This document shows, piece after piece, positions 1 through 64,000 of a stretch of 64,000 bases of DNA. The position numbers were made by a program, and so were the translations under genes. The stretch is taken from positions 1-64,000 of the forward strand of contig JAJPJX010000135.1 of NCBI GenBank assembly GCA_021324015.1, given 5' to 3'. The notes below the pieces were generated by a model. That model had not been told where the DNA came from and ran no database searches. It saw only the letters and a list, made by a program, of their open reading frames with translations. This DNA is from Solibacteraceae bacterium. GTDB taxonomy: Bacteria; Acidobacteriota; Terriglobia; Bryobacterales; Bryobacteraceae. The first letter of the stretch is position 1. Every line of letters starts with the position of its first letter.

Positions 1-93
1 GCGCTGCTGGCGCTTTCCTTCCTGGCCACTACCCGGACGACCGTGGCGGACGACCCGGTGCCGGAATGCAACCCCTGCCCCTGGGTGCGGTAG
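1..93 (+). CDS. Small secreted peptide, copy 1 (5' end outside window)
   Basis: The visible 30 codons encode the hydrophobic core of a signal peptide followed by a mature end with a CNPC motif, closing with TAG. They match codons 9-38 of the gene at 133-249 exactly at the protein level, while differing at several third positions (for example ACT/ACC, AAC/AAT) and using a different stop. Synonymous-only divergence indicates that the peptide itself is selected. Its start lies before the window. I do not recognise the family. Confidence 0.6.
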   Translation, partial: ALLALSFLATTRTTVADDPVPECNPCPWVR

Positions 94-132
94 GCAAAGT
101 CAACGAATTCAAGGTATTAGGAGCGAATTGAG

Positions 133-249
133 ATGATCCGTAAAGCTTTCATGATCGCGCTGCTGGCGCTTTCCTTCCTGGCCACCACCCGGACGACGGT
201 GGCGGACGACCCGGTGCCGGAATGCAATCCCTGCCCCTGGGTGCGGTAA
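133..249 (+). CDS. Small secreted peptide, copy 2 (38 aa)
   Basis: ATG at 133 follows AGGAG (119-123) at 9 nt spacing. The 38-residue product has a basic N-end (MIRK), a hydrophobic stretch (about residues 7-18) and an alanine before the acidic mature part ADDPVPECNPCPWVR, as expected for an exported peptide. Cleavage would release about 14-18 residues containing two cysteines spaced CNPC. It is a tandem duplicate of the gene ending at 93; the 39-nt spacer contains only the RBS. Role unknown: it could be a signalling or metal-binding peptide, but nothing in the sequence decides this. Confidence 0.65.
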   Translation: MIRKAFMIALLALSFLATTRTTVADDPVPECNPCPWVR

Positions 250-368
250 AGCTCCTGGCGCAGTCGGCCTCCGGGGAAGTGCGCCGGCGTGTAAGGGCAA
301 AATTTCTCAAAGATAAGGGGGATTTTCGTACACTCGGGTGCTAGAATCGGAGGTGGGTTTTCCTGCCC

Positions 369-1169
369 ATGCTCGCCGGTATCGACCTGCTGATGGTTTT
401 TCGGGGCGTGATCCTCATCGGGATCGCGTTTCTGGCGGCGCGTCTTTACAGCACGGGCCTGTTCCGCAGATACCGGGTATTCTGGGCCTACTTGCTGTTC
501 TGGATTAGCCGTTCGGTCGTGCTGTTGAATCTAAACGTGAAGAGCGCCTTGTACGCCAAGTTGTGGATCGTGAGCGAACCGATCCTGTGGCTCTTTTATA
601 TTCTGCTGGTGCTGGAATTATATTCTCTGGTCCTGGAAAACCATAAGGGTCTGTACTCGCTGGGGCGTTGGAGCCTGTACGGGGCTTTGGGGCTCTCCCT
701 CCTGGTCTCCATGCTGATCTTCATTCCGGCCGCGAGCGGGCCATATGCCCGGTCGGTGGTCCTTCCTTACCTGTTTTTGTTCGAGCGGGGGCTGTTTTGC
801 AGCCTCGTAGTGTTTCTGTTGGCGGCGCTCTTTCTGGTTACCCGCTATCCGATCCGCCTGAGCCGCAATGTCATCATCCACAGTGTGGTGTACAGCGTCT
901 TTTTCCTGAGTAATACCCTGGGAAGCTTGTTTCTGAGCGTATTGGGCTCCGATATTGCGCGCACCGTGAATGTGTGCACGACCGTCGGCAGCGCGATCTG
1001 CGTGGCGATTTGGTTGGGATTCATCAACGCGGAAGGGGAGACGGTGACGGCCACGATGCCCAGAGTGTGGCGTCCGGGCCAGGAAGAACGTCTGGTGGGG
1101 CAGTTGAACGACTTGAATAACGCCCTCCTGCGGGCGGCCCGGACGAGAGCCTCTGTTAGCCAAAGTTAA
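369..1169 (+). CDS. Polytopic membrane protein, unknown function
   Basis: 266 residues with about seven hydrophobic helices (near residues 8-26, 38-55, 68-86, 103-122, 136-157, 168-190, 200-217) and a short charged cytoplasmic tail. No enzymatic motif is visible. The arrangement resembles membrane proteins of unknown function common in Solibacter-like genomes, but I cannot name a family. The gene lies upstream of another short membrane-anchored gene (1232-1780) on the same strand with its own promoter-like element between them. Start ATG 369 is the first Met and leads directly into the first helix. Confidence 0.75.
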   Translation: MLAGIDLLMVFRGVILIGIAFLAARLYSTGLFRRYRVFWAYLLFWISRSVVLLNLNVKSALYAKLWIVSEPILWLFYILLVLELYSLVLENHKGLYSLGRWSLYGALGLSLLVSMLIFIPAASGPYARSVVLPYLFLFERGLFCSLVVFLLAALFLVTRYPIRLSRNVIIHSVVYSVFFLSNTLGSLFLSVLGSDIARTVNVCTTVGSAICVAIWLGFINAEGETVTATMPRVWRPGQEERLVGQLNDLNNALLRAARTRASVSQS

Positions 1170-1183
1170 CACGTTATTTTCGA

Positions 1184-1211
1184 TTGCAATTCCGCTGAAT
1201 TGCGGTATTCT
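1184..1211 (+). promoter_or_regulatory. Promoter-like element upstream of 1232-1780
   Basis: TTGCAA (1184-1189) and TATTCT (1206-1211) are separated by 16 nt, close to a sigma-70 consensus, and sit just upstream of the AGAGGAG ribosome-binding site (1221-1227) of the next gene. The strand and spacing fit; activity is inferred. Confidence 0.45.
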
Positions 1212-1231
1212 AAACTGTAAAGAGGAGACGA

Positions 1232-1780
1232 ATGAGCCATAACCTGTTGCTGGTCAGTTTGCTACTGGTTGGAACACTGGGACCGGCCGCTGTCCTGCTG
1301 TTCCGCAAGTTGCTTTCGCCTCAACGGTCGTTGCCCACTTCGACGGATTGGATCCAGGAACTCTCCGCGGAGCGGTACCGGCCAATGGGGCGGTTGCTTG
1401 AGAGCGAGGATTATGAATTTTTGGCTTCGCAGCCAGGCTATACGCGCGCCATGGCCAATCGCTTGCGGCGGGAGCGCCGGAAAGCGTTTCGGGGCTACTT
1501 GCGGTGCTTGACGAGGGATTTCAACCGGGTCTGCCTGGCGATCCAGTTGCTGATGATGGATTCCGCTCACGACCGTGCTGATCTGGCGGCCGTGCTGGTG
1601 AAACAGCGTGCGATGTTCCGCCTGGGTCTGGTCGCGGTGGAATTCCGCCTGGCTCTGCACGCCTGCGGCTGGGATCGCATGGTGGATGTGCGCGATCTGG
1701 TCGGCGCCCTGGATGTGCTGGGCAGCGAGCTTCGCCAACTTGTGCCTGCCGCCCCTCAGGCGGTGGCTTCGCTGGCTTAG
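1232..1780 (+). CDS. Membrane-anchored hypothetical protein
   Basis: 182 residues: one N-terminal transmembrane helix (about residues 5-24) followed by an Arg-rich, predominantly helical cytoplasmic domain without recognisable catalytic residues. ATG 1232 has a strong RBS (AGAGGAG, 4 nt upstream). Two neighbouring genes on the same strand both encode membrane-associated proteins of unknown role, suggesting but not proving a joint function. Confidence 0.75.
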   Translation: MSHNLLLVSLLLVGTLGPAAVLLFRKLLSPQRSLPTSTDWIQELSAERYRPMGRLLESEDYEFLASQPGYTRAMANRLRRERRKAFRGYLRCLTRDFNRVCLAIQLLMMDSAHDRADLAAVLVKQRAMFRLGLVAVEFRLALHACGWDRMVDVRDLVGALDVLGSELRQLVPAAPQAVASLA

Positions 1781-1904
1781 TCCGTTGTCGTGCCGTGCGC
1801 CCGGAACGTGGGCCGCGGAGGCAAGTAATCTTCGGTAGTGGTGCGAACGCCCGGGTTCTCCTCCCCGGGCGTTCGCGCGTCTCCCCGCGCGTCCTTACCC
1901 TAGC

Positions 1905-2660
1905 CTAGAGCTTCTTCAGCATCTCTTTTGCTTCCTTTAAGTACGGAAACTCGCGTTCGGCGGCGCGGAATTCCCGGGTGTGCACACGGCGGCGCGCTCC
2001 GCTATGATCCACCGGAAAACGCAGATGCAGCATCTCGTGAAAGAGCACGTATTCCAGCGTCAGTAGCGGCACGTTGGGGTCGTCGAAGATCGAGCTGATG
2101 ATGATGGCATTGTGCGAAGGATCGAAGTGTCCCAGCATGCTGCGCGAAGGACGCCGGCTCCAGCCGAGCCGCGGCCGGCCCAGCAAGCCGTGAAAGTGCC
2201 GCGCATTTAATTGCTCGAATACTTCCTCCAAATTGCGGTGTTTTCCCACTGGGCCGGAGACGAATTTGCGCCCGCGCATCTGCCGCACCAGGTGCATCTG
2301 GCGGCGCATGTCCCGGCGGTTGAGATAGAGGCGGTATCGATGTGTATAAAGGCGCGGAATGGGGCGCCGGAACAGCTTGCCGATCAGGATGTACGCCAGC
2401 GCCTCCTGCACCGGCGCGGGAGCCCCTTCCAGCAGATCCGTGATGCGCACGTGCACCCGCCCGTCTTCCAGGCGGATGAAGCTGTCCGCATTGGCGAATC
2501 GGCAAAACTCCACGCGAAACTCCGGCAGGGACGTGCGCGGCCGGAGAGCGCGGAACACCCGTGCGTAGATCTCAGCGGGGGTTTCAAACAGGAGGGCGCT
2601 TTGCGCTCCCGGGAGTGCGAAGTCCGCTCGGCGGTCTTGCATTCCTCTAGAATGTAGCAT
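1905..2660 (-). CDS. SprT-like zinc metalloprotein
   Basis: 251 residues. Near the C-terminus a HEMLH motif (about residues 208-212) followed some 15-25 residues later by a further His fits the HExxH zinc site of SprT-like/M48-type domains; the preceding segment (LTLEYVLFHEMLH) is characteristic of predicted metal-dependent hydrolases of this class. The N-terminal half is basic and helical, with an Arg-rich linker (about residues 98-130). Substrate unknown; SprT/SPRTN relatives can act on protein-DNA crosslinks, which is family knowledge only. Divergent from fabH with about 90 bp between them. A second in-frame Met (codon 7, 2642) is an alternative start. Confidence 0.75.
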   Translation of the reverse strand: MLHSRGMQDRRADFALPGAQSALLFETPAEIYARVFRALRPRTSLPEFRVEFCRFANADSFIRLEDGRVHVRITDLLEGAPAPVQEALAYILIGKLFRRPIPRLYTHRYRLYLNRRDMRRQMHLVRQMRGRKFVSGPVGKHRNLEEVFEQLNARHFHGLLGRPRLGWSRRPSRSMLGHFDPSHNAIIISSIFDDPNVPLLTLEYVLFHEMLHLRFPVDHSGARRRVHTREFRAAEREFPYLKEAKEMLKKL

Positions 2661-2762
2661 ATCAAGGTGAGTACGGACTTTTCTGGAGATGGGCTGTCGC
2701 CGGCGGGTTGGGCTGTCTGGCCCGCGTGAGACAGTAGGACCGCAAACAGATTGAGAGGAAAC

Positions 2763-3758
2763 TTGCCGAAAGCCAAAATCAGTGCGCTGGGCTGCTATTC
2801 ACCCCCGCGCGTTCTGACGAATCAGGACTTGGAAAAGATGGTCGATACCACCAGCCAGTGGATCGTGGAGCGCACGGGAATCTGTGAGCGCCGCATCGCC
2901 GATCCGGAAACGGCCACTTCGGACATGGCGGCGGAGGCGGCCCGCGCGGCCCTGGAGCAGCGCGGCATCGCCTCTTCGGAGATCGATGCCATTCTGGTGT
3001 GCACCGTGACTCCGGACATGTTCTTCCCCTCCACCGCCTGCCTGGTGCAGAACCGGCTGGGGGCCCGGGGGGCATGGGGTTTCGACCTGGTGGCGGCCTG
3101 CTCCGGATTCGTCTACGGGCTGACCACCGGGGCGCACCTGGTTTCCTCGGGAGCGCACCGGAGAGTATTGGTGATCGGCGCGGACACCATGAGCCGGATC
3201 ATCGATTACACCGACCGGAGCACCTGCATTCTCTTCGGAGACGGCGCGGGAGCCATGTTGCTGGAAGCCTCCGGGGAAAGCGACAACGGCGCGGGGTTCA
3301 TCGATTTCCTGGGAGAGATTGACGGTTCGGGCGGCGATTTCCTGAAGATGCCGGCGGGAGGCAGCCGCCTGCCCGCCAGCGTGGAAACCGTGCAGCAGCG
3401 CCTCCACTATGTGCACCAGGAAGGGCAGCAGGTCTTCAAGTACGCGGTCAAGAAGATGTTCGAAGTCTGCCGCGACCTGTTGCAGCGCAACGGATTCACC
3501 GGGGACGACGTGACCATGATGATTCCACACCAGGCTAACCGGCGGATCATCACGGCGGCGGCCGAGCGGCTCAACATCGGCCCCGACCGGGTGTTGGTGA
3601 ATATCGACCGCTACGGCAACACGACGGCCGCCACCATCCCGCTCGCCACGCAGGACGCCATCGCGCAGGGGCGCCTGAAAAAGGGCGACCTGGTTCTGTT
3701 CGCCGCCGTGGGCGCCGGTTATACGGTCGGCGCCAGCTTGTGGCGCTGGGCCTACTGA
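2763..3758 (+). CDS. fabH: 3-oxoacyl-ACP synthase III (FabH)
   Basis: Condenses acyl-CoA (normally acetyl-CoA) with malonyl-ACP to start fatty-acid synthesis. Conserved catalytic triad visible: Cys in AACSG (about residue 113), His in PHQANRR (about 256) and Asn in RYGNT (about 286); the N-terminus GCYSPPR...LTNQDLEKMVDTT is typical of FabH. I chose TTG 2763, which places the Cys at the usual position (112-113) and follows GAGAGG; an in-frame TTG at 2751 would add four residues. The gene stands alone, with its 3' end overlapping the convergent gene by 7 nt. Confidence 0.93.
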   Translation: MPKAKISALGCYSPPRVLTNQDLEKMVDTTSQWIVERTGICERRIADPETATSDMAAEAARAALEQRGIASSEIDAILVCTVTPDMFFPSTACLVQNRLGARGAWGFDLVAACSGFVYGLTTGAHLVSSGAHRRVLVIGADTMSRIIDYTDRSTCILFGDGAGAMLLEASGESDNGAGFIDFLGEIDGSGGDFLKMPAGGSRLPASVETVQQRLHYVHQEGQQVFKYAVKKMFEVCRDLLQRNGFTGDDVTMMIPHQANRRIITAAAERLNIGPDRVLVNIDRYGNTTAATIPLATQDAIAQGRLKKGDLVLFAAVGAGYTVGASLWRWAY

Positions 3759-5182
3759 GAGGCGCTCGAAGACTCTCCGGGCGCGCTTCCCTTTTTCGCC
3801 TCGCGGAGGCGCACGCCCACCTCGATGTGACGCGGCAAGTCCAGCGCGAGGATGCCGCCGGGGTCGGTGCGCTCCTCCCGCAGTTCTTCGTGGTCGACCT
3901 CCACTTCGTAGATGGAGCGCGGCTTCAGGCCGATCACGAAGACTTCCTCGTCGTCGCCTTTTAGTGTGGCGCGGAACCGGCGCGCGGCCTTTCCGAAGAC
4001 CACCAGTGCGTCCGGCAGCGCGATAGGGCTGGCGGCCGTCTCCAGGTCGAGCACGGAGGGCCGCCCGTCGCGGAACATCTGCAGCCGGCCATCGAAATAG
4101 CCTAGCCACGTGGCGTCGTCGTCCCAACTGGAGCGCACCAGCAGCCGTCCGAACTGTTCGTCGTGATAGACCAGTGGAACATGGAAGTAGCTCAAGCCTG
4201 GCTGATAGGGGTTGGCCCACAGGAATTCGTAAGGAATGCCGAAAGTCCCGCGCATCAGGAAGCGGTCATGCATCAGCCAGCCCTGAAGTACCTGGCTTTC
4301 CGGAGAGTTGACGTCATAGGCCACGATGGAGAGCTCGGCGGCGCGGGAGAGAGCCGCGCGCCGCAAGTCCGGCTCGCCCGGCGTGCCGGAGGCCGGAATG
4401 CGGTATTCGTTTTCCGCCGCCGGATAACTGGCGGGGTAATAGCTCAGCAGCAGGAAGATGGGCAAATCCTTGAAGAACCGCGGCGCGGCCTCGCGCAGCT
4501 CCAGGTTCAGGTTGTCGCGGATCACGTGCAGGAGTTCAAAGAGGGCATAGGTCTCGTCGCGCGGCAAAGGACGGCGGCCTTGCTTGAGCGCGGGGACCGT
4601 GCGGCCCTCCCACCACTCGCGGACCACCTGGGCCAGAACCCGGGAGGACAGTTGCGGATTCTCGTTCTCGCCGGCCAGGGCCACGGCGGCGAAGGTCCGG
4701 TCCCGCACCGCCGACACCGCGGACTGCGCGGACAGTTGCTCGATGCCGCGCGCCAGCTTCCCGGCCAGCGCCCGCGCCTGCGCGGCGTCGAGCAACGGCT
4801 GGCACCAGTCGTACACGATCGCCAGTTGTCGCAGGTCGGAGGCCGAACCCAGGGCCCAGGCGACCGCTTGGCGCCCCACCTCCTGGTTGCCCGACACGCG
4901 GTAGAACAGCGCGTAGGCAAAACCCGGCTCGGGCATGACCGCTTTGCCCGCGATGAGGCTCTCGAACTGCTCCCAGCGTAAGGACTGCCGCTGCCGCTCG
5001 CGCGTCAGAAGCCGCAGCCGCCTGGACCCCAGCAAAATGCGCGGGTGATCGGCGTAGACCGAAAAGCTGTCCTCCCGGGCCTGCGTCCAGGCGGGGGCCG
5101 CGGCCAGGAGGCACAGCAGGGCAAAGACCTGCGGGCTGGGCATTCTTTTCGATTGTGTCATACCGACACAGCGCCCGCCCAC
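3752..5182 (-). CDS. Secreted protein, possible polysaccharide-lyase-like toroid
   Basis: 476 residues as annotated; a signal peptide begins at the in-frame Met of MPSPQVFALLCLLAAAPA (about residue 14), so the true start may be internal. The mature protein opens with ADHPRILL, a motif frequent at the start of heparinase/alginate-lyase-type alpha/alpha-toroid proteins, continues with many helices, and ends with a beta-rich part (about residues 330-460). No lyase active site could be identified with certainty, so substrate and activity are open. Convergent with fabH. Confidence 0.55.
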   Translation of the reverse strand: MGGRCVGMTQSKRMPSPQVFALLCLLAAAPAWTQAREDSFSVYADHPRILLGSRRLRLLTRERQRQSLRWEQFESLIAGKAVMPEPGFAYALFYRVSGNQEVGRQAVAWALGSASDLRQLAIVYDWCQPLLDAAQARALAGKLARGIEQLSAQSAVSAVRDRTFAAVALAGENENPQLSSRVLAQVVREWWEGRTVPALKQGRRPLPRDETYALFELLHVIRDNLNLELREAAPRFFKDLPIFLLLSYYPASYPAAENEYRIPASGTPGEPDLRRAALSRAAELSIVAYDVNSPESQVLQGWLMHDRFLMRGTFGIPYEFLWANPYQPGLSYFHVPLVYHDEQFGRLLVRSSWDDDATWLGYFDGRLQMFRDGRPSVLDLETAASPIALPDALVVFGKAARRFRATLKGDDEEVFVIGLKPRSIYEVEVDHEELREERTDPGGILALDLPRHIEVGVRLREAKKGSAPGESSSASQ

Positions 5183-5245
5183 CCGGCCACAGCCCGCGCC
5201 TCGAATGGAATTGTAAGTCTCTGCAAAATTGCGGGCTGCGCCGAA

Positions 5246-5274
5246 TTGACTCTTGGTGCCCGGATTGCTATTTT
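5246..5274 (+). promoter_or_regulatory. Strong sigma-70-type promoter
   Basis: TTGACT (5246-5251) and TATTTT (5269-5274) are spaced by exactly 17 nt. Transcription would start near 5281, right before the structured RNA at 5281-5439. No protein-coding start follows within 400 bp, so an RNA product is the natural reading. Confidence 0.6.
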
Positions 5275-5280
5275 CGGTGG

Positions 5281-5439
5281 TGAATTGGCGAAGTAACTCT
5301 TAAACCTGCCCTCTGCTGCAACAGGCAGGCGGAAGGAGAGTGAGCGCAGGAGACAACGTGCTTGCGGGAGCCGGTGTTTGAAGTTGCTGCTTGGCTCGCT
5401 ATTCTTCCCTTGTTGGTTGCATCAGAGGGGTTTTTTTTT
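5281..5439 (+). ncRNA. Rod-shaped structured RNA with terminator; 6S-like candidate
   Basis: Nested long-range pairings form a rod: 5309-5322 pairs with 5416-5429 (13 of 14 positions), 5331-5345 with 5394-5408 (GU pairs and a few mismatches), 5346-5349 with 5387-5390 and 5354-5357 with 5383-5386. The closing stem runs straight into nine T (5431-5439), giving an intrinsic terminator. With the promoter at 5246-5274 the transcript is about 160 nt. Size, closing stem and internal loops fit 6S RNA, but I cannot verify the conserved bubble. The SRP RNA apical motif is absent. Confidence 0.5.
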
Positions 5440-5589
5440 GCGCCGATCACGGAATTCTAGCGCTCTCCCCCGGGTTTCCGGTTGCGGCATCGGGCGCTCG
5501 GGCTGTCGTGGCGAAGGAAATGGACGCGGACCTCGCCAGGGTGGCCCGGCGCGGACCCGCCGCCGGACTCCCCAGCCCAACCTGGGCGA

Positions 5590-5646
5590 GCCGCATCGGT
5601 TGAAGGCTCCGGCACGTCTTGGGGGCCGCTCCGATGCGGCTTTTTT
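5590..5646 (+). terminator. Intrinsic terminator in the rimO leader region
   Basis: A perfect 10-bp stem (5590-5599 with 5631-5640) encloses a second stem (5605-5610 with 5622-5627) and is followed by TTTTTT (5641-5646). It lies about 50 bp before rimO. It may end a second GC-rich transcript between 5440 and 5640 (further small stem 5571-5575/5582-5586) or act as an attenuator for rimO; the sequence does not decide. Confidence 0.65.
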
Positions 5647-5697
5647 CGCCCCCGTGTTATCCTCAATAGAGATCACCCTTCTGGCGGAACACACGCA

Positions 5698-7140
5698 TTG
5701 AAAATCGGCTTTGTAAGTCTGGGCTGTCCGAAAAACCTTGTGGACAGCGAAGTGATGATGGGGCAGCTCGTGTCGAGAGGCCACGAACTCACGCCGCACC
5801 CCGACCAGGCCGAGGTGCTGGTGGTGAACACCTGCAGCTTCATCGACCCCGCCAAGCAGGAGTCCGTGGACACCATCCTGGAGATGGCCGAGTACAAGAA
5901 AATCGGCGCGGCCCGCAAGCTGATCGTGGCGGGCTGCCTGGTGGAACGCTACCGCGGCCAGATCCGGGAACAACTGCCGGAAGTGGATGCGGTGCTGGGC
6001 ACCAACGAATTGGATCGCATCGTGGGGCTGTGCGAGGGCTGGGCGGAGGATGGCGCGGCGCCCCCGGCGGATCCCTACCTGTACCACGACCTGACGCCGC
6101 GCGTGCTCTCCACGCCGCGCCATTTCGCCTACCTGAAGATCGCGGAGGGCTGCGATCACCCTTGCAGCTTCTGCGTCATCCCGCAATACCGCGGCAAGTT
6201 CCGCAGCCGGCGCTTCGAATCGGTGATTCAGGAGGCCACCCGGCTGTTCCGGCAGGGAGTGCGGGAAATCAACCTGGTGGGTCAGGACACCACCTGTTAT
6301 GGCGAAGACCTGGGCCTGGAGAACGGGCTGGCGGCGCTGCTCGAGCGCCTGGCGCGGATCGAGACCGCCGGCGAGAAGTGGATCCGCTGTCTCTATGCCT
6401 ACCCCAACAAGGTCTCCGCTCGGCTGCTGGACACCGTGGCGGAGCATCCCGCGCTGGTGAAATACCTGGATATGCCGCTCCAGCACGCCAGCGCCTCCGT
6501 GCTGAAGCGCATGAAACGCGGCGGCTCGGGGGACATTTTCCTCAAGCTCCTGGAACGCGTGCGGCGCGCCATTCCGGGAGTGGCCATCCGCACCAGTTTC
6601 ATCGTGGGCTTCCCGGGAGAGACCGAACGCGATTTTGAGGAGCTGTGCGCGTTTGTGCAGGCGGCGCGTTTCGACCGCCTGGGGGTGTTCTCGTATTCCG
6701 ACGAGGACACCAGCGCCAGCTACCACCTGAACGGCAAGGTCGATGGCCGCACGGTGTATCATCGCAAGCGGAAGCTGATGGCCATCCAGCGGAAGATCTC
6801 GCGCGCGAGGCACGCCGGCATGGTGGGCGCCGAAGTGCCGATCCTGGTAGAGGGCCCTTCGCGGGAAACGGATCTGTTGTGGGAGGGCCGTATGGCCACC
6901 CAGGCTCCGGAAATCGACGGGGTCACGCTGATCAACGACGTGGAGGGAGCCGGACCCGCGCCCGGGCAGATCCGCAGGCTGCGCATCACTGAAGCGCACG
7001 ATTACGACGTCGTGGGGACGCTGCTGGCCCCCTCGGAGACGGAGGCCCGGCGGCCCAGGCCGGCTGCGGAGGCAGCCGCGCAGTTGATCGGGATCGAGCC
7101 CGCCCCCAGGCCCCGCGGTCCCGCGCCTGCCGGCCTATGA
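5698..7140 (+). CDS. rimO: Ribosomal protein S12 methylthiotransferase (RimO)
   Basis: Radical-SAM enzyme that adds a methylthio group to the conserved Asp of ribosomal protein S12. The N-terminal UPF0004 domain carries [10 protein letters not shown] and NTCSF; the radical-SAM cluster CDHPCSFC has Cys near residues 152, 156 and 159; a TRAM-like C-terminus follows. TTG 5698 is chosen because it yields the family N-terminus ([12 protein letters not shown]); upstream in-frame sequence lies in the terminator. 480 residues, longer than the usual ~440 because of an Arg/Pro-rich tail. Overlaps yacG by ATGA, so the genes are translationally coupled. Confidence 0.93.
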
Positions 7141-7328
7141 GCTTCCCCTGCCCGATCTGCAAGAAGCCGGTCGAAGCGGGAGTCGCGACGTTTCCTTTCT
7201 GTAGTGAGCGCTGCCGCACGATCGACCTGGGAAATTGGGCGGCCGAGAAGTACGTCATTTCGACGCCTGTTAAGCCCTCCGGCGCGGCGCCGCAGGAAGG
7301 GGGAGATGGGAGCGATGAGCCGTCCTAG
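7137..7328 (+). CDS. yacG: DNA gyrase inhibitor / zinc-binding protein YacG
   Basis: 63 residues with the four zinc ligands Cys5, Cys8, Cys22 and Cys26 (CPIC...CSERC) followed by [11 protein letters not shown], the family signature. YacG binds GyrB and inhibits gyrase in characterised bacteria. The start overlaps the rimO stop (ATGA) and its 3' end overlaps pgpA, so rimO-yacG-pgpA form an operon. Confidence 0.93.
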
Positions 7329-7785
7329 GCTGGGCGCGCTCCTGGCGACCTGGTTCGGCTGCGGGTATGCCCCGGCGGCGCCCGGCACGGCCGGCTCCGC
7401 GGCAGCCGTGGCGATTGCGGTGTTGCTGGCGCATTACGCCGGGTGGCGGCCGTGGCAGTTTGCCTTGCTGTGCGCGGTGGGCGCGGCGCCCGGCATGTGG
7501 GCCGCGGGCGAGACCGCCCGGCAGCGCGGGCTCAAGGACCCGGGCTTCGTGGTAGTGGACGAGGTGCTCGGCCAGTGGCTCGCTCTGGCGGGCGCCCAGA
7601 CGTTGAACTGGAAGTCTTACCTGGGCGCGTTTCTGTTGTTCCGGCTGTTCGACATCTGGAAGCCGGCGCCGGTGCGGCGGCTGGAATCCCTGCCCGGCGG
7701 CGTGGGCATCGTGGCCGACGACCTGATGGCGGGCCTCTACGCGGCACTTGTCTTATCCGTGGCAGGATGTTTCAATCTTTATTGA
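7315..7785 (+). CDS. pgpA: Phosphatidylglycerophosphatase A; 3' end is the phage att core
   Basis: Dephosphorylates phosphatidylglycerophosphate in phospholipid synthesis; inner-membrane protein. Visible family motifs: APGTAGS near the N-terminus, DEVLGQW in the middle and [16 protein letters not shown]...GIVADD towards the C-terminus, between hydrophobic helices. ATG 7315 has GGGAG upstream at good spacing; ATG 7306 is an alternative. The last codons and TGA (7773-7785) coincide with the prophage attachment core, so integration left the reading frame and stop unchanged. The normal downstream genes are now 52 kb away. Confidence 0.93.
7768..7785 (+). repeat. attL core
   Basis: CAATCTTTATTGA at 7773-7785 is repeated perfectly at 59791-59803; extending left adds TGTT with one mismatch (18 bp, 17 identical). 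It lies 48 bp before the integrase gene and includes the pgpA stop codon, the usual design for tyrosine-integrase sites that restore a host gene end. Confidence 0.9.
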
Positions 7786-7833
7786 GTCAGCCTGCCATTC
7801 TGCTTTCCTTGAAAACGGTCGAGAGTAATCGGT

Positions 7834-8796
7834 GTGCAACAACTCTCGCTGTTTCCCCGCACGGACGCTTTGGAGCCGCTGTACGCCACGCTCCAGGCCT
7901 TGGAGCGCGGGCAGGTGGCCCGCACTACCCTCGCCGGCTACGCGCACGACTGGAGGGCCTTCTGCGCCTTCTGTGAGGGCCTCCGCCGGCCGTCGCTGCC
8001 GGCCCACGCGGACACCCTGAGCCTGTTCCTTGCGGACCAGATCCGCCAAGGCAAGCGGGCGAACACCGTCAACCGGCAAGCCGCCGCGGTGGCCTGGCAG
8101 CACCGCCAGCAGGGCTTTCCCTCTCCGCTCACCGCTGTCGTGCGGCAAGCACTGGCCGGCGCGCGGCGCCTGGACTGCGGGCCGCTCCACCAGATGCGCC
8201 CCTTGAGCGTGGCGCAGATCCGGCAGATCGCCCGCGGGCTGGACCGCGCGGGCACCTCTGCGGCCTTGCGCGATCGGGCTCTGCTCACGCTGGGCTTCGC
8301 TTCGGCCCTCCGGCGCGCCAACCTGGCCGCCCTGGCCCTCGCCGACGTGCGCTTCTGCGCCCAGGGGCTGACCATTCAGGTGCACCGCGAGAAACAGGAC
8401 CAGGCCGGACACGGCCGCCTGATCGCCGTGCCCTTCGGCCGGCACGCGCCAAGCTGCCCGGTGCGCGCGCTGCGCGCCTGGATCGCGCGCCGCGGCTCGG
8501 CCGCCGGCCCACTGTTTACCCGCCTGGATCCGGCCCGGAATTCCGAGGTGCAGCCGCTGAGCGTCGGCGCCGTCTACACGATCGTGAAACGCGCCGTAGC
8601 GCGCATCGGGCTGGATGCCCGCCTGTACGGGCCGCATTCCCTGCGCGCCGGCCTGATCTCGGCCGCCGGGCAGGCAGGGGTGAACCCGCTGGTGATTGCC
8701 TGCCAGAGCGGCCACCGCTCGCTCAACAGCCTGCAGGACTACTACCGCCCGGTGGATCTGTTCCGCGCCAACGCCTGCGCACAGATCGGCCTGTAG
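7834..8796 (+). CDS. int: Phage tyrosine recombinase (integrase)
   Basis: 320 residues. Catalytic set visible: Arg160 (SALRRANL), Lys187 in the beta-hairpin, HSLR with His268/Arg271, His294 (QSGHRS) and the nucleophile Tyr303 or Tyr304. The N-terminal SAM-like core-binding domain covers about residues 15-110. It catalyses integration and excision at the pgpA 3' end, 48 bp away. Start is GTG 7834, just after AT-rich attL-proximal sequence; no strong RBS is visible. The closest resemblance is to small phage/XerC-like integrases without an arm-binding domain. Confidence 0.93.
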   Translation: MQQLSLFPRTDALEPLYATLQALERGQVARTTLAGYAHDWRAFCAFCEGLRRPSLPAHADTLSLFLADQIRQGKRANTVNRQAAAVAWQHRQQGFPSPLTAVVRQALAGARRLDCGPLHQMRPLSVAQIRQIARGLDRAGTSAALRDRALLTLGFASALRRANLAALALADVRFCAQGLTIQVHREKQDQAGHGRLIAVPFGRHAPSCPVRALRAWIARRGSAAGPLFTRLDPARNSEVQPLSVGAVYTIVKRAVARIGLDARLYGPHSLRAGLISAAGQAGVNPLVIACQSGHRSLNSLQDYYRPVDLFRANACAQIGL

Positions 8797-9356
8797 GCGG
8801 CAGAGATCGCGTGACACAGCGCCGACTCCCGGCTGGGCGCCTGCGCCCTGCCCGTGCTGTTGGCCCGCTTGCATGTCTGGCTGAACCCTTGCCCCGCTTA
8901 GGACGGGGTGTTGTGGGGAGCGGCCGGTCCTAAGAGCGCCGAGGTTGGCGCACCCGGCCGCGGGCCCCACAATTTCCTGCTGACTGTTGCAGAACCTTAC
9001 AGCCGTCGCCGCAAGATTCCAGCCAGCGCAAAAAGTGTACCATAGCGCGCGGCACAGAGCCAGGATTCGTGGTACTGTAGTCAGCGCTGGACTAGCCGTT
9101 TTTATTGCGGTTGCGCGCAACTGCCTCCTTTCTCTCGGAGAGCGCGTGGACCTGAGCGGCTGGACGGGGGGGGGCGGCGCCACATAGGTGGGCGGCGCGA
9201 GCCTGTTCAGTTGGCGACTGGGTGGCAACGGCGCGCATCTTATGGGTCGTCCTCTCTGAAAACCTGCCTGAAATGACCTTCGGTTTCGGCGTCCATTGTA
9301 TCTATTTGCCAGGACCACAGGCACGCATTCCCTGCGAATCAGTTACGATAAATCCC
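8797..9356. other. 560-bp non-coding region between int and the zinc-finger gene
   Basis: No convincing reading frame on either strand. It holds the nested hairpin at 8892-8972, a run of eight or more G near 9167-9175 and a lower-GC stretch (about 9230-9356) that should contain the promoter for the next operon, though no good -35/-10 pair stands out. Confidence 0.5.
8892..8972. other. Nested hairpin with competing pairings
   Basis: Three concentric perfect stems: TTGTGGGG (8911-8918) with CCCCACAA (8965-8972), GCGGCCGG (8920-8927) with CCGGCCGC (8954-8961), and GCGCC (8936-8940) with GGCGC (8947-8951). A separate hairpin CCCCG/CGGGG sits at 8892-8908. A mutually exclusive pairing CTTAGGAC (8897-8904) with GTCCTAAG (8927-8934) competes with both. 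No T-run follows, so it is not an ordinary terminator; an RNA switch or a DNA structure is possible. Confidence 0.6.
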
Positions 9357-9749
9357 ATGAGCAGCACCCGAAGCACGACCAGAAAAGGGAGAATTATCGC
9401 CGGCGCCGCGCCCCGCGCGGCTAAATCGCAACCGAATTACCCCTGCCCGGATTGCGGGGAGGTCTTCGCCACCCCGCAAGCCCGCTACGGGCACCGCTCC
9501 ATGAAGCACCGCACCACCGCGGCGTCGGGTTTCCCCGAGTTTGTGGCGGGGCTGCGCCAGACCGCGGACCAGACCCTGGCACAACTGCGCCAGTATGTGA
9601 ACAACATCGACCAGGCCCTGACTAACTCCACGGAGCTGAGCCAGCAGCGCCACATGGCCGAGGCCTTGGTGCAGACTTACGACGCGCTGGTGCGCACCCT
9701 CGGCGGCGAGCGCGCCATGGCGGCCGGCGGGGGTGCCGGCGGCGTCTAA
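9357..9749 (+). CDS. C2H2 zinc-finger-like phage protein
   Basis: 130 residues. A finger CPDCGEVF...GHRSMKH (Cys-x2-Cys-x12-His-x4-His, about residues 29-50) is followed by a helical segment and a Gly/Ala tail. Basic N-terminus (TTRKGR, RAAK) suits nucleic-acid binding. The start ATG 9357 is inferred because residues upstream in frame look non-coding. First gene of a rightward accessory cluster. Could be a DNA-binding regulator; no target can be inferred. Confidence 0.6.
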   Translation: MSSTRSTTRKGRIIAGAAPRAAKSQPNYPCPDCGEVFATPQARYGHRSMKHRTTAASGFPEFVAGLRQTADQTLAQLRQYVNNIDQALTNSTELSQQRHMAEALVQTYDALVRTLGGERAMAAGGGAGGV

Positions 9750-9768
9750 GGGATGCGGAGGGCACACC

Positions 9769-10023
9769 ATGCGTCGTCTGGCATGGCTGCTGGTGTGCGC
9801 CTCCGCTGGCCTGGGGGCGGCCCGCGTGCTGTACTGGCTCTGGCCGCGGGCGCCCCTCTGGTTGGCCACGCTGGAGGCGCTGGGCGCCGGCTACCTGGCG
9901 GCGTCCCTCGGGCACCGCTGGGAGGAGCAGCGCCGCGAGCGGCAGCGCAACGCGGAACTGCGCCGGGTAATCCAGATGCGCGTGCATGAGCGCCCTAGTT
10001 GGGGCGGCTGGCACGGCGGCTAA
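9769..10023 (+). CDS. Small membrane protein, two helices
   Basis: 84 residues; ATG 9769 is preceded by GGAGG. Two hydrophobic helices (about residues 4-21 and 27-45) are followed by a strongly charged Arg/Glu tail. Size and topology resemble small holin-like proteins, but its location far from the late genes gives no support, so function stays open. Confidence 0.55.
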   Translation: MRRLAWLLVCASAGLGAARVLYWLWPRAPLWLATLEALGAGYLAASLGHRWEEQRRERQRNAELRRVIQMRVHERPSWGGWHGG

Positions 10024-10033
10024 AGGAGGCTGC

Positions 10034-10598
10034 ATGGCTTCAACGAAAGTGGGCGGCGAGGGGACCTTCGACGCCCAGGCGCACGGCGTCATCAACACCA
10101 ATTTCGCCGCGCTGGATGCCAGCGCGGCAGACCTGGACGCGCGCGTGGCCGCGCTGGAAGCCTACGGGCACCTGCTGGTGGCTTCCGTGACGCTCAGCGC
10201 GGAGGATCTCCTGGCGCTGAACGATACGCCGGTGGTGCTGGTGGCGGCAGCCCCAGCCAACTGCGTGAATGTGTTGGAGGGCGCCGTGCTGGACTACCAG
10301 CCGGGCGAGACGGCCTACACCATCGGCGACGCCACCAACCTGACCATCAACTACAAGGCGGATGCCTCTGGCGCCGCGGTGACGGCCGCCTTGTCGGTGA
10401 CGGGCCTGCTCGACCAGGCCACGGAGCAGATCCGCCACCTGAAGCCGCTGGCCGATACGCTGACGCTGGCCACCGCCGCGGGCGGCGCCCTGGCGCTCAG
10501 CCCTGGCGCTCACGCTCGCCGGCGCGGATGTCGCGGACGGCGATGGCACGCTGTTGGTGCTGGTGTGGTATCGCCAGTTCAGCCTGGTGGCGTCATGA
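10034..10598 (+). pseudogene. Phage structural/decoration-like protein, frameshifted by a 13-bp duplication
   Basis: ATG 10034 follows AAAGGAGG. The first ~155 codons encode an N-terminal segment and a beta-rich domain of the type found in phage tail or capsid-decoration proteins (TPVVLVAAAPANCVN, GETAYTIGDATNLTINY). At 10487-10512 a 13-bp sequence is duplicated. With one copy removed the frame continues to a sensible beta-strand end (DGTLLVLVWYRQFSLVAS) and TGA 10596-10598, overlapping the next ATG. As it stands, translation changes frame and runs into the downstream gene, giving a 273-residue fusion ending at 10855. Confidence 0.65.
10487..10512 (+). repeat. 13-bp tandem duplication (GCCCTGGCGCTCA x2)
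   Basis: Two perfect adjacent copies at 10487-10499 and 10500-10512. Removing one restores a coherent downstream frame in the structural gene, so this looks like a recent slippage event, or an assembly error. Confidence 0.85.
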
Positions 10599-10855
10599 CT
10601 TCCACGGTAGACTTCATACGCGCTGCAGAGCTGACTCTGGAAGTAGCCGAGGCCATAGACGACGCCTTCGCGTACCATCCGTGGGACCCGGAGCAGACCA
10701 GCCACGGCGTTGAGGTGCGGAAGGCTTTGGCGCAGGCCGTGAAGGTGATCGTGGCGCATGTGCCGCCCTGCCCGGATCGCTCCACGGCCATCCGCAAGTT
10801 GCGGGAGGCGCGCATGGACTGTAACAGCGCCATCACGCACCGGGGGCGGTTCTGA
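10595..10855 (+). CDS. Acb2/Tad1-like cyclic-nucleotide sponge (anti-CBASS type)
   Basis: 86 residues. The segment FAYHPWDPEQ...GVEVRKALAQ followed by a Pro-rich turn (VPPCPDRS) and AIRKLREARMDCNSAI matches the helical-hairpin pattern of the Acb2/Tad1 hairpin family (consensus F-x-YHP-x3-Q, then (I/V)R-x2-A, P-x-S/DRS-x-A(I/L)-x-KL-x-EA-x-M-x2-N-x-(S/A)I). Characterised members bind CBASS or Thoeris nucleotide signals and so block host defence; activity here is inferred. ATG 10595 overlaps the upstream stop (ATGA in the repaired frame) and is also in frame with the fused upstream gene, so both free and fused forms are possible. Confidence 0.72.
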   Translation: MTSTVDFIRAAELTLEVAEAIDDAFAYHPWDPEQTSHGVEVRKALAQAVKVIVAHVPPCPDRSTAIRKLREARMDCNSAITHRGRF

Positions 10856-10971
10856 TGCCCGCGCCTGCCCCGTCTCCGCCGCCGCGCAAGCCGCCAGAGC
10901 GCGCCCGCCAGGCGCAGCGCGAGGCGGACGCCAACCTACACGAGCGGTTCCCCGTGACGAGGCGCGCATGA
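10855..10971 (+). CDS. 38-aa Pro/Arg-rich small protein
   Basis: ATG 10855 overlaps the previous stop (TGATG) and its TGA (10969-10971) overlaps the next ATG (10968). The product starts MPAPAPSPPPRKPPE and ends in a charged helix. The overlaps on both sides are the main support; function unknown. Confidence 0.45.
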   Translation: MPAPAPSPPPRKPPERARQAQREADANLHERFPVTRRA

Positions 10972-11606
10972 GACTGCTACTGCCGCTCTGGCTGGCCTCC
11001 GCGGCGCTGGCCGCCAACGTCACCCTCACGCTCACCGCGCCTACCACCGCCACCGCGCCGGGGGCCGCCGTGGCTGTGCCCGTGACACTCACCAGCGTGG
11101 CCGGCTACGAGCCCGCCGGGCTACTGTTCACGGTCACCTGGAGCGCCGCCGATCTCAGCGCCGTGAGCTTCGCCCTGGCCACCGGCATCAGCAAAACCGG
11201 CTGGTGCAATCCCAGCGCCGGCAAACTGGTGTGCGCCATCGCCGGGCTGAACCTGACCAAGATGGCCAACGGTACGCTGGGCACGCTCACCGCCACCGTG
11301 GCGGCCACCGCGGGAGTGGCGACCACCACGCTCACACTCGGGCCGGTCTCGGCCGGCGCGCCCAATGCCGCGCAACTCGGCGGCGCGGGCGCCAGCGTGG
11401 CCGTGCCCATCGTGAGTAAGTGCGACCTGACGGGCGACGGCAAGATTGACGACGCGGACCTGGCCGCCTCCGCGCAGCAGGCCATCGGCGCGGCAGCCTG
11501 CGGCTCCGCGGATCTGGACGCCGATGGCGCCTGCTCGGTGATGGACCTGCTGCACATCCCCTTGGCGGCTCAGGGAGGGGCCTGCACCCTGGCAAACCCT
11601 CCTTAG
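10968..11606 (+). CDS. Secreted cohesin-like/dockerin-like protein
   Basis: 212 residues. Signal peptide MRLLLPLWLASAALAA, then a beta-rich Thr/Ala domain (about residues 17-145) resembling cohesin-type modules, then two dockerin-like calcium loops: DLTGDGKIDDADL (about 150-162) and DLDADGACSVMDLL (about 185-198). Cysteines flank both loops. Cohesin-dockerin pairs normally assemble extracellular complexes; having both in one phage-encoded protein suggests intramolecular or self-association. Possibly a lysogenic-conversion (moron) protein. ATGA coupling to the preceding small gene. Confidence 0.65.
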   Translation: MRLLLPLWLASAALAANVTLTLTAPTTATAPGAAVAVPVTLTSVAGYEPAGLLFTVTWSAADLSAVSFALATGISKTGWCNPSAGKLVCAIAGLNLTKMANGTLGTLTATVAATAGVATTTLTLGPVSAGAPNAAQLGGAGASVAVPIVSKCDLTGDGKIDDADLAASAQQAIGAAACGSADLDADGACSVMDLLHIPLAAQGGACTLANPP

Positions 11607-11713
11607 TGCTGCCGCCGGCGCTGGAAGAGTTCCTGCGCGGGCTGCTGACCACGCCGGCGCCCGACTCCATCGCCTGCAACTTCGTCGCGTGCCCGGCCAC
11701 CCGCGCGCGATAG
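11606..11713 (+). CDS. Possible 35-aa protein (GTG start)
   Basis: GTG 11606 overlaps the previous stop as TAGTG and an open frame runs to TAG 11711-11713, encoding a short peptide with two Cys (CNFVAC). The overlap and reasonable composition are the only support. Confidence 0.3.
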   Translation: MLPPALEEFLRGLLTTPAPDSIACNFVACPATRAR

Positions 11714-11786
11714 ACTGGAGGGCGAAAGGAGGGCCGTCCAGGGAAACGGGCCGCCTGCGCCGCGGTCTATGCCGGGGCGCAGGCAC

Positions 11787-11818
11787 AAAAAAAGCGCCTC
11801 CCCGTTGCAAGAAGGCGC
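11787..11818 (-). terminator. Intrinsic terminator, leftward
   Basis: On the minus strand a GCGCCT...AGGCGC stem (11794-11799 with 11813-11818) is followed by seven T (complement of the A-run 11787-11793). It lies just beyond the leftward gene 11851-12030 and supports transcription of that gene. Confidence 0.65.
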
Positions 11819-11850
11819 GGACGGTCGATTCGGATTGGATGGGTATCGCC

Positions 11851-12030
11851 TCATTCTATCCCGGCCCGGCGGATGGTGAGCACGCCCAGGCCGATTGCCA
11901 GGTACAGGCGCAGGCCCATGCGGAAGTCGCGCTCGGCTTCGGCCTGCTCGCGCGTGGCGTAGCGCCCGATCAGCATTTCGCGGCCCTGGTAGGTCTCCCG
12001 CAATTCCCACGGTAGGCTAGGATCATGCAC
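11851..12030 (-). CDS. Possible small membrane-associated protein (59 aa)
   Basis: GTG start at 12030 gives VHDPSLPWELRETYQG..., a helical, charged segment (ATREQAEAERDFRMG) and a short hydrophobic stretch (LYLAIGLGVL). A terminator lies just downstream. Its 5' end overlaps that of the opposite gene at 12025, which makes the start uncertain; an internal Met could begin a 41-residue form. Function unknown. Confidence 0.4.
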   Translation of the reverse strand: MHDPSLPWELRETYQGREMLIGRYATREQAEAERDFRMGLRLYLAIGLGVLTIRRAGIE

Positions 12031-12264
12031 CGCGCGTATCGTATCATCCGCGGCTGCGCCGCGCCCGTCGCGGGAGGCTGCGGCGGCTGGCTGTTCGGCG
12101 AGTACTTGGATCCGCGGCTGCGGGGGCCGTGGCGGTTGCTGCCGGCGCTGCTGAGTTTGCTGCTGCTGGCCTGGGTGTACCGCGAGATGCGCTGGCTGCA
12201 CCGCGAAAAAGAAAAGCTCGATCGTTTCCTGATGGACGAGCGGCGCAACGTCCGGTGGCGGTGA
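12025..12264 (+). CDS. Small membrane protein with charged tail
   Basis: 79 residues. A Gly-rich N-terminus, one strong helix (RLLPALLSLLLLAWVY, about residues 37-52) and a highly charged C-terminus (REKEKLDRFLMDERR). TGATG overlap with the next gene supports it. Unknown function; overall shape is like small phage membrane proteins. Confidence 0.5.
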   Translation: MHRAYRIIRGCAAPVAGGCGGWLFGEYLDPRLRGPWRLLPALLSLLLLAWVYREMRWLHREKEKLDRFLMDERRNVRWR

Positions 12265-12479
12265 TGCAAGCGCAGGTGCGTCTCTACCGCTTCTACAACT
12301 ACGCGGCCAACCGCGGCCAGGGCCGCTACGGCGAACCTTTCGCCTTGTGTGATCGCTGCGTGGAGCGCCAGCCGGTGCCCGCGCACTGCCAGCTCTACCG
12401 CCTGGCGGATCAGGCCCTCATGCCCTGCCACAAGTGCGGCGCGCGCAACGTGCAGGCTGCCAGCGCCCCCGCCGGCTAA
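12264..12479 (+). CDS. Zinc-ribbon mini-protein
   Basis: 71 residues with two Cys pairs, CDRC (about 29-32) and CHKC (about 55-58), that can form one zinc ribbon. ATG 12264 overlaps the previous stop. One of several small zinc-binding proteins in this phage. Its 3' end meets the convergent HTH gene with a 4-nt overlap. Confidence 0.55.
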   Translation: MQAQVRLYRFYNYAANRGQGRYGEPFALCDRCVERQPVPAHCQLYRLADQALMPCHKCGARNVQAASAPAG

Positions 12480-12928
12480 AACTGGTCCAGCTCCTCGCGC
12501 CGGAAGTAGTAGCGCCCCTCGCGGTAGCGCCCGATGGTGCCCGCGCGGCAGGCGGCTTTGAGTTCCTCCAGGATGGCCGCCGGCAGCGGATGCAGATAGG
12601 CCTCCATCTCGGAGAGCGAGAGCCACTGGCGTTCGTAGTAGGGCTGCGGCTGGGGCGTGTGGCTGGCGGGCGGCGCCTGCGGCGCTTCCAGCAGCTTGGG
12701 CTGCGCGGCCACCGCCCGCGCGATGTGGTGGCGGGCCGCCTCCAGATCCTTGCGGCGCCAGAGCGTTTCCGGTTTGCGGCCCTCCGCGGGACGCTGCCGG
12801 CGTGGCCAGCGCCGCTCCCGCGCCAGCCGCTCCAGGTGCTTAAGGCTGAGTCCCGTATACTCAACCCCTTCCTCCTTGGTGAGCCAATCGGCGCGCGCTT
12901 GTGCTTTGGCTTGTTGGGTTTGCGGCAT
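12476..12928 (-). CDS. Double helix-turn-helix protein, excisionase/regulator-like
   Basis: About 150 residues from the Met of MPQTQQAKAQ. Residues 14-45 (DWLTKEEGVEYTGLSLKHLE) look like a MerR/excisionase-type winged helix, and the C-terminal third (WLSLSEMEAYLHPLP...GRYREGRYYFRREELDQF) looks like a second. They are joined by a Pro/Gln linker. Such proteins bind phage operators or act as recombination directionality factors. An in-frame Met five codons upstream is an alternative start. It is the best candidate in the left arm for an Xis or repressor role, which is inference only. Confidence 0.6.
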   Translation of the reverse strand: MPQTQQAKAQARADWLTKEEGVEYTGLSLKHLERLARERRWPRRQRPAEGRKPETLWRRKDLEAARHHIARAVAAQPKLLEAPQAPPASHTPQPQPYYERQWLSLSEMEAYLHPLPAAILEELKAACRAGTIGRYREGRYYFRREELDQF

Positions 12929-13005
12929 GATTGGAGTATACATCGGATCGGCGCAAGGGGCGCTCCGATCCAATGCGCGACTTCTGCAGAATCTCAGTGA
13001 AAAGT

Positions 13006-13124
13006 GTCCGGTACTCCCCGGACTTTTCACTAGCAGCCCTTCCTGGGTAGCCAGCGCGCGGCTACTTTGCCGCTGCCCAAAAGTCCGGTACTCCCCGGAC
13101 TTTTCACTAGCAGCCCTTCCTGGG
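13006..13124 (-). repeat. 42-bp direct repeat containing a hairpin, two copies
   Basis: Perfect copies at 13006-13047 and 13083-13124. Each contains GTCCGG-tactc-CCGGAC and, on the minus strand, the codons for a PRKGC C-terminus plus TAG. Flanking AGTGAAAAGT (12996-13005) and ACTTTTCACT (13022-13031) extend the first copy into a longer hairpin. Between them lies a near-palindrome GTAGCC-A-GCGCGCGGCTAC (13047-13065) related to the 58-59 kb palindromes. Confidence 0.85.
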
Positions 13125-13166
13125 CATCTTGCCGGCGGGCTTCTTGGGCGGTGCTTTCTTGGCCAT
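13107..13166 (-). CDS. 19-aa Lys/Pro-rich peptide
   Basis: ATG (complement of 13164-13166) opens MAKKAPPKKPAGKMPRKGC, ending at TAG 13107-13109 inside the 42-bp repeat. Similar very short basic Cys-ending peptides occur in phage genomes. The duplicated copy of its 3' end upstream hints at real function, but size limits confidence. Confidence 0.35.
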   Translation of the reverse strand: MAKKAPPKKPAGKMPRKGC

Positions 13167-13186
13167 GCGGCCAGTGTACCGCAGCT

Positions 13187-13450
13187 TCAGCCCGCCGGCG
13201 CGGCGGCCTCCGCGGCCATCACATTGTAGAGCGTGCCGCAGGAGGCGCACACGAAGATGCGCGTGTGCGTGAAGATGGCCGCGCGGTACACGCCATCCGC
13301 GTCCGCCAGGGTCAGCGGCGTGCCCGGCCAGTCGCCCGGGGTGCGGCACACCGGGCAGACCGGCGTGAGCACCCAGGTGGTGGTGGCTGGGCCAGTTTGC
13401 GCCGCGGCGGGCGCGCCGGCCAGCGCGGCCCAAAAGCGGCGCCGCGTCAT
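13187..13450 (-). CDS. Tat-signal zinc-ribbon protein
   Basis: 87 residues. The N-terminus MTRRRFWAALAGAPAAA has the twin-arginine pattern (RRxF) with a short hydrophobic stretch. Two Cys pairs follow, CPVC (about 32-35) and CASC (about 68-71), fit for one zinc ion. Export of a metal-loaded protein by Tat would make sense but is inferred. ATGA overlap with the preceding frameshifted gene (13447-13664). Confidence 0.55.
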   Translation of the reverse strand: MTRRRFWAALAGAPAAAQTGPATTTWVLTPVCPVCRTPGDWPGTPLTLADADGVYRAAIFTHTRIFVCASCGTLYNVMAAEAAAPAG

Positions 13451-13664
13451 GGCTGCCTCCGCGTGAGCACGCGGTAGCGCCCGGGCGCGTCGCAGGCCAC
13501 GGCGGGCAGCGGCGAGCGCGGCTCGGCGGCCGGTTCCAGTCCCACACTCGCGCCTGGTCGAACCGCAGGCGATCGTTGAAGCGCTGGTTCTCCGCGCTGC
13601 GAGCTGCGCGCGCGCGCAGCCGCCTCAGCATGCGGGCATGCCGCCGCTTGTTAGGATGGGTCAT
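13447..13664 (-). pseudogene. Arg-rich small protein with probable 2-nt frameshift
   Basis: Starts MTHPNKRRHARMLRRLRARA and stays coherent to RFDQARV. There a GTGT dinucleotide (complement near 13548-13552) shifts the frame. Removing two bases gives GLEPAAEPRSPLPAVACDAP and a TGA that overlaps the next ATG (13448-13450), the spacing seen throughout this phage. Without repair the frame runs on across the neighbouring gene. Function unknown; Arg content suggests nucleic-acid binding. Confidence 0.4.
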
Positions 13665-13687
13665 ACCTCAATATGGCCGAAGCATCT

Positions 13688-13990
13688 TTACTGCCGGTTG
13701 CACTTGGCGCAGATCACCTGGGCGTGGTCCCCGGCGCGCTCCCGCAACTCCTGTCCCCCCGCGAGAGGACCAAAGACCCGCAGCAGCTCGTCTCTCTGCA
13801 TTAAGCGATGGCGGTAGGGCCGTGCCTGGTCGCGGTGCCTGGCGGGTATCTCCATCACCAATGCCTGGCCGCCCGGGTTGAGCCCGCGGCGGATGGCCTC
13901 CTCCAGCGCGCCGCCGAAGCCCCCGGCGGATTCCACGATCACCGCGCCGGCGAAATGATCCTGCTCGTCCACAAACGAGATCCAGTACAT
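13688..13990 (-). CDS. Hypothetical phage protein, 100 aa
   Basis: Begins MYWISFVDEQDHFAGAVIVE, continues with an Arg-rich middle (PARHRDQARPYRHRL) and ends with CAKC, a possible half zinc site. The second of two nearby Met codons is chosen because GGGGAG lies at correct spacing; the first (13996) would sit on the RBS. Divergent from 14030-14551. Confidence 0.5.
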   Translation of the reverse strand: MYWISFVDEQDHFAGAVIVESAGGFGGALEEAIRRGLNPGGQALVMEIPARHRDQARPYRHRLMQRDELLRVFGPLAGGQELRERAGDHAQVICAKCNRQ

Positions 13991-14029
13991 CGCCATACTC
14001 CCCAGCCTAAACTGAAAAAGGAGTCGCAC

Positions 14030-14551
14030 ATGACCGATGGAGTACTCGAAGGCCTGGCCCGGCAGGCCGCCAACATCGTGCGCACCGAGTTGCACCTCCA
14101 TGGCTGCTTCGAGAGCATCCTGGTGGGCATCTCCCACCAGGGCGAAGCGCTCTACCGCATGCACTCCATCGAGCGGCTCATTCGCAACTTGGCGGGGCCG
14201 CATTGGGTGGAAAACTCGGACGCGAAAGAGTGTCTGTACTCCACCATCCGCATCGCGCACGCCTCGGCTCCCGCCTGGGCGCCGCGGCCGGGCGCCTACA
14301 TCCTGGCCGGAACCGGGCGCGCGCGAGAGAGGGACGGCGATCGGATCACGGAGCAGCATGAAGCGGTGATCTACGCCCTGGTCCAGACCCCCACACGCTG
14401 CTGCATCCGCGTCGAGCCGCTGGACGGCGCCGCGCCCAGCACGCGCTTTCACCCCACCAGCGAACTGGACGGCGCGCAAATAATCTTCCGCCCGCTCACC
14501 GACGAGGAGCGCGAGACGGCGCGCCACCTGAACCGCCGCGAGGTAACATGA
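14030..14551 (+). CDS. Hypothetical phage protein, 173 aa
   Basis: ATG 14030 has AAGGAG at 6 nt. Helical N-terminal part, a mixed alpha/beta middle and a charged C-terminus (LTDEERETARHLNRREV). No family recognised. Translationally coupled (ATGA) to the Tat/coat-like gene, so the two probably act together. Confidence 0.6.
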   Translation: MTDGVLEGLARQAANIVRTELHLHGCFESILVGISHQGEALYRMHSIERLIRNLAGPHWVENSDAKECLYSTIRIAHASAPAWAPRPGAYILAGTGRARERDGDRITEQHEAVIYALVQTPTRCCIRVEPLDGAAPSTRFHPTSELDGAQIIFRPLTDEERETARHLNRREVT

Positions 14552-14853
14552 CTCGCCGCGCTTTTCTCGCCGCCCTGGCCGCGGCGATCGGCTACGACCC
14601 GGAGCGCCGGCTTTGGGTGCCCGGGCGCAAGCTGATCTCGATTCCGCCGCCGGTCTGCCTGCCGGCGCCGCGCGGCAACCAGTTCCTCACGGTAGAGCAG
14701 ATCAGCAAAATGACCTTGGAGGTTCTGGAGCGCCACCTGGTCTTCGCGCGGATGCAGCGCGAGTACAACCGCCTGTTCACCAGCGTGGGTGAGGTGATCG
14801 TCGCTCGACCGCAGGGCTTAACCATCGAAGGCATCCTGCGGAATGCACGCTAG
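14548..14853 (+). CDS. Tat-signal mini-protein resembling the coat-protein N-terminus
   Basis: 101 residues. MTRRAFLAALAAAIG is a twin-arginine-type signal. After a Pro-rich linker, residues about 47-95 (FLTVEQISKMTLEVLE, then LVFARMQREYNRLF, then VGEVIVARP) align with the first 50 residues of this phage's coat protein (FLTPSMITLEALSSLK, LQFTKKVNRQYDDKF, IGNTLNVRMP), with about 15 identities and one small gap plus a 4-residue deletion. Thus a signal sequence has been joined to a truncated coat N-arm. Role unknown; it might interfere with or modulate assembly, or be an immunity-type decoy. Confidence 0.6.
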   Translation: MTRRAFLAALAAAIGYDPERRLWVPGRKLISIPPPVCLPAPRGNQFLTVEQISKMTLEVLERHLVFARMQREYNRLFTSVGEVIVARPQGLTIEGILRNAR

Positions 14854-15170
14854 AATATGGCAACGGAATCGGCTTTGAGTTTTGCGGGGGCTCGCCGCCA
14901 GGCGCGAGCCCCCCGAATTCTTCCAGGCGCTCACGGGTGTCAACCGGACGGCGCCGCGGCGGCCCCGCCGCAGACGCCAGAAACGGAGCCTAAACACCAC
15001 AAAAATCAACACTTAGACACAAAAACCCTGCGCAAAACTTCAGTTATGCGCAGGGTCAAACTTGGTTGACAAAGGCACCTGTTTGCAACGCCGAAAACGC
15101 CCCTGGAAATGGGGTTTTCCGCAGGGGGTTTCCGGTTTCGCCCGCCGCGAGCGATCAAGAGAGGGGAGCT
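14854..15170. other. Non-coding region with two hairpins
   Basis: No gene seen. A perfect 10-bp stem GGGGGCTCGC (14886-14895)/GCGAGCCCCC (14904-14913) follows the rightward gene, without a T-run. The leftward terminator at 15025-15056 lies downstream of it. A purine-rich, AT-richer stretch (14990-15030) separates them. Confidence 0.55.
15025..15056 (-). terminator. Intrinsic terminator of the serine-recombinase operon
   Basis: Perfect 10-bp stem ACCCTGCGCA (15025-15034) with TGCGCAGGGT (15047-15056); on the minus strand it is followed by TTTTTG. It lies about 115 bp beyond the recombinase stop and fits the leftward operon 16555-15171. Confidence 0.7.
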
Positions 15171-15746
15171 TTACGCGGCCAGCGCATCGCGCACCGTCGA
15201 GACCGGCACGCCCAAGCGCTTCGAGATGGCGCCCCAGCCCAGCCCGGCCTGGCGCAGCTCGAGGGCTTCATCGCGGCGGAACACCCGCCGCGGGCGGCCG
15301 TGCGCCGCGCCGCGGCGCTTGGCGTTCTCCAGCCCGGCCTTCACGCGCTCGCGGATGATCTCGCGCTCGAATTCGGCCACGGCCGCCAGGATGTGCAGCA
15401 GCAGGCGCGAGGTGGGATTCGCCTGGTCCGTGTCGATCGCCTGCGTGGTGGCGATGAACCGCACGCCGTAGCTGTCCAGGGCCTGCAACTGTTCCACCAG
15501 GTGCAGCATGCTTCGGCCGAAGCGGTCCAGCTTCCACACCAGGATGCCGTCGCAGCGGTGCTCACTGGCATCCCGCATCAGGCGGTCCAGCTCCGGGCGG
15601 TGGCGCTTGGCGCCGCTCCAGCCGGTATCCACATACTCGCCGGCGACCTGCCAGCCACGGCGGGCGGCGTATTCGCGCAGCTCGGCAAGCTGCATCTCAC
15701 AGTGTTGGTCCGTGGTGGACACACGGGCGTATAAGGCTACTTTCAT
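15171..15746 (-). CDS. Serine recombinase (resolvase/invertase family)
   Basis: 191 residues. Catalytic Ser10 in ARVST, conserved DILVWKLDR-like stretch (DGILVWKLDRFGRS, about 66-79), the E-helix AEFEREIIRERVKAGL and a C-terminal HTH (ALELRQAGLGWGAISKRLGVPVSTVRDAL). Small resolvases recombine short inverted or direct sites; here it could invert or resolve phage DNA, or be cargo. It coexists with a tyrosine integrase that already accounts for integration. Last gene of the leftward operon from 16555. Confidence 0.9.
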   Translation of the reverse strand: MKVALYARVSTTDQHCEMQLAELREYAARRGWQVAGEYVDTGWSGAKRHRPELDRLMRDASEHRCDGILVWKLDRFGRSMLHLVEQLQALDSYGVRFIATTQAIDTDQANPTSRLLLHILAAVAEFEREIIRERVKAGLENAKRRGAAHGRPRRVFRRDEALELRQAGLGWGAISKRLGVPVSTVRDALAA

Positions 15747-15753
15747 AGAGGTT

Positions 15754-15966
15754 TCACCAGCGGCGCCGTACCGACTCGATACAGCCGATGGCAGCCGCGC
15801 CGAGCACCAGGAGACTCACCGCATGTCGATAGCTCCAGTACCCACGGTGGTAGTGGTCCCAAATGCCGGCGATGGTAAAGGTTGGATTCCAGACCAGGAC
15901 GGCCAACAGCACAATCAGGAACGCGAGCACCGCGCGCACCTGAACCCAGCGGAGATTGCTCATCAC
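15754..15966 (-). CDS. Small two-helix membrane protein
   Basis: 70 residues with helices at about 11-27 and 47-62 and a basic C-terminus (SVRRRW). Lies in a tightly packed leftward operon with two other small genes and the serine recombinase. Function unknown; holin-like shape. Confidence 0.55.
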   Translation of the reverse strand: MMSNLRWVQVRAVLAFLIVLLAVLVWNPTFTIAGIWDHYHRGYWSYRHAVSLLVLGAAAIGCIESVRRRW

Positions 15967-15972
15967 TTTCTC

Positions 15973-16212
15973 TTAGTGGCCGTTTGATCCTCGGCCGCGT
16001 AGAATCAAATCTTCCAGCCTGTCCAGCTTCTCGGTGATGGATTGCATCGCAGCTTCATGCTGCTGCAACCATTCCCGATGTCGGGCCGTGGCCTGCTCGT
16101 TGGCTGCGATCCACTCCAGGTGTTCCTGCAGCCGTTGCTCGTTGCGCAGCGTAACGGCCGTGGTCACGGTGAGGGATTCCCGAAGGTCTCGAATCATCTC
16201 TTCCAGGGTCAT
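15973..16212 (-). CDS. Coiled-coil small protein
   Basis: 79 residues starting MTLEEMIRDLRESL; heptad-rich throughout (LRNEQRLQEHLEWI..., MQSITEKLDRLEDLIL). Starts 3 bp after the stop of 16215-16412. Such short coiled coils often pair with a membrane partner encoded next door, as both neighbours here are membrane proteins. Confidence 0.6.
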   Translation of the reverse strand: MTLEEMIRDLRESLTVTTAVTLRNEQRLQEHLEWIAANEQATARHREWLQQHEAAMQSITEKLDRLEDLILRGRGSNGH

Positions 16213-16214
16213 CT

Positions 16215-16412
16215 TCAGTTCTCCAACGCCTCGCCTAGAATCTGCACTCCCAAGTGCAAAGGCCAATACCACCACCAGTCGAAGCCGTGCCACCGGAAAA
16301 CCAGCGCAGCGCCCACCAACACCAACGCCACCAGACCAAGCTCTCGCAAGTCGCGGAGTTGGTCCTGGCGTTCGGCGGCCCGCACCGAGGCCATCCATTC
16401 TTCCCGGGTCAT
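16215..16412 (-). CDS. Single-helix membrane protein with Trp-rich end
   Basis: 65 residues from the ATG that overlaps the preceding stop (ATGA); a Met five codons upstream (16427) is possible. Charged N-terminus (MTREEWMASVRAAERQDQL), one helix (LVALVLVGAALVF) and a Trp/Tyr-rich stretch (FDWWWYWPL). Unknown function. Confidence 0.5.
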   Translation of the reverse strand: MTREEWMASVRAAERQDQLRDLRELGLVALVLVGAALVFRWHGFDWWWYWPLHLGVQILGEALEN

Positions 16413-16555
16413 CCCTTTTTCGCCCATCTTGCTGCGGCTGCTTTTGCCGCAATCTCCTTCCGGCGCTTGGCGCTGAGCTTACGAGCGCGGGCCTTACCGC
16501 CCGCCTTGCCGAGTGCCACCACGTCGATTGTCACCAGCTTCCGCTTTTCCGCCAT
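16409..16555 (-). CDS. 48-aa Lys/Ala-rich basic protein
   Basis: ATG (complement of 16553-16555) to TGA. Sequence motif GKAGGKARARKLSAKRRKEI then AAKAAAARW is that of small basic helix proteins common beside phage and plasmid control regions, sometimes called antitoxin- or histone-like. First gene of the leftward operon, immediately next to the operator cluster, so a regulatory role is plausible. Confidence 0.55.
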   Translation of the reverse strand: MAEKRKLVTIDVVALGKAGGKARARKLSAKRRKEIAAKAAAARWAKKG

Positions 16556-16565
16556 ACCGATGAAT

Positions 16566-16627
16566 AGCTTAGCACGCCTAGCAAGGTGCTTGCCACGGTA
16601 CGCTTGACATGCTTAGCGCGTTAAGCA
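16566..16627. promoter_or_regulatory. Three 18-bp operator-like sites
   Basis: Related sites at 16566-16583, 16587-16604 and 16610-16627. The third, TGCTTAGCGCGTTAAGCA, is a near-perfect dyad; the first two match it at about 12-13 of 18 positions. Centres are 21 and 23 bp apart, about two helical turns. They lie between a leftward operon (start 16555) and a rightward one (start 16681), the layout of a lambda-type control region. Confidence 0.6.
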
Positions 16628-16633
16628 TAGAAT
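16604..16633 (+). promoter_or_regulatory. Rightward early promoter overlapped by an operator
   Basis: TTGACA (16604-16609) and TAGAAT (16628-16633) are spaced by 18 nt, and that spacer is exactly the third operator (16610-16627). A repressor bound there would cover the polymerase site. Drives the operon 16681-18902. Confidence 0.65.
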
Positions 16634-16680
16634 AAGGTCGGACATATAGCCGCGAGGCTCTAAAGCGCGAAGGAGAAACG

Positions 16681-16959
16681 ATGTCTTCCATGTGGTCGGC
16701 CACCTCCGATCTGGAGTACTACGAGCCGAACCAAACCCCCGAAATCGAGCCCATCGAAGATGAGCCCGAGGAGTGCCCGGCGCCGGCCGCGGACTACTAC
16801 GCTCTGCTCAAGGCGCTCCAAATCATCTCCGCCGCGAAGCTGGCAGTGGGCCGCGAGGACGGCCCGCAGGTGTGCAGCCCCGCGTGGCGGCTGCTGGCTC
16901 ACACGGCGGATTACCTGGACCGCGCCGCGACCCTGGCCCTGCGCGGCGGGGAGGCCTAA
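16681..16959 (+). CDS. Hypothetical early phage protein
   Basis: 92 residues. Acidic Pro-rich N-terminus (EIEPIEDEPEECPAP) followed by a helical half. First gene after the early promoter; ATG 16681 is preceded by GAAGGAGA. No family recognised. Confidence 0.55.
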   Translation: MSSMWSATSDLEYYEPNQTPEIEPIEDEPEECPAPAADYYALLKALQIISAAKLAVGREDGPQVCSPAWRLLAHTADYLDRAATLALRGGEA

Positions 16960-16962
16960 GCC

Positions 16963-17625
16963 GTGAGCGACAAGATCACCTTCCCCACCAACGTCCCGGT
17001 GCCTCTGGCCCTCCAGTTCCTGGAGGGCAAGGAGGTTGCCTCGCAATTCGGCGGCAATCAGCACCTGTTCAGCACTACCGATGGACGCATCTTCTTTGTG
17101 TCCGAGACGGTGGGCAACATCTTGACGGCGCAGCTTACGAAGCTGCGCATCCAGAAAGGCGAACCTATCGAGATCATCAAGGCCGAAGTGCCCACCGGCA
17201 ACGGCCGCAAGTCCATTCAATGGTTGGTCAACAAGGTGGGTTTCGCCCCCGGCGAGCAGCCGGACGGCACGCTGGCGGTAGACAAGCCCGGCGCGGGTGG
17301 TGAGGCACCCGCGCCGGTGGCGCCTCGGGCCACCGAGACGCCCATCAACACAGCCACCGTGATCGCTACCCATGGTAACAAGCCCAACGGCAACGGCGTG
17401 GCCAACGGCAAAGCCAACGGCCACGGCCACGCGCCTACGCCCGAACTGCATCAGGGCTGGGCGCAGTTCCTGCTGGCGCAGACCAATGCGCTGATCGACG
17501 TGTACGCCTGCGCGCTGGCGCACGCCGGCCAGTACGGCAACCAGATCAAGCCCGAGGACGTGCGTTCGATCCTGCTCTCGGCCTTTATCAACGTCACCAA
17601 GAACGGAGGCATTAATGTCGCGTAG
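16963..17625 (+). CDS. Early phage protein, possible nucleic-acid-binding partner of the nuclease
   Basis: 220 residues, GTG start at 16963. An N-terminal beta-rich domain (about 1-90; FLEGKEVASQFGGNQHLFST, DGRIFFVSE, KGEPIEIIKAEV, KSIQWLVNKV) has the look of an OB-like fold found in early phage operons; a Gly/Asn-rich linker and a helical C-terminal domain follow. It overlaps the PD-(D/E)XK nuclease gene by 11 nt. By analogy with phage exonuclease/annealase pairs it may bind single-stranded DNA, but no defining motif is visible. Confidence 0.5.
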   Translation: MSDKITFPTNVPVPLALQFLEGKEVASQFGGNQHLFSTTDGRIFFVSETVGNILTAQLTKLRIQKGEPIEIIKAEVPTGNGRKSIQWLVNKVGFAPGEQPDGTLAVDKPGAGGEAPAPVAPRATETPINTATVIATHGNKPNGNGVANGKANGHGHAPTPELHQGWAQFLLAQTNALIDVYACALAHAGQYGNQIKPEDVRSILLSAFINVTKNGGINVA

Positions 17626-18520
17626 CTTGCGCTTGCCCGATTCGCTGGCCCGCCGCGCGGGCGAGTTCACCGCCGCCGCGCTGGCCATCCTGCATCGCTG
17701 GCATCGTCATCACCAGGAGGAGGAGGCGCCCGCCGCGGCGCCCGCTCCTGCTCCACAGAACGACCTGGGCGCGTTGCTCTCGCCGTCCCAGGTGCGCACG
17801 TACCTGGATTGCCCCTTCAAGTGGTGGGCGAAGTACGGCCTGGGCCTGCCGGATCCGCCCAACGGCTCCTTCGTCCGCGGGCGCGTGGTGCATCGCCTCG
17901 CGGAGATGTACTACCGCGCCCGGCTGGCTGGGCAAGCCCCGGATGTGGACGCTCTGCCCTTCGAGGAGACCTGGGACCTGGCGGCCGCGCAAGCGGCCTT
18001 CGGCGCCGGCGAGGACGTGGATCTGCTCAAGCGGCAGGCGGCCGCGCTCACGCGAATGTATTTGGATCAGATCGCCGCCGAGGTTCAGCCGGCCGCCGTG
18101 GAAACGCCCGTCGCGGGCGCCATCGCGGGCGTCGCGGTGCGCGGCATCATCGACGTGTTGGATGTGCACGGGCGCATCATCGACCTGAAGACCGCCGCCC
18201 GCACGCCCGCGGGCGTGGCCGCGGATTACGCCTTCCAGGTGGCCACCTACCGGCAACTGGAGCCGCGCGCCTCGGGCACCGTGCAACTGGCCACTCTGGT
18301 GGCCACCAAGACGCCCAAGATCGTGACGCAGACCTACACCGTGCAGCCGGCGGATCTGCGCCTCACCGAGACCCTGTACCCGCTGGTGCGCGAGGGCATC
18401 CGCAACGGCCTGTATCTGCCGAATCGCGGCAGTAACCTCTGCTCGCGGAAGCACTGCAACTTCGCCACGGCCTGCGAAGCCGAGTTCGGCGGCTGCGTGA
18501 AAGGACAGGCCGAAGAATGA
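17615..18520 (+). CDS. PD-(D/E)XK nuclease, RecB/Cas4-like
   Basis: 301 residues. LSPSQVRTYLDCPFKWWAKYGLGLP (about residues 55-79, quoted in part by its core) is the N-terminal motif of PDDEXK_1 enzymes; GRVVHRLAEMYYR carries the His; GIIDVLDVHGRIIDLKTA gives the D...D-x-K catalytic strand; the C-terminal CSRKHC...C...GGC cysteines could hold an Fe-S cluster as in Cas4/AddB. Likely a phage recombination/replication exonuclease. Overlaps both neighbours. Confidence 0.8.
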   Translation: MSRSLRLPDSLARRAGEFTAAALAILHRWHRHHQEEEAPAAAPAPAPQNDLGALLSPSQVRTYLDCPFKWWAKYGLGLPDPPNGSFVRGRVVHRLAEMYYRARLAGQAPDVDALPFEETWDLAAAQAAFGAGEDVDLLKRQAAALTRMYLDQIAAEVQPAAVETPVAGAIAGVAVRGIIDVLDVHGRIIDLKTAARTPAGVAADYAFQVATYRQLEPRASGTVQLATLVATKTPKIVTQTYTVQPADLRLTETLYPLVREGIRNGLYLPNRGSNLCSRKHCNFATACEAEFGGCVKGQAEE

Positions 18521-18819
18521 GACCTCCCGCCTACACCGGAGAACCCCACACCTGCCGTTGGTGCGGGCGCAAACTCTACCGCACCTACGGCCTGCGGGCT
18601 CTGGCGCGCGATCTGAAGGCGCATGCCAAGCTCTACAGCAACAACGGCGAAACCATCCAACGTGAGGATGCCGCCGTGCGGCGCCGCTTCCTCGAATCCG
18701 CCGGCCAGTACGGCCCTTACGGAGACGGCCACTTTTGCTCACTCACCTGCGGCTATGCCTACGGCGTGCATATCGCGGGCATCGCCGAGGCCAAGCCCCC
18801 GAAAGGCAGGCAACCATGA
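18517..18819 (+). CDS. Zinc-finger protein of the early operon
   Basis: 100 residues. Cys pairs CRWC (about 13-16) and, near residue 76, CSLTC form a likely zinc site around a helical insert. ATGA-coupled to the nuclease gene upstream and to a 28-aa gene downstream. Function unknown. Confidence 0.6.
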   Translation: MRPPAYTGEPHTCRWCGRKLYRTYGLRALARDLKAHAKLYSNNGETIQREDAAVRRRFLESAGQYGPYGDGHFCSLTCGYAYGVHIAGIAEAKPPKGRQP

Positions 18820-18902
18820 GCCCCCGGGCGCGGGCTATGCTGGTGGCTACCGGCCTGGTCCTGCTCTCCGGCCTGCTGACCCTGGCCGTTTCTCGCCTCT
18901 AA
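18816..18902 (+). CDS. 28-aa single-helix membrane peptide
   Basis: ATG 18816 overlaps the preceding stop (ATGA). Encodes MSPRARAM then one hydrophobic helix and SRL. Last gene before the operon terminator. Coupling and position support it; role unknown. Confidence 0.5.
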   Translation: MSPRARAMLVATGLVLLSGLLTLAVSRL

Positions 18903-18919
18903 CTGAACTGTTTTCCTGC

Positions 18920-18948
18920 GGCCCGGCGGTTTCCCGCCGGGCCTTTTT
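18920..18948 (+). terminator. Early-operon terminator
   Basis: Perfect 10-bp stem GGCCCGGCGG (18920-18929)/CCGCCGGGCC (18934-18943) with a TTTC loop, followed by TTTTT (18944-18948). Ends the rightward operon just before the convergent late genes. Confidence 0.9.
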
Positions 18949-18957
18949 CTTGTGCCC

Positions 18958-19497
18958 TCAGCCGACCTTCAGGTAGAGCCCGCCGAACGGAATCACGACC
19001 TTCTGGAACGAGCCCGTCACCCCGTCCTTACTGGTGCCCTGGATCACCGTGCCATCCGGCACGCTATCCCCCGGCAACGCCGAGAACCAAGGCCCATCGC
19101 CCTGGCGCACCCCGATGCCGCCGGTCTGCGGCTGGGGCACCGGCAGGCTGTGCGGCGGACACACGTAATCGGTCGGCGTATTCCCGTACACGATCTGCAC
19201 GGCCGGCTTGTTGGCCTGCATATCCGCCACGGAGGTAGGCAGCACATGCAGCGTCAACCGCGGCACCAGCGCCGCGGGCAGGTTCTGGCCGCCGCGCGAC
19301 TGCGCGATCTGGACGGCCTGGACGTAGCCCGGCCATTGGCTTTCGTAGTCCGCCACGGCCGCGGCGTTGCGCTGCGCAGCCCAGGCCTCGGTAGACGTGA
19401 CGATGTTGGAGAACGCGCAAGCGGGCGTCGGCTCGGTGCAGGTCTGCGCCTGCCCGAGGGCCAAACACAATACGAGTGAGAGAAGGAGTTTCTTCAT
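18958..19497 (-). CDS. Secreted hypothetical protein at the end of the late operon
   Basis: 179 residues. Signal peptide MKKLLLSLVLCLALGQAQ with the mature part starting TCTEPTPAC. The remainder is mixed with a Pro-rich stretch. ATG lies after AGAAGGAG (read on the minus strand the RBS is weak). Last gene of the long leftward run. Could be a late secreted or virion component; nothing recognised. Confidence 0.55.
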   Translation of the reverse strand: MKKLLLSLVLCLALGQAQTCTEPTPACAFSNIVTSTEAWAAQRNAAAVADYESQWPGYVQAVQIAQSRGGQNLPAALVPRLTLHVLPTSVADMQANKPAVQIVYGNTPTDYVCPPHSLPVPQPQTGGIGVRQGDGPWFSALPGDSVPDGTVIQGTSKDGVTGSFQKVVIPFGGLYLKVG

Positions 19498-19517
19498 GGG
19501 GATCTTGGGGAGGGGCT

Positions 19518-19778
19518 TCAGGCCTGCGGCGGGGCCGCCGGGGTCTTTTTGCCCACGTAATAGCCGAACACCGCCAGCACCAGCACGCCCACCAGCTTGG
19601 CAGCCTCGGCGGCATCCTCGGCGTTGTCGCAGCGGAAGCCGCGGCAGGCCTGCGCCCAATTGATGCGCGCGCCCAGCACGGCGGTGAGGATGGCCGTCAG
19701 GATGTTGGAACCCTTGTTGCCATCCAGGATGTGCTCCAGCACCTTGTTGATGAACAGGTTTTGCACGGAGGGAATCAT
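19518..19778 (-). CDS. Small protein with C-terminal membrane helix
   Basis: 86 residues: MIPSVQNLFINKVLEHILDG..., a Cys pair (CRGFRC) and a C-terminal helix (LVGVLVLAVFGYYVG) followed by KKTP. Overlaps the upstream gene by 4 nt. In the position where many phages keep lysis genes; no lysis motif is evident. Confidence 0.55.
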   Translation of the reverse strand: MIPSVQNLFINKVLEHILDGNKGSNILTAILTAVLGARINWAQACRGFRCDNAEDAAEAAKLVGVLVLAVFGYYVGKKTPAAPPQA

Positions 19779-20203
19779 TTGAGCTTGAGCCTCACAGGAA
19801 AAGCCGCCGGCGTCGCGGCGGCTGCGGCCGCCGGCGCCACCGGCGTGCCGTGCGCCAGCGTGGCCGCATAGGCGCGCCCGGCGAACCAGGCCGAAGCCAC
19901 GGCCAGCGCGAGGTTGACGTACTTCCCGGTTTTGGGCCAGTAGTGCCGCACCGCCAGCGCCACGCCCAGCGCGCCGCCGGTCCATTCCAGACGTTGCGCT
20001 GCGGTGAGGTGATACTGCTTGCCGTTCACGCTGAATTTCCAGTCGGTGGTGGAATCGGCGACTTGCGAGAGCAGAAACGCCGTGGGCGCCAGGCTGTCGT
20101 CGGTGAAGATCGACAACACGCCGCGATCGGGCGCCGGCGCCGGGGCCGGCTGCTGGGCCAGGGCCAGGCCCGCCAGCAGCCACACAAGCAGGATGGGTTT
20201 CAC
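19775..20203 (-). CDS. Membrane protein with N-terminal signal
   Basis: 142 residues, GTG start directly abutting the previous stop (TAAGTG). Signal/anchor MKPILLVWLLAGLALAQ (first residue Met by GTG), Pro-rich segment, extracytoplasmic middle, then a hydrophobic stretch (NLALAVASAWFAGRAYAATL). Part of the small membrane-gene cassette behind the giant gene. Confidence 0.55.
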   Translation of the reverse strand: MKPILLVWLLAGLALAQQPAPAPAPDRGVLSIFTDDSLAPTAFLLSQVADSTTDWKFSVNGKQYHLTAAQRLEWTGGALGVALAVRHYWPKTGKYVNLALAVASAWFAGRAYAATLAHGTPVAPAAAAAATPAAFPVRLKLK

Positions 20204-20302
20204 TTAGTTTCTCCAGGAAGTGAAGCGCACGACCCAGACAAGGACCGTGGCGAGAGAGCCGGCCAGGAAGGCCGGAATGAGCCAGGCAATATGCACTTTC
20301 AT
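20204..20302 (-). CDS. 32-aa membrane peptide
   Basis: ATG is the complement of 20300-20302. Product MKVHIAWLIPAFLAGSLATV followed by LVWVVRFTSWRN: a single helix with basic end. Its TAA abuts the GTG of the next gene. AAAGG-like purines precede the start. Spanin- or holin-sized, but not identifiable. Confidence 0.5.
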   Translation of the reverse strand: MKVHIAWLIPAFLAGSLATVLVWVVRFTSWRN

Positions 20303-20380
20303 GCGAAAAAGGGGGGATGCTACAACATCAGCCAGGCCGCGCGGATGCGTCCTAGAGGCTCCTGGCGCGGTTTTTTGGGG

Positions 20381-23300
20381 CTATCGCGTGCCGGTGCGCT
20401 GCTGGCGCAGCATTTCGGCCCGTTTGTAGGGGTTGGAGGCGTTGCCCACCAGCCCCGGCAGGCTCAGATCCAGCACCATGCGCAGGTAGGCGTTGCCCTT
20501 GCGGTTGAAGGCCTCTTCGCCCAGCAGTCCGGTGGCAGATCCCACGGCGCCGTAAAAGGCATTCAACTCGCGGCCCGCCGCGCGCATGCGCTCGCCGATG
20601 GCCGGCAGACCCGGCTTGGTGCGCGGCGGAATCGCCGGGAAGAATTGCAAACCCACGCGCCCCTGGCGATCGCGCAAGCCGGTCAGATAGGTCTCCTGGC
20701 CGGTGGCTAACACAAACGCGCCGCGGGCCGGCGGCCCCAGCGCCGGATGCGCGAAGGCGTTAATGACGTCGCGCTGCGCGGCTTCCGCCGCCTGGCCCGG
20801 CGAACCGCCCAGGGCGTAGGTCTCCATGGCCCCGGGCAGTCCCAGCGCCCGGCCGCCGCGCAGCACCAGCGGATTGAAGAAACCGAAATTCAGGTAACCG
20901 GTCTCGGAACCCTGGCCCCATAGCGCCTTGCCCAGCGCGCTGCGCCGGTCGCGCTCGTTGGCCGGAATCTGCAGCAGCTTGGCGCGCTTGTCCTTCCAGG
21001 GCCACTTGCCGGTGTACTCTTTATAGACCACCGCCCATAGGGCCAACAGCCCCAGGGCGCCCCCAGTCAACTGCTGCCACAACCGCAGGCCTGCGCCACT
21101 CTTGGGCATCGGCCCGTTGCCCGCCCAGGCGTGGATGCCGTTGCGGATCATGGTGGATCCGGCGGTGAAAAACGGCGCGAAGCCGGAAGACTTCAGCGCG
21201 CGCTCGATCTCGCCTTGCAGCGCCGGCACGTAGTTGCCCAACTGGTTGACGAAATCGAATAGCTCTTGTGGCGTGGCGTCGGGATTCAGGCTCTTGGCCA
21301 GGCGGTACATCACCAGCCGGGCGCGCACATCAATCCCCTTCGGCCCGTACAAGGCCGCACCGAAACCTTTGGGAATGGGAATCGTGCGCCCGCCGCCCAC
21401 GGGCAGATTCCAGGCCTGTTGCTCCGCGCCCAACTCTTCGGCCGCGCGCTGCGAAAGGGTCACGGAACCGTAGCGATCCGGCACCAGGCCCAGCTTGGCC
21501 ATCTCTACCAGATCCTCGGCGGATTGCCGCGTAGTGGGATCGGTAGCCAGCACCTTGCCCACCGCGTAGAACTTCTTGGCCAGCGGCAGGGAGAGCACTT
21601 TCCCCGTGGGCGAATTTTCCAGAAACGGCGTGTTGGCCACCAGGGTGCCCAGCAGGTTGGAGGTGTGAAACACGAAATCCGCCGGGCCCGCCAGGGCGAA
21701 GGTATTGAGCTTGCGTAGAATGCGGTCGATTACCGTAGGGGTGTCGAGGCGCTGGCCCTCCAGGATGGGGCGCAGCTCGCGGTGCAGCCAGCGCGGCATG
21801 ATGCCCATGCGCGCCGGCACATGCACATGCTTGCCATTGGTCAGAATCAGCCGCTCGGGGGAAATCTCCACCCGCTCGCCCTCGTACTCCACGCCTTGAT
21901 AGACAAAGGTGCGCTGCTCGCGCCCGGCCGACTCCAGCAGGCCTTCTTCTTCCAGCGCGCGCAGCAGGGCGGCCTTGTCATTGGCGCGCACGGCGCCCGT
22001 CAGACGATCGCGCAGGGCTTGCATCGTGGCGTCGTAGCCCTCCGCCAGCCCGGTAGCAAATTTGTTGGCCGCGTTCTTCGGGGTGCGGTAGGGCAGCCGC
22101 CGCCCCGGGCCGGGGGCGTGCTGCGGCTTCTCCGTGGGAATCAGCGGGTAGTAGGTGTGGAGCGGTCCCAGGGCATCGCTGAAGACGCCTTCGTTGAGCG
22201 CGTGATTCTCGGCCATAGGCCGCTCGACCAGGCGCTGATAGGTGGCCAGGGCGCGCTGCACATGCGCATCCGCCGTTACGGCGTCATACCAGGCCGCCGG
22301 CATGACCGTCTGCACGTTCGCCGCGGCATCGCGGAATGTCTGCGCCAGGAACGCGCGCAGGGTGTCCCAATCCTCGGCCGCCGCTAGTGCTACGGCGGTC
22401 TGCGCCACGTCCTCGGGCATCCCGCGTTTGCCTTCGATCGCCGCGAGCAGCTCCAGAAACTGCTCGTTGAGCGCCGTGCGCAGGCCGTTGTCGGGGATCT
22501 GGTCCACCTGCTCGGCGAAATTCTGCCAACGCTCGCGCAGGCCGCGCAAGCGGCTCTCGATCAGCGCCAGGCGCAGCTCCGGCCAGGTGAAATTGCCGCC
22601 GTGCAGTTCCTTGAGGATCGCCGGTACGGCCGCGCGCAGGATGGTGGCCGCCTGCGCCCGCGAACTGGCCGCGCGCACCGCCGCGGTGTGCGCCGCCGCG
22701 CTGGCCTTCTGCAACTGCGAGAGGTTGCGCAGATAGCGGTCGGAGAGGGCGCCCAGGCCCGAATAGTTCACCTGGGGGCCGGTGGTCTCGAATTGCCGCG
22801 CGATCCAATCCGCCAGGTCGATGAGCATGGGGGCGGAGCCGCGCTGGGCCGCGCGCCGCAGATACTTGGCCGGATCGGCCAGCAGTTCCGGCACGTCCGC
22901 CAGTGGCACGGCCCGCCGGCTGCGCCCGGCTTCCAGCACGATCACCCCCGCGCCGGTGTAGCGCGCGTAGTTGGCGGCCTGCTGCACGGCCGTCTGGAAG
23001 CCCAGGTTGCCGTAGGCCTGCGGCTCGGCCATCACGTTGACACCGCGCAGCCGGATGTAGCCCTGCGCCAGCAGCGTATCCCGCGCCCGCATCAGCTCGT
23101 TGGCTGTGCCGCCGGGCCGTTGGCCCAGGATGCGCTGCGCGGCCTGGTTGTGCGTGTCGATCGTCTCACGCCCCGGAGCTTCTACTTCGAGCAGCTTGCC
23201 GCCGGGCTCTACCCAATAGGCTGGCCCGCCCATCTTACGCAGCACGTCGGCGGGCGATTCCAGGACCACAGGCTCAAGCTGCCGGGCGATCTGCGCGGCC

Positions 23301-26300
23301 GTCACCCGCGGGCGTAGCGAGAGAGAGCCGCGCTCGTGGCCGTAGCGCCGGTAGGCCAGCGTGCCCTCCTCGGTGCGCGTCCAGGCGCCGCCCTTCTCCC
23401 GCACATAGCCGGCCTGCAACAGGCGCGTGAGCGCCGTGGCCATGCGCGACTTCGCGTAGGCATCCACATCTTCGGCGACGGCCTGCTCCAGTTCCTCCGC
23501 GGTTTGCGGCTGATGGCTGGTATGCCGCAGGATGGCCCGCTCGTATTCGTCCAGGCCGCCCGGCTGCTCCACAAACAGCCCGCCCAACTGCCGGCGGATC
23601 TTCTGCCGCTCGGCAATCTTCTGGTCGAGCAGCTTGCGGGCGCCTTGGCGCAGTTCCGCTTCGGAAGTCTCCGCCACCTGCAGGCCGAAGCGCTCCAGGG
23701 TATCGTGCGCGCGCTCGATCTCCGCATCCTCCGTCCCGCGGTCCTCGATGCTGTCCAGCGCAGCCGCCAGGGCGCCCACGTCCGCACCCAGGTCCTGCTC
23801 CTGGCGCCGCAACTCCAGGGCTTCCTCCGGGGTGGCCTCCGCCGGCGCCTGGCGGGCCGCGTCGATGCGCTTCTTGTAGTCTTCGGGGGTCTCGGTGGGC
23901 GGCACGAAACTGGCGTTGAACTGTTCGAGCTGCTCGGAGAATCCCTCGGGGGGCTTGGCCCAATCCCAGGGCAGCGCCTTAGAGGCTTGCCGGGCGTAGG
24001 CCACGGCCTGGTAGTCCTGCGCGAAATTCCCGCGGACCTGCCGCCCGCTGGGCATGTGGACGACGTGATACTGGGGTTGCTCGTGCTGCCGGGCGTTGCC
24101 TTTCTCTTCCTGGACGGCCAAAAACTTGGAGACGGCGCGCGCTTTGATGACGTACTTGCGGCCGTGCATGCCGGTCCCGAAAAACTTTTTCGAGGGGAAC
24201 CACTTGGCGCGCAGACTGGCATTCGGATCTTTGAGGTACGGCGCCAGCGGGTTGCGCGCGTCGCCTTCCTCGGCCGCCGCCAGGGCCTGCCGGTCATCCT
24301 CGGTTTCGCCCAACTGCTGCGCCAGTTCCGCCTGCCGGCGTAGCATCTTCTGGAGTTCTTCCTCGCGCGGAAACGCTTGGCCGGCTTTGCTCTCCAGCTC
24401 GGCCTGGCTCTTTTCCAGGCGCCGCAGGTGATCGCGCGAGAAGCGTGTGGAGTCCTCGAAGCTAACCTGGTGTTCCAGGGATTGGATGGTGCCCACCGGG
24501 TTGGAGTAGTTGGTCGAGATGAGGTAGGTGTTGGAGTCGGCTTTGAGCGCTAGGCCCGGGCGGGTGTAGACCTGCACCTGTCCGCTCTGCTCCCAATGGC
24601 CCTCGGATTTGCGTACCTTGTCCCAAGCCGCATGCACTGCCTCGGCGTCCTGCTGGTCCAGCGCTTTCAGGCCCAGGTCCGCGCGCATGTAGCTGCGGGA
24701 GGCTTTGATGTCTGGCGTGGTGACTAACCAGTAGAAGTATTTGCTGTCCGGCGTGCGCTCGCGCACGTACAGCCGGCCGCCGCGCTTCTCGGTCTCCACG
24801 CGCGCCTCCAAAAACTCGGTTTCGGGCGTGGCAAGGAGCGCAAAGCCGCGATAGCTGGCCTGCAGTGGGGTCCGTTGGGCGATCGGGCCAAGCCCCTGCA
24901 GGAGGTGCATGAGGGCTTCGGCACCCTTGGCGCGGATCTCTTTTCCCTCATAGGTCACGCCCTCGACCACCATCTCGGGATGCGCGTCGCGGGTGGCGAT
25001 GTCCTGGTCGTACTGCTGGAGGTGCTGGCGCGTGCCCTGGATCTCCCCGGGCAGTTGGGCGAGCTGCTGGGCGATGTTGGACTGCTCGCTCAGCCAGGCG
25101 CCCCGCATCACTTCCAGCTTGTGAATGTCCTGGTCCAGAATGATCTTCTCGCGCACCAGGGGATTGCCGGCAGAAGCGGCTTTGGCTTGCTCGTAGGAAA
25201 GCACCAGCGGCGAGAGTTCATCCACTTCATCAATCGAGGGGTCCCCGCTCATGAGTTGCTCGATGGGCGCGGCTTTGGCCGCCAGCGTCTCCCACATGAA
25301 GGCATCGAAGCTACCTTCGGTCATGTAGCGGTACAGGCGCACCGGGATGTGGTGCGCATCCCACAGTTCGTTGCCTTGCCGCACGGCGCGCCCGTCGCGC
25401 TGCTGCATATCGCGCGGACGCCAGGGAGAATCCAGGTGATGCAGCGCCACCAGGCGGTCCTGCACGTTCATGCCGGCGCCCATTTTCTCCGTGGACCCCA
25501 TCAGCACGCGCACGTCGCCGCGGCGCATGGCCGCGAAGAGATCGCTTTTCTGATCGTCGGTCTTGGCGTCCTGAATGAAGGCGATTTGCTCGGGCGGAAT
25601 GCCGCCCGCAATCAGCTTCTTGCGCAGTTCGCCGTAGATGTGGAAGCGCTCGCGGGCTTCCTCGGTGGTCTCGGCCTCTTCCTCTTCGGGCTCCTCTTTC
25701 TCGCCGTACAGGTTGGCTTCGGCGGTCTCTTCTTCCGCGGCGTTGCCGGGTAGCTCGCGCCGCATGGGTAAGTTGGCCGTCTCGGGATTGGCCACCTGGC
25801 CGGAGGGTTTGCTCTTTTTGCGGCGAACCTTCTCGCTCTTGGGCGTACTCAGGTCCAGGAAGATGAGTTGGGTGGCCTTGTGTTCAGCAAACTCTTTGTA
25901 AATCTCGACCACGTTGGCCGCGCACTTGTTGACCTTGCTCTGCGGATCCTCGCCGGCGCTCTGGCCCAGCACCAGGCGCAGATCGAGCGAGGCCTTGCGG
26001 CCGTCGCTCGAAATCTTGAGCATGTTATCTTCGTCGGGCTCCACTTCTCCCGCGCGCACGGCATCGGCACGCTCGCCGATCAGCTCGATGTACTGCTTAA
26101 GCAGATCCGAGGCCGGGGAGATCACATCCACATAGCCGCCCTTCCAGATGGCCGGCGTGGGTAGGTTCAACTGCTGGGCCGTGCGGATGTCCGCCACCAC
26201 CCGAAACATATTCATCATCTGGCTGGCGTTCTGGAACTTATTGAAGCGGGTGCGCTGGATGAACCGGCCGCCCTCGGGTGCCACCTCCATCTGCGTGCGC

Positions 26301-29300
26301 GTCTGGCCGAAGGTCTTAGCCCAGGCGTCGAATTGATTCAGGCCTTCGCGCTCCAGATAGCGCGGCATCAGGTAGCGCATCATGGTCCAGACTTCGGCGA
26401 TGGAGTTGGACACCGGCGTGCCGGTCATGAAGACTACGCCGCGATCGCCGCCGTGCAGGTTCATGACATACTGCGTCTTCAGCAGCATGTCGGTGGCCCG
26501 GTTACTGTCCGTGTTGGGCAGCCCGGCCACGCGGTCCATCATCGTCAGATAGCCCAGGTTCTTGAACAGGTCGGCTTCGTCCACGAAGAGTTGATCTACG
26601 CCCAACTCCTCGAAGCTCAGCCCGGTGTCCTTGTCTTCGCGGTGGGTGCGCTTCTCCAGGCGGGCTTCCAGTTGCGCCCGCCGGCGCACCAGTTGTTTGA
26701 CGGTAGGATCGCGGCGCTCATCCTGTGCGCTCTTGCCGCGGCGGGCCGCTTCCAGCGCGGCGTTGATGTCGGCCAGTTCGTGGTTGATGAACTCCTCGAA
26801 GGTCTCATCTTTGACCGGCAGCTTTTCAAAGCTGGCATGCCCCACGATCACCGCGTCATAGTTGCCCGAGGCGATCCGGCTCATGAGTTTTTGCCGGTTC
26901 TGTTTCTCGAAATCTTTTTTGGTGGGCACCAGGATCTGCGCGGCGGGATAGGCGCGCATCCAATCGTCGCGCCATTGGCCAACCAGGTGATTGGGCACCA
27001 CCACCATGGGCTTTTTGGCCAGGCCCAGGCGCCGCAGTTCCATGGCCGCCATGATGGCTTCCAGGGTTTTGCCGGCGCCTACTACGTGCGCATACAGGGT
27101 GTTGCCGCTCTGGATGGTGCGCCACACCGCGTTGACCTGGTGCGGATCCGGTTTGCCGGCGCGCAGCCAGGAAGTATTCAGCCCGGGGAAGGTCAGGTGC
27201 GAGCCGTCGTACTCCCGCAGGCGCAGATTGTTGCGCTCCCAATTGAATTTTTCCGCCAAGCGCTGGGCGCGCTCGGGATCGCTCCACAGCCAGGCGGCAA
27301 ACTTGTCGTTCAACAGCCGTTGTTTTTCATTCGCCTCGATGGTGGCATCCGGGTTTTTGACGCTGCGCTCCGCGCCGTTGGCATCTTCGTAGTAATCCCG
27401 GGCCACCGGGGTGCGGCCGTTCAGGCTCAGCTCAAACAGATCCATCCCGCTGAAATAGGGCGTGCCGAATTCGGTAGTGTTGGCCACGCCGTTATCCAGG
27501 AAGGTGAAGGTAGGCCGCACCCCATAGCCGCCGGTGAGGGACACCAGGCGCACCAGGGGCTCATTGGAATCGCTTTCCACCTTCAGGACTTCCCGCGCGA
27601 ACTGCGTATAGTCGCTATCGGGGATCCAGGTGGCGCCCAGGTTGGCGCGGATCTTGCCGGGCTCCTTCCAGGGCGGCTGCACGGCCTTCAGGGCTTCCAC
27701 GTTGCCGGCATACTCGGGGTGCTCGCGGGCCGCGAATTCGGCGTCGGCGAGTTTCTGGCGCACGTTGCCGCTCAGATATTCGTCGGCGGTCTCCCACTGT
27801 TTGGAGATGGGATTGCGAAAGATTTTGCCGGCCAGTTCCTGCTGCAGGTCCTCGGGCTCGCGGCCGGTTAATTCCTGCATGCGGTCCCAATCCATGTGCC
27901 CGTAATCGTTGAGCGACACCGCCAGGGCCTCGGCGCCTGTCTCGACGTGCGTGATGCGGGCGGGCTTCTGGATGGTGCGCTCGCGGAACACCGGGCGCTT
28001 CCGGGCCACCGTCCAGCGCTGCCCTTTGGGTTTGCCATCGGTGAGTACCACGTCCCCCTGCGGAGTCACCAGGTATTGCCCCTGGCGCCCCTCCAGCGCC
28101 TGGCGCGCCGCGGCCATGGCCTTCTTGTCGTAGTCTTCGAGCAGACCCGTGAGCACCGGCCAGTCGGGATCTTCCCCAAAGGTCAGCGCGTTACCCAGCA
28201 CGTTCACCGGGCCGTGCTGCTTCACAAAGCCCTCATAGACTTTGTTGAGGTTCTGGCGGGCCTCCAGGATCTCTTCCTCGGAAAGATCCAGGTGCTGCGA
28301 GCGGATGACCTCGCGGGCCGCTCCGCGCAACTCGATCAGGCCTTTCATGCGCTTGGCCTTCACGCTGTTGGGTTTAACCGGCACGGGACGCAGATAGGCG
28401 CCGTCTTTCTGCACCAGCGCGCCATTCACGTAGCCGTACTGGCCGTTTTTGAGATAGGAAGCCTCCGGGTAGTTCTCGGCCAGCTCGCCCGGCGCGCCGA
28501 TCTGCTGGGGGTTCCAGGAAGGCATCACATCTTCCGGCAGCCGCTCAAAGCGCTCCTGCAAACCTTCCAGCGAGAATTCGCCGAACAGCTCCGGGTAGCC
28601 GCGGCGGTACTGCGTGCCGCCCTGCATCTCGCCCATCATCATCTCGGGGTGGCGGTGGAAGTACTCGTTGACGTCAACCTTGAAACCGTCCTTGGTCTCC
28701 ATCTCCCGCGATTCCGCCCAGGCCTCGTTGGAAATCGGGATGCCGCCCGGAATGCGCTTGCGCAGAATCAGGATGTCGGTGGTGACGCCCGTACCGGCGT
28801 TGCCCTGGAAGGTATCCCGCGGCAGGCGCACCGCGCCCAACAGTTCCGCCCGCTCAGCCATCCACTTGCGGAAGGCCTGCCCCTTGCCGTCCATGCTGTA
28901 GCGCGAGGTAATGGCGATCATCACGCCGCCCGGGCGCAGCTTTTCCATGGACTTGGCGAAAAAGTAGTTATGTACGTTCTCGGTCAGGAAGGGCCAGCGC
29001 TTGAAAACCGGATCCACCACTCCATGCCCAGCGAAGGGCACGTTGCCGATTACCAGGTCGAAGTAGCCATCCGGCAGGTTGGTTTTCTGGTAGGGTTTGA
29101 CCAGGATCTGCGAGCCCGGGAACAGGGCGCGGGCCATCGCCCCGCTAAGCAGATCCATCTCCACCCCGGTGCGCGAGGTGCCGGGGATCAGCTCCTCGGG
29201 CATCATCATGAAGAAGTTGCCGATGCCCATGCCGGGCTCTAGCACGGAGCCGCCGGCGCGGAAGCCCAGGCGCACAGCCAGGTCCCACATCGCGCGCGCC

Positions 29301-32300
29301 AGATCGCGGCGGGTGTAATGCGCGTTCTCCGTGGAGGTGCGGGCGGCCTCGTATTCTGCGTCGGTGAGGGCGTTCTCCACGTCCTCGCGGATGCCGGCCC
29401 AATCGGATTTGTAGCCGGTGAAGACGCCTTGCGAGATTTCGCTGGCGCCCCAGCCTACAAAGCCGGCGATCTTCTGCTGTTCTTCCAGCGTGGCGGGCCG
29501 GCCGCCTTCCTGAATGATCTGCTTGACCGTGCGGATGGCTTCGAGGTTGTTACGAACTTTCGTTTTGGCGCCGCGCGATTCGATCTCGGCGGCTTGCTCG
29601 GGAGTGAGCCGGTAATCGCCTTCCAGGCCGGTTACGGGAGTTGCTGCGCCTCGTGTCGGGCGATCTCCTCCGCCTGGTCGTAGCTCAGTTTCCGCGGGCC
29701 TTGCTGGAGCTGCTGGATTTGGCGCAGCATGCGCTCCGTTCGCTCCCACAGGAGGCCGTACAGCTTGCCCTTCTGCTCCAGGGTGCGGCAGAGTGACGGG
29801 TGGCTCTCCCGCCACACCGCCAGCAGTTTCCGTGCTGGGCCGCTCTGTTCGACTTCCTGCTTGGCCACCGCTTCCGGTAGAAGTGGCATGGGTCCCTTCC
29901 GCCTCGATTGTAGTTGGTTTCGCCGGCGCGGGCGCCGGTTCTGCGGCTACTCCGTACCGTTTGGCGGCCCCCGCGGCGTACTGGTACACCTGCCGTAGTA
30001 CCGCGTCCGTGGTCAGTTTGCTGGTTTCGGCGATGGCGCGCACCAGGTCGCCCAGGGCGGCCATCACTTGCTTGGACCAGGCTTCAAACTGGATGGCGCC
30101 GTCCAGGATGTACTTGGCCCCGATCACCGTCAGGTCGCGCAGGTCCGCGGGGTCGATGCCGGCGTTGAGCGTGGTGTTTTTGAGGTACTTGGCGCGCAAG
30201 CGGGCCGCCGCGTCGGCCGCGGCCTGCTCCAGCGGGTTCGCGTGCTTCTCGGGTTTCGGCTGCGCGGATTCCGCCGCCGGCGGTGGCGCGGTGGACCGGA
30301 GGGCCGCGGTGCCGGCGGGCGTGCGCACAAAGCGGTCGCCGTCCGCCTCCGGGTCATTGATGCGCTGGATGAGGCCGCGCCGCACCAACTGGTAAATGGT
30401 CCGGTTGGCGGCATCCTCAGCCAGCCCACCTTCGGTGAGAGAGGTAAGCAGGTCGAACCCTTGCGAGCCGTGCCCGGCCGCCGTGTGCTCCAGCACCGCG
30501 CGCTCGGTGTCGCTGAGAGGTTGCGCCTCGGCCTGCGCCTTCTGCGTGGCCGTGGGGACCTTGGTGGGCTTGGCGGGCTCGGGCGCGGACTTCGCCGGCG
30601 TCTCGATGCGCTGCAGGCGGGGCAGCGGAACGTGCTCGATACGGCCGATGGGCACGCCGCCGGCGTGGAGAATCTGGTCGGTGTCCACGTCGGCGTAATC
30701 GTCAATGTCCGCGTAGACGTTGCCGCGCACCGTGCCGGTCAAGGTCTTGCCGTTGCGGTCCTGCCAAGTCACCCGCTCGCCCTCGCGGAATAGCGGAGTG
30801 GTGCCTTTGGCTTCGTTTACCTTGTCTTCGAGCGTGGGCTCTTTCTGCGGCGGCGCCAGGCCGGCCTCTTCCAGCCCGGCTACGATGTCGTCCACGCTGA
30901 GGCCGGCGTCGCCGAACAGATCCGGCTCGCCTTCGGCGAAGGGCTCGGGGCGGGCGTGCTCCACTTCGGCCAGCAGGATGCGGCCATCGGCCAGCGCGGA
31001 TTCCAGCGCGTTGCGCGCGTTGCTCGACTCGGGCGGGGCGACCTTCTCCAGGATCTCCGCCGCCGAAGCCACCGCCGCCCGCAAGCGCTTCACGCTGGCA
31101 TCGTCTTTGAGCACCCAGGCCCGGCCGCCCTGGTTGGCGATCAGGCCGCGCACATCCTTGCTGTCGGCGCGCAGATTGTCGATGGCCGTCTCGTAGACTT
31201 CCCGGCGGGTCTGCTGGTCCAGTTCCGGCCGGGAGGGCGCGGCGGGCTTCTCGGCGGGTTTGGGGGTCTCGTCGCGCTGGCCGATCTGAGAGAGCGGAAT
31301 CTCTACCTCGGGGCCGAAGTCCTGCGCCGGATCGGTCGGCAGGTGGGTCTCCCGCACCGTGACGGTGTTCTGATCGGCGCGGATCACGCGCAACCAGTTC
31401 CAGACCGTCTTGAGGTTGTAGGTGTGATAATCCTCCGTGGAGGTCAGCTTGACCAGTTGCCCCACGGCGGGCGGCTGGAGTGCCTGGGGCCCGCGCTCCA
31501 CTTCGGCGCGCATGCGGTCGGCTGCCGGCTTGCCCAGGCGCCGCTCCACTTCGCTGTAGTTCTGCGCGTACTCGCGCTCGGCGTCGCGCTGGTTGGCCAC
31601 GATCTTCTTGCGCACGAACGGAGCGCCGCGGCCCGCACGCGACGCGCCGCGCAGCCGGGCGTTGTAGCCGTCGATAAATTCCTTCTTGCGCTTCTGCTCC
31701 GTGCGCATCGAGACGTAGTAGTTCTCGGGCGTAGTCGTCGGGCCGGTGAGAGAACCGGCCTCTTCAGCTTCGGCCATGGCTGCGTCGGTCCAGCGCAGAT
31801 CCGCCGGGGCCGCCGGCAGTTGCGCCTCCGGCTGGGGCGTGAAGGCCCGCCAGCTCAACTCCCGGCTGATGCGTTGAACCTGGGCGCGGTTGGCTTCCGT
31901 GTCGGGAATGATCCAGGCCTTCTCTTCCGCGTTCCAGGTGGCGCCCGGAATCGCGCGTAGCAGGGCCTTGTACTTGAAGGTCTGGCCGGTGATGGCCAGC
32001 AGCTTCTGGCCCTCGGCCGCGGCGGGGGCACTCACCTGAGTGGTGGGCTTCTCTTCCGGCTCGCCTTCCGCCGCCAGCGTGTCGTCATAGAGGTATTTCT
32101 CGAAGTCCTCCTGGCGGAAGGAGTGCAGTTTGCCGTTGGGGAAGCGCACTTCCACCTGGCTGACTTCCCGCGCGCCGCTGCCGAACGCGGCCCAGCGCCC
32201 GCCTGCGCCGCCGGTTGGCAGGATGGGCTGCATGTGGAAGCCGTCCGTCTTCACTACTTCCACCGTGCCGGCGGTGCCTTCGATCTTGTCCCCGTTGCGT

Positions 32301-35300
32301 AGCGTGTGCCAGAAATAGCGGAAGTTTTCGCGCAGGGGCAGGCGTTGCGGGGCGTGCTTCTCCACTTCCGCGCGCATGCGCTCGGCCGCAGCCTTGCCCA
32401 GGGTCAATTCGACTTCGGTGTAGTTGTGCTCATAGGCCGCCTGGGAGGCGTGATGGCGCGAGGATTCCTGCCGGCGCAGCTCCGCGGCGCCGCGCTTGCC
32501 ATGCGTGGCCTGCAGCCGGTCCAGGTGGCCATCCAGATAGGCTTTCTCGCGCTTCTGGTGGGCGCGGGTGGCGTCGTAGTAATTTTCCGGGGTGCCGTGC
32601 TCTTTCTGGATGTCCTCGATGCCCTGCGTGTCGGCCCACTGCAGCCCGCCCTGTTGGGTTTCGCCACTCTTGACCGCTTCGGCTGCCGGCGTGACACTGG
32701 AATTAGAGCCGCCTGACGGTGGATGACCGCCACCTCGCGGAGTGATCTGCGGGGCTCCGGGGACGAGAGGAGACCCCTCGGTAGACGGCTTTTCATACGC
32801 CGTCACCAGCCAGCGCTTCTTTACCCCGTCATAATCCAAGCGCACGCCGGCCTCGTGCGTTTCGCTTTCCAGGCGCGCGGTGCGGCCGTCGTTCTTGACC
32901 ACACGCATGCGCGGAATGAGGTCTGCGAGGTCCTCCAGGTGCAAATCTTTCTGGCCTTCCGCATGCTTGCTTACGATGTGTGCCAGGCCGCCGCGCTCAT
33001 CGCCCCAAATCAGGTCGATCCAGCCAAGTTCCGGGTGATGCCAAACGCGCGGCACTTCGCCGGTGCGGGCGGCGAGCAGGTGCGCGATCGCCTCGGCCGG
33101 TTTAGCTGAAAACTGGCGGAAGATCGGCCCGTGCGGCCCGGTCTCCTGATCGGCTTCGGATCGGATCGGCGCCTGTGCCGATTCCGGCCGCGCCATAGCC
33201 TCAGCCCAGTCGCGGCCCTGGACGGTGGTGGCGTATGCGCCGTTATTCCCCTGCTGGAGGATGTAGCCGCGGCGCTTCAGCTCCTCCAGATCGGCGGCGT
33301 CAAACTCCTTTTCCACCTTGGCGGGCAGACTGGCGGATTGGGTGCGGCCCGCCAGGGAGCGAATCACTGCGGCGAGGCGGGCGTCCCGGCTCGGGGCTGC
33401 GGCCGCCTCCGATGTGCCGGGCGGGAGTGCTTGGCGGGCGGCCGTCGCAAACTCCGGATGCTCCGGATATTGGCTTTGCGTGGCGTCAACCGCCTGTGCC
33501 AAGTTGCCGCTGGCATCGTAGTTGCGCTGCAGCGACTCCAGCCAATGCAGCGCGGCCTCGTGGTCCTCCCGCGCGCCATTCCAGTGAATCCCGCCGGTTT
33601 CGTCGGTGGCATGCACCAGGTTGGCCACCGCGCGCACGATGGGATGTCGCACGTCCAGCGATTCCAGCGGGCTCCACTGGTAGCCGGTTTCGCGCTGGAA
33701 CGCTTCGGGGCTGTCCCATTCGCGCTCTTGGATCGGGATGACGCCACGCTGCCCGCGCTCGTAATCGGTGGCCACGATCACGCTGCCGCGCTCGCTCAGA
33801 ACCCAATACCGTGACTTGCCTTCGGCATCCTGGCTGAGCGGAATTTCTCTGCCGGGCCATACCTTTCCGCCTGCCTGCGCGGCCGTAGGAGGCTCATGTG
33901 GTAAGCCTGCCGGCGTGCTTTTCTGCGCCGGCGCCAGGCCGGCCTCTTCCAGGCCGGCTACGATGTCGTCCACGCTGAGCCCGGCCTGGCCGAACAGATC
34001 CGGCTCCGCCTGGCTCTCGGACCCCAAATCCCCTGCTGGCTGCGCTAGCGGGGCCGCTGGCGGGGCTGCCACGGCCGGGGGAGGGGTCGGCTGCCCGGGC
34101 GCCGCTGGGGCGCTCTCTGGCTGCCCGTTGGCCACGCCGGCGGCCGGCGCCTGCTGGCTGCGCGCGATGGAGGCCTCGATGCGGGCGATGGCCGCGCGTT
34201 TGTCGGCGGCTACCTGCTGGTTGCCGGCGGCTTCGGCTTTGGCCAGGTCCGCGCGCAGCGCGGCCAGCACGCCCGCCTGTACCTGCGCGGGCGTCTGGCG
34301 CTGCGGCTCGGGTTTCTGTTGGGTGGCCGCCGGGGCCGGCTGCACCGTGGCCGGATCCAGTTCTACGGCGCCGCCCGCCGCCGCCGGGGCCGGGGCGTTG
34401 GCCGTGGCCGCCGGCGCCGGGGCGGCTGGGGGCGCCTCGATCATCTGCCGGAAGATGGGTAGCGGCAGCGTGCCGCGCACGTTTCCCGCCGGCGTCTCGG
34501 CCACGAAGGACACTTGCCCCTGCTGAATGGCGTGAATCGTGTACTTGCCGCTGGGCCGCTCGATGACTACCGTGCCGTTGGGGCCGGGCTGGATATCAGA
34601 GGGCAGAGCGTGGTTTTGGGTGAGTGTGGAGACTTCAGCCGCAGGCACTACCGGAGGCGCGCCGCCTACGTCGCCGGGGCCGCTGTAGGGCGTGCGCGAC
34701 ACCGTGGCCTGCCGGCTCTGCAGCCAGTTCTGGACTACTTCCGGCGTGCCGCTGACCAGGGCCTTGCTGGTGGGGTCGGCGCTCTCGGTGATGGTGTGCA
34801 CCACCCGCGAGCCCTTGGTCACGCGCGTGGGCGGGTTCCAGGGCGTATCCGGGTTCTGCACTTCGCCCACCACCCGCGGCACTTTGGCGGGCGGCTGCAA
34901 ATACACCGTCTGGTTGCCGATCTGGATGGGGAGCGGTTGGCTGCGGTCCAGGTCCTTCCAGGCCTGCGCCGCCAGGCGCCGGCCCTGCTGGGCGAGTGCT
35001 TCTGCCGTGGCCGCGGCCTGCTCATTGGAGACCGGGGGCGTGGCGATGCCGCCGGTTTGGGTCGCCCGGGTTTGGGCCTCGGGCGTGGGGCCTTCAGGGT
35101 AGGCCTTCAGAACTTCGTGGCCGGCCCGGATCGCCCCTACTGCGCTGGCGCCCAACAGTAGCGCGTTGATGGCCGTTTCCGCGGCCTGCTCCATGTTCCG
35201 CGGGACGCCGCCTTGGGCCAGGTTCTTGCCGCCCACCACTAGGCCCGCGGCCGGTACGGCCGCATGGGCGGTGACATCCAGGGCCTTCAAGACGCTGGGC

Positions 35301-35815
35301 AGATCCTTCAGCGCGCGCGCCACCGGCGCCAGGTTGGCAGCCGCCGGCAACGCTTCGCCGCCCACCAGGAAGGCCAGCGCATAGCTGGCGCTCTCGGGGC
35401 TCAGCGTGTTGACGATGCCGCGCAGCGCCCCGCGGGTGATTTGCGCGGGCACACTGGCATCCTGGTCTGCGGGCGGAATCAGCTTGGCGTAGCTGCCGCC
35501 GAAGCCCAGCGCCTCGCGCATCTCGCCCGGATGGGAGGGTGGCGTCTCCTCGATCGGCTCGCCGTGGTACACCCCGCGCCGGCCGGGCTCTGGCGGTCCC
35601 TGCAAACCGGCCGGGATGGGCGCACGGCCCGCGGGCGGTGGTGTGTAGCTGCCGGGTTGCGGCCCGGTGGTGCGCGTGACCGGCGCCTCGGGCGCGATGG
35701 CGCTGGGTTCCAGTTCGATAGAGTTGGGCTCCAGCTCTACCGTCCTGGCGAGCGGGGCGGGCGCGATCGCACGCGGATCTAGCTCGATGCTCGAAGCGTC
35801 CAGTTCGACAGGCAT
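20381..35815 (-). CDS. Giant polyvalent protein: nuclease-like, N6-adenine methylase and SNF2 helicase modules (DarB-like)
   Basis: 5144 residues. N-terminal tandem repeats (IELDPRAIAP/IELEPSAIAP), a hydrophobic helical segment (about 110-230), a duplicated LSVDDIVAGLEEAGLAP linker (about 605 and 1640), a PBECR-like Barnase/EndoU/RelE-type nuclease (WIDLIWGDERGGLAHIVSKH, about 935), two related helical repeats with NYYDAT/NYYVSM (about 1080, 1370), an adenine methylase (EPGMGIGNFF about 2192; NVPF motif about 2257) and an SNF2-type helicase (GAGKT about 2912, VDEAD about 3079, QQRDGRAVRQ about 3475). The rest is helical large-polyvalent-domain material. Relatives such as P1 DarB are injected with the genome and protect it from restriction. 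It follows the ejection-protein genes, fitting virion packaging. Confidence 0.85.
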   Translation of the reverse strand: MPVELDASSIELDPRAIAPAPLARTVELEPNSIELEPSAIAPEAPVTRTTGPQPGSYTPPPAGRAPIPAGLQGPPEPGRRGVYHGEPIEETPPSHPGEMREALGFGGSYAKLIPPADQDASVPAQITRGALRGIVNTLSPESASYALAFLVGGEALPAAANLAPVARALKDLPSVLKALDVTAHAAVPAAGLVVGGKNLAQGGVPRNMEQAAETAINALLLGASAVGAIRAGHEVLKAYPEGPTPEAQTRATQTGGIATPPVSNEQAAATAEALAQQGRRLAAQAWKDLDRSQPLPIQIGNQTVYLQPPAKVPRVVGEVQNPDTPWNPPTRVTKGSRVVHTITESADPTSKALVSGTPEVVQNWLQSRQATVSRTPYSGPGDVGGAPPVVPAAEVSTLTQNHALPSDIQPGPNGTVVIERPSGKYTIHAIQQGQVSFVAETPAGNVRGTLPLPIFRQMIEAPPAAPAPAATANAPAPAAAGGAVELDPATVQPAPAATQQKPEPQRQTPAQVQAGVLAALRADLAKAEAAGNQQVAADKRAAIARIEASIARSQQAPAAGVANGQPESAPAAPGQPTPPPAVAAPPAAPLAQPAGDLGSESQAEPDLFGQAGLSVDDIVAGLEEAGLAPAQKSTPAGLPHEPPTAAQAGGKVWPGREIPLSQDAEGKSRYWVLSERGSVIVATDYERGQRGVIPIQEREWDSPEAFQRETGYQWSPLESLDVRHPIVRAVANLVHATDETGGIHWNGAREDHEAALHWLESLQRNYDASGNLAQAVDATQSQYPEHPEFATAARQALPPGTSEAAAAPSRDARLAAVIRSLAGRTQSASLPAKVEKEFDAADLEELKRRGYILQQGNNGAYATTVQGRDWAEAMARPESAQAPIRSEADQETGPHGPIFRQFSAKPAEAIAHLLAARTGEVPRVWHHPELGWIDLIWGDERGGLAHIVSKHAEGQKDLHLEDLADLIPRMRVVKNDGRTARLESETHEAGVRLDYDGVKKRWLVTAYEKPSTEGSPLVPGAPQITPRGGGHPPSGGSNSSVTPAAEAVKSGETQQGGLQWADTQGIEDIQKEHGTPENYYDATRAHQKREKAYLDGHLDRLQATHGKRGAAELRRQESSRHHASQAAYEHNYTEVELTLGKAAAERMRAEVEKHAPQRLPLRENFRYFWHTLRNGDKIEGTAGTVEVVKTDGFHMQPILPTGGAGGRWAAFGSGAREVSQVEVRFPNGKLHSFRQEDFEKYLYDDTLAAEGEPEEKPTTQVSAPAAAEGQKLLAITGQTFKYKALLRAIPGATWNAEEKAWIIPDTEANRAQVQRISRELSWRAFTPQPEAQLPAAPADLRWTDAAMAEAEEAGSLTGPTTTPENYYVSMRTEQKRKKEFIDGYNARLRGASRAGRGAPFVRKKIVANQRDAEREYAQNYSEVERRLGKPAADRMRAEVERGPQALQPPAVGQLVKLTSTEDYHTYNLKTVWNWLRVIRADQNTVTVRETHLPTDPAQDFGPEVEIPLSQIGQRDETPKPAEKPAAPSRPELDQQTRREVYETAIDNLRADSKDVRGLIANQGGRAWVLKDDASVKRLRAAVASAAEILEKVAPPESSNARNALESALADGRILLAEVEHARPEPFAEGEPDLFGDAGLSVDDIVAGLEEAGLAPPQKEPTLEDKVNEAKGTTPLFREGERVTWQDRNGKTLTGTVRGNVYADIDDYADVDTDQILHAGGVPIGRIEHVPLPRLQRIETPAKSAPEPAKPTKVPTATQKAQAEAQPLSDTERAVLEHTAAGHGSQGFDLLTSLTEGGLAEDAANRTIYQLVRRGLIQRINDPEADGDRFVRTPAGTAALRSTAPPPAAESAQPKPEKHANPLEQAAADAAARLRAKYLKNTTLNAGIDPADLRDLTVIGAKYILDGAIQFEAWSKQVMAALGDLVRAIAETSKLTTDAVLRQVYQYAAGAAKRYGVAAEPAPAPAKPTTIEAEGTHATSTGSGGQAGSRTERPSTETAGGVAGEPPVTLPHPGAEGQAVRPPVGANGAHAAPNPAAPARPAETELRPGGGDRPTRGAATPVTGLEGDYRLTPEQAAEIESRGAKTKVRNNLEAIRTVKQIIQEGGRPATLEEQQKIAGFVGWGASEISQGVFTGYKSDWAGIREDVENALTDAEYEAARTSTENAHYTRRDLARAMWDLAVRLGFRAGGSVLEPGMGIGNFFMMMPEELIPGTSRTGVEMDLLSGAMARALFPGSQILVKPYQKTNLPDGYFDLVIGNVPFAGHGVVDPVFKRWPFLTENVHNYFFAKSMEKLRPGGVMIAITSRYSMDGKGQAFRKWMAERAELLGAVRLPRDTFQGNAGTGVTTDILILRKRIPGGIPISNEAWAESREMETKDGFKVDVNEYFHRHPEMMMGEMQGGTQYRRGYPELFGEFSLEGLQERFERLPEDVMPSWNPQQIGAPGELAENYPEASYLKNGQYGYVNGALVQKDGAYLRPVPVKPNSVKAKRMKGLIELRGAAREVIRSQHLDLSEEEILEARQNLNKVYEGFVKQHGPVNVLGNALTFGEDPDWPVLTGLLEDYDKKAMAAARQALEGRQGQYLVTPQGDVVLTDGKPKGQRWTVARKRPVFRERTIQKPARITHVETGAEALAVSLNDYGHMDWDRMQELTGREPEDLQQELAGKIFRNPISKQWETADEYLSGNVRQKLADAEFAAREHPEYAGNVEALKAVQPPWKEPGKIRANLGATWIPDSDYTQFAREVLKVESDSNEPLVRLVSLTGGYGVRPTFTFLDNGVANTTEFGTPYFSGMDLFELSLNGRTPVARDYYEDANGAERSVKNPDATIEANEKQRLLNDKFAAWLWSDPERAQRLAEKFNWERNNLRLREYDGSHLTFPGLNTSWLRAGKPDPHQVNAVWRTIQSGNTLYAHVVGAGKTLEAIMAAMELRRLGLAKKPMVVVPNHLVGQWRDDWMRAYPAAQILVPTKKDFEKQNRQKLMSRIASGNYDAVIVGHASFEKLPVKDETFEEFINHELADINAALEAARRGKSAQDERRDPTVKQLVRRRAQLEARLEKRTHREDKDTGLSFEELGVDQLFVDEADLFKNLGYLTMMDRVAGLPNTDSNRATDMLLKTQYVMNLHGGDRGVVFMTGTPVSNSIAEVWTMMRYLMPRYLEREGLNQFDAWAKTFGQTRTQMEVAPEGGRFIQRTRFNKFQNASQMMNMFRVVADIRTAQQLNLPTPAIWKGGYVDVISPASDLLKQYIELIGERADAVRAGEVEPDEDNMLKISSDGRKASLDLRLVLGQSAGEDPQSKVNKCAANVVEIYKEFAEHKATQLIFLDLSTPKSEKVRRKKSKPSGQVANPETANLPMRRELPGNAAEEETAEANLYGEKEEPEEEEAETTEEARERFHIYGELRKKLIAGGIPPEQIAFIQDAKTDDQKSDLFAAMRRGDVRVLMGSTEKMGAGMNVQDRLVALHHLDSPWRPRDMQQRDGRAVRQGNELWDAHHIPVRLYRYMTEGSFDAFMWETLAAKAAPIEQLMSGDPSIDEVDELSPLVLSYEQAKAASAGNPLVREKIILDQDIHKLEVMRGAWLSEQSNIAQQLAQLPGEIQGTRQHLQQYDQDIATRDAHPEMVVEGVTYEGKEIRAKGAEALMHLLQGLGPIAQRTPLQASYRGFALLATPETEFLEARVETEKRGGRLYVRERTPDSKYFYWLVTTPDIKASRSYMRADLGLKALDQQDAEAVHAAWDKVRKSEGHWEQSGQVQVYTRPGLALKADSNTYLISTNYSNPVGTIQSLEHQVSFEDSTRFSRDHLRRLEKSQAELESKAGQAFPREEELQKMLRRQAELAQQLGETEDDRQALAAAEEGDARNPLAPYLKDPNASLRAKWFPSKKFFGTGMHGRKYVIKARAVSKFLAVQEEKGNARQHEQPQYHVVHMPSGRQVRGNFAQDYQAVAYARQASKALPWDWAKPPEGFSEQLEQFNASFVPPTETPEDYKKRIDAARQAPAEATPEEALELRRQEQDLGADVGALAAALDSIEDRGTEDAEIERAHDTLERFGLQVAETSEAELRQGARKLLDQKIAERQKIRRQLGGLFVEQPGGLDEYERAILRHTSHQPQTAEELEQAVAEDVDAYAKSRMATALTRLLQAGYVREKGGAWTRTEEGTLAYRRYGHERGSLSLRPRVTAAQIARQLEPVVLESPADVLRKMGGPAYWVEPGGKLLEVEAPGRETIDTHNQAAQRILGQRPGGTANELMRARDTLLAQGYIRLRGVNVMAEPQAYGNLGFQTAVQQAANYARYTGAGVIVLEAGRSRRAVPLADVPELLADPAKYLRRAAQRGSAPMLIDLADWIARQFETTGPQVNYSGLGALSDRYLRNLSQLQKASAAAHTAAVRAASSRAQAATILRAAVPAILKELHGGNFTWPELRLALIESRLRGLRERWQNFAEQVDQIPDNGLRTALNEQFLELLAAIEGKRGMPEDVAQTAVALAAAEDWDTLRAFLAQTFRDAAANVQTVMPAAWYDAVTADAHVQRALATYQRLVERPMAENHALNEGVFSDALGPLHTYYPLIPTEKPQHAPGPGRRLPYRTPKNAANKFATGLAEGYDATMQALRDRLTGAVRANDKAALLRALEEEGLLESAGREQRTFVYQGVEYEGERVEISPERLILTNGKHVHVPARMGIMPRWLHRELRPILEGQRLDTPTVIDRILRKLNTFALAGPADFVFHTSNLLGTLVANTPFLENSPTGKVLSLPLAKKFYAVGKVLATDPTTRQSAEDLVEMAKLGLVPDRYGSVTLSQRAAEELGAEQQAWNLPVGGGRTIPIPKGFGAALYGPKGIDVRARLVMYRLAKSLNPDATPQELFDFVNQLGNYVPALQGEIERALKSSGFAPFFTAGSTMIRNGIHAWAGNGPMPKSGAGLRLWQQLTGGALGLLALWAVVYKEYTGKWPWKDKRAKLLQIPANERDRRSALGKALWGQGSETGYLNFGFFNPLVLRGGRALGLPGAMETYALGGSPGQAAEAAQRDVINAFAHPALGPPARGAFVLATGQETYLTGLRDRQGRVGLQFFPAIPPRTKPGLPAIGERMRAAGRELNAFYGAVGSATGLLGEEAFNRKGNAYLRMVLDLSLPGLVGNASNPYKRAEMLRQQRTGTR
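29632..29889 (-). CDS. Overlapping-frame gene inside the giant gene (85 aa)
   Basis: ATG (complement of 29887-29889) is preceded by GGAAGGGA on the coding strand. The product is a normal-looking helical protein (KLLAVWRESHPSLCRTLEQK, then GKLYGLLWERTERMLRQIQQ, then RKLSYDQAEEIARHEAQQLP), its end resembling TnpV-like phage/ICE mini-proteins. In the giant frame the same DNA encodes a Pro/Ala/Gly-rich linker just before the methylase, so the linker can tolerate a second frame. Confidence 0.5.
   Translation of the reverse strand: MPLLPEAVAKQEVEQSGPARKLLAVWRESHPSLCRTLEQKGKLYGLLWERTERMLRQIQQLQQGPRKLSYDQAEEIARHEAQQLP
30841..34010 (-). repeat. Two near-identical ~85-bp direct repeats inside the giant gene
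   Basis: About 30843-30930 and 33920-34008 encode the same linker (EPDLFG-x-AGLSVDDIVAGL... AGLAP-x-QK) and differ at only a few bases. They lie about 3.08 kb apart in the same orientation and frame; recombination between them would delete the nuclease-like part while keeping the frame if the distance is a multiple of three. Confidence 0.7.
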
Positions 35816-35830
35816 GATTTTCGAGAGAGG

Positions 35831-37462
35831 TCAGTCCAGAGGCTCGGCGCTGACTTTGCCGTTGGGCTTCAGGCCGAGAAACTTGTAGCGCTTGCCGCCG
35901 CTCACGATGGTCTGGCCCACGGTGTAGCTGGCGCCGTTGATTTTGTACTGCTGCGGCGCCGCGGTCTTGCTGGGCACCGGCGCGGTGGGTTTGGCGGCCG
36001 GCGTGCCGGCAGTCTGCAGGCCGGCCTGGGCAGGCGCCGGCGTGCCGGCGCTTTGTTGCGGACCATTCGCGGGCCGCCCCGTGCCAAACAGCTTGGCATC
36101 GCCGGCGTCCAGCGCCGCCCAGGCGTCCTCGGTGGCCACGCCCACCTGGCGCCCGGAACGCTGCAGCAGGCTGTTTTTGTCCGCGATGGTCCTTTTGAGT
36201 TCGTCGGTCACATCGCCATAGCGCCCGCGCATCTCTTCCACCAGCGCCGCGGCCGTCTCCTCGTCGCCCTGCGAAGCTGCCGCCATGGGCTTGACGTTGC
36301 CCAGGCGATCCACATACAGCTTGTGATTCACCGTGCCATCGTTCTCTTTGGTGCCGGCGATGGCCGCGCCCAACTGCTTGCGCTGCCGGTTCAATCCGTT
36401 CTCCACGGGAGCCAGGCGCGCCAACAGGCGATCGGCTTCCCGCCGGTCGATGGGGCCGGTGCCGTTGGCCGCGTTCAGGCGCTGGAGTTCTGCGCTCACG
36501 CGCTGACGTTCCAGCCCGATGCGCGCCCAGCCTTGCTTCTCCAGTTGCGCCTGGTGTTCCTCCATTTGGGCTTCCCGGTCGGCTTGGGTCTGTTGCGCCG
36601 GGGTCATGCCGATGCGGCCTACCTGTTGCGCGGTGTCTTCGTCCCAATCATCGGGATGTGGGAATTGATCGCGTACCTTCGCATCCAGGCCATACCAGAC
36701 CTTGGCGTAGCCGGCCTGGTCGGGGGCGGCAGCCAGTATGCCGGCCGCGTTCTGCCGGTTGGTCTGCGCCAGGTCCGCCTGATTCTTGGCCGTGGTGCTC
36801 TGATTTCGCGCGATAATGGAATCCGATACGGCCTTCTCGCGCATTTCCCGCAGCGTGGCCAGCGCCGCCTGGTGCTGTTGTTGGGCCGTCATGGCCTGAT
36901 CCTGGAAGCGCTGCATGGAGGCCTCCAGATCCGGGCCGTAGGGATGGCTCAGCATCTCCTGGGCCTTCTGCGGATCCAGGAGCCTTTCGTTGACGGCTTG
37001 CTGCACAGCAGTCTGGTAGGCCTGCGGCCGGCTGGCTGGATCGGCGCCCAGCACCGCGCCGAAGAGGGAACCCAGGCGGCCCGCCCGCGTGCCGTTCAGC
37101 TTCACCTGTGCCTCGGCCGCATCAAAAGCGGATTTCAGGTTGGCGCGCCGGGCGGTGTCGTATTTCAGCGCTTCGCTGCCGTAGCCGGCCGCGCCCAAGC
37201 CCTTCATCACCGCCGCCGAGTCGGTCACCAGGTTGCCGGCGGGGTCAATGGCGGAGTGCTGATCGAGCAGCCGGCCCAAGGTCTGCTGCGCGTCCATCTC
37301 GCGCTGGCGTTGCTGGTTCTCCAGTTGGTAGGCGTGAAGCTGCTCGTTGTGCAGTTGCTGCTGCTGCAGCATGCCGCGCAGCGCCAGCACGCGCCCGTAG
37401 ACTTCCATGGGGTTCTCGACGGGGGCGGGGCGCACGGCCAGGGGGATCGAGGCGTCTAGCAT
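35831..37462 (-). CDS. Internal virion / DNA-ejection-type protein
   Basis: 543 residues, almost entirely helical and Gln/Ala-rich, with long coiled-coil-like stretches (QQQLHNEQLHAYQLENQQRQ, and 180-330) and a Pro/Ala-rich linker before a small C-terminal beta module (YKINGASYTVGQTIVSGGKR). Sits between the gp7/gp20-like protein and the giant protein, the slot of ejection proteins in P22-like phages. Function inferred from context and composition. Confidence 0.6.
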   Translation of the reverse strand: MLDASIPLAVRPAPVENPMEVYGRVLALRGMLQQQQLHNEQLHAYQLENQQRQREMDAQQTLGRLLDQHSAIDPAGNLVTDSAAVMKGLGAAGYGSEALKYDTARRANLKSAFDAAEAQVKLNGTRAGRLGSLFGAVLGADPASRPQAYQTAVQQAVNERLLDPQKAQEMLSHPYGPDLEASMQRFQDQAMTAQQQHQAALATLREMREKAVSDSIIARNQSTTAKNQADLAQTNRQNAAGILAAAPDQAGYAKVWYGLDAKVRDQFPHPDDWDEDTAQQVGRIGMTPAQQTQADREAQMEEHQAQLEKQGWARIGLERQRVSAELQRLNAANGTGPIDRREADRLLARLAPVENGLNRQRKQLGAAIAGTKENDGTVNHKLYVDRLGNVKPMAAASQGDEETAAALVEEMRGRYGDVTDELKRTIADKNSLLQRSGRQVGVATEDAWAALDAGDAKLFGTGRPANGPQQSAGTPAPAQAGLQTAGTPAAKPTAPVPSKTAAPQQYKINGASYTVGQTIVSGGKRYKFLGLKPNGKVSAEPLD

Positions 37463-37477
37463 GGGGAAAGCTCCTGT

Positions 37478-38596
37478 TTACGGGTGCGTCAGCCCGTAGT
37501 AGTTGTACGGGTCGGGATTCACCGCCGGCGGCGGCAGCAGGCTGGCCGCCGGGGTGCTGGCAATTACCTGGTCCATCACCGCGGGCGGCGCGCCGCCGTA
37601 GCCCGGATTGGGCACATAGGCGCCCACCGTGCCGGAGCCATACGGGTTCAGCATCCGGCTGAGGCCGTAGGTTTGCGCGGCATTGGCCACGCCGCCCAGG
37701 GCGGTCTGCCAGGCGTTCGCCGCGCCTACCGTACCGGCGGCCTGCGCGTTGCCCACGCCCATCAGATCGTTGCCCACGTCCTCGGCGGTGCGTAGCCCCA
37801 GGTTGCCGTTGTATTCGGCGCCGGTCAGGCCGATGTCGCCCACCCGGTTGGCCGCGTTATAGCGCGTGTTGCCGCTGAACAAACCCGCGTTCAGGGTGTT
37901 GGCGGCGGTCTGGTTGCCGAAGTTGGTGGATGTGGCGTTGAACTGCTGCGTGCCGAACTGCCCCAGGTTGGCCAGGTCCAGCATCCCGGCGAGCGTATTG
38001 TTGCGGTTGGTCTGGAAGGTGGTCAGGGCGCGGTTGTAGGCGTTCTGATAGGTGGTGTCCGCGAGCCCCTGGCTGAAGCGCGTCAGAGCCTTCAAGCTGG
38101 AACTGCCGCTGGCCCCGCCGCGGGCGGAAGCGGCATTCTGCAACGCGCGCGTGCCTTGCTGCAAGGTGAACTGGTAGCCCGGCTCGTTTTTCAGGTCCGC
38201 CGGGTTGAAGCTGAATTCCTTGCTGAGTGCCCCGCCCGGCGCCAGCATGCTGGCCAGGCTGGTGACGCCCTGCTGGCCGGCCGCCAGGTAGGGATTCAGG
38301 TTGGCCTGCTGCTGCGCGTAGACATCCGAGAGCGTGGCGTTGGCGCGATCCGTGCCGCTCCATACGTCCTGGATGGCGCGATCCGCGCCGGCATTCACGT
38401 CGCCCGCGGCCGCAGAGACGGCCCGATCCATGCCGCCCTGCGCTTCCGCGCCGGCCTGCTGCACGTTGCGGCCCGCCTGGATTCCTTTGTCGGCCAGTTG
38501 CTGGGCCGCCTTCTTGGACGCGGAAGATCCCAGCAGACCCCCGAAAATGGAAGTGCCCGCGGAGATTCCCGCGGCAAGTAATCCGCCGAATGGCAT
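37478..38596 (-). CDS. DNA transfer (ejection) protein, P22 gp7/gp20-like
   Basis: 372 residues. N-terminal Gly-rich hydrophobic start (FGGLLAAGISAGTSIFGGLL), Ala-rich helices, and the characteristic block EPGYQFTLQQGTRALQN... GSSSLKALTRFSQGLADTTY QNAYNRAL typical of phage DNA-transfer proteins. C-terminus is Gly/Pro-rich. Ejected with the genome to form a conduit in characterised relatives. Confidence 0.8.
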   Translation of the reverse strand: MPFGGLLAAGISAGTSIFGGLLGSSASKKAAQQLADKGIQAGRNVQQAGAEAQGGMDRAVSAAAGDVNAGADRAIQDVWSGTDRANATLSDVYAQQQANLNPYLAAGQQGVTSLASMLAPGGALSKEFSFNPADLKNEPGYQFTLQQGTRALQNAASARGGASGSSSLKALTRFSQGLADTTYQNAYNRALTTFQTNRNNTLAGMLDLANLGQFGTQQFNATSTNFGNQTAANTLNAGLFSGNTRYNAANRVGDIGLTGAEYNGNLGLRTAEDVGNDLMGVGNAQAAGTVGAANAWQTALGGVANAAQTYGLSRMLNPYGSGTVGAYVPNPGYGGAPPAVMDQVIASTPAASLLPPPAVNPDPYNYYGLTHP

Positions 38597-38601
38597 TGTG
38601 A

Positions 38602-39087
38602 CTAACTCCTCGAAAAAACCACCAGGCGCACATCGAGCGGCTGGCCGTGCCGCCGCGTCCAGCGCGGCAGCACCGCCTGCGCCCGGGCGCCCAGGGCGAG
38701 TAACAACCGATGCACCCGCACGTTATCGGCGAAGTGCAGCGCGTAAATCCGTTGCGTCCCTTCCGCGAAGGCCTGCGCGATCACCTGGCTGACGGCCGCG
38801 CGGGCGATTCCCGTACCGTGCACCCGCCGCGCGAAGCAGATACCGCGAAACAGGCCCGCCTGCGGGTCGAGCTGCCGGTAGCCGATGGCCCCGCACAATT
38901 CGCCATTGGCTTCGGCGCCCCAGGTGCGCTCCGATCCGATCCGATCCTGCATCTGTGCGGTGAACTCCTCCAGGGTGCGCGGGCCGTCGTCATCGAAATT
39001 GGCGTCCGGAAATTCCTGCAGCCAGGCCCACAACTGCGGAATGCTCGCCGCGGGGAAGGGTGCGCACAGGGCCACGCGCGGATCCAT
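38602..39087 (-). CDS. GNAT-type acetyltransferase-like protein
   Basis: 161 residues. The central part (GELCGAIGYRQL..., FARRVHGTGIARAAVSQVIA) fits the beta4-alpha3 acetyl-CoA region of GNAT enzymes (variant GTGIA for Q/RxxGxG/A). It lies among tail genes; small GNAT genes at this place occur in other phages and may modify a virion or host protein. Substrate unknown. Confidence 0.65.
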   Translation of the reverse strand: MDPRVALCAPFPAASIPQLWAWLQEFPDANFDDDGPRTLEEFTAQMQDRIGSERTWGAEANGELCGAIGYRQLDPQAGLFRGICFARRVHGTGIARAAVSQVIAQAFAEGTQRIYALHFADNVRVHRLLLALGARAQAVLPRWTRRHGQPLDVRLVVFSRS

Positions 39088-39090
39088 AGT

Positions 39091-39288
39091 TCAAAACGCC
39101 ACGTTGGAGTTGACGGGACGGCTCACCGATGCCGGAAAGAGCACTTCCAGGCACACCTGCGTGATGCGGGCCTGATTGCCGGGCGGATGGTCCACCACCT
39201 CGCAGGCTACCTGCGTGATCTGCGGCACGGTAGCCGGCTCCCGGTCCAAGACCTCCAGCGCGAGCTGGGTCATGTCGATGCTGGTCAT
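39091..39288 (-). CDS. Small repeat-bearing tail-cluster protein
   Basis: 65 residues built from three copies of a strand motif (MTQLALEVL, ITQVACEVV, ITQVCLEVLF), about 20-25 residues apart. Similar mini-proteins with SQ/TQ-x2-x-EV repeats occur in phage tail clusters. Overlaps the neighbouring start by one base. Confidence 0.6.
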   Translation of the reverse strand: MTSIDMTQLALEVLDREPATVPQITQVACEVVDHPPGNQARITQVCLEVLFPASVSRPVNSNVAF

Positions 39289-40310
39289 CAGGTCCTCTTG
39301 ATGCCCAACTGGAGCGCGTTGATCTCCGCGGCGCTCCAGTGCGCGCCGGTGAACGGACTCACGCCGTAGGGCTGGATGATGTAGTTGTAGGCCGTGTAGC
39401 TGGGCGGCACATCACTGCCTTCGAGCACCACGCCGGCGCTTTTGATTTGGCTGCGCACGGTGGCGCTGCCGGCATCCGATTTTTTCAGCCGCCAGAGGGC
39501 TTGAGCGCCGCGGATGTCGCCGGAAAAGTCCGGCGGGATGTCATCCAGTTGGTAGAGATCCGTCTGGCCCGCAATGGTGGCGGAATTGTAGGTAGTGTCT
39601 TCGTCGGGCGGGTGCTCCTTCACCATGGCGTAGTGATCCGCGCCGGAGCTGGGCGTCCAGTCGCCGGCGTCCCCGTCCGCGTTGGGATACAGCACGCCGA
39701 TTTTGATGTCTCCCAGGTAATCGCCATCGGTGACGTAGACATCATCCACCAGGGCGCCGTAGCTGGCGCCGGCCGCCTGCAGGTGCGCCTGGTTGAAGCC
39801 TGGATGTGCGGCCAGGATGGCCGGGTCGATGCCGGTGGCGGTGATGGTCTTGGTCTCGTTGAGAATTACGATTTCGTTGACGCGGGCCTCGGCGGTGAAG
39901 GTGACGTTGCGGCCGGAGACGCTGACAGTGGCCTTTAGCTCCACGTAATACCACACGTTCAGGCTCAGCATGAATGTGGAGATCACATCGCCGGCCACGT
40001 CGGTATAGCCGGCGTGATAGCCGAAACGCAAGCGCCCGTCGCCCACGTGATTCAGATAGGTGCGGAGCATGGAGACGGCGTTATCGAAGTAGACCACCGC
40101 GTTGGCGAAGCCGCCCGGATTGTGCGCCAAGCCGGCCACCAGCGTGGCGTAGTCGGCCGGAAAGGCCTTCCAGGGGCCCACCGCGGAGCAACTCAGGCAG
40201 TTGCCCGTGCGGCCGCCGGGGACAATCACCCCGAAGGTGCCGCCGGACCATTTGGTAGTCCATTCGGGGGTGTCGTAATGGTCGAAGCTGTCACAAAACA
40301 AAAGCGCCAT
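39288..40310 (-). CDS. Tail protein with LamG/jelly-roll-like domain
   Basis: 340 residues. Opens LLFCDSFDHYDTPEWTTKW and continues with beta strands typical of concanavalin-like phage tail-surface proteins (about residues 1-190), then a second beta-rich half (DWTPSSGADHYAMVKE...). Likely host-contact or structural. Located between other tail genes in the same operon. Confidence 0.6.
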   Translation of the reverse strand: MALLFCDSFDHYDTPEWTTKWSGGTFGVIVPGGRTGNCLSCSAVGPWKAFPADYATLVAGLAHNPGGFANAVVYFDNAVSMLRTYLNHVGDGRLRFGYHAGYTDVAGDVISTFMLSLNVWYYVELKATVSVSGRNVTFTAEARVNEIVILNETKTITATGIDPAILAAHPGFNQAHLQAAGASYGALVDDVYVTDGDYLGDIKIGVLYPNADGDAGDWTPSSGADHYAMVKEHPPDEDTTYNSATIAGQTDLYQLDDIPPDFSGDIRGAQALWRLKKSDAGSATVRSQIKSAGVVLEGSDVPPSYTAYNYIIQPYGVSPFTGAHWSAAEINALQLGIKRT

Positions 40311-40320
40311 GCGCGTGGCC

Positions 40321-41067
40321 TCAGAAGACGTAGTTGGGAACGCGCCCGCGGGTTCTGCCCGGGCCGCCCACCACCTGGACGCTGCCGCCCGGGTCGCTGC
40401 CGTGCAGCCCGTTGACCGTGCGGGTAGCGCCGCCGGGATCGCCGCTGATGTCGATGGTGCCGCTCGTGCCGGTGAGCCCGTGCGTCATGCCGATGCCGCC
40501 GGCGTCGCCGGTGAGCAGGACTTGCGCATCTCCCTCGGCCAGCAGGACCGTGGGGACGCCGATCGCGCCCGCGGCGCCGCGCACCTCCACGGTACCGCTG
40601 GCGCCGGTCAGCGGCGGCAGGCGTACCGCCACCGTGCCGCCCGGCGCGGTAACCAATACCGTGCCGCTGCCGCCCGTGAGGCTCGCCGCGTGGAGGACCT
40701 GCCCGGCGGCGCCGCTCACCTGGACCGTGCCGCTGGCGCCGATCAGCGTAGTGCTGCTGGCGGTGATGCCCTGCACCAGGCGCAGACGCCACACCCAGCC
40801 GCGCGTGCCGCCCACCAGCACCAGCTTCTTGCCGGAGCTGGCCAGGGTGACCTCCGGGCTGTGCGTCGCGCTCCCGGCGGTGGCGCCGAGATGAATGCTC
40901 ACGGCCGCCAGGGAGGATGGCGCCCGCTCCACGGCCGCCACCTGGCGCCACATCCCGCGCGCGCCGCCTCCCAGCACCAGCTTCTTGCCGGAACTGGCCT
41001 GCGTGACCTGCGGCCCGTGGGCCTGCGTATTGGCCGCGATGGCCAGGGTTAATAGAACGCGCAGCAT
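40321..41067 (-). CDS. Beta-repeat tail-cluster protein with signal-like start
   Basis: 248 residues. N-terminus MLRVLLTLAIAANTQA looks like a signal peptide. Two copies of TxASSGKKLVLxGGxRGxxWR follow, then five or six repeats of about 25 residues around LTGASGTVxVxGAAG. Probably a repetitive beta structure exposed on the virion or secreted. Confidence 0.55.
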   Translation of the reverse strand: MLRVLLTLAIAANTQAHGPQVTQASSGKKLVLGGGARGMWRQVAAVERAPSSLAAVSIHLGATAGSATHSPEVTLASSGKKLVLVGGTRGWVWRLRLVQGITASSTTLIGASGTVQVSGAAGQVLHAASLTGGSGTVLVTAPGGTVAVRLPPLTGASGTVEVRGAAGAIGVPTVLLAEGDAQVLLTGDAGGIGMTHGLTGTSGTIDISGDPGGATRTVNGLHGSDPGGSVQVVGGPGRTRGRVPNYVF

Positions 41068-41068
41068 A

Positions 41069-41995
41069 TCAGGAGTAGGCTACCCACAGCGAACCGCGGC
41101 CCTGGCTGGCCGATCCGGCGATGCTGCTAAAGCAGTAGAAGTTATGCGAGCTGCCGCCATCGCTCCAGGAGTCGGTGCTGTCCAGTGAAAAGGCGTCGGA
41201 GAGTTGCGTCCAGTCATACATCTGGCCGCGCAGCAAGGCCTCGTCGGTCATGCTGGCGGTGGCCCATCCCACCAGACAATCCGCCTGATCCAGCGCCAGA
41301 TCGTGCCAGCGATACAGGTTTTGGCCTGGATTGGTGATACTGCCGGAGTTGTAGCCGCTGCCGGCCATCTGTCCGTTGACCGGCACGCGCATTTGCAGCA
41401 TCCCGCACTGCGTCGAACCCGTGTTGGAAACCTCCATCAGGGAGGCGTTCAGAATGCCGGCGCAGTTGCCCTGGTTGGAGGTCGAGCCGTGCCCAAACGA
41501 GTTGCGGAAGGAATTGCGCAGCGTGCTGTCGGTGTCGTTGATGGCGTTCGCGCCGAGGTAAATGGCCTCCGTAATCACGCCCTGATACGGAGCCGGAATC
41601 CAGAGAATCCCGGCATAGGTCACCTCGCGGGCATTGTTGCCGATCGTGAAAATCTCGAAGCGGTATTTGCTGGCCAGGACATGATAGACCTTGCCGGCGG
41701 CGCAGAGCAGATTCCCGCCGTGGGTGGTGCCGCTGGTCTGCACGCAACTGCCGCTGACGTTTTCGAGCGTGACCTGCACGCAGTTGCCGCCGTTATCCTT
41801 GAAGCGCACGCGCCCCTGGTTGAGCGTAGTGCCGTCCTGCGCGGTCTGCATGAGCAGGTTGGTGGTGCCGCCGCCGGAGGAAACCGTCCAGCCCGCCGTG
41901 GTCAGCTTGGCCTGGATGTCCGCGATCAGGTTGGCCTTGGTCGAGCCATCCAGCGTCGTGTTGACGTAGGTGCCGCCGCTAAAGACTGTGCTCAT
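41069..41995 (-). CDS. Tail fibre/structural protein
   Basis: 308 residues, Ser/Gly/Thr-rich, starting MSTVFSGGTYVNTTLDGSTK; beta-rich with several Cys (GNCVQVTLE, GSCVQTSG, GNCAGIL). Resembles phage tail-associated proteins with an N-terminal attachment domain. Identity rests on composition and location. Confidence 0.55.
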   Translation of the reverse strand: MSTVFSGGTYVNTTLDGSTKANLIADIQAKLTTAGWTVSSGGGTTNLLMQTAQDGTTLNQGRVRFKDNGGNCVQVTLENVSGSCVQTSGTTHGGNLLCAAGKVYHVLASKYRFEIFTIGNNAREVTYAGILWIPAPYQGVITEAIYLGANAINDTDSTLRNSFRNSFGHGSTSNQGNCAGILNASLMEVSNTGSTQCGMLQMRVPVNGQMAGSGYNSGSITNPGQNLYRWHDLALDQADCLVGWATASMTDEALLRGQMYDWTQLSDAFSLDSTDSWSDGGSSHNFYCFSSIAGSASQGRGSLWVAYS

Positions 41996-42013
41996 AAGCT
42001 GCCCCTAGCTTAG

Positions 42014-42424
42014 CTAGGCGTTGACGAAGGCGAAAATCTTGTTGCTGCCGCTCGGCCAGGTGATGACCACATCCAGGCCGTTAGTCAGGAAGGGCAGGCC
42101 GCTATAGCTGTCGAAATGCCGAATCAGGCGCGAGGTAGCCGGGCTGCCGGTGTCCTGGTACAGGATGAACTGCGTGATGGTCGAGCCCGCCGGCACCGCC
42201 GCCAGGGTGGCGTCGTCGGCGTCGAACACGCCGCCCGTCAGACTTTTGGTGGTCAGGGCCGCGGCCTGCACCATGGCACTGCCCACGGCGCTGAGGAACT
42301 CGTCGGCGTTCACATCCGCCGTGTAGGCGGCCGTGCACAGGCCTACCTTGATGGTGTCGCCCACCAGGTCAATGAGCTTCTTGCCGATGGCGTCCAAATT
42401 TTTCATGTAGTTGAAATCCGACAT
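42014..42424 (-). CDS. Phage tail structural protein
   Basis: 136 residues: NYMKNLDAIGKKLIDLVGDT then a beta-sandwich-like body (IKVGLCTAAYTADVNADEFL; TITQFILYQDTG; NKIFAFVNA), a pattern common in small phage structural proteins. In the tail cluster. Confidence 0.55.
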   Translation of the reverse strand: MSDFNYMKNLDAIGKKLIDLVGDTIKVGLCTAAYTADVNADEFLSAVGSAMVQAAALTTKSLTGGVFDADDATLAAVPAGSTITQFILYQDTGSPATSRLIRHFDSYSGLPFLTNGLDVVITWPSGSNKIFAFVNA

Positions 42425-42439
42425 AAAACCCTCTCCGTC

Positions 42440-42898
42440 TCACTGCCACTGCAAGGTGAAGCTGGCCACGCCTGCGGCATCGGTGGAACCATCCGAGGCC
42501 ACCACATCCCAGCTCAGTACCGCCAGGTCGCCGAGGTGATCTCCGGTGAAGGCGGACGCCACTACCGGGGTGTCCACGGCAGTCGCGGAGGGGATGGTGA
42601 TGCTCACGAGCGCGGCGCCGTCCAGGTTGATGCGCACGGTCAGATCGGCACTGATCGGCAGGCGCAGCACGCCCACCACCCGCACCGCCGCGCCCTCCAC
42701 GAAGATGGGCACATGATCGGCGATGTCGTCGCCCACGGCAGTGTCCTTGAGGAGCAGGGTGCGGATGTAGGGGCCGCCGCCCCCGCTGGCCTTGGGGGTG
42801 CGCTCGAAGAACAGAATCCAGGGCCGCGTCAGCCGCCCGTCCGCATCGAACATGGGCGTGCGGATGGGAACGCTGGGGATGGAGGTGCCGGTGCTCAA
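42440..42898 (-). CDS. Tail-cluster protein
   Basis: 152 residues. N-terminal MFDADGRLTRPWILFFER resembles the adaptor segment at the start of tail-fibre/tip proteins, followed by a Gly run and a beta domain. Overlaps the gp10-like gene stop by 4 nt. Likely a fibre or tip component. Confidence 0.55.
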   Translation of the reverse strand: MSTGTSIPSVPIRTPMFDADGRLTRPWILFFERTPKASGGGGPYIRTLLLKDTAVGDDIADHVPIFVEGAAVRVVGVLRLPISADLTVRINLDGAALVSITIPSATAVDTPVVASAFTGDHLGDLAVLSWDVVASDGSTDAAGVASFTLQWQ

Positions 42899-44562
42899 CT
42901 GGTCCCTTTCGTGGCCCGCAGGTAGGCGTTGATCCAGGTGTGCCGCATGCCCGCGCTGGAGCGGATGCGGTAAACGCGATCCCGCGGCGCGCCCAAGCGC
43001 CGCCAGATCACGCGCGTGGTGTAGTTGCCGCTGGCGCCGCCGGTGCGCGTGTGCGCGCTGGTCCAGGTGTGCCCGTGATCGTTGGACCAGTACAGGGAGA
43101 ATTGCGGGTCCGTGATCTGCCCGGTTTCCACGTCCAGTTGCAGGCGGTGGTGGACGATCTTAACCTCTTCCTGCTCATCGAACAGGTGCGGCGCGGTGCG
43201 CTCGCGCATGATGATGGTGCCGGCGTCGTCGGTGTAGGCGGCCGACATCACATACAGGTCGCCGGTCTGCCAATCCCCGCCGTAGTGCTTGGGGCCGTCG
43301 CCCAGGTCCACGTAGGCGTGGAAGGCTACCCGGTGGCGGTCGAAGCCCGTGCCGTTCCACCAGCCCCACTGATGCCAGGCAGGCCGGCCGATCCGCTGCG
43401 AAAGCGTGGCGTCGTACACCCAGGTGGCGTTGCCGCTGGGAAACGAGATCACCCAAAAGTGGTGCCCGTTCCAGATCAGCGAGCAGCTCACCGCGTTTTT
43501 GCAGGTGGCATAGCCGGCCCAGGCCTGCTCGATGGCGTGTGTGGAGACGCGCTGGGGGATGAAGCCTTGCGAAAAGAATGCCTGCGGCCCGCCGCGGGAA
43601 ACGTCTCCGCCCAGCCAGGCCACCCCGTTCATTAAGCGCACCGGCGAGGCGGGCGCCAGCAGGCCGTAGTGCTGCACCGCGCCCGGATCGCGCTCGAAGG
43701 GGAAATCCGCCGCCCCGGTGTTGCGCCAAACTTCGGCGGACTGCTCGGACCCGAACAGCCAAAGATCCTCGTGATCCGCCAGCATGGCCCACAGGTTGTC
43801 GGGATAGGCTTCTTTGAACTCGAATTCGTCGGCGTACCAGGTGGTGCCGTCGTTGAGCGCGCTCTTGAAGAATTTGTTGCTGGTGAAGGCCTCGCCCACC
43901 AGGAAGAAGCCATCCAGCAGCGCCCCGGTGGCGCCGGTCACCAGGTCGCCCAGCTCGCGCGCTTCGCCGCCCGTCGAGCCCAGCGTGCCCAACGCGGCGC
44001 TGCAGGTGGCCACGCCGTCCCCATCCACGGAAAGGATGGTCACGTCCTGCACGGTGAAGCCAGTTCCGCCGGTGATGTGCAGGATGAGACCGACATCGGT
44101 GGCGTCGAACGGGTAAGCCGTGCTGGACACCTTGGTGTTGTCGGTGCCGTCAATCGCTAAGTCGGTGTACTCAGTGACGATGAAGCGCGGCTGTACGGGG
44201 CCGTCCCCGTTGTCGCAGTAGACCTTGCCCGCGGAGACCACCAGCAACTGGTTGCCGTTGGGCAGGATCACCGCCGGGTTGCCATCGTTACCCACATCGC
44301 CGCGATCGTCGTAGCTGCCGCCGGCAAAGATTTCGCACAAACGCGAGCCCGCCACCGCAAACAGGCGATTCTCGCCGGGCCACAAGGCCCGCACGGCGCC
44401 GGGTAGCGTGCCGATTTTGGCCAGGCCGGGTCTGCCGCGCAGCACCCACTTGCTCTTGCCCGTGCCGCTCTCCACAAACTGCGGATAGACGTTGATGGCG
44501 CTCTGACAATCCGCGTCCAACGATTCGAGCGTGTAGGCGTCGCCAATGAAGTTGAACTGCAT
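42895..44562 (-). CDS. Packaged-DNA stabilisation protein, P22 gp10-like
   Basis: 555 residues. Begins with the family-style segment DADCQSAINVYPQFVESGTGKSKW (quoted in part: NVYPQFVESG) and WVLRGRPGL, then a long beta-rich body consistent with the gp10 tail-hub propeller (RLFAVAGSRLCEIF; AWLGGDVSRGGPQAFF). In P22, gp10 plugs the portal after gp4. Position directly after the two gp4-like genes agrees. Confidence 0.75.
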   Translation of the reverse strand: MQFNFIGDAYTLESLDADCQSAINVYPQFVESGTGKSKWVLRGRPGLAKIGTLPGAVRALWPGENRLFAVAGSRLCEIFAGGSYDDRGDVGNDGNPAVILPNGNQLLVVSAGKVYCDNGDGPVQPRFIVTEYTDLAIDGTDNTKVSSTAYPFDATDVGLILHITGGTGFTVQDVTILSVDGDGVATCSAALGTLGSTGGEARELGDLVTGATGALLDGFFLVGEAFTSNKFFKSALNDGTTWYADEFEFKEAYPDNLWAMLADHEDLWLFGSEQSAEVWRNTGAADFPFERDPGAVQHYGLLAPASPVRLMNGVAWLGGDVSRGGPQAFFSQGFIPQRVSTHAIEQAWAGYATCKNAVSCSLIWNGHHFWVISFPSGNATWVYDATLSQRIGRPAWHQWGWWNGTGFDRHRVAFHAYVDLGDGPKHYGGDWQTGDLYVMSAAYTDDAGTIIMRERTAPHLFDEQEEVKIVHHRLQLDVETGQITDPQFSLYWSNDHGHTWTSAHTRTGGASGNYTTRVIWRRLGAPRDRVYRIRSSAGMRHTWINAYLRATKGTS

Positions 44563-44577
44563 GGGAGGAGGCGGGAG

Positions 44578-45306
44578 TTACTTCTGGTATTCGCCCGTGT
44601 ACCAGTTCCAGCGCCCGCTGGGACTGCTCAGCGCCGCATCGCAGCGCATCTCCAGGGTGGGCGCGTTCAGGCTCTTGATGCGCGCTTTAGTGTCGGCCGC
44701 GCGCTCGATCACCAGCGGATCGCGCGTGGAGCGCCCCGGATAGCGCGGGATCAGTTCCAGCGCCAGGTTGTACTCCAGCGCGTTCTGATACCCCGGCGGA
44801 AAAGCTACCGGGTCCTCCAGGCTGGCAAAGGCGCTGGTGAGCTGCCAGTTATAGAGCGCCAACTGGTTGCTCACGGTGGGCGCCGGCCACAGAATGATCT
44901 TGCCCAGGGGAAAATCGGGCTGGTAGTAGAGCTTGGTGCACAGCGTACTGGCCAGGGTCTTGAGCGGCACGGCCTGCCACTGCTCCAGCGTGAGCACTTC
45001 CATGGGCTGTTCCAGCGGTTGCGCCGGATTGGCCAGCCAGAGGTAGCCGGCGCGCTCGATGCGCGGCGGCCGGGCGGTATCGAAGTCGCCGCCCGGGCCG
45101 ATGGTGTAGGTCTGCTGGTTGGCCTGGACGTTCCAGACGCTGCGCGGCGTGGTGTAGACCATCAGCCGCTCGATGTTCCAGGCGTCCAGCATGGCGTTGA
45201 GCACGTCCAGGCCTTCGGCCAGTTCGCTCGGGCTGGCGGTGCGCCGCGGGCGGCCCAGCACGCCGGCCAGGCGCAGGCCCGTGTAGATCAGGTCGCTGAC
45301 GGTCAT
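44578..45306 (-). CDS. gp4-like tail accessory/adaptor protein, paralogue A
   Basis: 242 residues. TVSDLIYTGLRLAGVLG, LDVLNAMLDAWNIERLMVY, TYTIGPGGDFDTARP and AFPPGYQNALEYNLALEL match the P22 gp4-type head-completion family. Clearly paralogous to the next gene (45319-46005). Forms the first ring below the portal in relatives. Confidence 0.75.
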   Translation of the reverse strand: MTVSDLIYTGLRLAGVLGRPRRTASPSELAEGLDVLNAMLDAWNIERLMVYTTPRSVWNVQANQQTYTIGPGGDFDTARPPRIERAGYLWLANPAQPLEQPMEVLTLEQWQAVPLKTLASTLCTKLYYQPDFPLGKIILWPAPTVSNQLALYNWQLTSAFASLEDPVAFPPGYQNALEYNLALELIPRYPGRSTRDPLVIERAADTKARIKSLNAPTLEMRCDAALSSPSGRWNWYTGEYQK

Positions 45307-45318
45307 GCGCGGATTCCT

Positions 45319-46005
45319 TTACGCGGCTACTTGCTGCGGCGCCGCGGGCGCGGGCCGCAAGGGCGTGGTGGCGGCCAGGTTGGAGACATTCAGCCCCGCC
45401 AGTTCGGCTTTCAGTTGCGCGGCTTGCGCGGCCACCGAGGCGGAGACCTCGCGGCCGTACTCGGGCGCCAGGTCCAGCGCCAGGTTGTAGCGGATGGCCT
45501 TCTCGTAGCCCGGCGGGAAGTCCAGATCGTCGTCCAGCGCCAGCGTGCCGATCTCTTCCCACACGTACAGATCCAGCGTGGGCGTGCCCGATGGTTTGGG
45601 CCACAGGTTCAGCTTGGCCAGGGGATAGTCGTTATCGTTGTAGAGCTTCAGCGGGCGCAATCCGCTGAGACTCTTCTCCTCGATCGCGGCCCACTCGTCG
45701 GGGCCGATCAGGTCCAACTCGTCGCTCAGGCCGTTGGACTGAATCACGTTGGCCCGCTGGATCTTTACAGGGCGGGCGCTGTTGAAGTCGCCGCCCGTGC
45801 CCATGGTGTAGGTGCCCTTGCTGCCGGTGAGCGGGAATTGCTTGTTCTGGATGGTGTAGACGGTGAACTGCTGGGTGTTCCACTCCGCCAGCATCTGGTT
45901 GAGCACGGCCAGGCCGTCCGCGCGGTCCTCGTCGTTGCCACCCTCGCCCACTTCAAACTCGCCAAACAGGCGTAGGGCGCTGTCGATCAGGTCTTGCACC
46001 TTCAT
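45319..46005 (-). CDS. gp4-like tail accessory/adaptor protein, paralogue B
   Basis: 228 residues from the ATG of MKVQDLIDSALRLFGEF. Shares with paralogue A: LAVLNQMLAEWNTQQF, TYTMGTGGDFNSARP, LYNDNDYPLAKLNLWPKP and FPPGYEKAIRYNLALDL. Adjacent upstream copy, nearer the coat gene. The C-terminus ends in an Ala/Pro tail. Two tandem copies may divide adaptor and accessory duties or form a mixed ring. Confidence 0.75.
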   Translation of the reverse strand: MKVQDLIDSALRLFGEFEVGEGGNDEDRADGLAVLNQMLAEWNTQQFTVYTIQNKQFPLTGSKGTYTMGTGGDFNSARPVKIQRANVIQSNGLSDELDLIGPDEWAAIEEKSLSGLRPLKLYNDNDYPLAKLNLWPKPSGTPTLDLYVWEEIGTLALDDDLDFPPGYEKAIRYNLALDLAPEYGREVSASVAAQAAQLKAELAGLNVSNLAATTPLRPAPAAPQQVAA

Positions 46006-46262
46006 CTGGATCCGCCTTTCTTTGCGGGCTTGCGTTCGGCGGCATCCGCGCGGATGGCCTCCAACTGCTGGGCCAACTCGGCGCAGCGGGCCGCCAGGCG
46101 GTCGCGCTCGGCGCGCAGCGCGGCCAGCGGATCCACGGGCGCCTGCGCGGGCAGCGTGTCCAGCCAGTCCGGGCCCAGCGCGGCCTCTTCGGCGGGATCG
46201 TGCACGATGCGCGAATCGCCCGTGAGCGAACGCTTCCACTTGGGGTATTGCTTCTTCGGCAT
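46002..46262 (-). CDS. Small coiled-coil head-cluster protein
   Basis: 86 residues: MPKKQYPKWKRSLTGDSRIV, an acidic EEAALGPDW segment, then a coiled coil (LAALRAERDRLAARCAELAQ) and a basic tail. Small proteins of this build (basic start, xxxEEEAALGPxW) are frequent beside phage coat genes. Overlaps paralogue B by 4 nt. Confidence 0.6.
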   Translation of the reverse strand: MPKKQYPKWKRSLTGDSRIVHDPAEEAALGPDWLDTLPAQAPVDPLAALRAERDRLAARCAELAQQLEAIRADAAERKPAKKGGSR

Positions 46263-46346
46263 GGGGAGAAACTCCTGGGGGAAAAACGGGGGCGGGGCCG
46301 CCCCGCAGATGGGAGGAGCGGCCCGGCCCCCAGCGCAGCGTGCCGG

Positions 46347-47612
46347 CTACCGCTGAATGCGGCAGGCCAGCTCGCGCCGCAGCACGGCCCAGCCGCCCAG
46401 CACATCGAGGCGGCAGGGGAACTTGTCCGCGTTCACGTCATAGGCGCGAACCAGACGCATGCTGATGTTGGTTTCGGGATCCACGATTCGCGCGGCCATG
46501 TCCACGCCGCGGGGCATGGGCAGGTCGGCGGTGGCAAACACAAAGGCATCCCGGTGGAAGGCGATGGAGGTGGGCGAGACTTTGCCGGTCACGTCGGCGT
46601 AGTTCGCGGTGCCCTTGTTGAACAGATAGACCTTGGCGCCGGAGGCCGGGGAAGCCGTGACGGTCTGACCCGCCACCTTGTCGCCGGTGTCCTTGTCGGG
46701 CGGAGTCAGCGGCGGCGCGATCTTGACCGTAGCCGTGCCGTCGCCGCCGATGGTGCAGAGTTCGGTGACGGTGAACGGCTGCAGCACGCCGGTGGTCTGG
46801 CGGTTCTGCAGGTTGACCTGGTAGACGCCCTCGAACTGGAGGATGTCGCCGGGGTTGATCTTCGTGCCGGCGGTGCCGGTCTTGACGGTGATCTGGGAGC
46901 CGGTCTGGTCCGCGTCGTCCACCAGCAGGTCGCCGGCCAGGTTGCCGACCGTGTGCGCCTGGGTGTTCTGGTCCATGGACCACTGGAAGCCCAGAGCGGT
47001 GCCCATCTCGCCCATCTCGTACTGCTCCTTGATGTGGTTGGAGCTTTGGAACAGGCCTTTCAGAGCATCCACGGCGTTGGCTTCCAGTTGCGGATCCAGC
47101 ACCAGGTAGCGCTTGCCATCGCGCGGCGCCGAAGAGTTGTCCAGCGCCACTTTGGCGCTCAACACGGCTTGCGTGATGGTGGGCGAGGAGGCGCCGGTGA
47201 GATCCACGCCCGGGGTTCCCACGTAGTTGGCGATCTGCGCGCTCAGGGCCAGGCCGTCGTAGTCGATGGCGTTGGCGATACTGGCCACCGCCGGCTGGAT
47301 GATGTCCTGGCTGAAGCGCTCGATGGAGAGCAGCAGATCCGCGCTGGTGAAGTTGATGTCGCAGCCGTACTGCGTGTTGAGCACCAGCGGCGTGCTGGTC
47401 TGCGTGATGTCTTCCACCGCCAGCGCGGAGGTGCGCCGGCCCACGTAGCGCGGCGGCATACGCACGTTCAGAGTGTTGCCGATCTTGGCACCCTCTTTGC
47501 CGAATTTGTCGTCGTACTGGCGGTTCACCTTCTTGGTGAACTGCAATTGGTTCTTGAGAGAGGAAAGGGCCTCCAGCGTAATCATGCTGGGGGTCAAAAA
47601 CACGTTGCCCAT
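46347..47612 (-). CDS. Major coat protein, P22 gp5-like
   Basis: 421 residues. N-terminal FLTPSMITLEALSSLKNQL, NRQYDDKFGKEGAKIGNTL and NVRMPPRYVGR are typical of P22-type coat proteins; the remainder is HK97-fold-like with the usual FQSSNHIKEQYEMGEMG segment. Between scaffold (47694-48668) and gp4-like genes, as expected. A truncated look-alike of its N-terminus is encoded at 14548-14853. Confidence 0.85.
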   Translation of the reverse strand: MGNVFLTPSMITLEALSSLKNQLQFTKKVNRQYDDKFGKEGAKIGNTLNVRMPPRYVGRRTSALAVEDITQTSTPLVLNTQYGCDINFTSADLLLSIERFSQDIIQPAVASIANAIDYDGLALSAQIANYVGTPGVDLTGASSPTITQAVLSAKVALDNSSAPRDGKRYLVLDPQLEANAVDALKGLFQSSNHIKEQYEMGEMGTALGFQWSMDQNTQAHTVGNLAGDLLVDDADQTGSQITVKTGTAGTKINPGDILQFEGVYQVNLQNRQTTGVLQPFTVTELCTIGGDGTATVKIAPPLTPPDKDTGDKVAGQTVTASPASGAKVYLFNKGTANYADVTGKVSPTSIAFHRDAFVFATADLPMPRGVDMAARIVDPETNISMRLVRAYDVNADKFPCRLDVLGGWAVLRRELACRIQR

Positions 47613-47693
47613 GTGATTCGTCCTTCTGCCTCGCGGCAGTAGTGGGGCCGACGTCTATCTCACGACCGTCGCCGGGCACCCGTGGCGTGCGGC

Positions 47694-48668
47694 TTATCGG
47701 CCGCCGCCGGCAGCACGCCAGGCCCGCCATTCCACCGGCGTCATCTTCTCCGGGTCCTTCTCGGCGGAGGCCGAGGCGGATACCGGGCGGATGGGCGCGG
47801 GGGCGCGGGAGCCGGCGCGAGGTTGCGGTTGCGGAGCGGCGCTGCGGGCGGCCGGTTTGGCCGCCTCGCGCGTGAACTTGGTTTCCAGATGGCCGATGGC
47901 GCGGGCTTGGCCCAGCGGCGGCAGGGCGGCGATGCGCTCGGCTTCCTCGGGGTGTTGCCCGAGGTAGTAGCACACGTCCGCGCCCACTTCGCTCTCCAGA
48001 ATCACCGCCTGCATGTACTCGGTGATCTGAATGTCGTCGTTGCCCACTACCTGGTCGTAGTCCTGGTAGCGCGTGCGCGCGTCATCGAGCTGGCGGCCCC
48101 AGGCCTCTTGTCTCGCCTGGGTCTGCTTGTTCTGCTCGATCTCGGCCAGCTTGGCGGTGATCTTCTGCTCGGCCTTCCACTCCGCCAGCGCCTCGGTGAA
48201 TTCTTCGTAGGTCTCGAAGTCCTCTACCTTGGGCTTGGCGGGGGTGGCGGCGCTTTCGGGGGCGGCCGGCTCGGTGGTTTCCGCTTGCGCGGCGGGGTCC
48301 GTTCCCCGCAGTTTTGCCAGTTCCGCTTCCAGTTCCGCGGCCTTGCGCTCGGCCTCGCGTTGTTTGGCGATGGCCTTGTCGATGCGCTTCTGCACGTTGG
48401 GCGAAACGAAACGTCCGTTCTCGTCGCGTACCTGCTCCGATTTCTCCGGGTCCGACTCCGGGGCGGTTTTGTCCGTGGCCGCGGAATCGTCGCTGGGCGC
48501 GGCCTCGGGCGCGGGTTTCTCGGTCTCTCCCGACTCCGGCGCTTTGCCAGCCGAACCGCTCACGATGGTCTCGACGGTATCGGTCTGGTAGCCGTACTCC
48601 GCGAGGGCTGCTTGCACCTCTTCGGGGCTGTCGGTGGTGGAAACGAGGGTGATGCTACTGTCGCTCAT
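47694..48668 (-). CDS. Scaffolding protein, P22 gp8-like
   Basis: 324 residues, acidic N-terminal half (SGETEKPAPEAAPSDDSAAT), central coiled coil (KRIDKAIAKQREAERKAAEL), helical C-terminal part with basic tail. Length, charge pattern and its place between portal and coat identify it as scaffold. An 81-bp gap separates it from the coat gene and a 115-bp gap from the portal; no motif seen in either. Confidence 0.75.
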   Translation of the reverse strand: MSDSSITLVSTTDSPEEVQAALAEYGYQTDTVETIVSGSAGKAPESGETEKPAPEAAPSDDSAATDKTAPESDPEKSEQVRDENGRFVSPNVQKRIDKAIAKQREAERKAAELEAELAKLRGTDPAAQAETTEPAAPESAATPAKPKVEDFETYEEFTEALAEWKAEQKITAKLAEIEQNKQTQARQEAWGRQLDDARTRYQDYDQVVGNDDIQITEYMQAVILESEVGADVCYYLGQHPEEAERIAALPPLGQARAIGHLETKFTREAAKPAARSAAPQPQPRAGSRAPAPIRPVSASASAEKDPEKMTPVEWRAWRAAGGGR

Positions 48669-48783
48669 GCGTAGGGGGTCTCCCTTGGGGGCGCGGTCTA
48701 CGAAGCCGGCCGTGAGGCGGGGTTTGGGCGGGCCGGCGCACAGCGGAGCCGGCCCGTTAGTCGCTTGCGGGGGAAAAATCTCG

Positions 48784-50919
48784 TTAGGCGGCCTGCGGCT
48801 CAGTCTGGCCGGCGGGGGGCGGCTGCGGCTCGGCCGCGGACGGCTGGGCCATCTCCTGCTCGTGGCCGATCTGTTCGGCCTCGTGCAGCAACTCCAGGCG
48901 GTGCTGGATGGATTCGTAATCCAGCTTGGCCAGGGCTTGCGCGTCGCTGGATTTGGCGCGTAGCTCCGCCGCTACGATGGAGGCCTGCGCCTGCATGGCG
49001 GCGATGCGCTCGCGCGATTCCAACTCCAGGCGCTTGGTCTTGATGTCCTCGGTGGCGGCATTCAGCGCCGCGGTCAACTGCTGGTTCATGGCCGTCAGTT
49101 GCGCCAGTTGTGTCTGCACTTGCGGCGGAATGGGCATCTGCTGGCCATCGCCTTCCTGGAGCGCGGGCGGCAGGGTCTTCTTGAGCCGGTCGGCGATCTC
49201 GCTGGCTCCCGGCCAGTCCATGTTGCGCACCATCAGGTCGCCGGCAATCTGCATGATCTGCGGATAGCTCTGCGTGAGCTGCACCATGGAGGCCACCGCC
49301 TCCTGGCGCTTGGACTGGTAGGATGGCCCGACGCTCACGGTCACGTCATAGCGCCCGGTGGAGAGGTCGTAGAACTTCTGCAGGCCCTTCTGGACAAACG
49401 GCGCGTTGAGGGTCACGGTCTCGTGGGTTTCGTCCGGCCGCACAATGCGCACCACCCGCCCCGGGCGGTCGTAAATCTTGGGCTCCAGGTCCAACAGCAC
49501 TTTGCCCAGGTACTTGATGGAGCGCGCCAGGTTGTCGGTGAAGTTGAAGTTGGCAACATCGCCCTGCTTCTGGCGCGCCAGGATGGCCTTGCCGCTCTGC
49601 TCCGGGCCGCGTTCGCCCAGGGAAGCATCATAGATGCCGGCGGTGGCCTTCAGATCGTTGTCGGCTTGCGCCACGGCGACGGCGATGGCCTGGATGGGCG
49701 CTTCCCCGAAGTTGCGTTGCGGCGGCGGCAGCAGGTTGTTGCCGGCCGTCTTGGCTTTGTACTTGAGCACCGCCACGGCGCGCACGTTGGCGTTCTTCCA
49801 TTCCTGCTCGTGGCCCTCGATCTGCGATTCCTCGGCCACGTAGGGCGCTTTGGGCGCCAGGGCGATGGATTCCACCAGCGCGGAGCGCATGTAGTTGTAT
49901 TGTCGCTGCGGGTCGCGCTGGTTGCGCACCACGCCGCGCAGCACGCGCTTGCCGTTGACGTTGATCTCCTCGCCGTAGACCCCGATCACGGGCAGATAGC
50001 GGCCCGCCAGCACGCGCTCGTCCAGCACTTCCCGCGCGTTCAGCTTGTACCAGTGGAAGCGCGGGCGCTCGGTTTCGCGCGTCTGCACCGGCTCGACGCC
50101 GGCGGGGAGGTCCGCCTGGTCCACTACCGAACCGTCCGGCAGTTCGCAGATGGTGGCCTTCTCGGGCTCGTACTCGAAATATTCGGCCACGCGGATCTTG
50201 CCGCCCGGAAACCACAGCGGGCCTTCGTCCCCCAGGCTGCTGAACTCGTCCAGGCTGGCCAGCTCCGAGTGGGGATACTGCGCCTTGTAGTCGTCGGGCA
50301 GCAGATCGCCCACGATGAAGCCCCACTTGGCATCCGAACGGTCGCGCTTCTGCGCGGTGGGGTCCAGGTACACCGTGAAGGGGTTTTGGATGGACTCGAT
50401 GAGGATTTCCTGATCGAAGCTGCGTTCGTCCTGGTATTCGGTGAGCACGCGGAAATAGCCGAAGCCGAAAATGACGGCATGCTCGAAGGCCGTATCGTAG
50501 GCCACGTCCGCCGCGGAATTGATTTCGATGTGGCGGGTGAGTCCCTGGTAGATTTCGGCGGTGTCCTGGTCGGCGCCGTCGCCCACCGGGTTGACCTGGA
50601 TGGCGGGGCGATTCTCGCGCTGCGAATTGGTGATCTGCTTGATGAATTGCGGCAGGCGATTGATGGTCAGACAGGGGCGCTGGTCCGCCAGGCGGTCGCT
50701 CTCGATGCTGGCGGGCCACTGCTTGCCCAGGTAGAAGTCCAGATCCTCCAGGGCCTCCTGGCGGATCTCGCTCTCGGCTTCGGCAGCCAGTTGGAAGCGC
50801 TCTTTGACCTTGCGCAGAAAAGCGTCGTGACGGACGCGATCCGAGGGTGGGGCCGCCGGCGCGGAGGCCTCCACGGTGACGTGCGCGCCGGATCGCCGGC
50901 GGGGAGGGAGGGGAAACAT
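48784..50919 (-). CDS. Portal protein, P22 gp1-like
   Basis: About 711 residues from the Met of MFPLPPRRRSG. Family segments: DLDFYLGKQWPASIES, RPCLTINRLPQFIKQITN SQRENRP, FGFGYFRVLTEYQDE and a C-terminal helical barrel/coiled coil (TQLAQLTAMNQQLTAALNAA). Forms the 12-mer DNA entry pore and motor base. Overlap-free from the upstream methyltransferase (13 bp gap). Confidence 0.85.
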   Translation of the reverse strand: MFPLPPRRRSGAHVTVEASAPAAPPSDRVRHDAFLRKVKERFQLAAEAESEIRQEALEDLDFYLGKQWPASIESDRLADQRPCLTINRLPQFIKQITNSQRENRPAIQVNPVGDGADQDTAEIYQGLTRHIEINSAADVAYDTAFEHAVIFGFGYFRVLTEYQDERSFDQEILIESIQNPFTVYLDPTAQKRDRSDAKWGFIVGDLLPDDYKAQYPHSELASLDEFSSLGDEGPLWFPGGKIRVAEYFEYEPEKATICELPDGSVVDQADLPAGVEPVQTRETERPRFHWYKLNAREVLDERVLAGRYLPVIGVYGEEINVNGKRVLRGVVRNQRDPQRQYNYMRSALVESIALAPKAPYVAEESQIEGHEQEWKNANVRAVAVLKYKAKTAGNNLLPPPQRNFGEAPIQAIAVAVAQADNDLKATAGIYDASLGERGPEQSGKAILARQKQGDVANFNFTDNLARSIKYLGKVLLDLEPKIYDRPGRVVRIVRPDETHETVTLNAPFVQKGLQKFYDLSTGRYDVTVSVGPSYQSKRQEAVASMVQLTQSYPQIMQIAGDLMVRNMDWPGASEIADRLKKTLPPALQEGDGQQMPIPPQVQTQLAQLTAMNQQLTAALNAATEDIKTKRLELESRERIAAMQAQASIVAAELRAKSSDAQALAKLDYESIQHRLELLHEAEQIGHEQEMAQPSAAEPQPPPAGQTEPQAA

Positions 50920-50932
50920 GAGAGGGAGACTT

Positions 50933-52054
50933 TCAGGCCGCCCGGGCCAGGGCCGGCGGGTCGAGGCGCGCCAGGGCCATGCGCACATAGCGCGGATTCA
51001 GTTCGATACCCAGGAAGCGGCGGCCGTGGGCCAGGGCCACCAGGCCGGTGGTGCCGGCGCCGGCAAACGGATCCAGCACGGTATCGCCAGCTCGAGAACC
51101 CGCCAGCACGCAGGGCTCGACCAGGCGCGGCGGGAATGTGGCGAAGTGAGCTTGCGGGAACGGGAACGTCGGGATGGTCCAGACGGTACGTTTGTTGCGG
51201 CGATCCACCGTTCGCACTACGGCCGCAGAGAAAGATGCATTTTGCTTAGGGCGGAAGCGGCCGTTGCCGATCCCATCGTGGCGCCCGGGCTCGGCGCTCC
51301 AGGCGTTGGGCCACTTCTGCGCTTTGGGGTTCACGCCGGGAGCCCGTATGCCGTTGCACTGGGCGGTCGGAAAGGTCTTCTGTCCCTCCCGTGCGCGATG
51401 CTTGCGTGAGCGATCATGCGCGTTGCCCGTGGTCCGTTCCTGGATGGCCAGGCAATCGTAGTAGTAGCGCCGGCTCTTGCTCAGCAGGAAAAGGTACTCG
51501 TGGCTCTTGGTGGGGCGGGCGCGCACGCTCTCCGGCATGGGGTTGGGCTTGTGCCAGATGATGTCGGAGCGCAGATACCAGCCATCCGCTTGCAGGGCCA
51601 GCGCCATGCGCCAGGGCATCCCCAGCAGATTCTTGCCCCGAAAGCCGTCCCCCAGGTTCAGCCAGAGCGTGCCATCGTCGGCGAGCACGCGCCGCACCTC
51701 GCGGAAGACCGCCACCAGCCGCGCCACATACTCCTCGGGGGTGCGCTCCAGACCGAGTTGCCGATCCACGCGCCGGGCCCCGCAGTGGCGGCAGACTTCG
51801 CGTGCCTGGAGCCAGCCCACCTCTGCGGCTTTCTTGGCTCCGCCGCGGGTGGACGCGGGCGACTGCGCCAGGTTCACGCCGCGGCGCAATTGGCCGGCCC
51901 GGTGCGGACAATCCTTGCGCCCGCCGCGCCAGCGGGCCGTGCCGTAATCGCGCAGGCCGTAATAGGGCGGGGAGGTGATGCAGGTCTGCACGCTCGAATC
52001 CGGCAGCGTGCGCAGCAGGGTCAGGGCATCGCCGGTCAGAATCTGGTAGCTCAT
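50933..52054 (-). CDS. DNA methyltransferase, beta-class (SPPY type)
   Basis: 373 residues. Motif IV TSPPYYGLRDYG (residues 27-38) precedes motif I DPFAGAGTTG (about 328-337), the order of beta-class N4-cytosine/N6-adenine enzymes; SPPY favours N4-cytosine. A Cys cluster CRHCGARR lies in the variable region. No cognate nuclease is adjacent, so it is an orphan that could protect phage DNA. It interrupts the terminase-portal order, as an insertion into the late operon. Confidence 0.88.
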   Translation of the reverse strand: MSYQILTGDALTLLRTLPDSSVQTCITSPPYYGLRDYGTARWRGGRKDCPHRAGQLRRGVNLAQSPASTRGGAKKAAEVGWLQAREVCRHCGARRVDRQLGLERTPEEYVARLVAVFREVRRVLADDGTLWLNLGDGFRGKNLLGMPWRMALALQADGWYLRSDIIWHKPNPMPESVRARPTKSHEYLFLLSKSRRYYYDCLAIQERTTGNAHDRSRKHRAREGQKTFPTAQCNGIRAPGVNPKAQKWPNAWSAEPGRHDGIGNGRFRPKQNASFSAAVVRTVDRRNKRTVWTIPTFPFPQAHFATFPPRLVEPCVLAGSRAGDTVLDPFAGAGTTGLVALAHGRRFLGIELNPRYVRMALARLDPPALARAA

Positions 52055-52097
52055 GGGTAACGGAGCATGGGAGCGGCGCTGCGCCGATCCGATGCGC

Positions 52098-52343
52098 TCA
52101 AGCGTCGCGCAGGTCGAATAGGCGTTTGGCGGCCTGGCGGGCGGCCTCGAAGGCGCGCCGGTCGGGATGGCCGTCGCCTTCCCGGCACTCCTCGATGCGC
52201 AGCGCTTCGGCCGAACAGCCGTGCAGCGCCCGGTAAAATTCGTTCCAGGCGCGGTTCATCTGTTCCACGCGCTCATCAAACGCGGAGGGCTGGAGGCGCG
52301 CCGCCGCCGCGCACAGCCGCAGGAAGGCCTGCCGGGTCAGCAT
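52098..52343 (-). CDS. Hypothetical helical protein, 81 aa
   Basis: Begins MLTRQAFLRLCAAAARLQP, which recalls the Tat-like starts of other genes here but lacks the twin arginine; the rest is helical and charged (WNEFYRALHGCSAEALRIEE). In the small-gene cluster between terminase and portal. Function unknown. Confidence 0.5.
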   Translation of the reverse strand: MLTRQAFLRLCAAAARLQPSAFDERVEQMNRAWNEFYRALHGCSAEALRIEECREGDGHPDRRAFEAARQAAKRLFDLRDA

Positions 52344-52372
52344 TTAGCCGATCATGCCGCTGTCGGCCATGG

Positions 52373-52570
52373 TTAGTGTTTCCTTTTCTTCTTGCGCAGC
52401 ATGGCCGAGAGCGGCATGTGCCGCCCGGCGTGCTGCGGCAGGCTGGACATCTCGCGCCCGTGCATCGCGCCTACCACTTCGGCGGCATACTTCGGGCTCA
52501 TGCCGCTGTCGGTGGCGTGGCCCTCCAGAACGGCATGCGCCAGGCGCACTTCGGCTTGCGAACGCGGCAT
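52373..52570 (-). CDS. Small basic protein of the terminase-portal gap
   Basis: 65 residues from MPRSQAEVRLAHAVLEGHAT; ends HMPLSAMLRKKKRKH. ATG overlaps the preceding gene stop (TAATG). Shares the PLSA(L/M)LR motif with the upstream 55-aa gene, so the two may be related. Unknown role. Confidence 0.55.
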   Translation of the reverse strand: MPRSQAEVRLAHAVLEGHATDSGMSPKYAAEVVGAMHGREMSSLPQHAGRHMPLSAMLRKKKRKH

Positions 52571-52737
52571 TAGTGGTTCCACTCCCGCGCGTTTTCGGCG
52601 AACTGCGCGCGGCGCCGCACTTTCGGATTGCGCGCGTGCTCGGCGCGCAGCAGGGCGCTCAGCGGAATGGTCTTTCCGCGCGGGATGCCCAGGTCGCGGT
52701 GCAACAGGCCGCGGTGGTTTTTCTTAATCTGGATCAT
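52570..52737 (-). CDS. Small basic protein, 55 aa
   Basis: ATG is the complement of 52735-52737. Product MIQIKKNHRGLLHRDLGIPR then GKTIPLSALLRAEHARNPKV and a charged end. Coupled to both neighbours by short overlaps. The family of short GxxxIPLSALL proteins is frequent in phage structural clusters, with no known function. Confidence 0.55.
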   Translation of the reverse strand: MIQIKKNHRGLLHRDLGIPRGKTIPLSALLRAEHARNPKVRRRAQFAENAREWNH

Positions 52738-52939
52738 CGGAGACTCCTTCGATCTGGTTGGCCAGTTCCAGCAAAGCCGCCGCCAGCCCGCGCGCCTGGC
52801 GGGCCTCCAGCCGGCAGGCCGGCGTCAACTCCTCGCCGTCGTAGTCCACGATGGAGGCGCCCCGCAGGACCAGGCCCACGGATTCCACGCCTTCGCCTTC
52901 GTCTACGAAGACCTCGATACTGGCCGCATCGGCCGGCAT
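52724..52939 (-). CDS. Hypothetical small acidic protein
   Basis: 71 residues; MPADAASIEVFVDEGEGVES, then an alternating strand/helix layout ending EGVSDDPD. Overlaps the next gene by 14 nt and abuts the previous (52940). No family recognised. Confidence 0.55.
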   Translation of the reverse strand: MPADAASIEVFVDEGEGVESVGLVLRGASIVDYDGEELTPACRLEARQARGLAAALLELANQIEGVSDDPD

Positions 52940-53179
52940 CTACTCCTCCCCGAAGGTCTGGTCGATGTGATCGTGCAGCGCGGCCATGTCGGCGTGCGCG
53001 TCGGGCGCCGGCTCGCGGTAGTCCATCATCGGGACGCCGCGCTTGGGCGTGGGCATTTCCCGCCGCGTGTGGCTGATGAAGCCGCCGTTGTTGGCGCGCT
53101 CGATGTGCATGCCGATGGCCTTGCCTTTGGGCGCAGGCTTCTTGCCGGCGTGGGCGGTGACGTGTGCTTTCGTGGGCAT
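52940..53179 (-). CDS. Hypothetical small basic protein
   Basis: 79 residues; Lys-rich start (AGKKPAPKGKAIGMHIERAN) with a GGFISHTRR segment and an acidic C-terminus (MAALHDHIDQTFGEE). Similar mini-proteins with a GGFxxxHRR core sit near phage terminase genes. Function unknown. Confidence 0.55.
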   Translation of the reverse strand: MPTKAHVTAHAGKKPAPKGKAIGMHIERANNGGFISHTRREMPTPKRGVPMMDYREPAPDAHADMAALHDHIDQTFGEE

Positions 53180-53233
53180 GGGTAACTCCTGGAACTGCGG
53201 GGTGAGAACTTAGGGGAGACTTAGGGGAAACGC

Positions 53234-54691
53234 TTAGGCCATCCAACTGCCGGGGCCGGCCTGGCCACCCCCGCGGAACGGATCCACGTAGCCGCCGGCC
53301 GCCGGGGAGGGCGGCGGGGCCACCTTGGCGCGCGCCCGCCCGCTCATCCAGGCGTAGCGCGTGGCATCCATCAGGTGATCGTCCTCTTTGACCACCCGGC
53401 CCTTTTCGTCGCGGTGGTAGCGGCGGAATTCACTGATCCAGTTGGCCAGCGTTTCAAAGACCTTGAGCCGCCCGCTGGAAAGCGCCTGCCAGACCTCATA
53501 GATGCCGGTCTCCACGGCGTTTTCGGCGGGCTCCAGGTCCAGCCCCAACTGGCCGTACATCTCCATCAGGTTGCGGCCGTCGATCTGCGAAGAGGCCAGG
53601 CAGGACGGATCAATCACGCCCGGGATCCACTTGCCCGGCGCCGTAATCCCCGCCGCGTGGACCGCCGGCTCGGCTTGGCTGCGGTAATACTCGTGCCAGG
53701 CGTACCAGGTGCCGGTGTCTCGATCCAGCGCCAGCCAGAGCGCCGCGGTGCGGCGCCAGCCCACATCCATGCCGTAGACCCGCGGCCAATGCGCCGGCAA
53801 CGGGCGCGGCGGCACCAGGATGTCGGACTCCGCCAGCGGGTAGATGGCCCCCACGCCCAACTGCGGGATGCCCCGCGTGCGCGCGTCCCGCTGGTAGGCC
53901 GGCGTGGAGGCGATCAGTTGCGCCTTGGCCTCCGCGGTCAGGTGCGGCACATCGTCCCAGGTGGCCTGCGTGACGTGCTTGACCAGGCGCACGGCGTCGG
54001 ATTCCGGCTCGAAGAAACTTTTGACCACTTCACTCATGCCGTTGAGCGGCGTGAACGTGGTATAGAGCACCCCGTCCGTGGTGGCGGTGCGGTACAGGCA
54101 CTCGGTATACACGCCCAGGTCCGGCTCCTCGTCGCACCAGATGGCGTGTTTGGCGGTGCCCTCGAAACTCTTGCGCCCGCTCTCGTAGCTCTTGAGCCCG
54201 ATCATCGAGCGCCCGCCCGAGACGTGCTCGACCCAAATGGTATCCGCGGCGTTGGGCAGCCCCTGTTTGTTGGCCACATGCACGATGCGGTGGCCCGGGA
54301 GCATGCCGGTGCCGCGCGCGCCTTCCGGTCCCAGCAGCTTCTCCTGCACGATGTCGCGGGTGGTCTGGTTGGTGGTGCCGCAGGCCCAGGCGTCGATGGC
54401 CTTGGAGAAGCGCTTGCCCGTCCACCAGGGCGGATAGATGCCGGTGGCGTGACAGGTCAGCTCGAAGGCGCCCGCCTCGGTCTTGCCGGTGCGGTTGCCG
54501 GCCGCGAACAGCCGTTCGCGGAACTGCGCGCCTGCGGCGAAGAATTCCAGGTGCCGCGCGTACAACTCGCGCCGGCAGGGGCCTACCGCGGGGAAGATGC
54601 GGCTAAACTTGTTCTGCTGCCGGCGGCGCAGTTCCGCCTCCAGCATCGGCAGTGTCCTGCAGCTTTCGGGCAACGCCAATAAGGCACTCAA
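53234..54691 (-). CDS. Terminase large subunit
   Basis: 485 residues. Walker A AAGNRTGKT (about 63-71), Walker B AIWCDEEP (about 183-190) and, later, the RNase-H-like nuclease part with an Asp in YGMDVGWRRTAA (about 313) and C-terminal Asp in DHLMDATRYAW. Packages DNA with the small subunit at 54603. The listed start overlaps terS by 89 nt; Met16 (54646) is a shorter option. Confidence 0.9.
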   Translation of the reverse strand: MSALLALPESCRTLPMLEAELRRRQQNKFSRIFPAVGPCRRELYARHLEFFAAGAQFRERLFAAGNRTGKTEAGAFELTCHATGIYPPWWTGKRFSKAIDAWACGTTNQTTRDIVQEKLLGPEGARGTGMLPGHRIVHVANKQGLPNAADTIWVEHVSGGRSMIGLKSYESGRKSFEGTAKHAIWCDEEPDLGVYTECLYRTATTDGVLYTTFTPLNGMSEVVKSFFEPESDAVRLVKHVTQATWDDVPHLTAEAKAQLIASTPAYQRDARTRGIPQLGVGAIYPLAESDILVPPRPLPAHWPRVYGMDVGWRRTAALWLALDRDTGTWYAWHEYYRSQAEPAVHAAGITAPGKWIPGVIDPSCLASSQIDGRNLMEMYGQLGLDLEPAENAVETGIYEVWQALSSGRLKVFETLANWISEFRRYHRDEKGRVVKEDDHLMDATRYAWMSGRARAKVAPPPSPAAGGYVDPFRGGGQAGPGSWMA

Positions 54692-55115
54692 GTTCGGTAT
54701 CGCTCAGTTGCGCCAGGGTGGCGTCGGTGAATTCGATGGGGCCGCCCGCCGGGCCGCTGTGCTCCACGCTGCTGCGCTCCCGGTACTTCTCGGGCAGTGC
54801 GCCCTTCAGCAAAAATTGCAGTAGGCCATCGGAATAGCGCCGAATGTAGCCGCAGCGGTTGCCCTGGTAAAAGACCGGTTCCAGCACGCCGCGGGTAGCC
54901 CGCCGGATGGCTTCATCTTCCAGGCTGGCCCCGGCCTGGTCGCGGCAGGCGTGGAAGACCTTGGCGTAGGCGCGATCCTGCTTCAGACGCTTATAGTGCG
55001 CGTTGCGGCTGATGCCGGCGCGTTTGGCGGCCAGGGTGACGGATCCGCTCTCGCGGTATTCCTCCAGGAAGGCCACCAGCTTGGAAGGTTTGGAGGGTTT
55101 CTTCTGGCGCTTCAT
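54603..55115 (-). CDS. Terminase small subunit
   Basis: About 170 residues from the Met of MKRQKKPSKPSKLVAFLEEY. N-terminal HTH (GSVTLAAKRAGISRNAHYKR), central helical region and acidic C-terminus, as in terminase small subunits. ATGA-coupled to the 45-aa gene upstream; overlaps the large subunit. Confidence 0.8.
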   Translation of the reverse strand: MKRQKKPSKPSKLVAFLEEYRESGSVTLAAKRAGISRNAHYKRLKQDRAYAKVFHACRDQAGASLEDEAIRRATRGVLEPVFYQGNRCGYIRRYSDGLLQFLLKGALPEKYRERSSVEHSGPAGGPIEFTDATLAQLSDTELECLIGVARKLQDTADAGGGTAPPAAEQV

Positions 55116-55249
55116 CGTCGCGGGAGCTTCCGCCGCTGGCGCCGGGCGCGCCGCCGCGGACGCTGCCCGGGCAGGTCCCAAATGAGCCAGTCCTGCAGGC
55201 CGCGCTCCTCGTCCTCGTCTTGAAACACCGGATCCAGCCAGGCACTCAT
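55112..55249 (-). CDS. 45-aa protein upstream of the small terminase
   Basis: ATG is the complement of 55247-55249; TGA overlaps the terminase start. Acidic middle (DPVFQDEDEERGLQDWLIWD) and an extremely Arg-rich end (RPRRRARRQRRK). Short size, but coupling is exact. May bind DNA or the terminase; unknown. Confidence 0.5.
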   Translation of the reverse strand: MSAWLDPVFQDEDEERGLQDWLIWDLPGQRPRRRARRQRRKLPRR

Positions 55250-55277
55250 GCCAGGTCTCCGTACCAGCGCCAGAAGC

Positions 55278-55547
55278 TCAGCTCGGCCAGCGGTTCAGGC
55301 AGTAGTCGATCTGTGCCAGGATGCGCTGGACTTCCGCCTGCTCCATCTCGATCCACCGCCGCCGGCCCTGGCGCAGCACCGGGCGGTGGCTCAGCCACTC
55401 CTGCAGCCCCAGCAACAGGCAGGCCGCCTCGCGGGTTACCTCGGTCTCGCATTCCGGTCCCGCCACGCCGCGCTCACCACCAGCAGGGGCAGGCTTGCCG
55501 CCCGCATCCTCCACTTTTACCCGTCTCCTACGCGGATTCACAGCCAC
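55278..55547 (-). CDS. Hypothetical small phage protein
   Basis: 89 residues with GTG start 55547: Arg-rich start (NPRRRRVKVED), middle, and an ending helix LAQIDYCLNRWPS. A short open frame (ending 55246) overlaps its 3' end and codes SFWRWYGDLA before the next ATG; whether this belongs to a separate or frameshifted gene is unclear. Confidence 0.5.
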   Translation of the reverse strand: MAVNPRRRRVKVEDAGGKPAPAGGERGVAGPECETEVTREAACLLLGLQEWLSHRPVLRQGRRRWIEMEQAEVQRILAQIDYCLNRWPS

Positions 55548-55550
55548 AAC

Positions 55551-55781
55551 TCAGGCGCCCTCCGGTTGTTCCAAGCGGGGGTGCCCGCGCCCGTGCGCCC
55601 GCGCGTGGCGCTCGCGGCAGACGTTCTCCCGCACATAGGTGCGCTCCATGTAGTCCTTCAGCTCGTTGATGGTGCGCTGCAATTCCGCGGCCATGGAGAG
55701 TTTCACGTAGATGCCCAGGGCGGTGCTGATGAGCGAGAACAGGGCCAGCACGAACATGAGCGTGGGCATGTGATCGGCCAT
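55551..55781 (-). CDS. Single-helix membrane protein with coiled coil
   Basis: 76 residues from MADHMPTLMFVLALFSLIST: one transmembrane helix, then ELQRTINELKDYMERTYVRE and a His/Arg-rich end. Shape is that of small phage membrane proteins beside lysis genes, here near the head of the late operon. Unknown function. Confidence 0.55.
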   Translation of the reverse strand: MADHMPTLMFVLALFSLISTALGIYVKLSMAAELQRTINELKDYMERTYVRENVCRERHARAHGRGHPRLEQPEGA

Positions 55782-55866
55782 GGGGGCGTTTCTCACGGGG
55801 ACGGAGCGCGGCAGGCCCGGCGCGCGCAAGGCCTGCCGCCAGATAAAGGAGGGGGCTCCGTTCTGT

Positions 55867-56391
55867 CTAGGCAGCTCGAGGAATTTCGGGGGCGGATGCC
55901 AGGCGGCGCAGACTGTCGGCGTCCACTTCGGCGGCTAGGGAGCGGTGCATCAGGTCCACCGACACCACCACGCGGCAGGCGTCTTTGGTGCGCACCACGA
56001 GGCCCTCCAGGCCGGCCAGTGGGCCGCGCTCGACCAAGACTCGATCGCCACTATGGAGGTACATCCAGGGCACCACGGGCACCGCGGGGGTCTCTACCAG
56101 GCGCCGCACGGCGCCGATCTGCTCGTCGGGCACGGCCACGGGGCCGCGGGCGTCTCCCAGGATGTGCAGCACGTGGGGCACTTGCAGGATGGGCAGCCGG
56201 GCGTCGGCGCGGAAGCGCGCGAACAGATAGCTCGGGAAAACCGGTCGCTCCAGGATCTTGCGCCGGTCACTCCAGCGCGTTTCGATGCGGAACACCGGCA
56301 GGAAGGCCTGGATGCCGCGGCGGGTCAGCAGCCCGCGCACGGTGGCCTCGCGTCCGGTGCGCACCATCAGCGCGTACCAGCCTTCAGGCAC
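55867..56391 (-). CDS. NusG-family antiterminator, UpxY/LoaP-like
   Basis: 174 residues. N-terminal NGN-like domain WYALMVRTGREATVRGLLTR, WSDRRKILERPVFPSYLFAR, then KOW-like YLHSGDRVLVERGPLAGLEG followed by VSVDLMHRSLAAEVDADSL. This is the pattern of specialised NusG paralogues (UpxY, LoaP) that let polymerase run through terminators in long operons. It stands near the head of a roughly 37-kb leftward late region, so it probably controls late transcription. Confidence 0.85.
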   Translation of the reverse strand: MPEGWYALMVRTGREATVRGLLTRRGIQAFLPVFRIETRWSDRRKILERPVFPSYLFARFRADARLPILQVPHVLHILGDARGPVAVPDEQIGAVRRLVETPAVPVVPWMYLHSGDRVLVERGPLAGLEGLVVRTKDACRVVVSVDLMHRSLAAEVDADSLRRLASAPEIPRAA

Positions 56392-56437
56392 AGCTACCGC
56401 CGGCGAAGTCCCATCGCACGCGGGAAACTTCGATATC

Positions 56438-56875
56438 TCAGGCAGCCTGCGCCACCACTTCGGAGGCCTTGGCCACCGCTACGACTTTCCGGGCGCCAGT
56501 GCGCGCTTCGGAGAGGATCCACGCGTGTTGCTCCGCGGGAATGTAGCGGTCGATGGCTGCCAGCGGAATGGTCACCAGTTCCATCACTTGGTCCAGGCCG
56601 ATGGCCCGCCGCAGCAAGGCCCAGGCTTTCCAGGGCTTGGTGATGGTGCGCTGGTTCTGGCGCGTGCCGATCTGCACGCTGTAGCGCCGGCCTTCCGCCT
56701 GCGCCGTCGCGGCGCCGTCCAGGTCCGCGTACCAGCTTAAAATCTGCTCTTTTAGGGCCTTGTGGCGTTCGGTTTTGGGTTTGAATTCAGCGATTTGGCG
56801 CTCCAACTCCCCGAATTCATCCACGATGGCCAACCGCCGGGCCTGCTCTTGAGCCAGCTCAATGCTGGGAATCAC
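56438..56875 (-). CDS. Hypothetical phage protein, possible first late gene
   Basis: 145 residues from MIPSIELAQEQARRLAIVDE. A long helix (LERQIAEFKPKTERHKALKE) leads to a beta-rich middle (YSVQIGTRQNQRTITKP) and a C-terminal part with ERTG-like SEARTGARKV. The layout resembles Gam/host-nuclease-inhibitor-like proteins, but not strongly enough for a name. Begins next to the divergent LuxR-pair promoter area. Confidence 0.55.
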   Translation of the reverse strand: MIPSIELAQEQARRLAIVDEFGELERQIAEFKPKTERHKALKEQILSWYADLDGAATAQAEGRRYSVQIGTRQNQRTITKPWKAWALLRRAIGLDQVMELVTIPLAAIDRYIPAEQHAWILSEARTGARKVVAVAKASEVVAQAA

Positions 56876-56897
56876 GCTCTTATTTTATGCACGATTT

Positions 56898-56913
56898 CAT
56901 ACAATGAGGTATG
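56898..56913. promoter_or_regulatory. Dyad between divergent regulators
   Basis: CATAC (56898-56902) and GTATG (56909-56913) flank six bases, in AT-rich sequence between the leftward gene (start 56875) and the rightward LuxR-type pair (start 56979). A likely regulator-binding site; no -35/-10 pair is clear. Confidence 0.4.
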
Positions 56914-56978
56914 CTTATCTTCTGGCGGTACGAAACTGGCGGCGCCTGTCAGGGACGTACTAGAACTAAAGTGGTGGG

Positions 56979-57209
56979 ATGCGCCGGCTAAGCGGCGGGA
57001 CGGATGGCCCGGAGTGGCGCCTGTCGCTGCGGGAGGCCCAGGTGTTAGCCCTGGTCTGCGGGGGATGCTCGAACAAGGAAATTGCGGCGTTGCTGGGGCT
57101 CACCCCGGGCACGGCGGGCACGTATGTGGCGCGCCTGGCGCGGGCCGTGGGCGCGCGCAACCGGGTGCAGTTGGCGATGTGGGGCCTGGAGTGGCGCAAG
57201 GCGGCATGA
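56979..57209 (+). CDS. LuxR-type HTH protein, copy 1
   Basis: 76 residues consisting almost only of a LuxR/GerE HTH: LSLREAQVLALVCGGCSNKE, IAALLGLTPGTAGTYVARLA then ARNRVQLAMWGLEW. No receiver or sensor domain. ATGA-coupled to a second HTH protein. Divergent from the late operon, so a switch role is plausible. Confidence 0.75.
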   Translation: MRRLSGGTDGPEWRLSLREAQVLALVCGGCSNKEIAALLGLTPGTAGTYVARLARAVGARNRVQLAMWGLEWRKAA

Positions 57210-57445
57210 AAGTCACCAAGCGCCAAGCCGACCTCGCCGCGCTGGTGGCCGAGGGCCTGGCCAACAAAGAGATTGCTTATCGGCTGGGACTCAGCGAGGG
57301 CACGGTGAAAGTCTACTTATCCGCGTTGTTCGAGCGCGTCGGCGTCGAGAACCGCGCGGGCTTAGCCGCGTGGTGGCTGCGCCGGCAGGCGGCCGAGTGC
57401 CACTCGCTCATCTGCCCGTACTGCCAAGCAGTCTTCGCGGCGTAG
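57206..57445 (+). CDS. LuxR-type HTH protein, copy 2, with C-terminal Cys pair
   Basis: 79 residues: TKRQADLAALVAEGLANKEI, AYRLGLSEGTVKVYLSALFE then NRAGLAAWWLRR, followed by CHSLICPYC, which could bind a metal. Same minimal layout as copy 1 but diverged. Together they may form a heterodimer; inferred. Confidence 0.75.
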   Translation: MKVTKRQADLAALVAEGLANKEIAYRLGLSEGTVKVYLSALFERVGVENRAGLAAWWLRRQAAECHSLICPYCQAVFAA

Positions 57446-57490
57446 AATAGACCGCAAGGTAGGTTCCATCGAACAGACCGGGGGCCGGGC

Positions 57491-57787
57491 TCACGCGCGG
57501 CCCTGCTTGACCATCTCGCCGAAGTCCCTGAGTTCCTGATGCAAGTCTTCCATGATCTGGAGGTCTGCGTCGGTGGGTTCCGATTCCGGGGCGAAAGCCT
57601 GGATCACGCGAAACAGGATGGACTCGGCGCCGGCGTAGAAGGCCCGCCGCATCTCCCGCCGCTGAATCTCACTCACGCCAGGCGGGAGAACGGCGCGGGC
57701 GAACTGGTCCCACTGCTCGGCCATCCGCAGGCGTTTCGGGGCGGGCGTAGGGAGCAACGATTTCGGCCGGCGAAAGTTGTGGCTCAT
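57491..57787 (-). CDS. Hypothetical phage protein
   Basis: 98 residues from MSHNFRRPKSLLPTPAPKRL. Helical domain with QWDQFARAVLPPGVSEIQRR, EMRRAFYAGAESILFRVIQA and ESEPTDADLQIMEDLHQELR, a layout I recognise from small phage proteins with the AFYAGA motif; function not known. Convergent with the LuxR pair. Confidence 0.6.
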   Translation of the reverse strand: MSHNFRRPKSLLPTPAPKRLRMAEQWDQFARAVLPPGVSEIQRREMRRAFYAGAESILFRVIQAFAPESEPTDADLQIMEDLHQELRDFGEMVKQGRA

Positions 57788-57853
57788 GACTGCCCTCACG
57801 GGAGCCAGTTGGTCATGCGGCCGGCGGCCTCGCCGCGCGAATCTGCCCGCTCC

Positions 57854-58174
57854 TCAAACGTAATCTCCCGGCCGTGCGTCCAGCTCCGGGTGGTTGCCCA
57901 GATCTAGCAGTTCCGCGTGCGCCGCAAAGCCGTGCTCCTGGAGCTTGGCGATCATGCCGGCGATGAAGGCCCGCGCGGTGTCGGCCGTTGGCCCGCAGTT
58001 GCGCGGATGCCGCAGAGCCAGTTGCAGGTTGCCCACCAGGGCCAGCACGGCGGCCAGATCCAGATGCACGGGGAAGATCAGATCGTCCGGCGCGGCGTCC
58101 TGCTCGGCCGCTACGCGCGCCAGCAAGCGCTCCTGATAGGCCGTGGAGGCCTCCATGCGCGTGAGGTTGCTCAT
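57854..58174 (-). CDS. Hypothetical phage protein
   Basis: 106 residues: helical, with LAAVLALVGNLQLALRHPRN and GPTADTARAFIAGMIAKLQE. Similar short helical proteins lie next to replication genes in other phages. Stop 57854; start overlaps the initiator stop by 4 nt. Confidence 0.55.
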   Translation of the reverse strand: MSNLTRMEASTAYQERLLARVAAEQDAAPDDLIFPVHLDLAAVLALVGNLQLALRHPRNCGPTADTARAFIAGMIAKLQEHGFAAHAELLDLGNHPELDARPGDYV

Positions 58175-59295
58175 GCGCCGGCTCCCGCGGCCCGCAGCTC
58201 GGGGATTTCGCGGCGGTAGTAGTCGCGGTCCTCGTCGCTCAACTCGCTCCAGTGCGCGCGCAGATCGGCGATCAGCGCCTGGCGCTGGCGCTCCATCTGG
58301 CGCGCGTGCGCGCGTTGGTCGGCCTGCCGCTCGGCCTCCCGCGCGGCGTGCGCGCGGCCCACGTCGCCGGCCAGTTTCACGAGCATCCCGAGGGACGTGA
58401 TCTTCTCGAAGCGCAGCGCGATGCGCGCGTCCAGATCCGCCAGCGGGGCGCCCGCCAGGGCGCGCAGGATGTCCGCATAGAGTTGCGGGCTGGGCGTGTC
58501 TTTCAGCCGTGTGCTCAGGCGCCGTACCTGGGGGAGCTTTTGGATTTCGGCCTCCGGGGAAGAGGAGTCGGTCGGTCGGTCCCTTCTACTATCCTTCTGA
58601 CCTACCGACAGACCGCTCTTTCTTTCAATCTTTCTTTCAGTTCTTTCTTCCTTATTAGAGGGGGGGCGCGCGCAGACCCTTTCCAGGAATTCCCTGGCTA
58701 CCTTTTCGGCTTTTTGGTAGCTGCGCGCGGCTTCTGCGCCTTGCTGAAGGTAGTCGCGCGCGGCTACCTCGTTGATTGACACTTGGAGCTTTAACCGGGT
58801 GATGAGGGGCTTGAGCGGCTCCCATGGCTCTGGAAACCAGTGCGGAAAAGGTAGCCGCGCGCGGCTACCTTTTTGGGTTCCCGCCTTGCGCGGTTCCGCC
58901 CATGAGTATATGAGAATTTGGCCGTTGCGTAAACGGCCGCCATCCGCCGCGCGGCGCTCCACCAGCCCTTCCGCCTCCAGTTCGGCGAGAGCGCGCCGGG
59001 TGTGCTGCTTGGATAGACCCGTCTGGTGGGAAATGTCGGCGGGCGTAAGCGGCCGTTGCTTGCCGCCCTCCATAGTAACGGCCAGTTCCTGGTGAAAAGC
59101 CATGGTCGCCAATTCCAGGCAGGCGTACACCCGGCGAGCTTCCGCAGAGAGGGAATTCAGCATCATGCGGCGGCAGCGGGCTTTCGGGTTGATGTAAAAA
59201 TCGCCGTCCGGGATGACCACGCTCTGGTTGTCGGCCGATTTCAAAAGGTAGCCGCGCGCGGCTACCTTTTCGGGATTCCGCCCGCTCATTGTCAT
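58171..59295 (-). CDS. Replication-initiator-like winged-helix protein (with intragenic origin candidate)
   Basis: About 374 residues from MTMSGRNPEKV. Residues about 75-115 form a winged helix (LTPADISHQTGLSKQHTRRA, LAELEAEGLVERRAADGGRL) typical of phage initiators and DnaD/RepA-like proteins; the middle is low-complexity and charged (SNKEERTERKIERKSGL), and the C-terminal part is helical. The gene carries two perfect 28-bp palindromes and an AT-rich pyrimidine tract, as lambda-type origins lie inside their initiator gene. Good RBS (GGGAGG). Confidence 0.6.
   Translation of the reverse strand: MTMSGRNPEKVAARGYLLKSADNQSVVIPDGDFYINPKARCRRMMLNSLSAEARRVYACLELATMAFHQELAVTMEGGKQRPLTPADISHQTGLSKQHTRRALAELEAEGLVERRAADGGRLRNGQILIYSWAEPRKAGTQKGSRARLPFPHWFPEPWEPLKPLITRLKLQVSINEVAARDYLQQGAEAARSYQKAEKVAREFLERVCARPPSNKEERTERKIERKSGLSVGQKDSRRDRPTDSSSPEAEIQKLPQVRRLSTRLKDTPSPQLYADILRALAGAPLADLDARIALRFEKITSLGMLVKLAGDVGRAHAAREAERQADQRAHARQMERQRQALIADLRAHWSELSDEDRDYYRREIPELRAAGAGA
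58616..59270. other. Candidate phage replication origin: palindromes plus AT-rich tract
   Basis: Perfect 28-bp palindromes (arm AAAAGGTAGCCGCG and its reverse complement) at 58846-58873 and 59243-59270, an imperfect 22-bp relative at 58748-58769, and a weaker one near 58712-58733. A pyrimidine-rich AT tract of TCTTTC repeats fills 58616-58659 in otherwise GC-rich sequence. All lie inside the initiator-like gene. Confidence 0.5.
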
Positions 59296-59543
59296 CGCGC
59301 GCCTCCCACGGCCGGGCGCCCCGGCGCCAGGCCCAGCCGGCGGGCCACCGCCTCGCCGATCAGCGGCAGGCGCTTGGCCTCGCGGCGCTGCTCGGCGCTG
59401 GTGTGCTCCCAGGCCAGCAACTCCACGCACCCCTCGGGAAATATGGCCCGCGCCCAGCGTTCTGCGGTCGCGCGCTCCTGATCGTATATGCGGCCCTCGA
59501 TGCGGCCTTGCACCAACACCACCCAGCGTTTTCTCGTCTCCAT
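59292..59543 (-). CDS. Hypothetical phage protein upstream of the initiator
   Basis: 83 residues starting METRKRWVVLVQGRIEGRIY; helical body (DQERATAERWARAIFPEGC; TSAEQRREAKRLPLIGEAVA). TGA overlaps the initiator ATG, so they are coupled. First gene of the right-arm leftward operon. Confidence 0.55.
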   Translation of the reverse strand: METRKRWVVLVQGRIEGRIYDQERATAERWARAIFPEGCVELLAWEHTSAEQRREAKRLPLIGEAVARRLGLAPGRPAVGGAR

Positions 59544-59785
59544 CGGGAAATTCCCTCAATCACGCAGCCCCAGCGCTCGGCGGCGCGCCGGGCGCTAAAA
59601 GAATTCATCTGGCGCTGACAGGGGATGTGGCAGAATATAAGGCGGGCCGTGACCCTCTCAGCGCGTTTGCTCCACCTGTTGCTGCGAATCCGATCCGCCA
59701 AGAAAAGAGCGCAGCAGTCGAGGTGTTACGAAATGGGAGGGGACCTTCCGCGGCCTGGCGTCCGTGCGGCGGTTTCCGGGTAGGC
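59544..59785. other. Non-coding right end of the prophage
   Basis: About 240 bp with no supported gene. AT-rich patches (for example AGAATATAAGG near 59631-59641) could hold the promoter of the leftward operon; no consensus -35 was found. A short leftward frame beginning MNSFSARRAAERWG is open but unsupported. Confidence 0.4.
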
Positions 59786-59803
59786 TGTTACAATCTTTAT
59801 TGA
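59786..59803 (+). repeat. attR core
   Basis: CAATCTTTATTGA at 59791-59803, identical to 7773-7785; TGTT precedes both with one intervening mismatch (t/a). The host NHL gene starts at 59806, two bases later. Confidence 0.9.
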
Positions 59804-59805
59804 AT

Positions 59806-60834
59806 ATGCCTATTCGGAAACCGTCCAACGGGCGACCTCAGATTGTCCAGGTCTCGCCGGGGGCGGCCATCGCCGGCGGGGAAATCCAGATCCGGGGAAA
59901 GTGTTTCGCCAAGGCGGACCGGCCGCGGGTCAGTATCGGTGAGGTGGCGGCGCCGGTCATCATCGGCTCGGACAGCTTCGTCATCGTGCGGGTGCCGGAA
60001 GGCGCTTCCGCGGGCGAACTGGTGGTGGAAAGTGGTGACCAGGCAAGCGAAGTCTGGACCTGCGACATTGGCATACCCATCGCCGACAGCCTGCATCCGG
60101 TGGCGAACCCGGCGGTGGACACCTTCGGAAACATCTTCAGCACCTTCAGCGGCTCCCGCGGCCAGAAGGTGCCCGTGGCGGTTTACAAGGTCGATCTGAA
60201 CTACAACGCCAAGCCGTTCATCAACGACCTGATGAACGCCACCGGGCTGGCCTTCGACCGGCAGGGTCTGCTGTACGTCTCCTCGCGGTTTGAGGGCATC
60301 GTGTATCAGGTGACGCCGAATGGGAACATATCGGTTTTTGTCGAGGGCATGGGAGTGGCCACCGGCCTGACCTTCGACGAGGACGGCAATCTCTACGTGG
60401 GCGACCGCAGCGGCACGATCTTCAAGATCGCGCCGAATCACCAGATTTTCGTGTTCGCCACGCTGGAACCTTCTATCGCCGCCTATCACCTGGCCTTCGG
60501 ACCGGACCGCTATCTGTATGTCACCGGGCCGACCACCTCCAGCTTCGATTCGGTGCACCGCATTTCGCCCAACGGCGAGGTGGACACCTTCTACCGCGGG
60601 CTGGGACGGCCGCAGGGCATGGCCTTCGACGAGGAAGACCGGTTGTACGTGGCGGCGTCCCTTGGCGGGCGCAAAGGCGTGGTGCGGATTACGCCGGATC
60701 GCAAGGCGGAACTATTTCTCTCCGGCCCTGGCATCGTGGGTCTGGCGTTCACGCCTTCGCGCTCGCTGGTTCTGGCTACCACCAACGCGCTCTACCGCGT
60801 GGACGTGGGCATCAAGGGCAGGCCGCTCCTCTAA
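59806..60834 (+). CDS. TIG/IPT plus NHL beta-propeller protein
   Basis: 342 residues from ATG 59806 (MPIRKPSNGRPQIVQVSPG). An IPT/TIG Ig-like domain (about 10-90; GGEIQIRGKCFAKADRPRVS) precedes six propeller-like repeats (GLAFDRQGLLYVSSRFEGIV, GLTFDEDGNLYVGDRSGTIF and so on) of the SMP-30/NHL type. No signal peptide is seen. In the empty site it would follow pgpA with two bases between and precede cinA, hence a pgpA-NHL-cinA operon. Substrate unknown. Confidence 0.85.
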   Translation: MPIRKPSNGRPQIVQVSPGAAIAGGEIQIRGKCFAKADRPRVSIGEVAAPVIIGSDSFVIVRVPEGASAGELVVESGDQASEVWTCDIGIPIADSLHPVANPAVDTFGNIFSTFSGSRGQKVPVAVYKVDLNYNAKPFINDLMNATGLAFDRQGLLYVSSRFEGIVYQVTPNGNISVFVEGMGVATGLTFDEDGNLYVGDRSGTIFKIAPNHQIFVFATLEPSIAAYHLAFGPDRYLYVTGPTTSSFDSVHRISPNGEVDTFYRGLGRPQGMAFDEEDRLYVAASLGGRKGVVRITPDRKAELFLSGPGIVGLAFTPSRSLVLATTNALYRVDVGIKGRPLL

Positions 60835-62079
60835 ATGAACGCCGAAATTATCGCGGTCGGCTCCGAACTGCTGACCCCGCAACGACTCGATACCAACTCC
60901 CTGTTCCTCACGGACCAGCTCAACGGCCTGGGCGTGGAGGTCACGCAGAAGTGCGTGGTGGGGGACCACCGCGAGCGTCTCGCGGATACCGTGCGGCGCG
61001 CGGTGGCGCGTTCGGAGATCGTGATCCTCTCCGGGGGACTGGGTCCCACGGAGGACGACCTCACGCGGGACGCGGTGGGCGATGCGCTCGACCGCAAGCT
61101 GGTGTTTCATCCGGAAATTGCCGCGCAACTCGAGGAGCGCTTCGCGCAGATGAAGCGCAAGATGGCGGAAGTGAACAAGCGCCAGGCCTTCATTCTGGAG
61201 GGCGCCGAAATTCTGCCCAACGACCGGGGCACCGCGCCCGGCCAGTGGATCGAAGAGTCCGGAGTTTCGGTCCTGCTGCTGCCGGGCCCGCCGCACGAAC
61301 TGAAGGCCATGTTCACGCGGCAGTGCCTGCCGCGCCTGGCGCGCAAGGTCCCCCGGCAGGTTATCGAAACCCTGGTGCTGCGCGTGGCGGGAATGCCGGA
61401 GTCCGACCTGGATCAACTGATTGCGCCGGTCTACAAAAAGTACACCAACCCGGCCACCACGATTCTGGCCGCGGCGGGAGATATCCAGGTGCATCTGCGC
61501 GCCCGCTGCGCCACGCAGGCGGCGGCGGCCCAACTGCTGGCCGAGGTCGCCGGGCCCATCGAAGCGCTGCTGGGCGACCGCGTGTACTCCCGCAATGGCG
61601 AGCCGCTGGAAGTGGTGGTGGGGGACCTGCTGAAGAAGCAGCGCGCCACGCTGGCGGTGGCCGAAAGCGCCACGGGAGGCATGCTCGGCGAGCGCATCAC
61701 CTCGGTTCCCGGCAGCTCCCAATACTTCGTCGGCGGATTCATTACTTACACCAACCGCATGAAGGCGGAGGCGCTGGGAGTGAGTAAGTCCATCCTGGAG
61801 CAGTTCGGCGCGGTGAGCAAGGAGACCGCGGAAGCCATGGCGCTGGGGGCGCGCCGGCGCTCCGGAGCCACTTATGCGCTGTCCATCACCGGCGTGGCGG
61901 GGCCGGACTCGGGAGGGGAAAGCGCGCCGGTAGGCACTACGTACATCGGACTCGCGGACGCTGCCGGCTGCCAGGTGATCCACCGGCAGTTCCTGGGCGA
62001 CCGGACGCGCATCCGCACCTTCGCCGGCCAGTGGGCGCTCGACCTGCTGCGGCGGAAGCTCACGCTGCCGGGAGTGTAG
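60835..62079 (+). CDS. cinA: CinA-like competence/damage-inducible protein (NMN deamidase type)
   Basis: 414 residues. N-terminal MoaB/MoCF-like domain (GSELLTPQRLDTNSLFLTDQ; SGGLGPTEDDLTRDAVGDAL) and C-terminal CinA domain (AVAESATGGMLGERITSVPG, FVGGFITYTNRMK), which in characterised members is a nicotinamide-nucleotide amidase. Starts directly after the NHL stop. Its 3' end overlaps the convergent sigma factor by 20 bp. Confidence 0.93.
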   Translation: MNAEIIAVGSELLTPQRLDTNSLFLTDQLNGLGVEVTQKCVVGDHRERLADTVRRAVARSEIVILSGGLGPTEDDLTRDAVGDALDRKLVFHPEIAAQLEERFAQMKRKMAEVNKRQAFILEGAEILPNDRGTAPGQWIEESGVSVLLLPGPPHELKAMFTRQCLPRLARKVPRQVIETLVLRVAGMPESDLDQLIAPVYKKYTNPATTILAAAGDIQVHLRARCATQAAAAQLLAEVAGPIEALLGDRVYSRNGEPLEVVVGDLLKKQRATLAVAESATGGMLGERITSVPGSSQYFVGGFITYTNRMKAEALGVSKSILEQFGAVSKETAEAMALGARRRSGATYALSITGVAGPDSGGESAPVGTTYIGLADAAGCQVIHRQFLGDRTRIRTFAGQWALDLLRRKLTLPGV

Positions 62080-63352
62080 CGGCGTCCGCCACAGCCCCGC
62101 ACTCGGCCAGCTTGCGCGCCAGAAATCGGCGCTCGGGCTCCGAGCAGCGGCATTCCAGGGCCGCGCGGAAGCAGGCCGCGGCTTCCTCGCGCCGCTCCAG
62201 TTCCAGCAGCAGGTGGCCGCGCACGGCGAGCCAGAGGTGGTAGTGGCGCAGCTTGGGATTCTGCTCCAGCGGCGCGATCGCCTCCAGCGCGGCTTCCGGA
62301 CCGCGCACCTTGGCAACCGCCACCGCCCGGTTGAGCGCCACGACGGGAGAGCCGCTCATCGCCAGCAACTGGTCGTAGAGGCTCAGAACCAAGGGCCAAT
62401 CGATGGACTTCCCGGCGGCGGCGCGCGTGTAGGTGGCGGCAATGGCCGCCTGGACGTGGTACTCCGAGACCTCCTCGCCCGCCATGGATCGATCGAAGTG
62501 GCGAAATCCGAGCGTGATCAAGCGCTGGTCCCAGCGGCTGAAATCCTGGGATTCGAGCAGCACCAGGTCCCCGGCTTCGTCCACGCGCGCGGGCCAGCGC
62601 GCGGCCTGAAGGGCCATCAACGCCACCAGCGCATGTGCGCGGGGCGCCGACAAAGAGGAAGTCGCTACCAGCAGGCCCAGGCGCAGCGCCTCCGAACAGA
62701 GATCGTGGCGGATCAGGTCCTCGCCCTCGTGCGCGGCGTAGCCTTCGTTGAACACCAGGTAGATCACCTCCATCACCGCATCCAGGCGCCGTTGCAAGTC
62801 CGCCGGGCGCGGCAACTCGAGCGTGAGCCCTCGCTGCCGGATCAAGGCCTTGGCGCGCACCAACCGCTGCGCGACAGCGGCTTCCTCCGCCAGAAAGGCG
62901 CGGGCGATTTCGCGCACGCTGAAGCCGCCGGCGATCTTGAGACTCAGGGCCACGCTGGCATCCCGCGGGATCTCGGGATGGCAGCACATGAAGATCATGC
63001 GCAGCTCATCGTCGCGGAGCTGCTCCTCGAAATCTTGGCCGCCCGGCGCCGCCTGGCTGGCTTGCGACAGTTCCACGACCAGGGCCTCGGTCTTTTCGCC
63101 GATCAGCCGGTCGCGCCGGACGGCATCGATCGCGGCATTATGCGCCACGCGGAAAAGCCATGCTGCGGCGTTCTCCGGCACGCCCTGGTGGGGCCATGTC
63201 TGGAGCGCGCGCAGCATGGTCTCCTGCACCGTCTCCTCGGCGAGATCCAGGCGGGCAGGCCCCAGGAGCCGCGTGAGGTGCGCTACCATGCGGCCTGCCT
63301 GATGCCGGAACAGGTGTTCCAGCAGCGCTCCGGTCTCGCTGGGAGGGGTCAA
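62060..63352 (-). CDS. ECF sigma factor, ECF42-like, with C-terminal helical extension
   Basis: 430 residues. Region 2 (ARLDLAEETVQETMLRALQT, AAWLFRVAHNAAIDAVRRDR) and region 4 (AGGFSVREIARAFLAEEAAV) are followed by a long helical/TPR-like C-terminal domain containing LIYLVFNEGYAA-type sequence (VIYLVFNEGYAAHEGEDLIR), the ECF42 signature. Members lack an anti-sigma factor and sit beside DGPF proteins, as here (63349-63687, 4-nt overlap). Confidence 0.88.
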   Translation of the reverse strand: MTPPSETGALLEHLFRHQAGRMVAHLTRLLGPARLDLAEETVQETMLRALQTWPHQGVPENAAAWLFRVAHNAAIDAVRRDRLIGEKTEALVVELSQASQAAPGGQDFEEQLRDDELRMIFMCCHPEIPRDASVALSLKIAGGFSVREIARAFLAEEAAVAQRLVRAKALIRQRGLTLELPRPADLQRRLDAVMEVIYLVFNEGYAAHEGEDLIRHDLCSEALRLGLLVATSSLSAPRAHALVALMALQAARWPARVDEAGDLVLLESQDFSRWDQRLITLGFRHFDRSMAGEEVSEYHVQAAIAATYTRAAAGKSIDWPLVLSLYDQLLAMSGSPVVALNRAVAVAKVRGPEAALEAIAPLEQNPKLRHYHLWLAVRGHLLLELERREEAAACFRAALECRCSEPERRFLARKLAECGAVADAATLPAA

Positions 63353-63687
63353 GATCCGTACACCTGGCGCACCTCGATGGTGCCGCCATACTCCAGGTGC
63401 GGATGATCCAGGGTGCGCTGGACGGCCTCGTCGTAGTTGGCGGCCTCGATGGTGTAGTAGCCGCCCAGCACCTCCTTGGTCTCGCTGTACGGCCCGTCGG
63501 TGGCGCGCGGCTGGCCGCCCTGCGAGCGGATCACGCGGCCCACGTCCGGCGCCAGCCGCTTGCTGTCCACCCGGAAGGGCTTTTGGGTCCAGGCCATGTA
63601 CTTCTCCAGGGCCTGTTGCATTTCCTCGGGGCTGAGATTCTGCCAGTTCGCGGGATTGTCATAAAGCAGCAGCATGTAATGGGGCAT
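63349..63687 (-). CDS. DGPF/YCII-domain protein
   Basis: 112 residues. MPHYMLLLYDNPANWQNLSP and ATDGPYSETKEVLGGYYTIE carry the family motif (DGPF with Tyr for Phe). Partner of ECF42 sigma factors by family knowledge; its stop overlaps the sigma start. Exact biochemistry unknown. Confidence 0.85.
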   Translation of the reverse strand: MPHYMLLLYDNPANWQNLSPEEMQQALEKYMAWTQKPFRVDSKRLAPDVGRVIRSQGGQPRATDGPYSETKEVLGGYYTIEAANYDEAVQRTLDHPHLEYGGTIEVRQVYGS

Positions 63688-63698
63688 GATTTTCTCCT

Positions 63699-64000
63699 TC
63701 AGCGTACCCGGGTGTACCGCGCGGTTTCGGCGAACTTCTGCTGACCATTCTCATAGAACTCCCATTCGGTGAGCAAGTGGTCGTGATCCATCATGCGGAA
63801 GGTGGCGTTGCGCATGTGGCCGGCTCCGGCGGTGAGGTTGGTGCCATCCAGAAAGCGGAATTGCAGCTCTCCGGTTGCGGGGTTGAAGCTGCGCGCCTGC
63901 ATGCGCGGCTGGTTGCCCGCCATGCAGTAATGCGTCAGCAGCAGGCGGCCGCCGTCCAGATGGTAGACCGTAAGCATGGCCGGGATCTTGTCGCCGCTCT
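63699..64000 (-). CDS. C-terminal part of a conserved hypothetical protein (5' end outside window)
   Basis: The frame is open to the window edge; visible residues read SGDKIPAMLTVYHLDGGRLL then LTHYCMAGNQPRMQARSFNP and end AETARYTRVR. The beta-rich GGRLLLTHYCMAGNQPRM block occurs in small lipocalin-like/DUF1579-type proteins often found with DGPF genes. The Met in PAMLTVYH is internal. Confidence 0.55.
   Translation of the reverse strand, partial: SGDKIPAMLTVYHLDGGRLLLTHYCMAGNQPRMQARSFNPATGELQFRFLDGTNLTAGAGHMRNATFRMMDHDHLLTEWEFYENGQQKFAETARYTRVR

Follow-up and report, generated by a model that had tools for sequence, protein, structure and literature searches.

The DNA analysed here, a stretch of 64,000 nucleotides referred to at its full length as the window, carries two structured RNA elements, designated RNA-A and RNA-B, between a divergently oriented gene and rimO, together with putative control signals for the first. 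The features of this region are the following:

3752-5161, minus strand: divergent gene, product judged by eye to be secreted; its predicted start codon falls within the palindrome
5154-5170, no strand: palindrome TGTGTC-ATACC-GACACA, at which a bEBP (sigma-54 activator) may bind; it overlaps the divergent gene at its predicted start
5246-5274, plus strand: sigma-70-like hexamers TTGACT-17-TATTTT (9/12), overlapping the sigma-54 element; one such in 2 kb against 0.1 expected
5253-5269, plus strand: predicted sigma-54 promoter TTGG-N10-GCT, with GG at 5255-5256 (-24) and GC at 5267-5268 (-12)
5280-5439, plus strand: RNA-A (sRNA), from a predicted start at about 5280, placed from the promoter, through the last of the nine T
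5280-5308, plus strand: conserved 5' leader of RNA-A, including GAAUUG (5282-5287) and without pairing in the RNAalifold consensus
5309-5315, plus strand: 5' strand of the terminal stem P1 (CCCUCUG), pairing with 5423-5429; each commonest pair is kept in 93-98 of 98 distinct sequences
5352-5379, plus strand: apical hairpin GACAACGUGCUUGCGGGAGCCGGUGUUU, with core GCUU-GCGG-GAGC at 5360-5371; the most conserved internal segment
5423-5439, plus strand: 3' strand of P1 and nine-T tail (T at 5431-5439); base of the rod, acting as a predicted intrinsic terminator
5480-5646, plus strand (outer limits estimated): RNA-B, the other structured element, also conserved; it has a terminator of its own (5590-5599 with about 5631-5640, then a T run)
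5698-7140, plus strand: rimO (Pfam UPF0004, Radical_SAM and TRAM_2)

BLASTN searches with a 200-base query detected RNA-A in 19 of 41 related genomes, the window's own included. The covariance-model search that the earlier note had proposed proved productive: model R1, which matches the window at 5304-5435, was run on 150 genomes of the order and located RNA-A in 119, of which 118 are from the window's family and one (G027) is from a second family. Among the 20 listed of the 31 R1-negative genomes, 12 belong to the window's family, one to the second family and seven to a third. In a class-wide draw, R1 matched 51 of 250 genomes, and all the positives listed fall in the window's family; on the 150 genomes of the order R1 was run with stricter filters, under which weak copies may be missed. 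Public records with the pattern are, among the matches listed (at least 80), mostly labelled Bryobacterales, Bryobacteraceae or Acidobacteria. Six oddly labelled public records were tested with R1, of which three were confirmed and three (L176, at 17 bits, L180 and L205) were not; the confirmed records (L168, L185 and L204), labelled Bordetella parapertussis, Arcobacter and Planctomycetota, contain a full RNA-A (95-97 bits), and their labels look wrong.

RNA-A is mostly present in a single copy per genome. At least two genomes present a second copy (L110 and L138, 2 of the 116 homologous loci compared below) in which the sigma-54 element is kept and the palindrome is absent. The set of 116 loci leaves out seven R1-positive genomes (G099, G113, G144, G101, G095, G094 and G127) as well as the copy in G014, and 100 of the 116 were used in A5; four antisense matches of a first run were dropped at a stricter cut. 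The loci are unweighted for relatedness and the homologues share ancestry, so that the counts given here are not counts of independent events. Across the 116 homologues the predicted length of RNA-A has a median of 158 nt (range 132-168), the start in the window being placed 12 nt after the -12 GC.

As a single strand, positions 5246-5439 fold into an extended rod with CCCUCUG/CAGAGGG as its closing stem (-73.9 kcal/mol, z -2.28), a signal that is only moderate for the single sequence, since 5 of 200 shuffles fold as well. The alignment of 19 homologues revealed an invariant CCCTCTG and a strongly conserved CGTGCTTGCGGGAGCCGGTGTTT, along with conservation of GTTGC..CAGAGGG-T and of the GAATTG leader, in whose core G, A, T and G are invariant in 19/19 sequences. 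When the 19 were folded individually, the CCCUCUG stem closed all of them and the GCUU/GAGC apical hairpin was seen by eye in 12. Compensatory changes exceeded the shuffled expectation in both alignments: in the MAFFT alignment of 19 sequences, 11 of 27 pairs changed on both sides, against 3.5 after shuffling (0/500 shuffles as many), and in the alignment of 98 distinct sequences pairing is found in 91.5% of cells, with 118 double-change cells against 36.8 +/- 6.1 (0/500). The latter alignment, built to fit the structure, is biased in its favour, and the shuffles do not preserve relatedness. The nested long-range pairing described in the earlier note is hence borne out by the rod fold and by the compensatory pairs, and the covariation across related genomes that it had named as a check was found.

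RNAalifold recovered the lower stems in both alignments (15 pairs in one; 20 pairs, with another upper pairing, in the other) and drew the apical hairpin in neither. In this hairpin, pairing is kept in 77% of cells for the outer pairs and in 94% for the inner ones, and some cells show double changes. The comparison thus gives good support to the lower stems and weaker support to the apical hairpin; the central part of the rod is too variable to align. In 110 of the 116 minimum free energy folds, the largest internal loop has a median of 1 nt on the 5' side and 8.5 nt on the 3' side, the 3' side being the larger in 93. A pseudoknot between the leader and this 3' internal loop was considered and found no support (native -7.0 against swapped -7.3 kcal/mol, 93 loci). 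The T tail comprises at least four T in 116/116 homologues and at least six in 108/116. The nine-T terminator of the earlier note is therefore present as far as the nine T at 5431-5439 are concerned, but it has no separate short hairpin, its stem being the base of the rod; a terminator scan missed it, probably because that scan requires loops of 3-8.

Several lines of evidence bear on the nature of this element. An ATG frame of at least 30 codons occurs in 30/116 transcripts, but a coding gene was rejected because the spacing of two conserved blocks is spread over all three reading phases (35/21/37 in 93 loci). Rfam 15 returned no matches over the whole window at gathering scores; at E up to 10, positions 5100-5700 gave nine weak matches, the best at E 0.75, all far under gathering scores and none of them 6S; and no family fits the RNA-A loci of 12 relatives at E up to 0.5. 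Searches of an open-licence literature library, to which most subscription papers do not belong, likewise returned no account of RNA-A. Judged by its conservation, RNA-A is a real element, conserved beyond chance, and it is a previously uncatalogued RNA present in most sampled members of one soil-bacterial family. The claim of an unannotated rod-shaped RNA of about 160 nt, advanced from the window alone, thus holds across homologues, compensatory pairs and T tail, and in the absence of an Rfam family in the window and in 12 relatives its fallback, a new RNA, is supported.

The promoter region of RNA-A presents a conserved signal of the sigma-54 type, the less common class, to judge from its sequence. 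A GG-N10-GC element lies within 70 bases upstream of the rod in 116/116 homologues, ending 29-41 nt before it, so that the -24/-12 promoter characteristic of a sigma-54-dependent sRNA was found at every locus. The flanks of the element are also conserved, with T before GG in 103/116, T before GC in 116/116 and A or T after GC in 111/116 homologues; GG and TGC at -24/-12 are given as the conserved sigma-54 promoter elements in a passage of PMC3844500. A consensus score of at least 8 was reached by 105/116 homologues against 108/3619 control windows, taking the best copy per locus and with controls that were also required to have A or T after GC, which is absent in 5/116. The window's genome has one match to rpoN. 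The sigma-70-like hexamers were read in the earlier note as a near-consensus promoter; TTGACT-17-TATTTT is indeed present, at 9/12, but the class was misread. Since only 6/116 homologues score at least 9/12, these hexamers are not a feature of the whole family; they are, though rare, above the control (2/424), so that sigma-70 may also contribute among the close relatives of the window.

Upstream of the putative promoter, TGTGTC-N5-GACACA was identified with at least 10 of 12 bases within 300 bp in 114/116 homologues, whereas of 325 control windows two reach 10 bases and none 11; the two loci without it are the second copies mentioned above. The distance from the palindrome to the -24 GG is 62-63 bp in 3 loci, 73-76 bp in 20, 81-90 bp in 90 and 100 bp in one, and no spacing of 64-72 or 77-80 bp occurs in the 114 loci. 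These distances appear to advance in steps of about 10-11 bp, near one helical turn, as would be expected if a bound protein must face the polymerase, with the qualification that a vector-length test over periods is not sharp (0.74-0.78 for periods of 9.5-11.5) and that the loci are related. The upstream activator site expected of a sigma-54-dependent sRNA was hence found as a putative palindromic site 62-100 bp before the -24 GG; sites of sigma-54 activators often lie some 70-150 bp upstream of the promoter, as stated in part of PMC3844500. The window's genome (8.2 Mb) contains the exact palindrome once and another five sites with one mismatch, compared with 2 such sites when the pattern is reversed. 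PilR, with its GTGTC motif, might be considered as a possible activator.

The palindrome could instead serve the divergent gene, with sigma-70 driving RNA-A. The site overlaps the predicted start of this gene, which lies upstream of RNA-A in 96/116 loci, and TTGACA -35 hexamers occur in three close relatives of the window. We consider this very unlikely, however, given the phased distance to the RNA-A promoter, the lack of conservation of the sigma-70 hexamers, and the 20/116 loci in which no divergent gene is found in the fetched span, several of which nonetheless have a full palindrome. The divergent protein matched no Pfam family at E up to 0.001, and its comparison with solved structures returned nothing below E 0.18.

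On the other side of RNA-A, the frames vary by locus (moaA-, mdh- and ftsY-like and others, assigned by eye). The placement upstream of rimO claimed in the earlier note is true in the window, but rimO lies within about 1.5 kb of RNA-A in only 1/19 loci, the window's own, and we regard this neighbourhood as incidental. RNA-A might instead act in cis, as a leader or an attenuator for the gene downstream, and in the window rimO does follow on the same strand, 258 nt downstream, with a terminator in between; because downstream frames differ among loci and rimO accompanies a single one of 19, a role in cis is extremely improbable.

The earlier note had favoured 6S RNA as the identity of the element, a guess that was not borne out. 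A divergent 6S RNA or a second 6S paralogue, binding sigma-70 polymerase and templating pRNA, would share with RNA-A the rod shape, the similar length and an internal loop near the tip. RF00013, however, did not match positions 5100-5700 at E up to 10, nor the 12 relatives at E up to 0.5. The sole RF00013 match of the window's genome lies at a separate locus (L001, contig C94, 56652-56848), barely over cut-off, and is probably its true 6S RNA. The model matched 17 of 41 genomes at E up to 0.001, 3 over cut-off and 14 below; because 14 of the 17 score under cut-off, RF00013 fits this group of genomes poorly, and a missing match is therefore not absolute. Where both are known in the 41 genomes, the RF00013 match and RNA-A are never on the same contig. 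Moreover, the large open central bubble that is a hallmark of 6S RNA is absent from the predicted RNA-A folds, in which the largest loop is small and one-sided, and the conserved bases concentrate in the apical hairpin and the 5' leader. With the sigma-54 type of promoter added, these observations led us to reject 6S membership and make even a divergent 6S RNA highly improbable.

RNA-A is not the only structured RNA in this region. The R2 model for RNA-B matches the window at 5499-5599 and detected this element in 73/150 genomes; 74 of its 76 matches follow an R1 match on the same strand at a distance of 32-241 nt (median 68). The loci of 12 relatives gave no Rfam match for RNA-B, which is a second uncatalogued structured RNA. 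It contains a conserved GGACGCGG loop, and an extra copy occurs away from RNA-A in two genomes. Pairing between the RNA-A tip and RNA-B was examined at 74 loci and found no support (native -26.3, swapped -26.5, shuffled -25.9).

Directly visible in the compared sequences are a conserved RNA, covarying stems, a sigma-54 element, a phased palindrome and the lack of a conserved downstream gene. In our preferred reading, to which we assign a probability of about 0.77, RNA-A (5280-5439, about 160 nt) is a trans-acting sRNA controlled by an activator and sigma-54, resembling GlmY/GlmZ in its control only. Like RNA-A, these sRNAs of the Enterobacteriaceae stand behind a sigma-54 promoter with upstream sites for an enhancer-binding protein. 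In Salmonella, as described in a passage of PMC3844500, the sigma-70 and sigma-54 promoters of glmY and glmZ overlap fully, which resembles the overlapping hexamers of the window. The QseF site, given as TGTC-N10-GACA in part of PMC8745638, is a further point of resemblance. On the other hand, the palindrome TGTGTC-N5-GACACA is a different one, the phylum is another one, and the GlmY and GlmZ families of Rfam did not match RNA-A (window, 5100-5700 at E up to 10, and 12 relatives).

Other phyla have further trans-acting sRNAs under the control of sigma-54 and an activator, among them Qrr, CrcZ and NrsZ, none of whose Rfam families matched RNA-A at permissive thresholds. Among the RNAs predicted in Acidobacteria in PMC2864571, to judge from its table, Acido-1 and Acido-Lenti-1 have Rfam numbers and did not match RNA-A; Solibacter-1, which has no Rfam number in that table, might be the same RNA as RNA-A, although RNA-A is mostly single-copy.

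The sequence comparison supports the control of RNA-A well, and for its transcription, the binding of an activator, action in trans, mode of action and targets we infer the following course. A dedicated enhancer-binding protein would bind the palindrome at 5154-5170, loop out about 100 bases and open sigma-54 polymerase at 5253-5269. In the resulting transcript of about 160 nt, a single-stranded 5' leader would precede the rod; the base of the rod would serve as a Rho-independent terminator, and its tip would be the conserved hairpin. RNA-A would then act in trans, most likely by pairing of its leader with mRNAs, the open leader being the best candidate for a seed and the apical hairpin the best candidate for a protein contact, or otherwise a second contact.

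Complements of both segments were sought as perfect 12-13-base matches. The leader complement had matches in 25/25 genomes, with 13 in the window's own against 1 for the reversed pattern, a control that is not clean in that neighbour pairs differ; the hairpin complement had matches in 20/25, RNA-A itself included. BLASTP on part of the matches (30 leader loci and 18 hairpin loci, RNA-A loci excluded) returned no conserved target, the sampled loci lying mostly in unrelated genes, with one close-relative pair and one weakly similar trio sharing a gene. This result, together with the very conserved tip, would also suit a decoy RNA whose apical hairpin binds and titrates an RNA-binding protein, for instance of the CsrA or RapZ type; GlmY is itself termed a decoy sRNA in part of PMC7073468. 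The leader, however, is conserved too, and CsrA and RapZ are suggested here by analogy; a decoy role seems to us rather unlikely.

Returning to a trans-acting sRNA under an activator and sigma-54, the activator might have further targets. When 41 genomes were scanned for the palindrome at sigma-54 spacing with no other requirement, it occurred in 17 places and the reversed pattern in none. Fifteen of the 17 are RNA-A, 14 by position and one (G014) at 49 bits, and the remaining two are flanked by a FecR-domain gene on one side and, in divergent orientation, by a beta-propeller-like gene on the other, the beta-propeller matches being under Pfam cut-offs. A homologous pair is present in the window's genome, its genes being 53% and 50% identical to those of L151; it is accompanied by a palindrome with one mismatch and, 86 bp further on, by a sigma-54-like element. 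Taken alone this site would be weak, because five one-mismatch sites were inspected on two strands. At L145, L149 and L151, a FecR-domain gene thus stands divergent from a beta-propeller-like gene with a similar palindrome and sigma-54-like element, a possible second target, and the same activator may also switch this gene pair. An activator shared by RNA-A and the FecR loci is plausible, though three loci are few. It is a more speculative proposal, and one that we think unlikely as a whole, that RNA-A and RNA-B form a two-RNA cassette under one sigma-54 activator with a private enhancer and, with the FecR/beta-propeller operon, constitute a dedicated cell-surface regulon of the Bryobacteraceae in which the RNAs act unlike GlmY/GlmZ.

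To our knowledge, hardly any RNA regulation has been described for the Bryobacteraceae, common as these bacteria are in soil, and a search of the open-licence literature returned no description of it. An sRNA retained this widely, whose promoter and palindrome can be read from the sequence, offers a direct entry to RNA regulation in this family, to the activator involved and to its regulon.
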